Shown piece after piece: positions 1-64,000 of a stretch of 64,000 bases of DNA (position 1 is its first letter; each line of letters opens with the position of its first letter). Source of the stretch: Prevotella sp. GTDB taxonomy: Bacteria > Bacteroidota > Bacteroidia > Bacteroidales > Bacteroidaceae. Made by a program: the position numbers and the translations under genes. The notes beneath the pieces were generated by a model, which was given only the letters and a program-made list of their open reading frames with translations, searched no databases and had not been told where the DNA came from. Location of the stretch: assembly GCA_016285075.1 (NCBI GenBank), contig JAEEQB010000013.1, forward strand, positions 24,142 through 88,141, given 5' to 3'.

Positions 1-66
1 TGGGACACCATAGCCGAACGCTCGTTCCAGATCACCAAATCGTTCGTGGAACTGGTGTTGGGATAG
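1..66 (+). CDS. 3' end of an upstream CDS (...WDTIAERSFQITKSFVELVLG*), possibly MTA/SAH nucleosidase
   Basis: Open in frame from the window edge to TAG at 64-66; product guessed from position next to luxS. Confidence 0.4.
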   Translation, partial: WDTIAERSFQITKSFVELVLG

Positions 67-107
67 TTTTAGATTTCATTTAGTATTCATTTTAGCAAAA
101 CATCATC

Positions 108-602
108 ATGGAAGTTATACAAAGCTTTACAATCGACCACACCCATCTGAAACCCGGCATCTATGTGTCGCGTGAAGACAAGGGACTCACAACGTTTGAC
201 CTGCGGATCACCGAACCCAACAAGGAGCCGGCAGTGGCTCCTGCAGCCATTCACAGCATAGAGCACCTCATGGCAACATGGTTCCGCAACTCACAGGCCA
301 AGGACGATGTGGTCTACGTAGGTCCGATGGGTTGTCTCACGGGCATGTACATCATCATGTCGGGCAGCTACACCGTTGAGGACATGCGCCTGCTCACCAT
401 CGAGTGCCTCGAGTGGATACTCACGCAGACAGAGGTTCCCGCCACCACGCCAGAGACCTGTGGCAACTACCTGCTCCACGACCTCCCCATGTGTAAATGG
501 GAGTGCCGCCGTTACTTGGACCGCCTGAAGAACGATTTCCACTCAGAATACACCAAGCTTCAAGTCATCCTCAGCGACGGACGGCGTTTTGCCGATGCAT
601 AG
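108..602 (+). CDS. luxS: S-ribosylhomocysteine lyase (AI-2 synthase)
   Basis: HSIEHL metal-binding motif, TFDLRITEPNKEP, GPMGCLTGMY and KPGIYVSR segments typical of LuxS. Confidence 0.95.
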   Translation: MEVIQSFTIDHTHLKPGIYVSREDKGLTTFDLRITEPNKEPAVAPAAIHSIEHLMATWFRNSQAKDDVVYVGPMGCLTGMYIIMSGSYTVEDMRLLTIECLEWILTQTEVPATTPETCGNYLLHDLPMCKWECRRYLDRLKNDFHSEYTKLQVILSDGRRFADA

Positions 603-655
603 ATAAAAGCGGGCTTACTTTTTTCAGAAGTAATTACTCTTTATTCTTCTCTATA

Positions 656-695
656 GTCAAGGTGGCTGACATGTCTGTTTGCTGGCCACCTTGAC
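656..695. terminator. Hairpin after luxS
   Basis: Perfect 11-bp stem GTCAAGGTGGC / GCCACCTTGAC; no strong T tract. Confidence 0.5.
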
Positions 696-712
696 CATGA
701 ATAAAAGAAAGG

Positions 713-769
713 TGCGTACTATTTGCGTACTCTAATATTTGGCCGTTTCAGAGTATTATGCTACCTTTG
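713..769 (+). promoter_or_regulatory. Bacteroidetes promoter with upstream tandem TGCGTAC boxes
   Basis: TGCGTAC 713-719 and 724-730, TTTG 738-741, N20, TACCTTTG 762-769. Confidence 0.75.
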
Positions 770-777
770 CACTTGAT

Positions 778-1734
778 ATGAAACTGAAGTTATTTGTTCT
801 GCTCTGTATCACTACATGGGTTTCCTCCTCTCTTCCAGCGGAGGGTCAGTGCATGTATGTGTTCAGCCGCGAAGGGTGTGATGCCTACGACATTCGCAAC
901 ATAGAGGAAGTCAAAGTGGTAGATGGACAACTCGAAATAGGCAGAGTATTCACCTATCCATGTGCCGATGTCGATAGCATCACCTTTGCAGAGCCCTCAG
1001 TGGAGACGACTCCAAAGGGTTGGTGGGGTGACATGAGCTTTGGACGCTCTGCCTGTTACTATCAGTCTTTCCTGAAGGACTATCCCAACATGGTGTTTGA
1101 ATCAAAAGATAGCCTCTGCTCGTCTGCCCTGTACTACCTGCCTGAAGATTTTTACGGTTCACGTGAGGGACTACAGAAGGTTGGCAGGAAATGGCGCTAT
1201 GTCAAGAACACCCTGTCGGGTCGGCGAAAGATAGAGCTCCATCTCTTTGATACTCCTGAAGACAGGTTCGATATAGCCTACGACACACACGGCCATGCCA
1301 TCCTTGATTATTCCGATGCTTTCAACCTTTTTCCTGTCCCAACCGCCAAGCAGGTCACAGACTACTGGTATCATCCAGATACGACGGCACTTATGCCTTC
1401 TTCTCCCGTTTTCGGCACGTTCGATGGTAAGCACTATAAGGTATCGCTGCCAGGCATGAAGGAGCCAGTGCGCTTCATCATTGATCTGGGTCCTGCCATT
1501 GGCGGCTATTTTGCTGACGACACGACAACAATCGTGTTTCCTGACACGCTTACTGCCACAGAGACATTCCGTCAGATGGATGTCAGCAATGATGATTTCA
1601 CCCAATTCTCTTTGTATGGCGACCGCATTATCATCAGAGAATTTTTCTATGCACCAGTCGATGAGGTTATGAAATGGCTTGTACGTTTCGACCTTGACAT
1701 CTGTAAACCCGTTTTTATTCGCGAAGAGGAATGA
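778..1734 (+). CDS. Secreted hypothetical protein
   Basis: Signal peptide MKLKLFVLLCITTWVSSSLPAEG; start moved from 739 to 778 because the promoter -7 box lies at 762-769. Confidence 0.7.
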   Translation: MKLKLFVLLCITTWVSSSLPAEGQCMYVFSREGCDAYDIRNIEEVKVVDGQLEIGRVFTYPCADVDSITFAEPSVETTPKGWWGDMSFGRSACYYQSFLKDYPNMVFESKDSLCSSALYYLPEDFYGSREGLQKVGRKWRYVKNTLSGRRKIELHLFDTPEDRFDIAYDTHGHAILDYSDAFNLFPVPTAKQVTDYWYHPDTTALMPSSPVFGTFDGKHYKVSLPGMKEPVRFIIDLGPAIGGYFADDTTTIVFPDTLTATETFRQMDVSNDDFTQFSLYGDRIIIREFFYAPVDEVMKWLVRFDLDICKPVFIREEE

Positions 1735-3053
1735 AGCCGTTCTGTTTGCTCTGCCTGCTTGTGCCACTCCTCTTTGGCGGCTGTTCTGTATCCACCAGTC
1801 GCGATGCTTACCAACAAGCACTGGTCTGTATGGAACAGGGCGATGCACCCCAAGCACTGGCCTACCTGAAAACGGCAGCCCATCAGGCCACCGATGATTC
1901 GCTTCTTGCGGCTGTCTATAACGACATGGGGAGCTTGCTTTTCAACGAGGGGTTGCAGGAGCAGGCACTCGACGCCTATCTCATGGCATATCAGGCGAAC
2001 TGTGCGCTGGGCGATACCATTGGCATGGCCTATAATCAGGCGGACATAGCCAATGTTTACCGTACCCGCGAAGCCGATGACAGCTGCGTCTACTATTTCG
2101 ACCAAGCTTTAGCGTTGGCACGTTCTCAGGGCGACAGTCTGTTGGTGGCTGACATCCAAGACCAGTTGGCAGGCTACTATCTATGGCATAAGGACTACGA
2201 AAAGGCCCGTTCGCTGCTTTTCACAAGGTTACATGATTCCATGGCAGGTGGCATCTGCTTCATGCTGGCCGATCTATACCACCACACTGGACAGCAAGAT
2301 TCTGCACGCTACTATTGCCAGTTGCTACTGAAGGAGAGGGACATAGGGCTGCGACAGATGGGACACAAATGGATGGCAGAGATACTCTTGGCAGAAGACC
2401 ATACGACAGAAGCTGTCCAGCATTTGGAGCAATATGAGCTGCTGACCGACTCGTTGATGCAAGAGACTGATACCGAGGCTCTTCACCGTGTCAGCGCTCT
2501 TTATGACTACTCCCAGCGTGAACAGGAAAATGCGCGTCTACAGCAGCGTGTCATTATCGTTGCTGCCGTTGCTACCGTATTGTTCCTGCTGTTAATAGCC
2601 GTTCTGCTCTTCTTCAGCCGTCGGCGCATGCAATACAGGATGAAACTGGAGCAGTTGGAACACCTGCTGTCCGACTATAGGAAGAACGACTCAAAGACTA
2701 TAGAAAACAAGCAGCAGATACTGACGGAGACTCCTATTTACCAACGCATCAACCGTTTGTTGGGTGATTCACGCCACCCATCCATGACTGACGAGGACTG
2801 GCACAACCTGGAAGACACCTTTATGAGGGTACAGCCTACTTTCCTTGCCCGTCTGCGTGAGTTCCATCGTTTTTCCACCCATGAGCTTCATATCTGCCTG
2901 CTGCTGAGGTTAGGACTGCAGCCAGCTGCCATTGGCCAGCTCACCGCACATTCCAAGCAGTCTATCTCCAGTACCCGTTCACGCCTCTTCGGGAAAGTCT
3001 TCGGACAAAAGGGCACACCCGCACAATGGGATGAGTTTGTCCTCTCGTTGTAA
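1731..3053 (+). CDS. TPR lipoprotein-like membrane regulator with C-terminal LuxR-like HTH
   Basis: Lipobox-like LLFGGCS, TPR-like helices, one TM helix (VIIVAAVATVLFLLLIAVLLFF), C-terminal HTH (FSTHELHICLLLRLGLQPAAIGQLTAHSKQSISSTRSRLFGKVFG); ATGA overlap with upstream CDS. Confidence 0.8.
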   Translation: MKPFCLLCLLVPLLFGGCSVSTSRDAYQQALVCMEQGDAPQALAYLKTAAHQATDDSLLAAVYNDMGSLLFNEGLQEQALDAYLMAYQANCALGDTIGMAYNQADIANVYRTREADDSCVYYFDQALALARSQGDSLLVADIQDQLAGYYLWHKDYEKARSLLFTRLHDSMAGGICFMLADLYHHTGQQDSARYYCQLLLKERDIGLRQMGHKWMAEILLAEDHTTEAVQHLEQYELLTDSLMQETDTEALHRVSALYDYSQREQENARLQQRVIIVAAVATVLFLLLIAVLLFFSRRRMQYRMKLEQLEHLLSDYRKNDSKTIENKQQILTETPIYQRINRLLGDSRHPSMTDEDWHNLEDTFMRVQPTFLARLREFHRFSTHELHICLLLRLGLQPAAIGQLTAHSKQSISSTRSRLFGKVFGQKGTPAQWDEFVLSL

Positions 3054-3134
3054 GGGATGCAAAGTGCTGGTGAACTTTCGAGCGCATTGCATCTAACTCG
3101 CGTATTTTGACCACATGGCCGAAAAATGCCCTCT

Positions 3135-3191
3135 TGCGTACCCCTTGCGTACACAATTATTTGGAAAAACATTATTTTTCCTCTATTTTTG
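3135..3191 (+). promoter_or_regulatory. Bacteroidetes promoter with upstream tandem TGCGTAC boxes
   Basis: TGCGTAC 3135-3141 and 3146-3152, TTTG 3160-3163, N20, TATTTTTG 3184-3191. Confidence 0.75.
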
Positions 3192-3226
3192 CACCGAAAT
3201 TGCGTGGATCGTTATGAAGTGAGTAT

Positions 3227-4282
3227 ATGACACAACTATCTCATATGCCTTTGCAGGCTTCAATGCCTCCTGCGAGGACGGACATATCTGTGCTGCTGGT
3301 GTTCTTCAACCGCCCTGCTACCTTCCGCCAGGTGTTTGAGCAGGTCAGGCTTTCGCGACCCTCACGCCTGTTCCTCTATCAGGACGGGCCGCGTAACGAG
3401 AGAGACCTGCCCGGCATCAAGGCCTGCCGCAAGATAGCGGAAGGGATTGACTGGCAGTGTGACGTACATCAGAACTACCTGCAGGAGAACCAGGGCTGCG
3501 ACCCAACGATGTATCGGGCAGTGGTATGGGCATTCTCCATGACCGACAAGCTGATCATCCTTGAGGACGATGTTGTTCCCTCCCTGTCGTTCATTCCCTT
3601 CTGCAAGGAGATGCTCGACCGCTATGAGCATGACCGCCGCATCATGATGGTGTCGGGCTTCAATGTGGACGAGGTGTCTTCCGGCCTTGACGAGGACTAT
3701 TTCTTCACTTCAGCCTTCTCCATCTGTGGCTGGGCCACGTGGCGCAGGGTAGCAGAAGAGTGGGATGCCAGCTACTCCTTCATGGACGACCCGTTCTGCG
3801 TAAGGCAGCTGGAGTCGCTGATAAAATACAGGAAGGTTCGTCCGGACTTGATGAAGATGTTCCGCGACCACAGCCACTCGGGCAAGGAGTACTTCGAGAC
3901 CATCGTTTGGGCATCCATGCTGCTCAACTCCGGGCTGGCGGTGATGCCCTCGAGGAACCTCGTCAGCAACATCGGTCTGACGGCAGGCTCCACGCATTTC
4001 ACCACAGCAACGCTGAAGACTACTCCGCGCAGGCTGCGCAGGATCTTCACGATGAGGCGTCTGGAGCTGGATTTCCCGCTGAGGCATCCCCGCTCTGTCG
4101 TTGAGGACGACGGATACAAGGACCGCCTCTACCGGGTGAACGCCTGGGGCCATCCGTGGCGGAAGTTTTACTATGCCATGGAAGAGCTGTTGCTCAACCT
4201 GAGGTACGGTCGCTTCCACAGTATCTTCTATGCCCTGAGGAACCGTATAGAGAAATGGACAGGGAAGTACATATATAAATAA
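3227..4282 (+). CDS. Glycosyltransferase (GT-A fold)
   Basis: N-terminal DISVLLVFFNRPATFRQVFEQV, metal-binding-like ILEDDVVPS. Confidence 0.75.
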   Translation: MTQLSHMPLQASMPPARTDISVLLVFFNRPATFRQVFEQVRLSRPSRLFLYQDGPRNERDLPGIKACRKIAEGIDWQCDVHQNYLQENQGCDPTMYRAVVWAFSMTDKLIILEDDVVPSLSFIPFCKEMLDRYEHDRRIMMVSGFNVDEVSSGLDEDYFFTSAFSICGWATWRRVAEEWDASYSFMDDPFCVRQLESLIKYRKVRPDLMKMFRDHSHSGKEYFETIVWASMLLNSGLAVMPSRNLVSNIGLTAGSTHFTTATLKTTPRRLRRIFTMRRLELDFPLRHPRSVVEDDGYKDRLYRVNAWGHPWRKFYYAMEELLLNLRYGRFHSIFYALRNRIEKWTGKYIYK

Positions 4283-4412
4283 TGTACAAAGGGCGCATTA
4301 CGAAAAAGTGCCAAACTTTACGTCAAGGATCTTTTTTCTTAAACTATGTTAAGGGAAAGCAGTATTTTGGGCTTTTTTTTATCATATAGGCAGAAGCACA
4401 AGAGAAAAGTGC

Positions 4413-4420
4413 TATATTTG
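4413..4420 (+). promoter_or_regulatory. Bacteroidetes -7 box TATATTTG
   Basis: TATATTTG 15 nt upstream of the 4435 start. Confidence 0.5.
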
Positions 4421-4434
4421 CATTAACAAAGAGT

Positions 4435-5430
4435 ATGAAGATACTGACGCTAGTCCTTACCATCGTTCTGCTGCTCAGCACAGCCGCCTACGCCTACGGA
4501 GCGCAGGATGGAGCACTCTATGCCGTGCTCATCAACGGCGGGCGCAATAGGCTGACCAATCACGAGCGTTATTGGAACGATTGCGCATTCCTCTATCGTA
4601 CACTGCGTCAGACCTATCACGTGCCCAAGCGCAACATCTCCGTACTGATGAGCGATGGCAGCGACCCAGAAAAGGATATGCTCCGTGCCGATGGCCTAGG
4701 ATTCCTATCCTCTCCAATGGACCTGGACGGTGACGGACAGTGGGACGTAGCGAATGCTGCTACAATACAGACGGTAAGCCGCACGTTCATGCAGCTGTCC
4801 AACCAACTGACAGCCAACGACCGCCTGCTGCTCTTCATCATAGACCATGGCGGCAGCGACGACCAACAGGAAGACAGCTACGTATGGCTTTGGAACGACG
4901 AGCGACTCTATGACTACGAGCTGCCGTTCCTGCTCTACCGCTGTCCGGCAGGCTCCGTCTGCGTGCTGATGGGACAGTGCTACTCTGGCGGTTTCATCAG
5001 CGAACTGATGTACGAAGGGTGTATCGTGTCAACGGCTTGCGATGGAAGCGAGCTGTCGTGGAAATGCCTTGACCGCCCCTACGACGAGTTCATTTACCAC
5101 TGGACGTGCGCTGTGAACAAGGCTGATGAGGCAGGCAACAAGATAGATGCCGACAAGAACGGCGATGGGCTTATCTCCATGCGCGAAGCCTTCGACTACG
5201 CCCGCAGCCACGACCGGAGGCCTGAGACGCCCCAGTATGCCTCTTGCCCTGAGGACTTGGGCGATCGGTGGACACTTGACGGAGTGATACCCGTAGACAT
5301 CCAACTGCCGCAGACCGTCACCACCGTCCGCGAGGTGTTCACCCCTGCCGGCATGCGGCTCTCCCAGCCACGCAAGAGGCAACTCAACATCATCCGCCAA
5401 GGTGGAAAAACGAAGAAAGTGATCAAATAA
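4435..5430 (+). CDS. Secreted C13/caspase-like (clan CD) cysteine peptidase
   Basis: Signal peptide; LLLFIIDHGGSD and VCVLMGQCYSGGF fit the His and Cys catalytic motifs of clan CD; Asp-rich DLDGDGQWD and DADKNGDG loops. Confidence 0.7.
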   Translation: MKILTLVLTIVLLLSTAAYAYGAQDGALYAVLINGGRNRLTNHERYWNDCAFLYRTLRQTYHVPKRNISVLMSDGSDPEKDMLRADGLGFLSSPMDLDGDGQWDVANAATIQTVSRTFMQLSNQLTANDRLLLFIIDHGGSDDQQEDSYVWLWNDERLYDYELPFLLYRCPAGSVCVLMGQCYSGGFISELMYEGCIVSTACDGSELSWKCLDRPYDEFIYHWTCAVNKADEAGNKIDADKNGDGLISMREAFDYARSHDRRPETPQYASCPEDLGDRWTLDGVIPVDIQLPQTVTTVREVFTPAGMRLSQPRKRQLNIIRQGGKTKKVIK

Positions 5431-5460
5431 TACATAGAACCCTTTAATTGCATTACGAAT

Positions 5461-7320
5461 ATGAAACGACTTTTTATACTTATCACATTAACCCTCCTGC
5501 TTGGCAGGGTGCAGGGATGGAGCGCAAGTTACATAGATGACCCCAGTTGCATTCGTGTGGACTCGTTTTGGGTGGAGGGAAGCATGATGGCTCAAACACC
5601 TCTATCGCTTCATGTTATTGCAACAAATACAGGCAACGTTTATTTTGATGCAGTCATGTGGCTGCTTGACGCTAATACAAAGAAGGGAGTTGACTTCTCT
5701 CCAGAACTTAGAACTCCTATGAAACCTGGAGAAACGAAAGAACTCATCAGCCACTTTCAATTAGACAAGCCAGGAACTTATACACTGGAAATGGTGCCTG
5801 TCATCAATTTCAATTATCAATATTTCTCCTTTACGATAACAGTTTCCGAGTATAAAGAACCTCGTTTGAAAGGCTCCTTACAGATAGATATGCTTGAAGA
5901 GACTGAAGAAGGAAACTATTTGTATGGTGACTTCCAGAATCCTACATCAGTTACTCGCATCACGGGAATAGCAACAGTTACAAATGAAGAAAACTACCCC
6001 ATCTTCCCGCATTGGGTGAGTATAGTTGGAGAACTTGAAATCACGCCATCAATACTGCCAGCAATACCAGGAGTCTTTGTATATAGTACCCAAGACTCTC
6101 AATTAATACTTTGGGGGAAGGGGATAGGTGCCAAAGAGACCATCACAATTCCATTCTCTTATAATATCAGAGGCAAGTATGAAGACGAAGGAGATGAAGT
6201 GTTTTATCTTTATGCATATTCTCAGAAACTGCAGGAAATCCACTTCAACCCCAAGCAATGCACGAACACCTACTGGACGGCAGACCAGCATGTGAAGCCG
6301 CTGCCGCAGGAGGGTATGGAGTTGAAGGTGCCTAAGGAGGCGGTGGCAGTGGACTTCCGTGGGAACTACGGCGTCGACGATGTCTTCACCGTGGACGTGA
6401 CAGAGGCCAACCCCAACTGTCTGTATTATCTGAACAACCTCGACTATGTGCCGAAGGGACTGGACTACGACCGCTTGGTGATTCGTGACTACGCCATCCG
6501 CGACCTCGTTATCGATGAACGCCACGACTTCTACTGCCCTATGCCCTTTGAGGCCAAGACGGCGCTGTTGACTGTTACCCCTGAAGGAAAGGAAGCTTTT
6601 GACAAGAATTCAGAAGTTACCGGTAGTTGCTCAGGCACCATCACCCTGCCGTTCGATGCGCAGCGGATACAGTTGACCGACGTGAACGGAGAAAGTACTC
6701 TCGGTCAAGACGGCCTGACTTTCTTTCGCTTTGCTGGCATCCGCCGCGATTTGACGCTACTCTTTTCCCCAGTCCTCGACTCGCAACTTTTGGCATACGA
6801 ACCCTGTTTCTTTAATTCCAGACCTTCACGCATCGCGTTCAGTGCCGAGAACATCACAGTGCCTGCCACCCGTCCTGCCGTGACCCATACCCAGTACTTT
6901 GACTTTAAGGGTACTACCACCGCAAAAACAGGAGATCTGTGCTTGCCGTGGAGTCAGGAAAACGGCTGTTTTGCACTTGACGTCCTTAATTTTGAACAGA
7001 AAACGTTACGCCCTTTTAATGCGGCTATCTTTGGAGATGAGGTCTTGAAAAGATTACTTTATGAAATGCCTACTAATCCCCCTGTAGTAAAACCTGGCGA
7101 GACCTCTGAAGATTTTACCCTCAAGTTCCCGATAGCTATTCTTGATGATGAGAATAAAAATAATATAACTTTCATCCACCAACTCCAAACATCCACGCCC
7201 CAACCTCCAACCACTCAGGGCGTCTACTCACTTACCGGGCAGTACCTAGGTCGTAGCGGCGAGGTGAGCCTGAAGCCAGGGCTATACGTCATTGACGGAA
7301 AGAAGAGAATCGTTAGATAA
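5461..7320 (+). CDS. Secreted hypothetical protein with Bacteroidales C-terminal tail
   Basis: Signal peptide MKRLFILITLTLLLGRVQGWSA; C-terminus GVYSLTGQYLG...KPGLYVIDGKKRIVR. Confidence 0.7.
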   Translation: MKRLFILITLTLLLGRVQGWSASYIDDPSCIRVDSFWVEGSMMAQTPLSLHVIATNTGNVYFDAVMWLLDANTKKGVDFSPELRTPMKPGETKELISHFQLDKPGTYTLEMVPVINFNYQYFSFTITVSEYKEPRLKGSLQIDMLEETEEGNYLYGDFQNPTSVTRITGIATVTNEENYPIFPHWVSIVGELEITPSILPAIPGVFVYSTQDSQLILWGKGIGAKETITIPFSYNIRGKYEDEGDEVFYLYAYSQKLQEIHFNPKQCTNTYWTADQHVKPLPQEGMELKVPKEAVAVDFRGNYGVDDVFTVDVTEANPNCLYYLNNLDYVPKGLDYDRLVIRDYAIRDLVIDERHDFYCPMPFEAKTALLTVTPEGKEAFDKNSEVTGSCSGTITLPFDAQRIQLTDVNGESTLGQDGLTFFRFAGIRRDLTLLFSPVLDSQLLAYEPCFFNSRPSRIAFSAENITVPATRPAVTHTQYFDFKGTTTAKTGDLCLPWSQENGCFALDVLNFEQKTLRPFNAAIFGDEVLKRLLYEMPTNPPVVKPGETSEDFTLKFPIAILDDENKNNITFIHQLQTSTPQPPTTQGVYSLTGQYLGRSGEVSLKPGLYVIDGKKRIVR

Positions 7321-7338
7321 ATATGTTGTGAAAAGAAG

Positions 7339-8988
7339 ATGGGAGAAATGAGTGTTCAGCAAATCGTGGAGCAGTGCCAACAGGGCAATCGCGAAGCGTT
7401 CGGCCTGCTCTATACCGCCATGCAGGAGCGACTACGCAAAGTATGCCGTCGCTACGTGGCGAATGAAGCTGCTGCCGCTGATTTGCTGCACGACGCTTTC
7501 CTGCTCATCTTCAGTAAGATCGGCACGCTGAGGAACACTGCCAAGGCTGAGCAATGGATGATGACGGTGACCAAGAACCTGTCGCTGATGTATCTGAAGC
7601 AGCACAAACAGGAAACCATGGTGAGCCTCGACACCATGCAGCGGCAGATGTCGGTCACGGATGCTCCCGTCGCCCAGGACTCGCTGCTGACGAGTGGGGT
7701 GGACGAACTGCCTCTCACCTACGATGAACTGATGCGTTTAGTGGAAAGCTTGCCCCAAGGCTACCGTAACGTGTTCCGCCTGTCAGTCCTTGAGGGGCTG
7801 AGCCACCAGCAGATTGCCACCCTACTCCACATCGAGCCCAGCACCTCCTCTTCACAGCTGTTCCGTGCCAAGAGCATACTGCGCCATGCGCTCAGCGTCC
7901 TGATTATCGTGGCGTTGCTCCTGGTACTGCCGTTGGCATACCTGTGGAGGGAGAAAGCGACGACAGACACATCGTCTACGGAAAACAGGACGCAGAGCAC
8001 AGGACGTACAGCGCAAGCCAACAGTGGCAGCGGTGGGAACGGTCTGTCGGCAGCTGTAGCGACCTTGGACGACTCTTCCAGAGCTGTAGCCTCCACCTCT
8101 ACACCTTTCCGTGGCCACTCCGTACCCACAGCAATTGAGCGGGAACCTCTTGATGGTTCTGCTGCCTCTCAAGCACAGGGCGACAGTGTCCACACGGAGG
8201 TAGCTGCCACAAGCGTAGATAACAACACCCCCACACAGGCCGAGGACCAGCAGGAACGCACTCTGAAAGAGTTCCCCACTACTCAACAGTTGCCTCCATC
8301 ATCCATCACCCAACACCCATCACCCGACACATGGCTCCTCGCTATGTCCTACAGCGGCATGGGTGGCAACGGCAGTCCCCATCTGCCATTCGCCACCGAT
8401 GAGACCAACGCTGAGGTGCAGGCTGACGAGGCTCGTCACCACTTACCACTGACCATCGGTCTCAGTGTGAGCTATGCACTCACCTCTAACACCCATCACC
8501 CATCACCTAACACCTGGCTCCTCACTACCGGCTTGCAATATATGCGTATGACCTCTGATCTGGCTACGGGTAACACCTACGCCTCGTTCACCCGTCAGCA
8601 GCGCGTGCAGTACTTGGGCATTCCACTGACCCTCACTTGGCAAAAGCCTCTCTCTTGGCTACAAAGCGCTGATGGCCGCAGTCGTCTCAGTGTATACGGC
8701 TCTGTAGGGATGGGGGTGCACCTGCCCTTGCACTCTAAGGTGGAAGGTAGCTACCTCGTAGAGAACCACGCCGTCGATCCTTACAGCGAGCGGCTCCATC
8801 CTGGCGTGATGTGGTCAGCAGGCATAGGCATGGGCATGCAGTACCATGTGACTCCTGCCATCAGCTTCTTCGTGGAACCCAGCCTACAGCACTATTTCCA
8901 CAAGGACAATGGCGTTGACACCTGGCTCACCGAGCACCCTGTCTCCTTGACCGTGCCCCTCGGCATCAGAATAAAGGTAAATAAGTGA
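7339..8988 (+). CDS. Sigma-70 (ECF-type) factor fused through a TM helix to an outer-membrane beta-barrel domain
   Basis: Sigma region 2 (LLHDAFLLIFSKIGTLRN...EQWMMTVTKNLSLMYLK) and region 4 (LPQGYRNVFRLSVLEGLSHQQIATLLHIEPSTSSSQLFRAKSILRHAL), then TM VLIIVALLLVLPLAYLW, linker, and barrel-like C-terminus (FFVEPSLQHYFH...LTVPLGIRIKV). Confidence 0.85.
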   Translation: MGEMSVQQIVEQCQQGNREAFGLLYTAMQERLRKVCRRYVANEAAAADLLHDAFLLIFSKIGTLRNTAKAEQWMMTVTKNLSLMYLKQHKQETMVSLDTMQRQMSVTDAPVAQDSLLTSGVDELPLTYDELMRLVESLPQGYRNVFRLSVLEGLSHQQIATLLHIEPSTSSSQLFRAKSILRHALSVLIIVALLLVLPLAYLWREKATTDTSSTENRTQSTGRTAQANSGSGGNGLSAAVATLDDSSRAVASTSTPFRGHSVPTAIEREPLDGSAASQAQGDSVHTEVAATSVDNNTPTQAEDQQERTLKEFPTTQQLPPSSITQHPSPDTWLLAMSYSGMGGNGSPHLPFATDETNAEVQADEARHHLPLTIGLSVSYALTSNTHHPSPNTWLLTTGLQYMRMTSDLATGNTYASFTRQQRVQYLGIPLTLTWQKPLSWLQSADGRSRLSVYGSVGMGVHLPLHSKVEGSYLVENHAVDPYSERLHPGVMWSAGIGMGMQYHVTPAISFFVEPSLQHYFHKDNGVDTWLTEHPVSLTVPLGIRIKVNK

Positions 8989-9012
8989 AAAAGCATGATA
9001 AAGTGAAATAAA

Positions 9013-9044
9013 TTTGGAAGTTTCGAGAATTATTTATATATTTG
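9013..9044 (+). promoter_or_regulatory. Bacteroidetes promoter of serpin gene
   Basis: TTTG 9013-9016, N20, TATATTTG 9037-9044. Confidence 0.75.
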
Positions 9045-9072
9045 CAACCAAATCAAGGAAAGGAACCAAACT

Positions 9073-11553
9073 ATGAAGAGAATCTTTACACTTTGTATGG
9101 CCCTGCTGCTGACAGCTGTCGGCACATGGGCACAGAACGATCCCAAACGGATTGAGCTTTCGACTGAGGAGCAGCAGCTGGTGCAGCAGAACAACGACTT
9201 CGCCTTCCGCCTGTTCCGAAAGACACGTTCGTCTGAAAGCCAGTTGCTGTCGCCACTAAGCATCACCTATGCACTGGGCATGCTGAACAACGGTGCACAG
9301 GGGCAGACCCGGAAAGAAATCAACGAGGTGCTTGGATTCGGCGAAGCCGGGACTGACGCCATCAACCGTTTCTGCGGCAGGATGCTCAAGGAGAGCGCCG
9401 GGCTGGACAAGGAGACGAAGGTAAGCATTGCCAACACCGTCTACGTGAACAAGTCTGCCGGAGTCCACCTGAAGAGGCCTTTCGTGGAGCAAGCGGCTGC
9501 ATACTATGATGCCACGCCCGAGGAACGGGACTTCTACGACGGAAAGACACTCGACGTGATCAACCAATGGGGTAGCGACCACACCGAGGGCATGATTGAG
9601 CAGGTGCTGACACCAGAGGAGTTCGACCCCTCCTGCATCACCTACCTGCTAAATGCTCTCTACTTCAAAGGCATGTGGCAGCAGAAGTTCGAGAAGGGTA
9701 TGACCATGCCGATGTACTTCAACGATGATGAGAACACGATATGTGATTTCATGATGACAGCAGGCCAGTTCCGCTTCTTCCAGAACAGTACCTACAAGAG
9801 CATCATACTGCCTTATGGCAACGGTGCCTATCAGATGACGGTGTTCCTGCCCGTTGGCAACAAGAAGCTGGACGATGTACTCAACGAACTGAACGGGAAG
9901 AACTGGAATGCCGATGCCTACGAGTATTACAATGTTGACCTGGGATTCCCACGTTTCGAGACCGAGACCAGCATTCATCTGGAAGAGGTGATGGCCGGGA
10001 TGGGCATGCCCAATGCCTTTACGGGTGAGGGCTTCAACGAGCTGTGCTATGCCGGCGACGACGAGTCACAGAGCTGCAACGTGTTGATTGGCCTGATGAA
10101 GCAGGTGGCTAAGATCAAACTGGACGAGGAAGGCACAGAGGCTGCCGCCGTGACGGTGATAGGCACCAAGAACGGCGCGACAAAGTACACGCAGTTCGTT
10201 GCCAACCGGCCGTTCCTCTACGTCATCAGCGAGCAGTCCACGGGTGCCATCTTCTTCATGGGACAGTACATGGGTGAAAAGATAGACAACCCACGCGGCT
10301 CCATCAGCCTCACAAAGCAGGAGAAAGAACTGGTGATGCAGAACAATGACTTTGCCTTCAACCTGTTCCGCCAGGCACGGACGGGCAACAATCAGATGCT
10401 CTCACCGCTGAGCATCACCTATGCACTGGGCATGCTGAACAACGGTGCCACCGGCCAGACACAAGAGGAGATCAGCAAGGCACTGGGATTCGGCGAAGCC
10501 GGAGCCATCAACCAGTTCTGCCGCAAGATGCTGAGCGAGGCACCGAAGCTTGACAAGAAGACCACGGTGGGCATAGCCAACACCATCTATGTGAACGAGG
10601 CAAAGGGCTACAAGCTGAAACCTGCCTTTGTAGAGACCGCACAGCAGTACTATGATGCCACGCCCGAGGCTCGTGACTTTAATGACGGACTGACTCTCGA
10701 TGTGATTAACCAATGGGGCAATGATCACACCAACGGAATGATTCCGAAGATACTCACCCAAGATGAATTCGACACCACAGCGGTGAGCTACCTGCTGAAT
10801 GCCCTCTACTTCAAGGGTGCATGGGTGCTCAAGTTCAATAAAGATAGAACAAAAGAGGAGAAATTCAATAACAACGAGACCGTTCCGATGATGCATACTG
10901 GAGGCGAACTGCTGTATACGGAAAACGACACCTACCAGGCTGTACAACTGCCCTACGGCAACATGGCCTACAAGATGACCGTCTACCTGCCACGGGAAGA
11001 CAAGACAGTGGACGACCTGCTGGAAAAACTGGACAGCAAGAGCTGGGCGGCTGGCTTCTCAGATTATTTGGTTACCCTGGCGCTGCCCCGCTTCGAGACC
11101 AATACCAGCCAAAACCTGGTACCTGTGATGAAGGCACTGGGTGTGAACAGGGCGTTCAACCCTGACGAGGCAGAGTTCTCCGATTTCTGCGACGTGCCTA
11201 CATTTATCGACCTGATGAAGCAGGTGTCGAAGATCAAGGTGGACGAAGAAGGTACCGAGGCTGCTGCAGTCACCGTTATTGGTAATGTAGCAACTGGCAT
11301 GCCACGCGAGGCACAGTTCATTGCCAACCGTCCCTTCCTATATATCATCAGTGAGCAGTCCACAGGTGTCATCTTCTTCATTGGCCAGTATCTGGGACAG
11401 TACAGCGAAGCACGAGAGACGGTGGGAATCCTTCCAACTTACTCATCACAGAATCGTCCTTCCTCTCAGATCTACAACCTGAAGGGCCAGCGTCTGGCTG
11501 AGCCACCTGCCAAGGGTCTGTATATACAGGACGGGAAACTGAAGCAGAAATAG
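9073..11553 (+). CDS. Tandem (two-domain) serpin
   Basis: Two full serpin units, each with the hinge DEEGTEAAAVTVIG and FxANRPFLYxISEQSTGxIFFxGQY; signal peptide; C-terminal YNLKGQRL...KGLYIQDGK tail. Confidence 0.93.
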   Translation: MKRIFTLCMALLLTAVGTWAQNDPKRIELSTEEQQLVQQNNDFAFRLFRKTRSSESQLLSPLSITYALGMLNNGAQGQTRKEINEVLGFGEAGTDAINRFCGRMLKESAGLDKETKVSIANTVYVNKSAGVHLKRPFVEQAAAYYDATPEERDFYDGKTLDVINQWGSDHTEGMIEQVLTPEEFDPSCITYLLNALYFKGMWQQKFEKGMTMPMYFNDDENTICDFMMTAGQFRFFQNSTYKSIILPYGNGAYQMTVFLPVGNKKLDDVLNELNGKNWNADAYEYYNVDLGFPRFETETSIHLEEVMAGMGMPNAFTGEGFNELCYAGDDESQSCNVLIGLMKQVAKIKLDEEGTEAAAVTVIGTKNGATKYTQFVANRPFLYVISEQSTGAIFFMGQYMGEKIDNPRGSISLTKQEKELVMQNNDFAFNLFRQARTGNNQMLSPLSITYALGMLNNGATGQTQEEISKALGFGEAGAINQFCRKMLSEAPKLDKKTTVGIANTIYVNEAKGYKLKPAFVETAQQYYDATPEARDFNDGLTLDVINQWGNDHTNGMIPKILTQDEFDTTAVSYLLNALYFKGAWVLKFNKDRTKEEKFNNNETVPMMHTGGELLYTENDTYQAVQLPYGNMAYKMTVYLPREDKTVDDLLEKLDSKSWAAGFSDYLVTLALPRFETNTSQNLVPVMKALGVNRAFNPDEAEFSDFCDVPTFIDLMKQVSKIKVDEEGTEAAAVTVIGNVATGMPREAQFIANRPFLYIISEQSTGVIFFIGQYLGQYSEARETVGILPTYSSQNRPSSQIYNLKGQRLAEPPAKGLYIQDGKLKQK

Positions 11554-11589
11554 CCCTATGGCTTAGGAATGTCTTATCAAGAATAGCAG

Positions 11590-11622
11590 AACAGTCGTTT
11601 GCATTTTTGGCGAACGACTGTT
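11590..11622 (+). terminator. Rho-independent-like terminator of serpin gene
   Basis: AACAGTCGTT / AACGACTGTT stem followed by TTTTG. Confidence 0.6.
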
Positions 11623-11726
11623 TTGCATTTAGATGTCAGACAGGTGAGTGGCATCAATGCCGAGAAGGGAGTAGCCGAGGTTTGGAACCAAGCCGGATGT
11701 GCCTACAAATGGCAGGTTACCATTCA

Positions 11727-12842
11727 TCAAAACGACTGGTCAGGCTGATGGTGACGGGCAGGACGACGGAGGCGGAGAAGGAGCCAGACCACCACACCCA
11801 GGAGCAGCAATGCTCCCACACAGGCGATGGTCAGTAGGCGTGAATAGCGTGCCTGGCTGTCACTATATGCAGCCTCCAGGACATTTGCCACATATCGTAC
11901 CTGATAGCTGCGCAACCGGGGAAGGAACTCTGTGTTACATTTCTCGCAGAAACGTACATAGCGGTAAGCCCGGTCATAATCGCCATCCTCAGCCAGACGC
12001 TCTGCCAACATAAAGAGCGATGCCTGGTCGAAGACAGCACACTTGATGTCGGCAAGGGCAGAACGGCCCAGCCAGTAGCGCAACTGCTGGCTGTTGCCCA
12101 ACTTGTCGTAGACCACCGAACGATAGAAGGCTGCAAAGGCTTCTGAATGGGTGCCTTCTTCAACATGGCTGAGCCAGTTGTCGCTGATGCCGAGCGCATC
12201 CTGATAGAGCTGGCGTGCACAGAACACATCCATCTTCAAGTGCAGGTACTCCTCACTGCCCTTCTCGGCTACCATGAGCACGGAGTCGCGGTAGCTGTCC
12301 TGCTGGGCATAATAGCTTTGGCGTACGTCGGGCTGCTGGGAGGAGGAGCCAATCTCACCGCAGACGTGCATCCAAGCCCCGTAATAGTTGGTCAGTTCCT
12401 TGGGGCCAAGAGCACTTTTGTCAACCCTCTTCAGCAAATCGAGCGCTTCCAAGTGCAGACCGGCATTGGAACATTGGTGAGCCTTTCTTGAGAGATATAA
12501 CCCCTCAATGTCTTTCCGGTGGAGTGAGTCAGCAAGCGAGATGCACATTCCTGCATAATAGAGTGCAGAGTCGTTGCGATAGGCATGATAGAGATCGAAA
12601 AGCCGCTCGGCCAGAGCCAGTCTTTTTTCCATACTCTGTTCTGACTGAAGCTGTTTGTACGAATCGGCTATCTCTTCCAGTCGTTTGGAGACAAACTGCG
12701 GAGATTGTTCGATAGCCTGGTCTATCTGCTGATAGAGCGCCTGAAGGTCTATCTCTTGATCATGTTTTTGCGCCGACAACGGGTAGCCTGCTCCGATGGC
12801 CACCCACAGAATAATCAGTATAGTCGTTCTCATCATCCTCAT
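11727..12842 (-). CDS. TPR-type membrane protein, possibly truncated DUF6377-like regulator
   Basis: Signal peptide, helical repeats, TM LLTIACVGALLLLGVVVWLLLRL, then only about 15 residues before the stop. Confidence 0.6.
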   Translation of the reverse strand: MRMMRTTILIILWVAIGAGYPLSAQKHDQEIDLQALYQQIDQAIEQSPQFVSKRLEEIADSYKQLQSEQSMEKRLALAERLFDLYHAYRNDSALYYAGMCISLADSLHRKDIEGLYLSRKAHQCSNAGLHLEALDLLKRVDKSALGPKELTNYYGAWMHVCGEIGSSSQQPDVRQSYYAQQDSYRDSVLMVAEKGSEEYLHLKMDVFCARQLYQDALGISDNWLSHVEEGTHSEAFAAFYRSVVYDKLGNSQQLRYWLGRSALADIKCAVFDQASLFMLAERLAEDGDYDRAYRYVRFCEKCNTEFLPRLRSYQVRYVANVLEAAYSDSQARYSRLLTIACVGALLLLGVVVWLLLRLRRPARHHQPDQSF

Positions 12843-12855
12843 TGTATTATGGAAC

Positions 12856-14514
12856 CTATTTCCCTGAATCTTTCCTTCGGATTTCCACGCGGCGTATCTT
12901 TCCGCTGATGGTCTTGGGCAGTTCGTCTACAAATTCCACGATGCGTGGGTACTTGTAGGGTGCTGTTTCGCGTTTGACGTGCTGCTGGAGCTCCTTAACA
13001 AGGTCGTCGCCAGCTTTGTCCTTCCATTCCTTTCCCAACACGACGGTGGCCTTGACCACCATGCCGCGGATATCGTCGGGAACGCCGGTGATGGCGCACT
13101 CCACCACAGCCGGATGGGTCATAAGGGCACTCTCTACCTCGAACGGGCCGATGCGGTAGCCCGACGATTTGATGACATCATCGATACGCCCTTCGAACCA
13201 GTAGTATCCATCCTCATCACGCCAGGCCATGTCACCCGTGTGATAAAGACCATCGTGCCAGGCCTCACGTGTCAACTCCGGGTCACGGTAATACTGCTTG
13301 AACAGACCGATGGGTTTGCTGTCGCCCACACGCACCACAATCTCGCCTTTCTCACCATCCTCGCACGAAGTGCCATCGGCACGGATGAGATCGATGTCGT
13401 ATTGGGCGTTGGGAATACCCATGGAACCTGGCTTGGGGGTCATCCAAGGGAAGGTGCCGAGAGTCATGGTGGTCTCGGTCTGTCCGAATCCTTCCATCAT
13501 GCGAATGCCTGTCTTCTCATAGAACTTCTCGTAGACTGCTGGGTTGAGGGCCTCGCCTGCAGTACAGCAGTATTCGAGCGAAGAGAGGTCGTAGCGAGAC
13601 AGGTCTTCTCGGATCATGAAACGATAGATGGTAGGCGGTGCACAGAACGAGGTGACATGGTATTTCTCCATCTGACGCAACAGGGTATCGGCGTTGAACT
13701 TCTCGTGGTCGAACACGAATACCGTTGCTCCGGCAAACCACTGGCCGTAGAACTTTCCCCAGACGGCCTTGCCCCAGCCCGTATCGGCCACGGTGAGATG
13801 GAGCGAGCCTTTATGCAGGTTGTGCCAGAAAACGCCTGTGGTGAGGTGTCCCATGGCATAGAGGTAGTCGTGAGCCACCATTTTGGGCTCGCCACTGGTG
13901 CCACTGGTAAAATACATCAGCATCGTGTCGTCGTTTTCGTTGACGAAAGCAGGACGCACAAACTGAGGTGCCTGGTCTATCTCGTTCAAATAGTCATGGA
14001 AGCCCTCGGGAATGTCATTTCCTATTGCAATGTACTGGGTGACAGTAGGGCTCTCTGCCTTTGCCAACTGGATCTGCCCGGTCACATAGGGATCGTCTAC
14101 GCAGATGATAGCCTTGACCGAGGCACGGGTGTTGCGATAGACGATGTCGTGCTTGGTGAGCATGTGGGTGGCGGGAATGACGATGGCTCCGATCTTGCAG
14201 AGGGCGAGCATGACGACCCACCATTCATAGCGTCGCTTCAGGATCAGCATCACGGGGTCGTTCTTGCCGATGCCAAGTGTCTGCAGATAGGAAGCAGCCT
14301 GGTCGGTCTGTTCCTTCAGCTGGGCAAAAGTGGTACGTATCTCTTCCCCTTGGTCGTTGGTCCACAGAATGGCCAGCCGATGAGGGTCTTCCTCTGCCCA
14401 GGCATCCATCACGTCATAGGCAAAGTTGAAGTTCTCGGGTATGATGAACTCCAGGTTCTTGTTGTAGTCCTCTACAGACTCGAAATGGGTCTGCTTTAAA
14501 AATCTTTCTACCAT
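12856..14514 (-). CDS. AMP-binding acyl-CoA synthetase
   Basis: MLMYFTSGTSGEPKMVAHDY, GFGQTETT, YHTGDMAWRDEDGYYWFEGRIDDVIKSSGYRIGPFEVES, PKTISGKIRRVEIR. Confidence 0.92.
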   Translation of the reverse strand: MVERFLKQTHFESVEDYNKNLEFIIPENFNFAYDVMDAWAEEDPHRLAILWTNDQGEEIRTTFAQLKEQTDQAASYLQTLGIGKNDPVMLILKRRYEWWVVMLALCKIGAIVIPATHMLTKHDIVYRNTRASVKAIICVDDPYVTGQIQLAKAESPTVTQYIAIGNDIPEGFHDYLNEIDQAPQFVRPAFVNENDDTMLMYFTSGTSGEPKMVAHDYLYAMGHLTTGVFWHNLHKGSLHLTVADTGWGKAVWGKFYGQWFAGATVFVFDHEKFNADTLLRQMEKYHVTSFCAPPTIYRFMIREDLSRYDLSSLEYCCTAGEALNPAVYEKFYEKTGIRMMEGFGQTETTMTLGTFPWMTPKPGSMGIPNAQYDIDLIRADGTSCEDGEKGEIVVRVGDSKPIGLFKQYYRDPELTREAWHDGLYHTGDMAWRDEDGYYWFEGRIDDVIKSSGYRIGPFEVESALMTHPAVVECAITGVPDDIRGMVVKATVVLGKEWKDKAGDDLVKELQQHVKRETAPYKYPRIVEFVDELPKTISGKIRRVEIRRKDSGK

Positions 14515-14525
14515 ATGAGTAAAGT

Positions 14526-14665
14526 AAAAGTGATAAGTGAATAGTGAAAAATTTGCTTCCGCACTTCTTGCTATTCATCCTTTCTTCTTTATCTTGTTAA
14601 ACTATATTTATTCTCGCACAGGAACAGCGGTAGCAAATTATTCACTTTTCACTATTCACTTTTCC
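14526..14665. repeat. Short ORF-less inverted-repeat element
   Basis: Arms 14526-14562 (AAAAGTGATAAGTGAATAGTGAAAAATTTGCTTCCGC) and 14627-14665 (GCGGTAGCAAATTATTCACTTTTCACTATTCACTTTTCC) are near reverse complements. Confidence 0.85.
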
Positions 14666-14671
14666 CTAATA

Positions 14672-15229
14672 TTATTCAACGGTGAAGGCAAGGAACCTGA
14701 CGGCCTTCTCGCCCACAGCCAGCATGCCGTGGGGCTTGGTGGAGTCGAAATAGATGCTGTCACCCTCTTCAAGCACGATGGTCTTTCCACCGATGTAGAG
14801 TTCCATCTTACCCTCAAGCACCAGGTTGAACTCCTGGCCAGGGTGTGAGTTCTTGTAGATGGTGCGTGCGCCCGGCTTGGGTTCCACGGTGACAATGAAC
14901 ACGTCGGCCTTGTGACCCACAAAACCGCCCACTAGGCTCTGATACTTGTAAGCCTTGGTGCGCTCAATGGACATGCCTTGTCCCTTGCGAGTGACGTAGT
15001 ACGACTTCATGTGGGGCGACTCCGCAAAGATGATCTCCTCGGTAGACACTCCATACTTATGGGCAATCTTCATCAGGTTCGAGATGGTGATGTCGAGTTC
15101 GCCACGCTCTATTTTCTCATATTTCTCCGCATCGATGCCGATGGTCTCTGCCATCTCACTCACGGGGATATCGAGCACGTCGCGCAGTCCGCGCAACCGT
15201 TCACCTATTTGCTTTAATTGTTCGTCCAT
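14672..15229 (-). CDS. XRE-family regulator with C-terminal cupin domain
   Basis: N-terminal HTH (LRGLRDVLDIPVSEMAETIGIDAEKYEKIERGELDITISNLMKIAHKYGV), cupin (PGQEFNLVLEGKMELYIGGKTIVLEEGDSIYFDSTKPHGM). Confidence 0.9.
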   Translation of the reverse strand: MDEQLKQIGERLRGLRDVLDIPVSEMAETIGIDAEKYEKIERGELDITISNLMKIAHKYGVSTEEIIFAESPHMKSYYVTRKGQGMSIERTKAYKYQSLVGGFVGHKADVFIVTVEPKPGARTIYKNSHPGQEFNLVLEGKMELYIGGKTIVLEEGDSIYFDSTKPHGMLAVGEKAVRFLAFTVE

Positions 15230-15246
15230 AATCTTTTTTTAAAGGT

Positions 15247-15712
15247 AAAAGTGAATAGTGAATAGTGAAAAATTTGCTTCCGCCGTCCCTGTTCACTTCT
15301 TTTCATTGTTCTGTTTTGTTGTTTTTATTGATGATATCAGGAGTGCAAGCAGTTCTTGACAGTCTTTGCTCAAACTCTCGAATTCTTGTTCATTCAGATA
15401 TTCAGTATCCCGAAGGATATTAAGCCAATAGTTGGTCTCATTGCATTCTTTCAAGGCAACCGACAATTTGTTGATGAAATCTGCCGGGCTTTGTGCGTAT
15501 GTCGCCTCACTCACCAGTGCACCAATGGCTGTCCCTGACCGGAAAACCTGATTAATCATCCCGTATTCCTTCGGACTGCACGTCATGGACTTTACCATTT
15601 TTACAATCCTTATTCCGAAAAGATAGCTTTTCTTTGTAAGGGGGGAGCTGTTATACTGGAGGTATGACATAGCGCGGTAGCAAATTATTCACTTTTCACT
15701 ATTCACTTTTCC
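15247..15712. mobile_element. Inverted-repeat-bounded cassette carrying a four-helix-bundle gene (putative)
   Basis: Arms 15247-15283 and 15674-15712, same sequences as the 14526-14665 element, enclosing almost exactly one ORF. Confidence 0.6.
15293..15670 (-). CDS. Four-helix-bundle protein (23S rRNA intervening-sequence protein / Avd-like)
   Basis: 125 aa helical protein: SYLFGIRIVKMVKSM...GMINQVFRSGTAIGALVSEATYAQSPADFINKLSVALKECNETNYWLNIL, matching the TIGR02436-type pattern as recalled. Confidence 0.8.
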   Translation of the reverse strand: MSYLQYNSSPLTKKSYLFGIRIVKMVKSMTCSPKEYGMINQVFRSGTAIGALVSEATYAQSPADFINKLSVALKECNETNYWLNILRDTEYLNEQEFESLSKDCQELLALLISSIKTTKQNNEKK

Positions 15713-15713
15713 C

Positions 15714-16997
15714 TTATATCTTGTCCAATGCTTGCTTGATGTCTTCGAGGATATCCTCCACGTCTTCTATGCCTACGGAAAGGCGGATGAGGTCGGGAGC
15801 CACACCAGCCTCGCGCAACTGCTCGTCGGAGAGCTGACGATGGGTATGGCTGGCAGGATGAAGCACACAGGTGCGGGCATCAGCCACATGAGTCACAATG
15901 TTGATCATCTCCAACGAGTCCATCCACTTGATAGCTGTCTCACGGGTTCCCTTCAGGCCGAAGGCAATCACGCCGCATGAGCCGTTGGGCAGATATTTCC
16001 GCCCCAGGTCATAGCACCTGTCGCTGGGCAGTCCGCAGTAGTGTACCCACGCCACTTTCTCGTTCTGGCTCAGGAACTCGGCCACCTGCTGGGCATTCTT
16101 GCAATGCTGCGCCATACGCAGGTGAAGCGTCTGCAGACCAAGGTTCAGCAGGAAAGAGTTCTGGGGAGCGGGTATGGAGCCGAGGTCGCGCATCAGTTGG
16201 GCGACGAGCTTCGTGCAATAGCCTTTCTTGCCGAAGGCTTTCACATAGGTCAGTCCATGGTAAGACTCATCAGGAGTGGTGAGACCGGGGAACTTCTCGG
16301 CATGTGCAAGCCAGTCAAAGTTGCCACTGTCTACTACGCAGCCACCCACCTGAGTAGCCAAACCGTCCATGTACTTCGTGGTGGAATGGGTCACGATGTC
16401 AGCTCCCCACTCAAACGGGCGGCAGTTGATAGGTGTTGCAAAGGTATTGTCGACGATCAGGGGAACCCCATTCCTATGGGCTATGCGGGCAAACTTCTCT
16501 ATGTCCAACACAGCGCAGCCGGGGTTGGAGATGGTCTCGCCGAAGAGAGCCTTCGTATTGGGACGGAAAGCTGCCTGTATCTCCTCCTCGGATGCATCTT
16601 GCGAGATGAAAGTACTCTCAATGCCAAGTTTCTTCAGGGTGACACCAAACAGATTGTAGGTACCGCCATAGATCTCATTGGAGGTGACGAAGTGGTCACC
16701 ACTCTCACAGATATTGAAAATGGCATAGAAATTGGCAGCCTGGCCCGAGGACGTCAGCACAGCCCCTACTCCGCCCTCGAGGGCAGCAATCTTCTCTGCC
16801 ACAGCATCGTTTGTGGGGTTCTGCAGGCGGGTATAGAAATAGCCCTCCTTCTCCAAGTCAAACAACTTTGCCATCTCGTCCGAGTCATCATACTTGAAGG
16901 TAGTCGACTGGATAATCGGCAACTCTATCGGTTCTCCGTTTTTGGCCTTATAGCCTGCCTGTACGCAGAGCGAGCCCTGCTTTAGTCTCTTTTCCAT
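15714..16997 (-). CDS. O-acetylhomoserine aminocarboxypropyltransferase (Cys/Met metabolism PLP enzyme)
   Basis: MEKRLKQGSLCVQAGYKAKNGEPIELPIIQSTTF, YTRLQNPTNDAVAEKIAALEGG, VTHSTTKYMDGLATQVGG; start trimmed to 16997. Confidence 0.88.
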   Translation of the reverse strand: MEKRLKQGSLCVQAGYKAKNGEPIELPIIQSTTFKYDDSDEMAKLFDLEKEGYFYTRLQNPTNDAVAEKIAALEGGVGAVLTSSGQAANFYAIFNICESGDHFVTSNEIYGGTYNLFGVTLKKLGIESTFISQDASEEEIQAAFRPNTKALFGETISNPGCAVLDIEKFARIAHRNGVPLIVDNTFATPINCRPFEWGADIVTHSTTKYMDGLATQVGGCVVDSGNFDWLAHAEKFPGLTTPDESYHGLTYVKAFGKKGYCTKLVAQLMRDLGSIPAPQNSFLLNLGLQTLHLRMAQHCKNAQQVAEFLSQNEKVAWVHYCGLPSDRCYDLGRKYLPNGSCGVIAFGLKGTRETAIKWMDSLEMINIVTHVADARTCVLHPASHTHRQLSDEQLREAGVAPDLIRLSVGIEDVEDILEDIKQALDKI

Positions 16998-17024
16998 GTA
17001 TTGTCGTTTTTTGCAATTTGGGTG

Positions 17025-17032
17025 CAAAGTTA
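17025..17032 (-). promoter_or_regulatory. -7 box TAACTTTG
   Basis: caaagtta on + strand, 28 nt upstream of the PLP enzyme start. Confidence 0.5.
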
Positions 17033-17120
17033 CTAAAAAAAACAAAAAAAGAGAATTGCAAAGAAAAAAAATAACTGTCGCCAATACAAATAATGCGACA
17101 GCTGCCGATACAAGGCAACA

Positions 17121-17159
17121 AAAAAAAACGGTCAGTCCCCTGAAAACGGCGACTGACCG
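17121..17159 (-). terminator. Terminator of small heat-shock gene
   Basis: CGGTCAGTC / GACTGACCG stem followed on the minus strand by a run of T. Confidence 0.8.
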
Positions 17160-17186
17160 GGAAGTCTGTCTAATGACAGTGAATGG

Positions 17187-17612
17187 TTACCCGATATTGA
17201 TCTGGCGGCTCACTTTCACCTTCTCTACCACCACCTTGGGCAGCTCGACAGTCAGCACACCATTCTCGACCTTGGCAGAAATCTTCTCCTTGTCCACATC
17301 ATCGGGCAAAATCAGCGTCTGCTCATACTTCGTGAAAGAGAACTCACGGCGCAGGTAGCGGACGCTCTTGTCCTCCTCCTTCTGCTCCTGCTTCTGCTCC
17401 ATCTTGATGATGAGGTTACCCTCGTCGTTGATGTGCACATTGAAGTCCTCTTTCTTCATGCCTGGTGCAGCCAGCTCGACAGTATAGCCTGTTGCCGACT
17501 CCTTCACGTTGATGGCTGGAGCGGTGGCGCTCATCTTCGGCATGAAATCTGTGTTAAACAAGTCGTTGAACACGGCGGGAATCCAGTTGTTTGTTCTCAT
17601 CATAGGTGTCAT
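17187..17612 (-). CDS. Hsp20/alpha-crystallin small heat-shock protein
   Basis: YTVELAAPGMKKEDFNVHINDEGNLIIK ... KISAKVENGVLTVELPK. Confidence 0.93.
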   Translation of the reverse strand: MTPMMRTNNWIPAVFNDLFNTDFMPKMSATAPAINVKESATGYTVELAAPGMKKEDFNVHINDEGNLIIKMEQKQEQKEEDKSVRYLRREFSFTKYEQTLILPDDVDKEKISAKVENGVLTVELPKVVVEKVKVSRQINIG

Positions 17613-17772
17613 AATCTTTACCTCCTAATTCTGTTTTTATTTGTTGTTTGTATGTTTGATTTACCAATGAATGTCTCATTGTTCGCTAACTATCAAGCAA
17701 CAAAAATGCCAAAGCACATTCTCATGACAAAATGACAGAACCAACCGACAAACTGTCACACCTCACATTGAA

Positions 17773-17834
17773 CATTCCTCATTTCTCATTCCTCATTTAT
17801 CATTTATCATTTATCATTTAGGCCGAAGGCCGCC
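17773..17834. repeat. Heptamer array with terminal GGCCGAAGGCC hairpin
   Basis: CATTCCT CATTTCT CATTCCT CATTTAT x3 CATTTA then GGCCGAAGGCCGCC; overlaps the mfd stop codon. Confidence 0.9.
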
Positions 17835-20800
17835 AATCCTCATCAGCACTTTCACGGCATCCTCAACACTAGGCACATCGTCCACCACCATGGAACGCTT
17901 TGTCCCGCCATTGGGCGCAGTGGTCTCACGCAAGTTGCATTGCCGTACGTTCTGCGTGGCGAAAGTGATGATTCTACCGAAGACGGGGCTCTGGTAGTAA
18001 GGGCTATCGGCACGACTCACGAAATAGAGGAACATACGGCCTTGTTTCAGCATGATTTTCTCACATCCCAGTTGCTTGCCCAAGATGCGTAGCGGTACGA
18101 CCTGCAACAGTTCCTCAGCCTGAGAAGGCAGTTTCCCGAACCGGTCACGCAACCGCTGGCGGTAGGCATCCAGCTGCTGCAGGGCGGTATCCAGATCGGG
18201 ACGGTTGCCTATGTTGTCCAGTTCGCGATAGAGCAGCATGCGCTCGGAATCGCTCGGCACGTAGAGGTCGGGGAAGAACATTTCCAGGTCGCTTTCCAAG
18301 GAGCAGTCGGAAACGAATACTTGCGGGACATGGGAGGTGGGATGTAAACCGAGGCTACTATCCGCAACGGATTCTGCAACAGTGCTGTTCTCATTCCACG
18401 ACTTGTCATTCTTCAGTTCTGCCATTGCCTCGTTCAGTATCTTCACATACGTCTCATAACCCAGGTCGCTGATGAATCCCGACTGCTCGGCTCCCAACAG
18501 ATTGCCTGCGCCGCGTATGTCGAGGTCTTGCATGGCTATGTTGATGCCCGAGCCCAGATCGCTGAAGTTCTCCAGTGCCTCCAGACGGCGACGTGCATCC
18601 TGGGGCAATGCTGACAAGGGCGGGGCCAACAGGTAGCAGAACGCCTTGCGGTTGCCACGCCCCACACGTCCCCGCATCTGGTGCAAGTCGCTCAGTCCGA
18701 AGTTCTGTGCGCCGTTGATGATGATGGTGTTTGCATTAGGAATGTCTATACCATTCTCCACGATGGTGGTAGAGAGCAGCACATCATAGTCGTAGTTCGA
18801 GAAGTCAAGCACCACCTGTTCCAGTTCCTCGGGTTTCATCCTGCCGTGACCAACAGCTATGCGCGCATCGGGTATGTACTTATGAATCATCTCGGCCAGA
18901 TGAGTCAGGTCGGAGATACGGTTGTTCACGAAATACACCTGTCCGTTGCGCGACATCTCGAAGTTGATGGCCTCGGCAATGATATCGGCCGAGAATGTAT
19001 GTATCTCTGTCTGAATAGGATAGCGGTTGGGAGGTGGCGTCTGTATCACGCTGAAGTCGCGAGCACCCACCAGCGAGAACTGCAACGTACGCGGTATGGG
19101 TGTGGCGCTCATGGTCAGGGTATCTACATTGGTCTTCAACTGACGCAGTTTCTCCTTGGTCGACACACCGAACTTCTGCTCCTCATCAATGATCAGCAGT
19201 CCCAGGTCGTGGAACTTCACCGTCTTGCCAATGAGTTTGTGCGTACCTATTAATATATCTATCTTGCCTGACTCCAGGTCTTTCAGTATCTGGGTGGTTT
19301 GTTTCGCCGAACGGGCGCGGCTCAGGTACTCCACTCTTACCGGCATATCCTTGAGTCGCCCAGAGAAAGTCCTGAAATGCTGATAAGCAAGCACGGTCGT
19401 CGGTACCAGCACAGCCGTCTGCTTGCCATCGACAGCGGCCTTGAAAGCGGCACGGACAGCCACCTCGGTCTTGCCGAAACCCACATCGCCACATACCAGT
19501 CGATCCATCGGGCGAGATCGTTCCATATCGGCCTTCACATCTTGTGTGGCCTTTAGCTGGTCGGGGGTGTCCTCATACACAAACGATGCCTCCAGTTCAT
19601 GTTGAAGATAACTGTCACGACTGAAGGCAAAGCCCTTCTCACGTCGACGGGCAGCATAGAGGCGTATGAGGTCACGCGCTATATCCTTAATGTGGTTCTT
19701 CGTACGTTCCTTCAGCCGTTCCCACTGGCCCGTACCCAAAGTTGACAGACGCGGAGCCTCACCACCCTCTTGCGACTTGTATTTCGACACCTTATAGAGC
19801 GAGTGAATGCTCACGTAGATAGCATCGCCACGCTGATAGGTAATCTTGATCATCTCCTGATATTGGGGAGAGGAAGTAGGATTGTTAGGGTTGGAAGACT
19901 GTATGGGCATACGCACTAGTCCGCCGAAACGCCCCACACCATGATCCACGTGTACCACAAAGTCACCCACTTCAAACTGCTGTATCTCTTTCAGCGTCAG
20001 TGCCATCTTGCCACTACGCGCCTTGTCGCTCTTCAGATTGTACTTATGGAAACGGTCAAATATCTGGTGGTCGGTAAACAGGCAGAGCCGCAGGTCATGG
20101 TCGATGAACCCCTCATGCAGCGTCTTGTCAACAGGGGTAAAAAGGCTCGGTTCTCCTTCCTCCCTGTTACTCACCCCCTCCAGGATCTCCTGTAATCGCT
20201 CGTTCTGCTTCTGGCTGTCGGCCAATACAAACAGTCTATAGCCTTTCAGACGATAGTCTTCCATTGTCTTGGCCAACAGCTCAAAGTTCTTATGGAACAA
20301 GGGCTGAGGACTCATGGAGAAACTGATGGTGTTTGCCTCGCTCCGAGGCTGGGTCTCAATGCGCCTGAACTGTTCCACCTCTTTGGCAAACTGGGTGCCC
20401 GTGGTCAGCTGACTCTCACGCCTCATCTGCTGTTCTATCACCTGCTGCTCCTGCTCATCGGCATTCTCCATCCGTTCACGAATAGCCTGTGACGAGAATC
20501 CCTCCTCGTACGTATGCTCTATAGCGTCACGCACAAAGCCGAAATTCTTCATCACCAGTACCGTGTCCTTCGGCAGGAAGGTTAGAAGCGAGACACGCTC
20601 CTGCTCGTAAGCCATCTCAGGCACCACCTCTACGCGGTCACGACGGTCACGCGACAGCTGGTTCTCAACCTCAAACGTACGGATGGAGTCTATCTCGTCA
20701 CCGAAGAAGTCCACTCGGTATGGATATTCGCAGCTGTAGCTATATACATCGAGTATGCTGCCACGGAGTGCATACTGGCCTGGCTCATAGACATAGTCCA

Positions 20801-21308
20801 CCTCGTGGAACCCATAGCCCTGAAGTGTCTTTTCTATCTCGCTCATCTTGACCGTCTGGCCTGTCTCCAGAACCATCGTCTGCTCGCTGAACTTCCGCTC
20901 CGACACTACCATCTCTGCCACTGCCTCAGGATAAGACACGACAAACAGTTGAGAGTGGAGTGAGGAGTGTTCCTTCACCTTCGTCAGCACTTCCGTGCGC
21001 AGTATCTCGTTGGCAGCATCGCGCTGGGCGTACTTCACCGAACGGCGGTAGCTTGATGGGAAGAACAACACCTGTTCAGTACCCATCACCTGTGACAGGT
21101 CGTGATAGAAATAGCCTGCTTCCTCACCGTCCTGCAGGATAAAGAAAAAAGGACGTTCCGTCTGGAGTACGCTGAACACCATCGGTGAACCTGATGCCAA
21201 CAGCCCCTCCACACTTACCGTTGACTTCCGCTTTTCGGCGAGAGCCTTTGACAGTGCCTTCACCTGGGGATGCTTCGCATAGAGCGCTTTCAGTTCCTGT
21301 ATCTTCAT
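17814..21308 (-). CDS. mfd: Transcription-repair coupling factor
   Basis: RID-like HVDHGVGRFGGLVRMP, DRLVCGDVGFGKTEVAVRAAF, LLIIDEEQKFGV, TLTMSATPIPRTL, MRGRVGRGNRKAFCYLL; start trimmed to 21308 (MKIQELKALY). Confidence 0.97.
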   Translation of the reverse strand: MKIQELKALYAKHPQVKALSKALAEKRKSTVSVEGLLASGSPMVFSVLQTERPFFFILQDGEEAGYFYHDLSQVMGTEQVLFFPSSYRRSVKYAQRDAANEILRTEVLTKVKEHSSLHSQLFVVSYPEAVAEMVVSERKFSEQTMVLETGQTVKMSEIEKTLQGYGFHEVDYVYEPGQYALRGSILDVYSYSCEYPYRVDFFGDEIDSIRTFEVENQLSRDRRDRVEVVPEMAYEQERVSLLTFLPKDTVLVMKNFGFVRDAIEHTYEEGFSSQAIRERMENADEQEQQVIEQQMRRESQLTTGTQFAKEVEQFRRIETQPRSEANTISFSMSPQPLFHKNFELLAKTMEDYRLKGYRLFVLADSQKQNERLQEILEGVSNREEGEPSLFTPVDKTLHEGFIDHDLRLCLFTDHQIFDRFHKYNLKSDKARSGKMALTLKEIQQFEVGDFVVHVDHGVGRFGGLVRMPIQSSNPNNPTSSPQYQEMIKITYQRGDAIYVSIHSLYKVSKYKSQEGGEAPRLSTLGTGQWERLKERTKNHIKDIARDLIRLYAARRREKGFAFSRDSYLQHELEASFVYEDTPDQLKATQDVKADMERSRPMDRLVCGDVGFGKTEVAVRAAFKAAVDGKQTAVLVPTTVLAYQHFRTFSGRLKDMPVRVEYLSRARSAKQTTQILKDLESGKIDILIGTHKLIGKTVKFHDLGLLIIDEEQKFGVSTKEKLRQLKTNVDTLTMSATPIPRTLQFSLVGARDFSVIQTPPPNRYPIQTEIHTFSADIIAEAINFEMSRNGQVYFVNNRISDLTHLAEMIHKYIPDARIAVGHGRMKPEELEQVVLDFSNYDYDVLLSTTIVENGIDIPNANTIIINGAQNFGLSDLHQMRGRVGRGNRKAFCYLLAPPLSALPQDARRRLEALENFSDLGSGINIAMQDLDIRGAGNLLGAEQSGFISDLGYETYVKILNEAMAELKNDKSWNENSTVAESVADSSLGLHPTSHVPQVFVSDCSLESDLEMFFPDLYVPSDSERMLLYRELDNIGNRPDLDTALQQLDAYRQRLRDRFGKLPSQAEELLQVVPLRILGKQLGCEKIMLKQGRMFLYFVSRADSPYYQSPVFGRIITFATQNVRQCNLRETTAPNGGTKRSMVVDDVPSVEDAVKVLMRIGGLRPK

Positions 21309-21340
21309 TCTCTTTCGCTTTGAGTGTGCAAAGTTACGAA

Positions 21341-21367
21341 AAAGTGTGAAGAGTGAAGAGTGAAAAA
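21341..21367. repeat. Short heptamer array upstream of mfd
   Basis: AAAGTGT GAAGAGT GAAGAGT GAAAAA. Confidence 0.6.
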
Positions 21368-21452
21368 CAAAAAAAATTGACGCTGCCTTCAAAAAATATC
21401 AAGTGCCGATAGCCATTTATCAATTATTATTCGTACTTTTGCCATCACTATC

Positions 21453-24400
21453 ATGCAAACAGAACGATTCCACAACAGTCACAACCTCACGGCATCCACC
21501 AATTTCTTTGAAGAACTGGAAAACGCCGTTAGCCATCTGCCCGACTATCGAAAGGTTTATCGGGCCTACAACCAAGTGTTTCAGCTTTTCCTGAACCAGC
21601 AGACCAGTCAGACGCAGGTGACCTTGGGAGGCGCTTTTGCCAAGACCAACTACCTGCTTAAAGAGCATGGTGCCTCACGCGAACTCATCAGGGCAACCAA
21701 TGACACCAGGGCGCGATTGAGACGACAGCACGAACTGACTGTTTCTGACCTGGAAGCACACTGCCTATATGATTTGAAGAACCTGTGCCAGCTGTTCGCT
21801 TTCATCAGCAATTGCAACATACCCTGCTCACTCACAGCTTTGTTACCTACAGAGAAAGAACCGTCTTTCTCACCAGCTCTGGTCAGCGAATGTATAAGAG
21901 GTATCATTGATCGGTGGGATGATGATTATGTCTATATTGAAGCTGAGGACCATACCGGCGAAGATCTGACTAAAGTATGCTACGCCCACGGGACTAGTGT
22001 CTACAACTTCGACTGGACATACCTGAAAGACATGTTCTACAAGGGTGCACAACTGAATCTGGTACGCCCACGAGAAGACAATGGCATCGTCTACCCTGAG
22101 CTGATCATCTTTGAGCCCGATTATCTGGTGAACATCTCTACGGTGGCCCATTGCTTTACGAACTATGCTGACTCGTCTCTCGTAGACCTGATCAAAAAGC
22201 TGGAGCCCTCTTCCACAACAGAACCCATCGTGCTGGGTAACCTCGCAGGCCAACTGCTTGATGAAGCCATACACCAGCTGCCCAACAGCCACACCTATGC
22301 ACAAAGCGTGAAAGACTTCTTCAAAGACCATGCCATAGGACTGCTGACCACTGGCATCGGTCCTCAGTTCCATGAAGAAGCACAAAGACAGAAACTGCAC
22401 ATAGCCGAAGCCATCCACGAGACACTCCCCAAGGAGGTGAAGGATTTCAATTCGAAAGAGGGCATCGTCGAACCGTCGTTCTACTCGGAGATGCTGGGAC
22501 TGCAAGGGCGCATGGACTACTTGCAACTGGACTTCAAAGTGCTGTTGGAGCAGAAATCCGGAAAGGGGGCCTTCCCCTACGATCACTTTGTCATACCACG
22601 ACAGACCGACGAGCACTTCGTGCAGATGTTGCTTTATGTCGCACTCATCCGCTACAATTACAGGAAGATCTACGAACGCAATCACGGCATACGCGCCTTC
22701 CTCCTCTATTCAAAATACAGCAAGAGCCTGCTCGACCCTGGCTACGCTGCTACCGAACTGCTGTTCAAGGCCATAAAAGTAAGGAATGGCATCGCCTGGA
22801 GGGAAATGCTTTACACCCAGCCCGACGGATACCGGATTCTTGACCGCCTGACCCCTGCCCAGCTGAATCTGAAGCATGTCAGCAACACTCTATGGAACCA
22901 ATACCAACAGCCTCAGATTGCCGCTGTCCTTGACCCCATCCACAAAGCCTCGCAAATGGAGAAAGCCTATTACTTCAGATTCCTCACATTCATTGCCAAC
23001 GAGCATATCATGTCGAAACTGGGCAATAAGTCGAAGGAGTGTTCCGGCTTTGCTGCTACCTGGCATGAGTCGCTTGCGGACAAGCTTGCCGCAGGAAACA
23101 TCTACGACAGGCTCTCTCTCGTATGGCCTGACGCAGAGACTACCGGGAGCATCTCATCCGTAGTTCTCAGGTTTTCCGAGAACGATGAGAACGACATGTC
23201 CAATTTCCGGACAGGCGACATCGTTATCCTGTATGCCTATGAGAAAGACAAGGAACCTGACGCCCGTCAGACCATGGTTCTCAGGTGTACGATAGAAGAC
23301 ATCCAGACCGACAGGATTGTATTGGCACTCAGAGCTGCCCAGACCGACAAGCGTATGTTTGTGAAGGAACAGGGTAAGCTGTGGGCCATAGAGCACGATT
23401 TCATGGAGTCTTCCTACAGTTCTCTCTATAAAGGCATGCAGGCCTTCCTTTCCGCACCTCAGCAGCGGCGCGACCTGCTTTTGCTGCAAAGAGAGCCTCA
23501 GACCGACAACACCTTACAGTTAAAGGGAAATTATGAAGGCTTCAACGACCTGGCCCTGCGAGTAAAGAGAGCAAAAGACCTGTTTCTGATCATCGGACCG
23601 CCAGGCACAGGAAAGACTTCGTTCGGACTGCTCTATACTGTCAAGGAGGAATTGCTGGAGCCCAATGCCAGTATTCTCCTCATGTCCTATACCAACAGAG
23701 CTGTCGACGAGATATGCAGCAAACTGACGAACGAGGGCATCGACTTCATCAGAATCGGCAATATGCCCAGCTGTGCTGAAGAATACAGAAACCGGCTGCT
23801 GAGTTCCATTGCACAGCACGCCACCTCTGTGAGCGATCTGAAAAACAGGCTCATCACCACACGTGTGCTCGTAGGTACCACCTCTTCACTCAGCAGCAAC
23901 ATCGCCCTGTTCCAACTGAAGCAGTTCAGCCTCGCTGTCATCGACGAGGCATCGCAGATCCTGGAACCCCACTTGATTGGACTGTTAAGTGCCAGCAAAG
24001 ATGGAGAACCCGCCATACGGAAATTCGTGATGATTGGCGACCACAAACAGCTGCCTGCCGTTGTACAGCAGAAACCTGTGACATCCGCCGTACACGACAC
24101 CCTGTTGAACAGCATCGGCCTCACCGACTGCAGGATGTCGCTGTTCGAACGCCTGCTCAAGCAGTATCACCAGAACGAAGAAGTCACCTATATGCTCAGA
24201 AAACAGGGACGCATGCATCCTGACATAGCACGTTTCCCCAACGAGGCTTTTTATCATGGCCTGCTGGTGCCTGTGCCCCTGCCCCACCAGGAGATTCAGT
24301 TGCCTCTCGCTGGAGACGGAGAAAACGACTTGGCCGATCTGATAAGAACCCGCCGGGTCATGTTCCTGGCTTCACAGAAACCTGTTGACTCACCTAACGA

Positions 24401-24893
24401 CAAAGTCAACCTGACAGAAGCCGGGATGATAGCTGCCATTGTCCTGCAAATCTACGAGACTGAGAAAGACAAGGGCTTCGACGTGAACGAGACTATTGGT
24501 GTGATTGTGCCCTACCGTAATCAGATTGCTGCCATCCGCAAGGCTATCGACCAAAGACTGGAGTACCACGGCAACGGAGCCGGTATCCTTCACGACATTG
24601 CCATCGACACGGTGGAACGATTCCAGGGGTCACAGCGAAAATACATCGTCTATGGCTTCACCGTACAGAAATCCTACCAACTCGACTTCCTTACCGACAC
24701 GGTGTTCCAAGACTATGACGGAACCGTCATCGACAGGAAACTCAATGTTGCCATGACCCGAGCTGAGGATCATCTCATCATGGTGGGAAATGATGAATTG
24801 CTTTCCCATAACCCTGTTTTCGCCAGACTGATGGATTTTGTCAGCAGCATGCAGGGGTTCTTCAGAATACCCAAGGACGATTTTCATGAATAA
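21453..24893 (+). CDS. Dna2-like fusion: PD-(D/E)XK (Cas4/RecB-like) nuclease plus SF1 helicase
   Basis: Nuclease-like GLQGRMDYLQLDFKVLLEQKSGKG; helicase motifs GPPGTGKTSFG, LAVIDEASQILEP, MIGDHKQLPAVV, DTVERFQGSQRKYIVYGFT, LNVAMTRAEDHLIMVG. Confidence 0.85.
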   Translation: MQTERFHNSHNLTASTNFFEELENAVSHLPDYRKVYRAYNQVFQLFLNQQTSQTQVTLGGAFAKTNYLLKEHGASRELIRATNDTRARLRRQHELTVSDLEAHCLYDLKNLCQLFAFISNCNIPCSLTALLPTEKEPSFSPALVSECIRGIIDRWDDDYVYIEAEDHTGEDLTKVCYAHGTSVYNFDWTYLKDMFYKGAQLNLVRPREDNGIVYPELIIFEPDYLVNISTVAHCFTNYADSSLVDLIKKLEPSSTTEPIVLGNLAGQLLDEAIHQLPNSHTYAQSVKDFFKDHAIGLLTTGIGPQFHEEAQRQKLHIAEAIHETLPKEVKDFNSKEGIVEPSFYSEMLGLQGRMDYLQLDFKVLLEQKSGKGAFPYDHFVIPRQTDEHFVQMLLYVALIRYNYRKIYERNHGIRAFLLYSKYSKSLLDPGYAATELLFKAIKVRNGIAWREMLYTQPDGYRILDRLTPAQLNLKHVSNTLWNQYQQPQIAAVLDPIHKASQMEKAYYFRFLTFIANEHIMSKLGNKSKECSGFAATWHESLADKLAAGNIYDRLSLVWPDAETTGSISSVVLRFSENDENDMSNFRTGDIVILYAYEKDKEPDARQTMVLRCTIEDIQTDRIVLALRAAQTDKRMFVKEQGKLWAIEHDFMESSYSSLYKGMQAFLSAPQQRRDLLLLQREPQTDNTLQLKGNYEGFNDLALRVKRAKDLFLIIGPPGTGKTSFGLLYTVKEELLEPNASILLMSYTNRAVDEICSKLTNEGIDFIRIGNMPSCAEEYRNRLLSSIAQHATSVSDLKNRLITTRVLVGTTSSLSSNIALFQLKQFSLAVIDEASQILEPHLIGLLSASKDGEPAIRKFVMIGDHKQLPAVVQQKPVTSAVHDTLLNSIGLTDCRMSLFERLLKQYHQNEEVTYMLRKQGRMHPDIARFPNEAFYHGLLVPVPLPHQEIQLPLAGDGENDLADLIRTRRVMFLASQKPVDSPNDKVNLTEAGMIAAIVLQIYETEKDKGFDVNETIGVIVPYRNQIAAIRKAIDQRLEYHGNGAGILHDIAIDTVERFQGSQRKYIVYGFTVQKSYQLDFLTDTVFQDYDGTVIDRKLNVAMTRAEDHLIMVGNDELLSHNPVFARLMDFVSSMQGFFRIPKDDFHE

Positions 24894-24996
24894 AAGCGTA
24901 TTTTTACGAAATAAATGAAAAAAAACGTCTCCAATGTATCAACAGAACGAGAAAATTGCTAACTTTGCCGAAGAAAAGTCAAGTAATTATAGTATT

Positions 24997-25746
24997 ATGC
25001 ACGCAAGCGACAGTATCGTCATCATCCCGACTTATAACGAGAAGGAGAACATAGAGAAGATTATCCGGGCAGTGTTCGGATTAGAACAGTGTTTCCACAT
25101 ACTGGTCATTGACGACGGGTCACCCGATGGCACAGCCCAGATTGTGAAGGGTCTGATGGCAGAGGAATTCGGCGACCGTCTGTTCCTGTTGGAGCGCAGC
25201 GGGAAACTGGGATTAGGAACGGCCTACATAGCCGGATTCAAGTGGGCGCTGGAACGCAAATATGAATACATCTTCGAGATGGACGCAGACTTCAGTCACG
25301 ACCCGAACGACCTGCCACGTCTGTACGCTGCCTGTGCCATAGAAGGATACGACCTGGCCATCGGTTCCCGCTACGTGACGGGAGTGAACGTGGTCAACTG
25401 GCCCATTGGACGGGTTCTGATGAGCTACTTTGCATCGAAGTACGTACGACTGGTGACAGGCTTCAAGATTCATGACACCACGGCAGGATTCAAGTGCTAC
25501 AAACGGCGTGTGCTGAAGACCATCGAGCTTGACAAGATACGTTTCAAAGGCTACGGATTCCAGATAGAGATGAAGTACACGGCATACAAGATAGGATTCA
25601 AGATCAAAGAGGTAAGCGTGGTCTTTGTCAACCGTCGCGAAGGCACCTCGAAGATGTCTGGAGGAATCTTCGGCGAGGCATTCTTCGGCGTCATACGCCT
25701 ACGCTGGGACGGATGGACAAGGAAGTATCCTGCCATCAAGGAATAG
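24997..25746 (+). CDS. Polyprenol monophosphomannose synthase-like GT2
   Basis: VIIPTYNEKENIEKIIRAV, VIDDGSPDGTAQIV, EMDADFSHDPNDLPRL, IGSRYVTGVNVVNWP, DTTAGFKCYKR. Confidence 0.9.
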   Translation: MHASDSIVIIPTYNEKENIEKIIRAVFGLEQCFHILVIDDGSPDGTAQIVKGLMAEEFGDRLFLLERSGKLGLGTAYIAGFKWALERKYEYIFEMDADFSHDPNDLPRLYAACAIEGYDLAIGSRYVTGVNVVNWPIGRVLMSYFASKYVRLVTGFKIHDTTAGFKCYKRRVLKTIELDKIRFKGYGFQIEMKYTAYKIGFKIKEVSVVFVNRREGTSKMSGGIFGEAFFGVIRLRWDGWTRKYPAIKE

Positions 25747-25757
25747 AGAGAACCAAT

Positions 25758-25791
25758 GTGAAGGGGTAGCCGCAATGGCTACCCCTTTCAC
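25758..25791. terminator. Bidirectional terminator between convergent genes
   Basis: GTGAAGGGGTAGCC-GCAAT-GGCTACCCCTTTCAC. Confidence 0.8.
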
Positions 25792-27978
25792 TTATTTCAC
25801 GTATATCTTCTTTCCACTTCGGATGTAGACACCAGGCTCCCGGGGCTCACTGATGCGACGCCCCTGCAGGTCATACCATCGGTCAGAAGTGACTACTGTG
25901 TCACAACCGACGGAACGGATACCTGTGGGGTCTTTGCCTTGAAAGGACTGGATGAAGTCGGGCAGGTAGTAGCCCAAGTGAGGTGGTTGGTTATAGGCCA
26001 CATTCTGCCAGCATATCCCCATGCGATAGGTGTGATCGTGCATCAGTGTTGGCACACGGTATGTCGTAGCGGTGATGGTGCTGTAGATATTGAGCGTGGC
26101 ATTGTCGGTCTTGCTCCAAAGGATAAGCTCCTCGCGCCAGTCGCCGAAGATATCGGCAGAGAGGCAGGGTGTAGCCTTTGTGCCATTACAGGAGGAAGGA
26201 CTGCCAAGAGCGCTGATGGCTGTGCGACCTACGCCAAGGGTGGAACCTCCATATTTGGAAATGTCGACATTATCGAGCAACTCGTCAAGAGCATCACCGT
26301 CCCAGTAGATACGGAAGTTCATCGAGGGCTTGGCACTTGCTGCCTGCGTGCCGAGGATGGCATTAAAGGGATTCTGGTTGCGGGCTGTATTGTCGTTACC
26401 TGCAGCATCCTTGGTCTTCATCCCCCCATAGGCTGACCAGAACTCGTATCCCCGGGTCTTTTCCACAATGTCTGCTGCCATTCCTCGTCCGTTGTCAGAA
26501 CCGGAAGGACCTCCCTGGAAGAGTATCTCACCTGTGGCTGCATCGTGGAGATCCCATGCATAGGTTCCTTTCTCCTCATGTACATCGAACAGCTCTAAAC
26601 CAGGACGGTCAGGGTTCAGGTCAGCCAAGTGGATGGCATCGCCATGTCCGAAGCCCACACTATAAAGTATCTTACCATCATGATCCACCGCTGCTGAACC
26701 CCAGATAATCTCGTCTTTGCCATCACCGTCAACATCAGCAACAGAGAGGTTATGGTTTCCGTTGGCATACATGGTGTAACGACCCAGCTTCGACGTGCAC
26801 ACCGTTGGCTTATAGGTGGTCTGCTTGCCATCGGCATCCGTCAGTTTATACGATGTCTTACTGTCGGAAGAGTGGAACCACCGGGTGGTAAGCTGCACTC
26901 CGTCAAAATCAACCGCCCAAAGATATGCGAAGGTATAGTAGCCACGACAGAACACCCCGCTGGGACGCTCGTCTGGGCCGCCGAGAAAGGCCACGGCTGC
27001 AAGATAACGCTCACCCCGGTTGCCATAATCTCCCTTATCGTTCCTGCCGCTGCGGTCATCCCAGTTGAAGGATCCGGCTGCCTCACTCAACGCTGGCTTG
27101 GCATTGCGGTTAGGGCAGTAGGCCACGGTGTGGATGGCCTCACCGGTGAGGCCGCGGAAGACGGTGAGATACTCGTGTCCGCCATTGATACGCCCTGCGG
27201 AGGAACGCCAGTCCTTGGCATTGTTCGCAGACTGTATCTGGGGATCAGTAGCTGCCTGGTTGACATAATGGCCTAAGCCATCTTTCGTACCGGGAGCGGT
27301 CTTGCACATCAGCTCGGCACGTCCGTCACCATCGAAGTCGTAGACCATAAACTGTGTGTAGTGGGCACCTGCACGGATATTCACACCCAAGTCGATACGC
27401 CAAAGCAATTCACAATTGGTCGATGTTCCACTGACAATCTTGTAACAGTCTATATAGACGTTGTCGGTCTTGTCGCTCTGTGAGTTGTCCTTGGAATTGG
27501 ACGGGTCCCACTTCACGAAGATTTCATAAGCCCCGTCACCATCCACATCGCCCACCGAACAGTCATTGGGGGAATAGGTGCCCCCTAAGGCCCCTGTGGC
27601 TGGACGCTCAAGCTTCAGCTGGAGGTAGTTCTTAGCCCATGGCTTGACAATGGCTGTGGTATCGGTGGCTATACCGTTCTGAAGGGTCACCACCTGGAAC
27701 TCTGATGAGGCATTTCCGCTGATGGTGGTGCAGGTACGGTCATAGAACACCCTGCCACCCTCATAAGGCTGTCCGTCTTTCAGAATGCTGAACGTGGTGT
27801 AGGCATCATCGGTACCCAAAAGACGCCAGCTCAGAAAACAGTTGCTTGCGCTGATGGGTATGACAACGAGTCCCCGGTCCAGCCGTTCCATCTGACTGGG
27901 TGCTGTATTTCCGGGTTGCTGGGCAGAAGCGACTACACTCAGCATGCCCGACACCCAAGCTATCATGGTCTTCTTCAT
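25792..27978 (-). CDS. Rhamnogalacturonan lyase, PL11-type
   Basis: MERLDRGLVVIPISASNCFLSWRLLGTD, YSPNDCSVGDVDGDGAYEIFVKWDPSNSKDNSQ, MVYDFDGDGRAELMCKTAPGTKDG; tail KKIYVK. Confidence 0.9.
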   Translation of the reverse strand: MKKTMIAWVSGMLSVVASAQQPGNTAPSQMERLDRGLVVIPISASNCFLSWRLLGTDDAYTTFSILKDGQPYEGGRVFYDRTCTTISGNASSEFQVVTLQNGIATDTTAIVKPWAKNYLQLKLERPATGALGGTYSPNDCSVGDVDGDGAYEIFVKWDPSNSKDNSQSDKTDNVYIDCYKIVSGTSTNCELLWRIDLGVNIRAGAHYTQFMVYDFDGDGRAELMCKTAPGTKDGLGHYVNQAATDPQIQSANNAKDWRSSAGRINGGHEYLTVFRGLTGEAIHTVAYCPNRNAKPALSEAAGSFNWDDRSGRNDKGDYGNRGERYLAAVAFLGGPDERPSGVFCRGYYTFAYLWAVDFDGVQLTTRWFHSSDSKTSYKLTDADGKQTTYKPTVCTSKLGRYTMYANGNHNLSVADVDGDGKDEIIWGSAAVDHDGKILYSVGFGHGDAIHLADLNPDRPGLELFDVHEEKGTYAWDLHDAATGEILFQGGPSGSDNGRGMAADIVEKTRGYEFWSAYGGMKTKDAAGNDNTARNQNPFNAILGTQAASAKPSMNFRIYWDGDALDELLDNVDISKYGGSTLGVGRTAISALGSPSSCNGTKATPCLSADIFGDWREELILWSKTDNATLNIYSTITATTYRVPTLMHDHTYRMGICWQNVAYNQPPHLGYYLPDFIQSFQGKDPTGIRSVGCDTVVTSDRWYDLQGRRISEPREPGVYIRSGKKIYVK

Positions 27979-27979
27979 A

Positions 27980-46477: not shown

Positions 46478-48289
46478 CTATCTGCCAATGCGCTTCTTGT
46501 TGTTCTGAATGTATATAGCAGCAGGATAGATTCGGGATGCCTTCTGGCCTTGCAGACTGAAGGTGTCTGGCGACGCTGCGGCTGTACCAGCTTTGACAGG
46601 TCCTACGCCTGACGTGCTGCCTGGGTCATCATAGATCTTTACCAGCTTGCTCTCGTAACGGGCGAGCCGGTTGGAGAGGTCGCTGATGACATCGGCATTG
46701 GTGTCCTGCGTGGCATTGTCGAAGGTGTACTGGAAGTCACCGTGCTGACAACGCCCTGCACCGTATGCTCCGGTCACGATGTCTGGCACGTCGGCTGCAG
46801 CATCAGGGTGATAGCTGTAGAAGGTCTCTTCTGTGTCGAAGTTATTATAGCCTGTCCCACCTTGAAGGGTCTGTACCTCGGCAGGCACCTGTTCGTTGCG
46901 ATGCTCCACGACATAGGCATCGAAATGCTTGCTGTAGAGACCATCACCCGACTGATAGGGCTCAAAACTGGTCTGGTTGACGATATGGTTGTCGAAGGCT
47001 TTGATCATACCACCGTCTTCGCTCGAGAAATTGCCCTTGGTCTCACTGCTCGAACCGGTTCCATTGTGAACGTCTGACCCTTGCCTGGAGATGAGCATGG
47101 GATATTTGCAGTGACGGAAATAGTTCTTTTCTACGAAGATGCAGGAACCCATGCAGGCACCGACACCGTATTTGGAATTACCGTCATAGTAGTTGTTGTA
47201 CACGTGGAGGTGCTTCGAAATACGTACACGGGGATGACGGGAGTCACTGTGGTCAAACCAGTTATGATGATAGGTGACATAGTCCACCTCATCCTTGTTG
47301 GAGTTCAGGTTACACTTGCCCGAGTCCCAGTAGTGGTTGTACGAGACAGTGGCAAAGAGCGTACCCTTCACATCGAAGCTGCCATCGCCCTTGGCCTTGT
47401 CACCGCCTTTGTTCTCACCATAGAAGATATCAAGGTTGTGCCCCCAGATATGCTCGTTGTTGGTATCAAAGCTGACACCGTCCTCGGGATGCATCATGAT
47501 ACCCAGGTTCCTCAGCTCCACATAACGGCAGTTGCGACAGAGCACACCGAAGCCGTGGAAGGTGGCATCATTGCCTACGCCCTCGATGGTGAGGTTCATG
47601 TGCTGGCTCTTGCCTTTCACCTGCAGACCGATGGCTGAGCTGCCCAGCGCAGGCATATCGTCTTTCTTCAGCAGCCCGACAATGCGGATGGCGAGCGGAC
47701 GGGTCTCAACGCCCTTCTCATAGGCCTGGAGGATCTGCTGAATACCCTGGCGGGTCTCGGTCTTCCCCTTGTTGTCTACCATCATGTCAAGGGCCACGGT
47801 CTTGGCATTGTCCTTGCTGACATAGAGGATGCGGGCACCCTCCTTCAGCGTTCCGTCATCATGGTAGGCACCGATGCCTGCCTCTGCATGGTCATGGGCA
47901 TAGCCTTCGCGATGGTAGTTCCTGACGGTGATACCGGTTGCTGTACTGGCCTTTGCCTCGTCTTCAGCACCGTTGACCACAGGCACCACCTTGATTGCGT
48001 AGTCCGATGCTGCCCTCAGCCCCAGGGCATCGGCACGGTTATAGGTTCCGTAACTGCGCACCAGCTGTCGGTCAATGCGCGTATAGTCTGCATACTGCCC
48101 GCCTTTCACATAGACGTGATAGGTGGAGGCTTCCTCATACGGTGCCCACTCTGCATAGAGCGACTCGTTCCACCCTGCTGCCAGGGTCAGCTGTATACCT
48201 TTGTTGGTGATAGTGACTGCCTCCTGGGCAGACAGTGTCATGGACAACACTGCGAGGAGGACAAGGGAGATGTATCTGTTTGTTTTCAT
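46478..48289 (-). CDS. Pectate lyase, PL1-type
   Basis: VDYVTYHHNWFDHSDSRHPRVRISKHLHVYNNYYDG motif, parallel-beta-helix-like sequence, signal peptide. Confidence 0.9.
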   Translation of the reverse strand: MKTNRYISLVLLAVLSMTLSAQEAVTITNKGIQLTLAAGWNESLYAEWAPYEEASTYHVYVKGGQYADYTRIDRQLVRSYGTYNRADALGLRAASDYAIKVVPVVNGAEDEAKASTATGITVRNYHREGYAHDHAEAGIGAYHDDGTLKEGARILYVSKDNAKTVALDMMVDNKGKTETRQGIQQILQAYEKGVETRPLAIRIVGLLKKDDMPALGSSAIGLQVKGKSQHMNLTIEGVGNDATFHGFGVLCRNCRYVELRNLGIMMHPEDGVSFDTNNEHIWGHNLDIFYGENKGGDKAKGDGSFDVKGTLFATVSYNHYWDSGKCNLNSNKDEVDYVTYHHNWFDHSDSRHPRVRISKHLHVYNNYYDGNSKYGVGACMGSCIFVEKNYFRHCKYPMLISRQGSDVHNGTGSSSETKGNFSSEDGGMIKAFDNHIVNQTSFEPYQSGDGLYSKHFDAYVVEHRNEQVPAEVQTLQGGTGYNNFDTEETFYSYHPDAAADVPDIVTGAYGAGRCQHGDFQYTFDNATQDTNADVISDLSNRLARYESKLVKIYDDPGSTSGVGPVKAGTAAASPDTFSLQGQKASRIYPAAIYIQNNKKRIGR

Positions 48290-48395
48290 CTGATGGTTTC
48301 ATAACAGGGGACACCGCTCTGGCGATGCCCCCTGTCACTATGGAGATATGAATGTTTGTTACTTTCCGGGGAAAATGCTTTCGGCAATGAAGGGA

Positions 48396-51300
48396 CTACT
48401 TCTCGTCGAGCACATTCTCTGACACGAAGTCGAGCACGTTCTTGCGGTTGGCCTGCATGCGCTCGTAGTCTTCCTTGGAACCGACGATGATCTTCTCGAA
48501 CTCGCGCAGACCGGTTCCGGCAGGGATGAGGTGACCGCAGATCACGTTCTCCTTCATTCCCTCCAGATAGTCCTCCTTGCCACGGATAGCTGCCTCGTTG
48601 AGCACCTTCGTGGTCTCCTGGAACGATGCTGCAGACATGAAGCTCTTGGTCTGGAGGGCTGCACGGGTGATACCCTGCAGGATCTGGGTACTGGTGGCGG
48701 GCACGGCATCACGCACCTGGACAAGCTTCATGTCACGGCGCTTCAGCGATGAGTTCTCGTCACGCAGCTTGCGGGCTGTCACTATCTGACCTGCCTTCAT
48801 GTTCTCGGAGTCACCGGCATCGGTAACCACCTTCTTACCCCAGATGCGGTCGTTCTCCTCGGCGAAGTCGAGCTTGTCGACAATCTCCTGCTCGAGGAAC
48901 GAGGTGTCACCGGGATCGTTGATCTGCACCTTGCGCATCATCTGACGAACGATGATCTCAAAGTGTTTGTCGTTGATCTTGATACCCTGCAGACGATACA
49001 CGTCCTGTACCTCGTTGACGATATACTCCTGGACAGCGGTGGGACCCTTGATGGCAAGGATGTCGTTGGGCGTGATGGCACCGTCGGACAACGGGGTACC
49101 GGCACGCACGGCATCGTGCTCCTGTACCAGGATCTGCTTGGAGAGCGAGACAAGGTACTTGCGCTGGTCACCCGACTTCGAGGTGACGATGATCTCACGG
49201 TTACCACGCTTCACCTTACCCATGGTCACCTCACCGTCAATCTCACTGACAACAGCGGGGTTCGACGGGTTACGGGCCTCGAAGAGCTCTGTGACACGGG
49301 GCAGACCGGCGGTGATGTCACCACCCTTGGCAGCAGCACGCGGGATCTTCACCAGCGTCTCACCGGTCTTCACGGTCTGACCGTCCTCTACCACCACGTG
49401 GCCTCCCACAGGGAAGTTATAGGTACCTATCTTCTCACCATCGGCACCGATGATGTCACAGGTAGGAACCTTCGAACGGTCTTTCGACTCGGTGATGATC
49501 TTCTCAGTAAGACCGGTGGTCTCGTCGGTCTCGGCACGGAAGGTGACATTCTCTATGACATCATTGAACTTCAGCGTACCGGCATACTCTGTGACGATGA
49601 CTGCATTGAAGGGATCCCACTGGGCTATCTTGTCGTTCTTCTTCACACGATCTCCGTTCTTGAAATAGAGGGATGAACCGTAGGGTACATTCACCGTGGA
49701 GAGCACAATCTTCGTATTGGTATCGACAAAGCGCAACTCACCCAGACGGCTGACTACCATCTCACACATACGACCATCCTCGTCGAACGGTACGGTGCGC
49801 ACTTCCTCAAGCTCTATCACTGCATTCTCGTACTTCGAGACGATGCTGGCATTGGCTGCTGCATTGGCTGCCACACCACCGGCGTGGAACGTACGGAGGG
49901 TAAGCTGCGTACCCGGCTCACCAATGGCCTGGGCTGCAATCACACCGACTGCCTCACCCTTCTGCACCATGCGGCGCGTGGCAAGGTTACGGCCATAGCA
50001 CTTCATACATACACCCTTCTTCGACTCACAGGTCAGCACGGAACGGATCTCAACGCTCTCGATCTCGGCCTTCTCAATGGCTTCTGCCACTGCCTCGGTG
50101 ATCTCCTCACCCGACGCGACAATCGTCTCACCGGTATGCGGATGGATGATATCATGCACTGACACACGACCCAGGATACGCTCGTAGAGGGAGCTGATGA
50201 CCTCGTCACCACTCTTCAGGGCCGTGCAGACGAGTCCACGCAACGTTCCGCAGTCTTCCTCGGTGATGATGACATCGTGAGACACATCGACGAGTCGACG
50301 GGTAAGGTAACCAGCATCGGCTGTCTTCATGGCGGTGTCTGCCAGACCCTTACGGGCACCGTGGGTCGAGATGAAGTACTCCAGCACGGACATTCCTTCC
50401 TTGAAGTTCGACAGAATGGGGTTCTCAATAATCTGATGGCCCTCGGCACCGGCCTTCTGAGGCTTGGCCATCAGACCGCGGATTCCTGAGAGCTGCTTGA
50501 TCTGGTCCTTACTACCACGGGCTCCGGAGTCGAGCATCATGAACACGGCATTGAAACCCTGGTCGGCCTCGGTCATCTGCTTCAGCAGGATGTTACCGAT
50601 GTCATTGTTGACGTGCGTCCACGTGTCAATGACCTGATTGTAACGCTCGTTGTCGGTGATGAAGCCCATGTTGTAGTTGTCGGTGATGGTACGCACTTCC
50701 TCATTACCCTTGGCAATGAGCTCGGCCTTCTCCTTCGGGATGATGATGTCATCGAGGTTGAAGGACAGACCGGCCAGATAGGCCATGCGGTAACCCAGGT
50801 TCTTGATACCGTCAAGGAACTCGCATGCCTCGGCAAAACCCACATGCTCTATGACATCGGCAATGATGTCACGCAGGGACTTCTTGGAGATGACGGTATT
50901 GACGAATCCTACTTCATCAGGGATGATGCCATTCACGATAACACGACCGACAGAGGTCTCCACGGTGTGGCGTACCTTCTGACCGTCAACGATGTCGTCA
51001 ACGACAACCTTCACCAGGGCGTGCAGGTCGCACTTGCCTTCATTACGGGCAATGATGGCCTCCTCGGGACCGTAGAACGACAGTCCCTCGCCCTTGGCAC
51101 CCGGACGGATCTTGGTGATATAGTAGAGACCAAGCACCATGTCCTGAGAAGGAACGGTGATAGGTGCACCATTGGCAGGATTGAGGATATTATGGCTCTG
51201 GAGCATCAGCAGCTGAGCCTCGAGGATGGCCTCGTTGGAAAGGGGAAGGTGCACAGCCATCTGGTCACCGTCAAAGTCTGCATTGAAGGCGGTACAGGCC

Positions 51301-52727
51301 AGCGGATGAAGCTGGATGGCCTTACCCTCGATCAGCTTCGGCTGGAATGCCTGGATACCCAGACGGTGCAGCGTAGGAGCACGGTTCAGAAGAACGGGAT
51401 GACCCTTCATCACATTCTCCAGGATATCCCAGATGACCGGTTCGCGACGGTCAACGATCTTCTTGGCCGACTTCACCGTCTTGACAATACCGCGCTCTAT
51501 GAGCTTGCGGATGATGAAGGGCTTGTAGAGCTCGGCTGCCATGAGCTTCGGCAGACCGCACTCACCCATCTTCAGCTCCGGACCGACGACAATCACCGAA
51601 CGGGCGGAGTAGTCAACACGCTTACCTAACAGGTTCTGACGGAAACGGCCCTGCTTTCCCTTCAAGGAGTCCGAGAGCGATTTCAACGGACGGTTGGAGT
51701 CACTCTTCACGGCTGAGGACTTGCGGCTGTTGTCAAACAGCGAGTCCACTGCCTCCTGCAGCATACGCTTCTCGTTGCGCAGGATGACCTCGGGTGCATG
51801 GATCTCAATGAGTCTCTTCAGACGGTTGTTGCGGATGATGACCCGACGATAGAGGTCGTTAAGGTCACTCGTGGCGAAACGACCACCGTCCAGGGGTACC
51901 AGAGGACGCAGCTCGGGAGGTGTCACGGGGATAATCTTCATGATCATCCACTCAGGACGGTTGATGCCCTTCTCCACACTCTGGCGGAATGCCTCCACCA
52001 CCTGCAGACGCTTCAAGGCCTCGTTCTTGCGCTGTACCGACGAGTCGGTATTGGCACGGTCACGAAGCTCATAGGACAGTGAGTCGAGGTCGAGCTTCAC
52101 CAGCAGGTCGTAGACAGCCTCAGCACCCATCTTCGCAATGAACTTATTGGGATCGCTGTCATCAAGATAGTCGTTGTTCTCACCCACTACATTGTCGATG
52201 ATCTCGTTGTATTCCTCTTCTGAAAGCAGGTCATACATCTGGGAACCTAATGCGGGGTTGCCCTCTCCGTCCTTCTTGCCAGCCATCACACCGGGCTGGA
52301 TAACGACATAACGCTCGTAATAGATGACGGAGTCGAGTTTCTTCGTGGGAAGTCCCAGCAGGTAGCCTATCTTGTTGGGCAGGGAACGGAAATACCAGAT
52401 ATGGGCAACGGGAACCACCAGCTCAATATGTCCGGCACGCTCACGACGCACCTTCTTCTCGGTGACTTCCACACCGCAACGGTCACAGACAATACCCTTG
52501 TAACGGATACGCTTGTACTTGCCGCAGGCACACTCATAGTCCTTCGTGGGACCGAAGATGCGCTCGCAGAACAAACCGTCACGCTCTGGCTTATAGGTAC
52601 GGTAGTTGATGGTCTCAGGCTTGGTAACCTCACCGAAAGAGTTCTCGAGAATCTCCTCAGGTGAAGCCAGTCCGATGGTAATCTTGGTGAAATTACTCTT
52701 TGTCTTTATATCTTTCTTGAAAGCCAT
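48396..52727 (-). CDS. rpoC: RNA polymerase beta' subunit
   Basis: [16 protein letters not shown] catalytic motif, CDRCGVEVT zinc site. Confidence 0.99.
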
Positions 52728-52762
52728 AATTATCAGTTATAAATTATCTATTATCAATTACC
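52728..52762. repeat. Heptamer array in the rpoB-rpoC junction
   Basis: AATTATC AGTTATA AATTATC TATTATC AATTACC = five 7-mers. Confidence 0.75.
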
Positions 52763-52763
52763 T

Positions 52764-56576
<3,813 letters not shown>

Positions 56577-56730
56577 ATATGATTAAAAATGTTGTTTTCT
56601 GTTTATCCCAGACTCTCTTGACCATCCAACCTTTCAAGCCTTCCTACGCTATCTGGATTCAAGAGACAAGAAAAGGTTAGGGACCACCGACTGGGAAGTC
56701 CCTAACCAAATGATATAACAATGTAACTGA

Positions 56731-57111
56731 TTACTTCAGCTCAACCTCAGCACCTGCGGCCTCGATGGTCTTCTTCAGGTTCTCAGCCTCGTCCTTGGAC
56801 AGACCCTCCTTGATGGTAGCAGGAGCACCGTCAACGAGATCCTTTGCCTCCTTCAGGCCAAGACCACAAGCTTCCTTCACAGCCTTCACAACCTGGAGCT
56901 TAGCAGCACCGGCTGACTTCAGGACTACGTCGAAAGAAGTCTTCTCCTCTGCAGCAGCAGCCTCACCACCAGCTGCGGGACCAGCAGCAACTGCAACAGC
57001 TGCAGCAGCAGGCTCAATTCCATACTCGTCCTTCAGGACTGTCTTCAACTCTTGAACTTCCTTTACTGTAAGGTTTACCAACTCTTCAGCAATAGCTTTA
57101 ATATCTGCCAT
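56731..57111 (-). CDS. rplL: 50S ribosomal protein L7/L12
   Basis: [44 protein letters not shown]. Confidence 0.98.
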
Positions 57112-57126
57112 TTTATTAAAAAACTT

Positions 57127-57154
57127 TTAATTATTAATTCTTAATTGTTAATTG
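57127..57154. repeat. Heptamer array between rplJ and rplL
   Basis: TTAATTA TTAATTC TTAATTG TTAATTG. Confidence 0.85.
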
Positions 57155-57160
57155 AAAAAA

Positions 57161-57679
57161 TTAGCGCTCCTCCAAAGTCTTCAATACACCATGGATGGTA
57201 TTTGCGCCTGATTCGAGAGCGGAGATGACGCCCTGTGCAGGACCCTGAAGCATGGCCACAACGTCTGCAATGAGTTCGTTCTTGCTCTTGATAGAAACCA
57301 GCTCATCAAGCTTGTCAGCACCAACAAAGAAGCCTTCCTCTGCATAAGCACCCTTCAGGGCGGGAACCTCTTCCTTCTTGGTCTTGTATTCCTTGAGCAG
57401 CTTGGCCGGAGCGTTAGCCGTCTGAGTGAACATCAGGGCGGTGTTGCCCTTCAGACAGTCATACAGCGGAGAATAGTCTATTTCTGCAACTTCAAAAGCC
57501 TTATGCAGCAAGGTGTTCTTCACCACCAGCAGCTTGATGTCGTTCTTGAAGCACTGACGACGAAGATTGCTCGTCTTCTCGGCATTCAGACCAGTCAGGT
57601 CTACCAGATAGAAATGAGCATATTCCTTCAGCTTCTCACCGAGTTCAACAATGATAGTATCTTTTAATTCCTTTTTCAT
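57161..57679 (-). CDS. rplJ: 50S ribosomal protein L10
   Basis: YLVDLTGLNAEKTSNLRRQCFKNDIKLLVVKNTLLHKA; position. Confidence 0.97.
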   Translation of the reverse strand: MKKELKDTIIVELGEKLKEYAHFYLVDLTGLNAEKTSNLRRQCFKNDIKLLVVKNTLLHKAFEVAEIDYSPLYDCLKGNTALMFTQTANAPAKLLKEYKTKKEEVPALKGAYAEEGFFVGADKLDELVSIKSKNELIADVVAMLQGPAQGVISALESGANTIHGVLKTLEER

Positions 57680-57718
57680 GTCAATCTTTCAACTTTTTAA
57701 TCTTTCGGTTTTCTAATT

Positions 57719-58411
57719 TTACTCGACTGATTTAGGATCAACCTTGATACCAATACTCATCGTGCTCGACAGATAGATACTCTTCAGATAGGTACCCTTG
57801 GCAGCAGCAGGCTTCAGCTTGATAATCGTGGAGATGAACTCCTTCGCATTCTCAAAAATCTGATCGGGTGTGAAAGTGACCTTGCCGATTGAGGTATGGA
57901 CAATACCAGACTTGTCAACCTTAAAGTCTATCTTACCCTGCTTTACTTCCTTCACTGCCTTGGCTACATCCATAGTAACAGTGCCACTCTTCGGGTTTGG
58001 CATCAGTCCGCGAGGACCGAGGATACGTCCGAGAGGACCCAGTTTTCCCATGCAAGAAGGCATCGTGATGATCACATCCACATCTGTCCAACCACCCTTG
58101 ATCTTATCGATATACTCGTCAAGACCTACGTAGTCGGCACCGGCCTCCTTGGCAGCAGCTTCCTGGTCGGGTGTACAGAGAGCGAGAACACGCGTCACCT
58201 TACCGGTTCCGTTGGGCAGCGATACCACACCACGGACCATCTGGTTGGCTTTACGCGGGTCTACACCCAAGCGTACGTCAATGTCAACCGAAGCCTCAAA
58301 CTTCGTCGTGGTGACTTCTTTCACCAGCGCAGCGGCTTCTTTCAACGTATAGGCTTTCCCTGCTTCAACCTTATCAGCTACTAACTTTTGATTTTTTGTC
58401 AGTTTACTCAT
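57719..58411 (-). CDS. rplA: 50S ribosomal protein L1
   Basis: [44 protein letters not shown]. Confidence 0.98.
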
Positions 58412-58432
58412 GTCCTTAATTGAAGTTATTTG

Positions 58433-58873
58433 TTATTTACCAGGGAACTCCCCTTTTACAGTGATACCCATACTACGGGCTGTACCGGCAATCAGCTTCA
58501 TGGCCGACTCCACTGTGAAACAGTTGAGGTCTGCCATCTTGTCCTCGGCAATAGCACGAACCTGATCCCAGGTCACACTGGCCACCTTCTTACGGTTGGG
58601 CTCTGATGAACCACCCTTTACCTTGGCAGCCTCAAGCAGCTGGACAGCTGCGGGAGGAGTCTTGATGACGAAACTGAATGACTTGTCAGTATAGTAGGTG
58701 ATAACAACAGGAAGAATCTTTCCTGCCTTATCCTGGGTTCTGGCGTTGAACTCTTTGCAGAATCCCATAATGTTAATACCCTTAGAACCCAGAGCAGGAC
58801 CTACGGGGGGAGAGGGATTTGCAGCGCCACCTTTAATCTGTAATTTGATTAATCCAGCAACTTCTTTAGCCAT
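58433..58873 (-). CDS. rplK: 50S ribosomal protein L11
   Basis: [40 protein letters not shown]. Confidence 0.98.
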
Positions 58874-58971
58874 TTCTGTTTATAAATAATTATTGTTGTT
58901 TATATAAGCCAAGGCGTGGAAGCCACCTTTAGCCCTATATAGAACAGGCACACCGTAACAAAATTGTGCCT

Positions 58972-59517
58972 TTATTCCTTCTCTACTTGATTGAATGAGA
59001 GTTCCAACGGCGTCTTGCGACCGAAGATCTTCACCGCAACCTTCAACGAATGCTTGTCAGCATTCACCTCTTCTATGATTCCACTGAAACCGCTGAACGG
59101 ACCGTCGGTCACCTTCACGGCCTCGTCCACCGTGAACGGAATGGTCATCTCCTCTGCCTTGATGGTTATCTCATCGGCTGTGCCGAGAATGCGGTTGATT
59201 TCCGACTGACGCACGGCAGTGGGGTTGTCCATGCCACCAAGGAAACCTAGGACATTAGGAATGAAACGAAGGGTACTAGCAATCTCTCCCTGAAGATTGG
59301 CCTCGACAAGAACATATCCAGGAAGGAAAAGACGCTCCTTCACAACACGCTTGCCACTGCGCAACTGAGCATACTTCTCAGTCGGCAGCAACACCTGACC
59401 TACATGCGAGGCCAGATTAGGATTATTCTTCATCAACGCTTCCAGATACTCCTTCACCTTAGCTTCCTTACCACTGACAGCGCGGAGTACGTACCACTTC
59501 ATTCCAGTCTGAGTCAT
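58972..59517 (-). CDS. nusG: Transcription termination/antitermination factor NusG
   Basis: KWYVLRAVSGKEAKVKEYL, LFLPGYVLVEA, KVTDGPFSGFSGIIEEV. Confidence 0.95.
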   Translation of the reverse strand: MTQTGMKWYVLRAVSGKEAKVKEYLEALMKNNPNLASHVGQVLLPTEKYAQLRSGKRVVKERLFLPGYVLVEANLQGEIASTLRFIPNVLGFLGGMDNPTAVRQSEINRILGTADEITIKAEEMTIPFTVDEAVKVTDGPFSGFSGIIEEVNADKHSLKVAVKIFGRKTPLELSFNQVEKE

Positions 59518-59530
59518 TTCTCTCTCGATA

Positions 59531-59719
59531 TTATCCTGGATATACCAAAGTCATGATTGACTTGAAAATCGTATCCATCACCCACACCACAAGGGCAATA
59601 ACCAGTGATGCAGACAAAACAACGACAGCGCTGTGAGTAAGCTCAGAGCGCGTCGGCCAAGTTGTCTTATGAGCAAGCTCGTCATAGCAAGCCTTGCAAT
59701 AGTCAATAAACTTCTTCAT
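59531..59719 (-). CDS. secE: Preprotein translocase SecE
   Basis: YDELAHKTTWPTRSELTHSAVVVLSASLVIALVVWVMDTIF; start trimmed to 59719. Confidence 0.93.
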   Translation of the reverse strand: MKKFIDYCKACYDELAHKTTWPTRSELTHSAVVVLSASLVIALVVWVMDTIFKSIMTLVYPG

Positions 59720-59739
59720 TCTTCTTTCTTCTCTATTTG

Positions 59740-59812
59740 CACGGGAAGGAGGACTCGAACCCACGACCCTCGGTTTTGGAGACCGATGCTCTACCAACTG
59801 AGCTATTCCCGT
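59740..59812 (-). tRNA. tRNA-Trp (CCA)
   Basis: Acceptor ACGGGAA / TTCCCGT, anticodon loop CTCCAAA, T-loop GGTTCGAGTCC. Confidence 0.95.
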
Positions 59813-59816
59813 ATGA

Positions 59817-59842
59817 AAGCCCCCACCCTTGAGCGGGGGCTT
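59817..59842 (-). terminator. Hairpin between tuf and tRNA-Trp
   Basis: AAGCCCCC / GGGGGCTT stem. Confidence 0.6.
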
Positions 59843-59901
59843 CTGTTATTTCAAGTGTATCAAGGGCAGAAGAGCATCTTCTCTCTTCACACTTCTCTTT
59901 C

Positions 59902-61095
59902 TTAGTCCTCGTAAACCTCGGTGATCTGACCAGAACCAACGGTGCGGCCACCTTCACGGATAGCGAAACGCAGACCCTGGTTCAGAGCTACAGCGTAGAT
60001 CAGCTCAACAGTGATCTCCACGTTGTCACCAGGCATCACCATCTCAACGCCTGCGGGCAGAGTGATCTCACCCGTGCAGTCCATGGTGCGGAGGTAGAAC
60101 TGGGGACGATACTTGTTGCCGAACGGAGTGTGACGACCACCCTCTTCCTTCTTCAGGACATAGATAGAAGCCTTGAACTTCTTGAAGGGCTTGATCTGTC
60201 CGGGATGGCAGAGCACCATACCACGCTTGATCTCGTTCTTGTCGATACCACGGAGCAGCAGACCTACGTTATCACCAGCCTGACCCTCGTCAAGAATCTT
60301 ACGGAACATCTCAACACCGGTAACAACCGAGTTCTTGTCCTCACCAAGACCGAGCAGCTCAACAGCGTCACCAACATGGATCACACCAGTCTCGATACGG
60401 CCGGTAGCCACAGTACCACGACCTGTGATTGAGAACACGTCCTCAACAGGCATCAGGAAGGGCTTGTCAGTAGCACGGGGAGGCTCCTGAATCCACTCAT
60501 CGCAGACATTCATCAGCTCCATCACCTTGTCTTCCCACTTCTCAACACCGTTCAGGGCACCAAGAGCAGAACCACGGATAATAGGAGTATCATCCTCGAA
60601 CTCATACTGGGCGAGAATCTCCTGAACCTCCATCTCAACGAGCTCCAGCATCTCCTCATCGTCCACCATATCACACTTGTTCAGGAACACCACCAGACGG
60701 GGAACGTTTACCTGACGGGCGAGCAGGACGTGCTCACGGGTCTGAGGCATAGGACCGTCAGTAGCAGCAACAACAAGGATAGCACCGTCCATCTGAGCAG
60801 CACCAGTTACCATGTTCTTCACATAGTCAGCGTGTCCCGGGCAGTCCACGTGAGCATAGTGACGCTTCTCGGTCTCATACTCTACGTGAGCGGTGTTAAT
60901 AGTGATACCGCGCTCCTTCTCCTCAGGAGCATTGTCAATCTGGTCGAATGACTTGATCTTACCTTCGTTACCGGCAACACGCTTCGAAAGAACCAGCGTG
61001 ATAGCAGCGGTCAGAGTGGTCTTACCATGGTCAACGTGACCGATAGTACCAATGTTTACGTGCGGTTTGGTGCGCACAAATGTTTCTTTTGCCAT
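59902..61095 (-). CDS. tuf: Elongation factor Tu
   Basis: [42 protein letters not shown]. Confidence 0.99.
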
Positions 61096-61158
61096 TGTTT
61101 TGTTGTTTATTAATTTTTTATTTGAAATACTTGTCTATGTTCCTCCTAACACTCAGAG

Positions 61159-61230
<72 letters not shown>

Positions 61231-61242
61231 ATTTTCACTTTG

Positions 61243-61315
61243 AGCGGAAAACGGGGCTCAAACCCGCGACCCCCAGCTTGGAAGGCTAGTGCTCTATCGA
61301 CTGAGCTATTTCCGC
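61243..61315 (-). tRNA. tRNA-Gly (TCC)
   Basis: Acceptor GCGGAAA / TTTCCGC, anticodon loop CTTCCAA. Confidence 0.92.
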
Positions 61316-61406
61316 ATAAACGTCGTTCCAGCTATTGCCCTTTGACAAAAAAAGCAAGCTCCCTTGTACCCGGCTTGCCGAAACTCCGCAAAACTCTCTT
61401 GAGTTG

Positions 61407-61489
61407 TGGGTGCTGATGGATTCGAACCACCGAAGTCGAAAGACAGCAGATTTACAGTCTGCCCCATTTGGCCACTCTGGAAAACACCC
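61407..61489 (-). tRNA. tRNA-Tyr (GTA)
   Basis: Acceptor GGGTGTT / AGCACCC, anticodon loop CTGTAAA, long variable arm. Confidence 0.92.
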
Positions 61490-61526
61490 TTATGTCTGCC
61501 GGTTTTCACCGGACTTTTTTTTCTTT

Positions 61527-61625
61527 GGCTTTCGCCTATCCGAGCCTTACAGCTCAATTGGCTTTCGCCTTTGGCTTTCGCCTATCCGAGCCTTACAACT
61601 CAATTGGCTTTCGCCTATCCGAGCC
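61527..61625. repeat. 33-bp repeat x3 (last partial) running into tRNA-Thr(TGT)
   Basis: GGCTTTCGCCTATCCGAGCCTTACAGCTCAATT at 61527, 61573, 61606; extra GGCTTTCGCCTTT at 61560. Confidence 0.92.
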
Positions 61626-61695
61626 TCTTGTCGGATTCGAACCAACGACCCCGAGATTACAAATCACGTGCTCTGGCCAACTGAGCTAAAGAGGC
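61622..61695 (-). tRNA. tRNA-Thr (TGT)
   Basis: Acceptor GCCTCTT / AAGAGGC, anticodon loop TTTGTAA. Confidence 0.9.
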
Positions 61696-61748
61696 TTTTC
61701 TTAGCAGCCGTCCTCTTTTCAGATTTACGACCTGTTGGAAAACGGCTG

Positions 61749-61779
61749 CAAAGGTAAGCATTATTTTTGAATTACCAAA
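61749..61779 (-). promoter_or_regulatory. tRNA cluster promoter
   Basis: Minus-strand TTTG, N19, TACCTTTG. Confidence 0.7.
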
Positions 61780-61796
61780 ACTTTTCGCGGTTTTTT

Positions 61797-64000: not shown

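What the first reader, a model, noticed from the sequence alone, without database searches (positions are those of the whole stretch)
14526..14665. ORF-less 140-bp relative of the four-helix-bundle element one gene away
It has essentially the same arms as 15247-15712 but only about 64 bp of interior and no ORF. The pair looks like an autonomous/non-autonomous (MITE-like) couple. Both copies occupy the whole intergenic gap, flanking the XRE-cupin gene on both sides.
Basis: seen in the sequence. Interest (0 to 1): 0.78.

Follow-up and report, generated by a model that had tools for sequence, protein, structure and literature searches.

The report
Gene-less copy of mobile hairpin element
The 150-base stretch is an emptied copy of a small DNA element that normally carries one gene (for the protein otherwise known from inserts in ribosomal RNA) between two mirror-image runs of 7-base repeats; such framed genes turn out to occur across bacteria and archaea and seem to move between gaps in operons.

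Summary
14520-14669 is a 150-bp hairpin (43-nt heptamer arms, 64-bp interior). It shares its arms with 15242-15716, which holds a PF05635/TIGR02436 'IVP' gene. Neither is local junk. In 399 congeneric genomes the subfamily gives 23 IVP-bearing copies at about ten loci and 32 short ORF-less copies (0 in the reversed-pattern control). The gap at 14520-14669 holds a full IVP copy in two other species and 3-20 bp in most others. At three loci one species has the full and another the empty form; one genome has a half-deleted IVP between arms.

The wider finding: IVP genes generally sit between inverted arrays of 7-8-bp units. The unit differs between elements but matches between the two arms: 57/91 Bacteroidales loci and 41/78 loci across phyla exceed the 99% null; controls 0/77 and 0/85. 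Arm sequence tracks IVP sequence (Mantel r 0.41, 0/2000), also between different genomic sites.

So the MITE-like couple is largely supported. 'Autonomous' is unproven: IVP is not a known transposase, and the genome has no detectable Y1 transposase or reverse transcriptase. RNA-level excision, as for 23S IVSs, remains a rival. No earlier description was found.

The parts
14520..14669 (-). ORF-less element (150 bp), in the XRE-cupin / acyl-CoA synthetase gap
14627..14669 (-). upstream-type arm: TTAGGGAAAAGTGAATAGTGAAAAGTGAATAATTTGCTACCGC (heptamers plus core GCTACCGC)
14563..14626 (-). 64-bp A-rich interior without ORF; its 3' end is shared with ORF-less copies at other loci
14520..14562 (+). 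downstream-type arm: TAAAGTAAAAGTGATAAGTGAATAGTGAAAAATTTGCTTCCGC (core GCTTCCGC)
15242..15716 (-). full IVP-bearing element in the metY / XRE-cupin gap
15674..15716 (-). upstream-type arm of the full element; outer TAA is the stop codon of the metY-like gene
15293..15670 (-). IVP gene, 125 aa, PF05635 (87.9 bits) / TIGR02436 (99.2 bits); nearest solved structure 2rld (5 chains)
15242..15283 (+). downstream-type arm of the full element
14672..15229 (-). XRE-cupin gene between the two elements (flanking gene, not part of the element)

Best explanation
The feature is a non-autonomous, MITE-like member of a family of small mobile cassettes whose full members carry one gene, for the four-helix-bundle protein IVP, between terminal inverted repeats built of 7-8-bp tandem units. 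SHOWN by sequence: dispersed full and empty copies, constant termini within the subfamily, empty sites in relatives, arms that match within an element and differ between elements, and arm sequence that follows IVP sequence across different sites. INFERRED: the arms act as an array of binding sites in a hairpin (cruciform, single-stranded DNA or transcript); the IVP pentamer recognises the repeat unit of its own arms; this recognition drives or guides the moving of the whole cassette, and of arm pairs that have lost the gene, into short gaps beside stop codons. Slippage plus copying between the two arms would let the unit drift while both arms stay alike. The catalytic step is not identified and may come from the host.
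For: Dispersal: 23 full copies in 23 of 399 genomes, one each at the threshold used, at about ten loci (11 locus changes on the tree); 32 short ORF-less copies against 0 for the reversed pattern. Termini are constant: TAAGGGAAAAGTG...TTTGCTACCGC and GCGGAAGCAAA...CACTTTTACCTTA. Empty sites: cupin/acs gap 3-20 bp in 29 of 45 species; lutB/lutC gap empty in several. In-place loss: cupin/acs, L357/L319 and L363/L332-334 hold the ORF-less form in one species and the full form in another; half-deleted IVP in L213; at lutBC the own genome keeps only one arm and apparently a few codons of the IVP tail. Generality: inverted flank score 57/91 above the 99% null, mean period equal on both sides at 55/57 loci (7 bp 35, 8 bp 17), direct orientation 8/91, control ORFs 0/77; across phyla 41/78 above the 99% null, controls 0/85. 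Cohesion: Mantel r 0.41, 0/2000; pairs of at least 65% IVP identity in different contexts share arms in 64% against 0.4% below 35%. Within-element arm identity beats all 5000 permutations.
Against: No transposase, nuclease or target-site duplication was found. IVP has no known enzymatic activity. The interior of the window copy is not detectably IVP-like by itself. Most arrays in a 464-kb sample of the genome are single, not paired, so arrays also exist outside cassettes. The tree is compatible with one insertion per locus followed by vertical descent (lut clade not rejected, p 0.24), so the rate of movement may be low. About a quarter to a third of IVP loci show no clear arms at this sensitivity.
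Confidence: 0.6

Rival explanations
1. Messenger-RNA counterpart of the 23S rRNA intervening sequence: the arms work at RNA level. The cassette sits in a polycistronic transcript, the arms pair, RNase III cuts the stem, and the insert is tolerated because it is cut out. Spread is rare and passive.
For: [quoted passage not shown] IVP cassettes lie between co-directional genes and in the same sense in 54/62 cases. Strong predicted RNA hairpins.
Against: Mismatches between arms are not biased to pairs that wobble in the sense RNA (316 against 437 the other way; confounded by A-richness of the sense strand). Short ORF-less copies are not confined to operons: only 13/23 lie between co-directional genes. 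It does not explain why arm sequence follows IVP sequence between different sites.
Confidence: 0.25
2. Regulatory or terminator hairpins: the arms are attenuators or terminators between operon genes that are copied around by recombination, and IVP is a passenger.
For: Elements fill intergenic gaps right after stop codons; hairpins are stable; some ORF-less copies lie between convergent genes.
Against: No T-run after the stem as in an intrinsic terminator. The same gaps are empty in most relatives. IVP genes specifically are framed, other ORFs are not.
Confidence: 0.08
3. Locally grown heptamer arrays: slippage made the arms on the spot and the likeness of the two gaps is local duplication.
For: Period-7/8 arrays are common in this genome (24 in 464 kb against 0 in shuffles), and arms do vary in unit number.
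Against: Same termini and core at about ten full and over twenty ORF-less loci in other species; inverted, not direct, orientation (58 against 8 of 91).
Confidence: 0.04

Closest known systems
23S rRNA intervening sequences (IVS) with S23/IVP ORF (Leptospira, Coxiella, Xanthomonas)
   Same: Same protein family (PF05635/TIGR02436), about 430-480 bp, ORF within an inverted-repeat stem, sporadic distribution; the Coxiella IVS even has tandem heptamers before the ORF (PMC4990558).
   Different: Here between protein genes, not in rRNA; arms are tandem 7-8-bp arrays with an element-specific unit; ORF-less dispersed relatives exist.
MITEs (bacterial non-autonomous inverted-repeat elements)
   Same: Short, ORF-less, long terminal inverted repeats shared with a gene-bearing partner, many sites.
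   Different: No recognised transposase partner, no target-site duplication seen, repeats are heptamer arrays that drift in concert.
REP/BIME elements with RAYT (TnpA-REP) transposases
   Same: Dispersed intergenic hairpins tied to one gene family.
   Different: No Y1 transposase (PF01797) match in this genome.
Avd of diversity-generating retroelements
   Same: Homologous fold; PF05635 resembles Avd (PMC10053308).
   Different: No reverse transcriptase (PF00078) match in this genome; no template/variable repeat.
Heptamer direct repeats of cyanobacteria and Beggiatoaceae (TAACTGA)
   Same: Intergenic tandem heptamers, long unexplained (PMC4679880).
   Different: There direct and single-unit; no link to IVP was made in that paper's searched text.

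Membership tests
IVP / TIGR02436 (PF05635) protein | HMM score over curated cut-off | tested here: met
   87.9 bits against 33.8 and 99.2 against 24
23S rRNA intervening sequence | Located inside a 23S rRNA gene | tested here: not met
   Between protein-coding genes; no Rfam match in 12000-18000
23S rRNA intervening sequence | ORF framed by complementary ends that form a stem | tested here: met
23S rRNA intervening sequence | Excised by RNase III | not testable with these tools
   needs RNA experiments
MITE | Short, ORF-less, terminal inverted repeats, several dispersed copies | tested here: met
   32 short copies in 21 of 399 genomes, 0 control
MITE | Termini shared with a larger gene-bearing element in the same genome | tested here: met
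MITE | Partner gene is a transposase | tested here: not met
   Partner gene is IVP, not a recognised transposase
MITE | Target-site duplication | tested here: inconclusive
   Empty and filled sites compared by eye at lutBC and cupin/acs; no duplication evident, but flanks are AT-rich and diverged
REP/RAYT | Y1 transposase in the genome | tested here: not met
   (genome 97.7% complete)
Diversity-generating retroelement (Avd) | Reverse transcriptase in the genome | tested here: not met

The most novel reading that the evidence does not exclude
IVP is the specificity protein of a previously unrecognised class of transposase-less mobile hairpins found across bacteria and archaea. Each lineage has its own 7-8-bp repeat language shared by protein and arms, it produces MITE-like swarms, and the 23S rRNA intervening sequences known since 1990 are those members that landed in rRNA.
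Probability: 0.35. Interest if true: 0.9.

Novelty: new variant of a known kind. Interest (0 to 1): 0.74.

Why it matters
The origin and role of the IVP/S23 protein in 23S rRNA intervening sequences have been open for decades; mobility was only conjectured (PMC4990558). The regular framing of IVP genes by matched, element-specific 7-8-bp arrays, and the way arms follow the protein, turn this into a testable recognition system. It also offers a source for at least some of the unexplained heptamer arrays in Bacteroidota intergenic DNA.

Tried and rejected
Direct descent of the 64-bp interior from the IVP ORF: alignments to five IVP genes do not exceed shuffles. Sense-RNA wobble as proof of an RNA stem: not seen, confounded. 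Arm-mediated loss of proC next to the cupin gene: proC lies on contig C27 without an arm, so nothing was shown. Monophyly of lutBC copies as a test of repeated hits at one site: not rejected, p 0.24. Rfam scan of 12-18 kb: no match. RAYT and reverse transcriptase as movers encoded in this genome: no match. Literature searches for IVP together with flanking tandem repeats found only the Coxiella IVS paper.

Full report
CHECK. The element at 14520-14669 has arms of heptamers (unit GTGAAWA) ending in a core, TTTGCTACCGC on one side and TTTGCTTCCGC on the other, around 64 bp. The arms are 93-98% those of 15242-15716, with no chance matches in shuffles. The larger copy holds a 125-aa IVP gene. All four genes and both elements lie on the minus strand in tight gaps.

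NOT LOCAL. In the own genome the core-plus-heptamer pattern has 20 matches against 1 in the control: two arms each for the full copy, the ORF-less copy and a second hairpin on C16 (60285-60356), the rest single. In 399 congeneric genomes the window IVP has 23 close relatives, one per genome at that threshold, at about ten loci: lutB/lutC, proC/cupin, cupin/acs and others, all with the same termini. The short ORF-less form occurs 32 times in 21 genomes and never in the reversed control; all 30 fetched have heptamer arms.

FULL AND EMPTY COPIES. In G177 and G347 a full IVP copy sits in the cupin/acs gap, at the same point as the window's ORF-less copy. Of 45 species, 29 have 3-20 bp in that gap, and several have unrelated arrays there, so the gap is also a favoured target. 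Two more loci show the ORF-less form in one species and the full form in another (L357 with L319, L363 with L332-L334). G089 has an IVP gene without its N-terminal half between intact arms, and G060 has a full copy beside the cupin gene plus a single arm one gene away. At lutBC the own genome keeps one arm, preceded by what looks like the end of an IVP gene fused to lutB. The interior of the window copy itself is not recognisably IVP. However, seven A-rich interiors at five or more loci share their 3' end (mean pair score 6.0 against 0.04, sd 0.66) and resemble the IVP tail weakly (1.37 against -0.35, sd 0.2). The ORF-less form is therefore a dispersed subfamily of its own, probably descended from full copies.

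GENERAL RULE. Of 91 IVP loci from 60 relatives, 57 have flanks that match as inverted repeats above the 99% level of mismatched pairs; the direct orientation gives 8; other ORFs 0 of 77. The period is the same on both sides at 55 of 57, mostly 7 or 8 bp. The unit differs from locus to locus, yet closely related IVPs at different sites share it. A search of named genomes gives the same picture outside Bacteroidota: 30 of 40 above the 95% level and 19 above 99%, including Chloroflexota, Geobacter, Patescibacteria, Clostridia, Fibrobacter and an ANME-1 archaeon; controls 1 of 52 and 0 of 52. Short ORF-less copies keep within-element complementarity beyond all permutations.

MECHANISM. Shown: dispersal, constant ends, empty sites, and cohesion of protein and arms. 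Inferred: IVP binds the repeat unit of its arms and this guides movement. Unknown: the enzyme. No Y1 transposase or reverse transcriptase is found in this genome. IVP relatives of known structure form pentamers of four-helix bundles, and the family resembles Avd (PMC10053308). The RNA model (excision as for 23S IVSs, PMC4990558) fits the sense orientation of IVP cassettes (54/62) but not the free orientation of short ORF-less copies (13/23 co-directional) or the mismatch pattern (confounded).

NOVELTY. The protein and the 23S insertions are known, and IVP ORFs are also reported in rRNA insertions of CPR bacteria (PMC11270868). I found no description of intergenic IVP cassettes with matched tandem-repeat arms or of their ORF-less relatives; subscription journals and preprints could not be searched.

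Noticed in passing
window 35441-35728: Another ORF-less inverted pair with a different unit: (TAAATGA)n at 35451-35482 against (TCATTTA)n from 35591, about 108 bp between, followed by two 46-bp direct copies containing GACCGAAGGTCGCATCA.
   Followed up: partly
window 17773-17820, 38720-38749, 39609-39638, 57127-57154, 8295-8325: Single, unpaired period-7 arrays in gaps or gene ends; 24 such arrays in 464 kb of this genome against 0 in shuffled sequence.
   Followed up: partly
L301 14093-14127 and 15783-16223: Second IVP gene of this genome (TGAGAAAW octamer arms), with a single array of the same unit about 1.7 kb away, echoing the situation in the window.
   Followed up: no
L146, L157, L164 around 1501: Core-like sequence plus (CTTCACT)n lies inside the coding frame of paralogous caspase/legumain-like genes, giving SSLFTLHSSLFTLHS in the protein (gene name is a guess from the sequence).
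   Followed up: no
L026-L030, L033, L035, L038: IVP cassettes with different arm units sit between what read as the fumarate reductase/succinate dehydrogenase A and B genes in several species.
   Followed up: partly
L025 1000-1800: A longer IVP-like protein (240-aa frame) flanked by inverted 9-bp arrays (TTGTTAGGG / CCTAATCAC).
   Followed up: no
L198, L208, L204, L206, L207, L209, L063 (cupin/acs gap): The same gap carries unrelated octamer arrays or CGTGATAA-type mini-hairpins in other species: a repeated target for such sequences.
   Followed up: no
window 43280-43898 and 46334-46402: Several 22-bp-period tandem repeats in one region; not examined.
   Followed up: no

Follow-up and report, generated by a model that had tools for sequence, protein, structure and literature searches.

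Organization of the locus

The window, the whole 64,000-nucleotide stretch of Prevotella sp. DNA that was analysed, contains a short element with inverted ends lying between two protein genes. The features of this region are listed below, with positions numbered from the first nucleotide of the window.

15714 to 17012, minus strand: upstream host gene, O-acetylhomoserine sulfhydrylase-like (metY); the element begins at its stop codon
15674 to 15715, minus strand: 5′ arm as read along the IVP gene, AAGGGAAAAGTGAATAGTGAAAAGTGAATAATTTGCTACCGC, with tandem 7-mers and a cap
15293 to 15670, minus strand: IVP/four helix bundle protein gene, 125 aa, PF05635 and TIGR02436
15242 to 15283, minus strand: 3′ arm, inverted copy, GCGGAAGCAAATTTTTCACTATTCACTATTCACTTTTACCTT
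14672 to 15229, minus strand: downstream host gene for an HTH + cupin regulator, its start codon lying 12 nt past the element
14526 to 14666, minus strand: miniature, gene-less copy; arm pair of the window element (14526-14562, 14627-14666) around a 64-nt spacer

The arms had been described in the original prediction as near reverse complements, which was confirmed (90% complementary), and their extent was revised to a slightly longer one: 42 nt each, at 15242-15283 and 15674-15715, separated by 390 nt. The full element thus defined is 474 nt long (15242-15715). Placement of the end of the right arm 1 nt before the stop codon of the next gene is consistent for the shorter arm; the extended arm overlaps this codon and covers the first two bases of the metY stop (15714-15716, plus-strand coordinates). 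As also predicted, the space between the arms is filled by a 125-aa ORF of the 23S IVP/Avd-like family, found here to be encoded, like both neighbouring genes, on the minus strand. It matched PF05635 at 6.4e-25 (87.9 bits; curated cut-off 33.8) and TIGR02436 at 1.5e-28 (99.2 bits; curated cut-off 24), the families of the "23S rRNA intervening-sequence protein" (IVP, S23). This gene is the sole ORF filling the element, no transposase or recombinase was found within it, and no reverse transcriptase gene lies beside it, both neighbours being metabolic or regulatory.

The layout of a 23S intervening sequence had been recognized in the original prediction, yet the element sits between protein genes, metY and the HTH + cupin gene, and no rRNA family match was obtained from Rfam in 14450-15800. 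The only Rfam match in this interval was sub-threshold and microRNA-like, and was taken as chance. Folding of the RNA from 15230 to 15730 gave -140.6 kcal/mol (z = -5.6, equalled by 0 of 100 shuffles), in agreement with a transcript predicted to fold as a long stem around the ORF. Read in the sense of the gene, the arms are built from tandem 7-mers, AGTGAAT/AGTGAAA, followed by a cap (TTTGCTACCGC / GCGGAAGCAAA). The window contains 10 occurrences of a 14-nt arm motif, for which 0.04 would be expected, and each of them falls either in the two arms of the element or in the arm pair at 14526-14666. This second pair, absent from the original prediction and located between the cupin/HTH gene and an acyl-CoA synthetase-like gene, one gene away from the window element, is the first sign of a dispersed element. 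Elsewhere in the window, on the plus strand, an 826-aa ORF (9073-11553) reads as two fused serpin-like domains.

Three PF05635 genes are present in the assembly from which the window was taken, all bounded by inverted short tandem repeats and each with a different unit: AGTGAAT in the window, a ATTGAGAAAATGAGA-type unit on contig C91 and the telomere-like TTAGGGTGA on contig C44. Arm-only and miniature copies are found elsewhere in this genome, for example as a short palindrome on contig C16. Two similar caspase-like genes, on contigs C7 and C89, contain in frame an arm-like block (GCGGCAGCAAATTCTTCACTCTTCACTCTTCACTCTTCACT), which reads as extra amino acids.

Repeat arms on IVP genes

Arms were scored by aligning the 200-nt upstream flank of each gene with the reverse complement of its downstream flank, at a threshold of at least 15, in genomes sampled by regions. 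PF05635 genes were present in 52 of 60 same-genus genomes (0-15 in each), and the threshold was reached by 90.5% of the genus IVP genes (n=95), compared with 3.8% of mismatched pairs and 4.3% of control genes. The corresponding values for IVP loci in named genomes from many phyla were 89.7% (n=78), 14.9% and 3.0%. Since the named set was gathered with patterns of one IVP subfamily (a four-sequence alignment), its percentage applies to that subfamily, and the 14.9% of mismatched pairs arose because related arms recur in the set. Scores of at least 15 were also obtained for 82% of plasmid IVP loci (n=11) and for 43% of the best 30 phylum-wide matches, the latter against 1.6% of mismatched pairs. 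Inverted arms were found on 29 of 38 IVP ORFs in Nostocales and two other genomes, and on 20 of 29 in Gammaproteobacteria. None of the gammaproteobacterial IVP loci was located in rRNA and several were near tRNA genes; four of these elements (L493, L511, L517 and L520) adjoin a tRNA gene.

The arms are real, as originally proposed, but they are not one fixed sequence, consisting instead of short tandem repeats whose unit differs by IVP subtype. By our own criterion the repeat period was 7 (or 14) in 58 of 70 cases in the named set, and periods of 7 and 8 were both common in the genus. Units read directly from plasmids included TTAGTGA (Bernardetia), CTCTCCG (Treponema), ATTCAAA, AATTCGC and AGTCGGA (Nostoc), AATTCGT (Dolichospermum) and CACTGGT (Euhalothece), with a further example in Monoglobus. 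At three loci (L077, L100 and L068) the tandem repeats on the two sides are in direct, not inverted, orientation. A single 49.6-kb contig of one genome (C42 of G040) carries four IVP genes, and four plasmid IVP genes (L171, L178, L179 and L173) lie within restriction-modification or defence-like operons (hsdS-hsdR, drmD-pglX, helicase-methylase). Two IVP elements of the verrucomicrobial genome G400 (L353 and L363), which differ in arm unit, occupy apparently one atp operon: one lies before atpG and the other, with TAACTGA arms, between atpD and atpC.

An intact gene between same-strand host genes might be an ordinary host gene with terminator hairpins, or the arrangement might be due to chance. 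The probability of this is practically nil, the explanation being refuted by the arm statistics relative to controls, the shuffle fold test, the recurrence across phyla and the copies of the element at many sites.

Between elements in different contexts, arm similarity rose with IVP identity, from 0.13 for random pairs to 0.34 at 70-80% identity and 0.49 above 80%. At orthologous sites the arms within an element were more similar to each other (0.67) than to the arms of the orthologue (0.29), and 88 of 123 pairs behaved in this way for both elements; the contrast is partly built in because the elements were pre-selected for having arms. Five IVP-rich genomes contained 7, 13, 7, 6 and 5 or fewer repeat tracts per 80 kb (37 in all), and five IVP-free genomes, a small sample, contained 3, 0, 0, 2 and 2. 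Taken together these comparisons, made at the level of sequence, show that the arms are part of the element and that arms and gene travel together.

Copies, empty sites and target sites

A search of arms plus ORF across relatives, as originally suggested, located the same element at about ten sites. In 399 genus genomes the 474-nt element had 20 relatives besides the window copy, most of them full-length and 73-85% identical. These lie mostly at about nine other sites, between operon genes where readable, including cupin-ligase, proC-cupin, nusA-infB, mlaE-mlaF, dxr-rseP, upstream of argC and upstream of lutA, among others (gene names are our reading of terminal protein sequences). Matches to the element, many of them arm-only, were present in 243 of the 399 genomes; no plasmid relative of the exact window element was found. 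Window-family arm copies also occur at L455-L459 on contigs classed as viral, the last being a tiny palindrome with a loop of ~11 nt.

Empty sites in relatives had been proposed as a check, and they were found at three loci: the miniature junction, frdA-frdB and Nostoc flagelliforme. Most of 29 relatives have a compact, empty junction at the place of the window miniature. This junction is occupied in L135 by another miniature, with a second copy across the same gene, in L462 and L463 by a full-length element, and in some other relatives by repeats of other units. In most genomes frdA and frdB are separated by 1-21 nt; in about ten the gap is 450-590 nt long and contains an IVP gene, with at least five different arm units among the filled gaps. 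Nostoc flagelliforme has four paralogous plasmid loci at which the flanks are mostly 80-98% identical but the arms and IVP gene are 100% identical over about 500 nt. The element there has sharp edges and interrupts a helix-turn-helix-like gene, an uninterrupted paralogue of which, on a plasmid of the same strain, represents the empty site (...TTTGGAGTTGGGTAAAAAAGG...). This site had no repeats before insertion, and TGGAGTTGGGT is found on both sides of the insert as an 11-bp target duplication. Miniatures of about 140-180 bp, bounded by the arms of the IVP element, are also found on these N. flagelliforme plasmids. Miniatures at L226 and L227 lie within two similar genes whose ends are AlkB-like, which suggests insertion with loss of coding sequence. 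The identical IVP copies of G416 are uninformative on boundaries, since the duplication that contains them extends beyond the 4.3 kb examined.

Target duplications had likewise been proposed for comparison, and here the outcome was negative: across 178 elements flanking direct repeats were no commoner than chance, so that target duplication is not a general rule. The original prediction had further specified a pattern that would speak against it, namely the same gene at the same locus everywhere, no empty sites, and IVP genes elsewhere lacking arms. The opposite was observed, with empty sites, the same element at many sites, and inverted arms on about 90% of IVP genes in the genus and in the named set.

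It could be argued that heptamer arrays arise by slippage and that IVP genes recombine into them, the arms not being the element's own. Slippage can expand repeats, and heptamer arrays lacking IVP genes exist. Such a repeat hot-spot is contradicted, however, at the Nostoc empty site, which was repeat-free before insertion, and it fits poorly with an arm unit that tracks IVP subtype and an inverted geometry that recurs on most genes; we consider it highly improbable. Mobility of the element is, by these sequence criteria, well supported, and 15242-15715 very likely represents one copy of a mobile "IVP element" composed of a tandem 7-nt repeat arm with its cap, an IVP ORF and the inverted arm.

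Selection, orientation and proposed mechanism

Strong purifying selection acts on the IVP ORF, with a median dN/dS of 0.049 (35 pairs, with dS near saturation); 13 ORFs were recovered for this set and 8 were not recovered by the motif filter. Stem conservation was read from an alignment of mixed orientations, which was used for the palindromic stem only. The upstream neighbour was co-directional in 92 of 94 cases in the genus and 71 of 75 in the named set, compared with a 74% baseline; the element is therefore normally transcribed in the sense direction, together with the operon that contains it. Sense orientation a short distance behind the upstream gene is found for most copies, a bias that could also reflect selection after insertion.

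An operon-internal, sense position and a strongly conserved protein and stem are what a host-beneficial module would display, with stem and IVP together forming an autoregulated mRNA-processing unit that is fixed at each site and not selfish. We regard this as improbable, given the patchy presence at each site, the same element in unrelated operons, the interrupted gene in Nostoc and the existence of gene-less copies. The element is probably a selfish one that is borne on transcripts. Of the original suggestion of a mobile or RNA-level selfish element with no transposase, mobility and the lack of a transposase held, while the RNA level is what we infer.

The structure predicted for the IVP (pLDDT 92) matched 2RLD, 2GSC and the protein Avd of diversity-generating retroelements (DGRs; 4DWL and 8UB7/8UBE). 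The Avd matches, with TM values of 0.70-0.74, include Avd in DGR ribonucleoprotein entries. Avd is essential for retrohoming (PMC10053308), and in Xanthomonas the S23 protein forms a homopentameric ring (PMC4990558). We favour a mechanism in which read-through transcription of the operon would produce an RNA whose roughly 37-bp stem displays the repeats. The translated IVP, as an Avd-like pentameric barrel, would bind the array of repeats on the transcript that encodes it, and RNase III-type processing in the stem would render the insertion harmless to the operon. The element would then be copied to a new place by means of the IVP-RNA complex and a trans-acting reverse transcriptase or polymerase, which would also allow gene-less miniatures to spread. 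An IVP element inserted into rRNA would be seen as a 23S intervening sequence. That read-through stem, IVP-repeat binding, RNase III-type processing and mobility by a trans-acting enzyme all hold jointly has, in our estimation, slightly less than an even chance.

Transposition might instead take place at the DNA level, through single-stranded DNA or hairpins during replication or repair as for IS200/IS605 or REP sequences, with the IVP as an ssDNA-binding helper, or by means of an unlinked transposase. Elements that move in this way typically have palindromic ends and gene-less miniatures, and one insertion has an 11-bp target duplication. Ends that vary with IVP subtype would be unexpected under a shared unlinked transposase, however, and the strong sense bias and the lack of a general target duplication also argue against this route, which we judge unlikely.

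If the IVP proves to be a mobility factor, the elements would constitute a new class. On the mobile-element reading PF05635 (S23/IVP), so far a family without an assigned function, would gain a role as a mobile-element protein, and the long-puzzling 23S rRNA intervening sequences would become a special case. A single small protein and a single 40-nt repeat, as RNA or DNA, make these questions testable. The element lies within operons whose genes are essential or central (atp, nusA-infB, frdAB) and is apparently tolerated there, which calls for explanation.

Comparison with known systems

The anatomy of the element is that of the 23S intervening sequences (IVS) of Coxiella, Leptospira and others, in which a PF05635 ORF also occupies the loop of a terminal-inverted-repeat stem and whose distribution is likewise patchy. 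The Coxiella IVS has 28-bp terminal inverted repeats, carries the heptamer GACAGAT three times in tandem ahead of the S23p ORF, and is cleaved by RNase III at the first repeat; the authors of that study considered function and origin unclear and cited an earlier suggestion that the ORF assists mobility (PMC4990558). Tandem heptamers thus stand beside the ORF both in Coxiella and in the window arms. IVP elements differ in lying between protein genes, at many sites and in large numbers, and in having gene-less miniatures; their arms are themselves heptamer arrays. The only publication found to combine IVP with inverted or heptamer repeats was the Coxiella paper, with its heptamers within the IVS, and none was found that links dispersed repeats to IVP genes. 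An element class outside rRNA, with repeat arms, miniatures and spread, appears to be undescribed in the open-access papers searched.

Cyanobacterial STRRs are dispersed repeats of the heptamer type. TAACTGA is a dispersed tandem heptamer repeat of unknown origin (PMC4679880), and GGGAATC and GGGGA(C/T)T are further dispersed heptamers, the former occurring as 70 inverted pairs in Xanthomonas (PMC4692102). X. campestris encodes an IVP, Xcc0516. TAACTGA arms were found on an IVP gene between atpD and atpC in a verrucomicrobial genome (L254), and TAACTGA-like arms on two Nostocales IVP genes. Like these heptamers, IVP arms are tandem, dispersed 7-nt units and intergenic; the known repeats are mostly intergenic as well, and GGGAATC is often in inverted pairs. 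Dispersed heptamers differ in having been described with no linked gene or mobility mechanism.

With Avd of DGRs the IVP shares a four-helix-bundle fold, in its case predicted, and the character of a small accessory protein, but no reverse transcriptase gene lies beside the window IVP gene. Short palindromic gene-less copies that seemingly depend on a trans factor recall MITEs and REP/REPIN sequences with RAYT. The copy at 14526-14666 is gene-less, shares its termini with a longer coding element and is dispersed, as MITEs are, and a target-site duplication of constant length was not found among the 178 IVP elements (one 11-bp case). The candidate partner here is a four-helix bundle and not a transposase, and the ends are variable heptamer arrays. 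The IVP element is apparently the source of many dispersed bacterial heptamer repeats, and 23S rRNA intervening sequences look like its special case inserted in rRNA. We tentatively suggest, as a possibility somewhat short of evenly balanced, a new class of elements, spread over many bacterial phyla, in which an Avd-like pentameric IVP, the sole protein encoded, would read a cognate, fast-evolving 7-nt RNA array and achieve retro-mobility with a borrowed cellular reverse transcriptase or polymerase, and from which dispersed heptamers (TAACTGA, GGGAATC, STRRs) and the 23S IVS would both originate.
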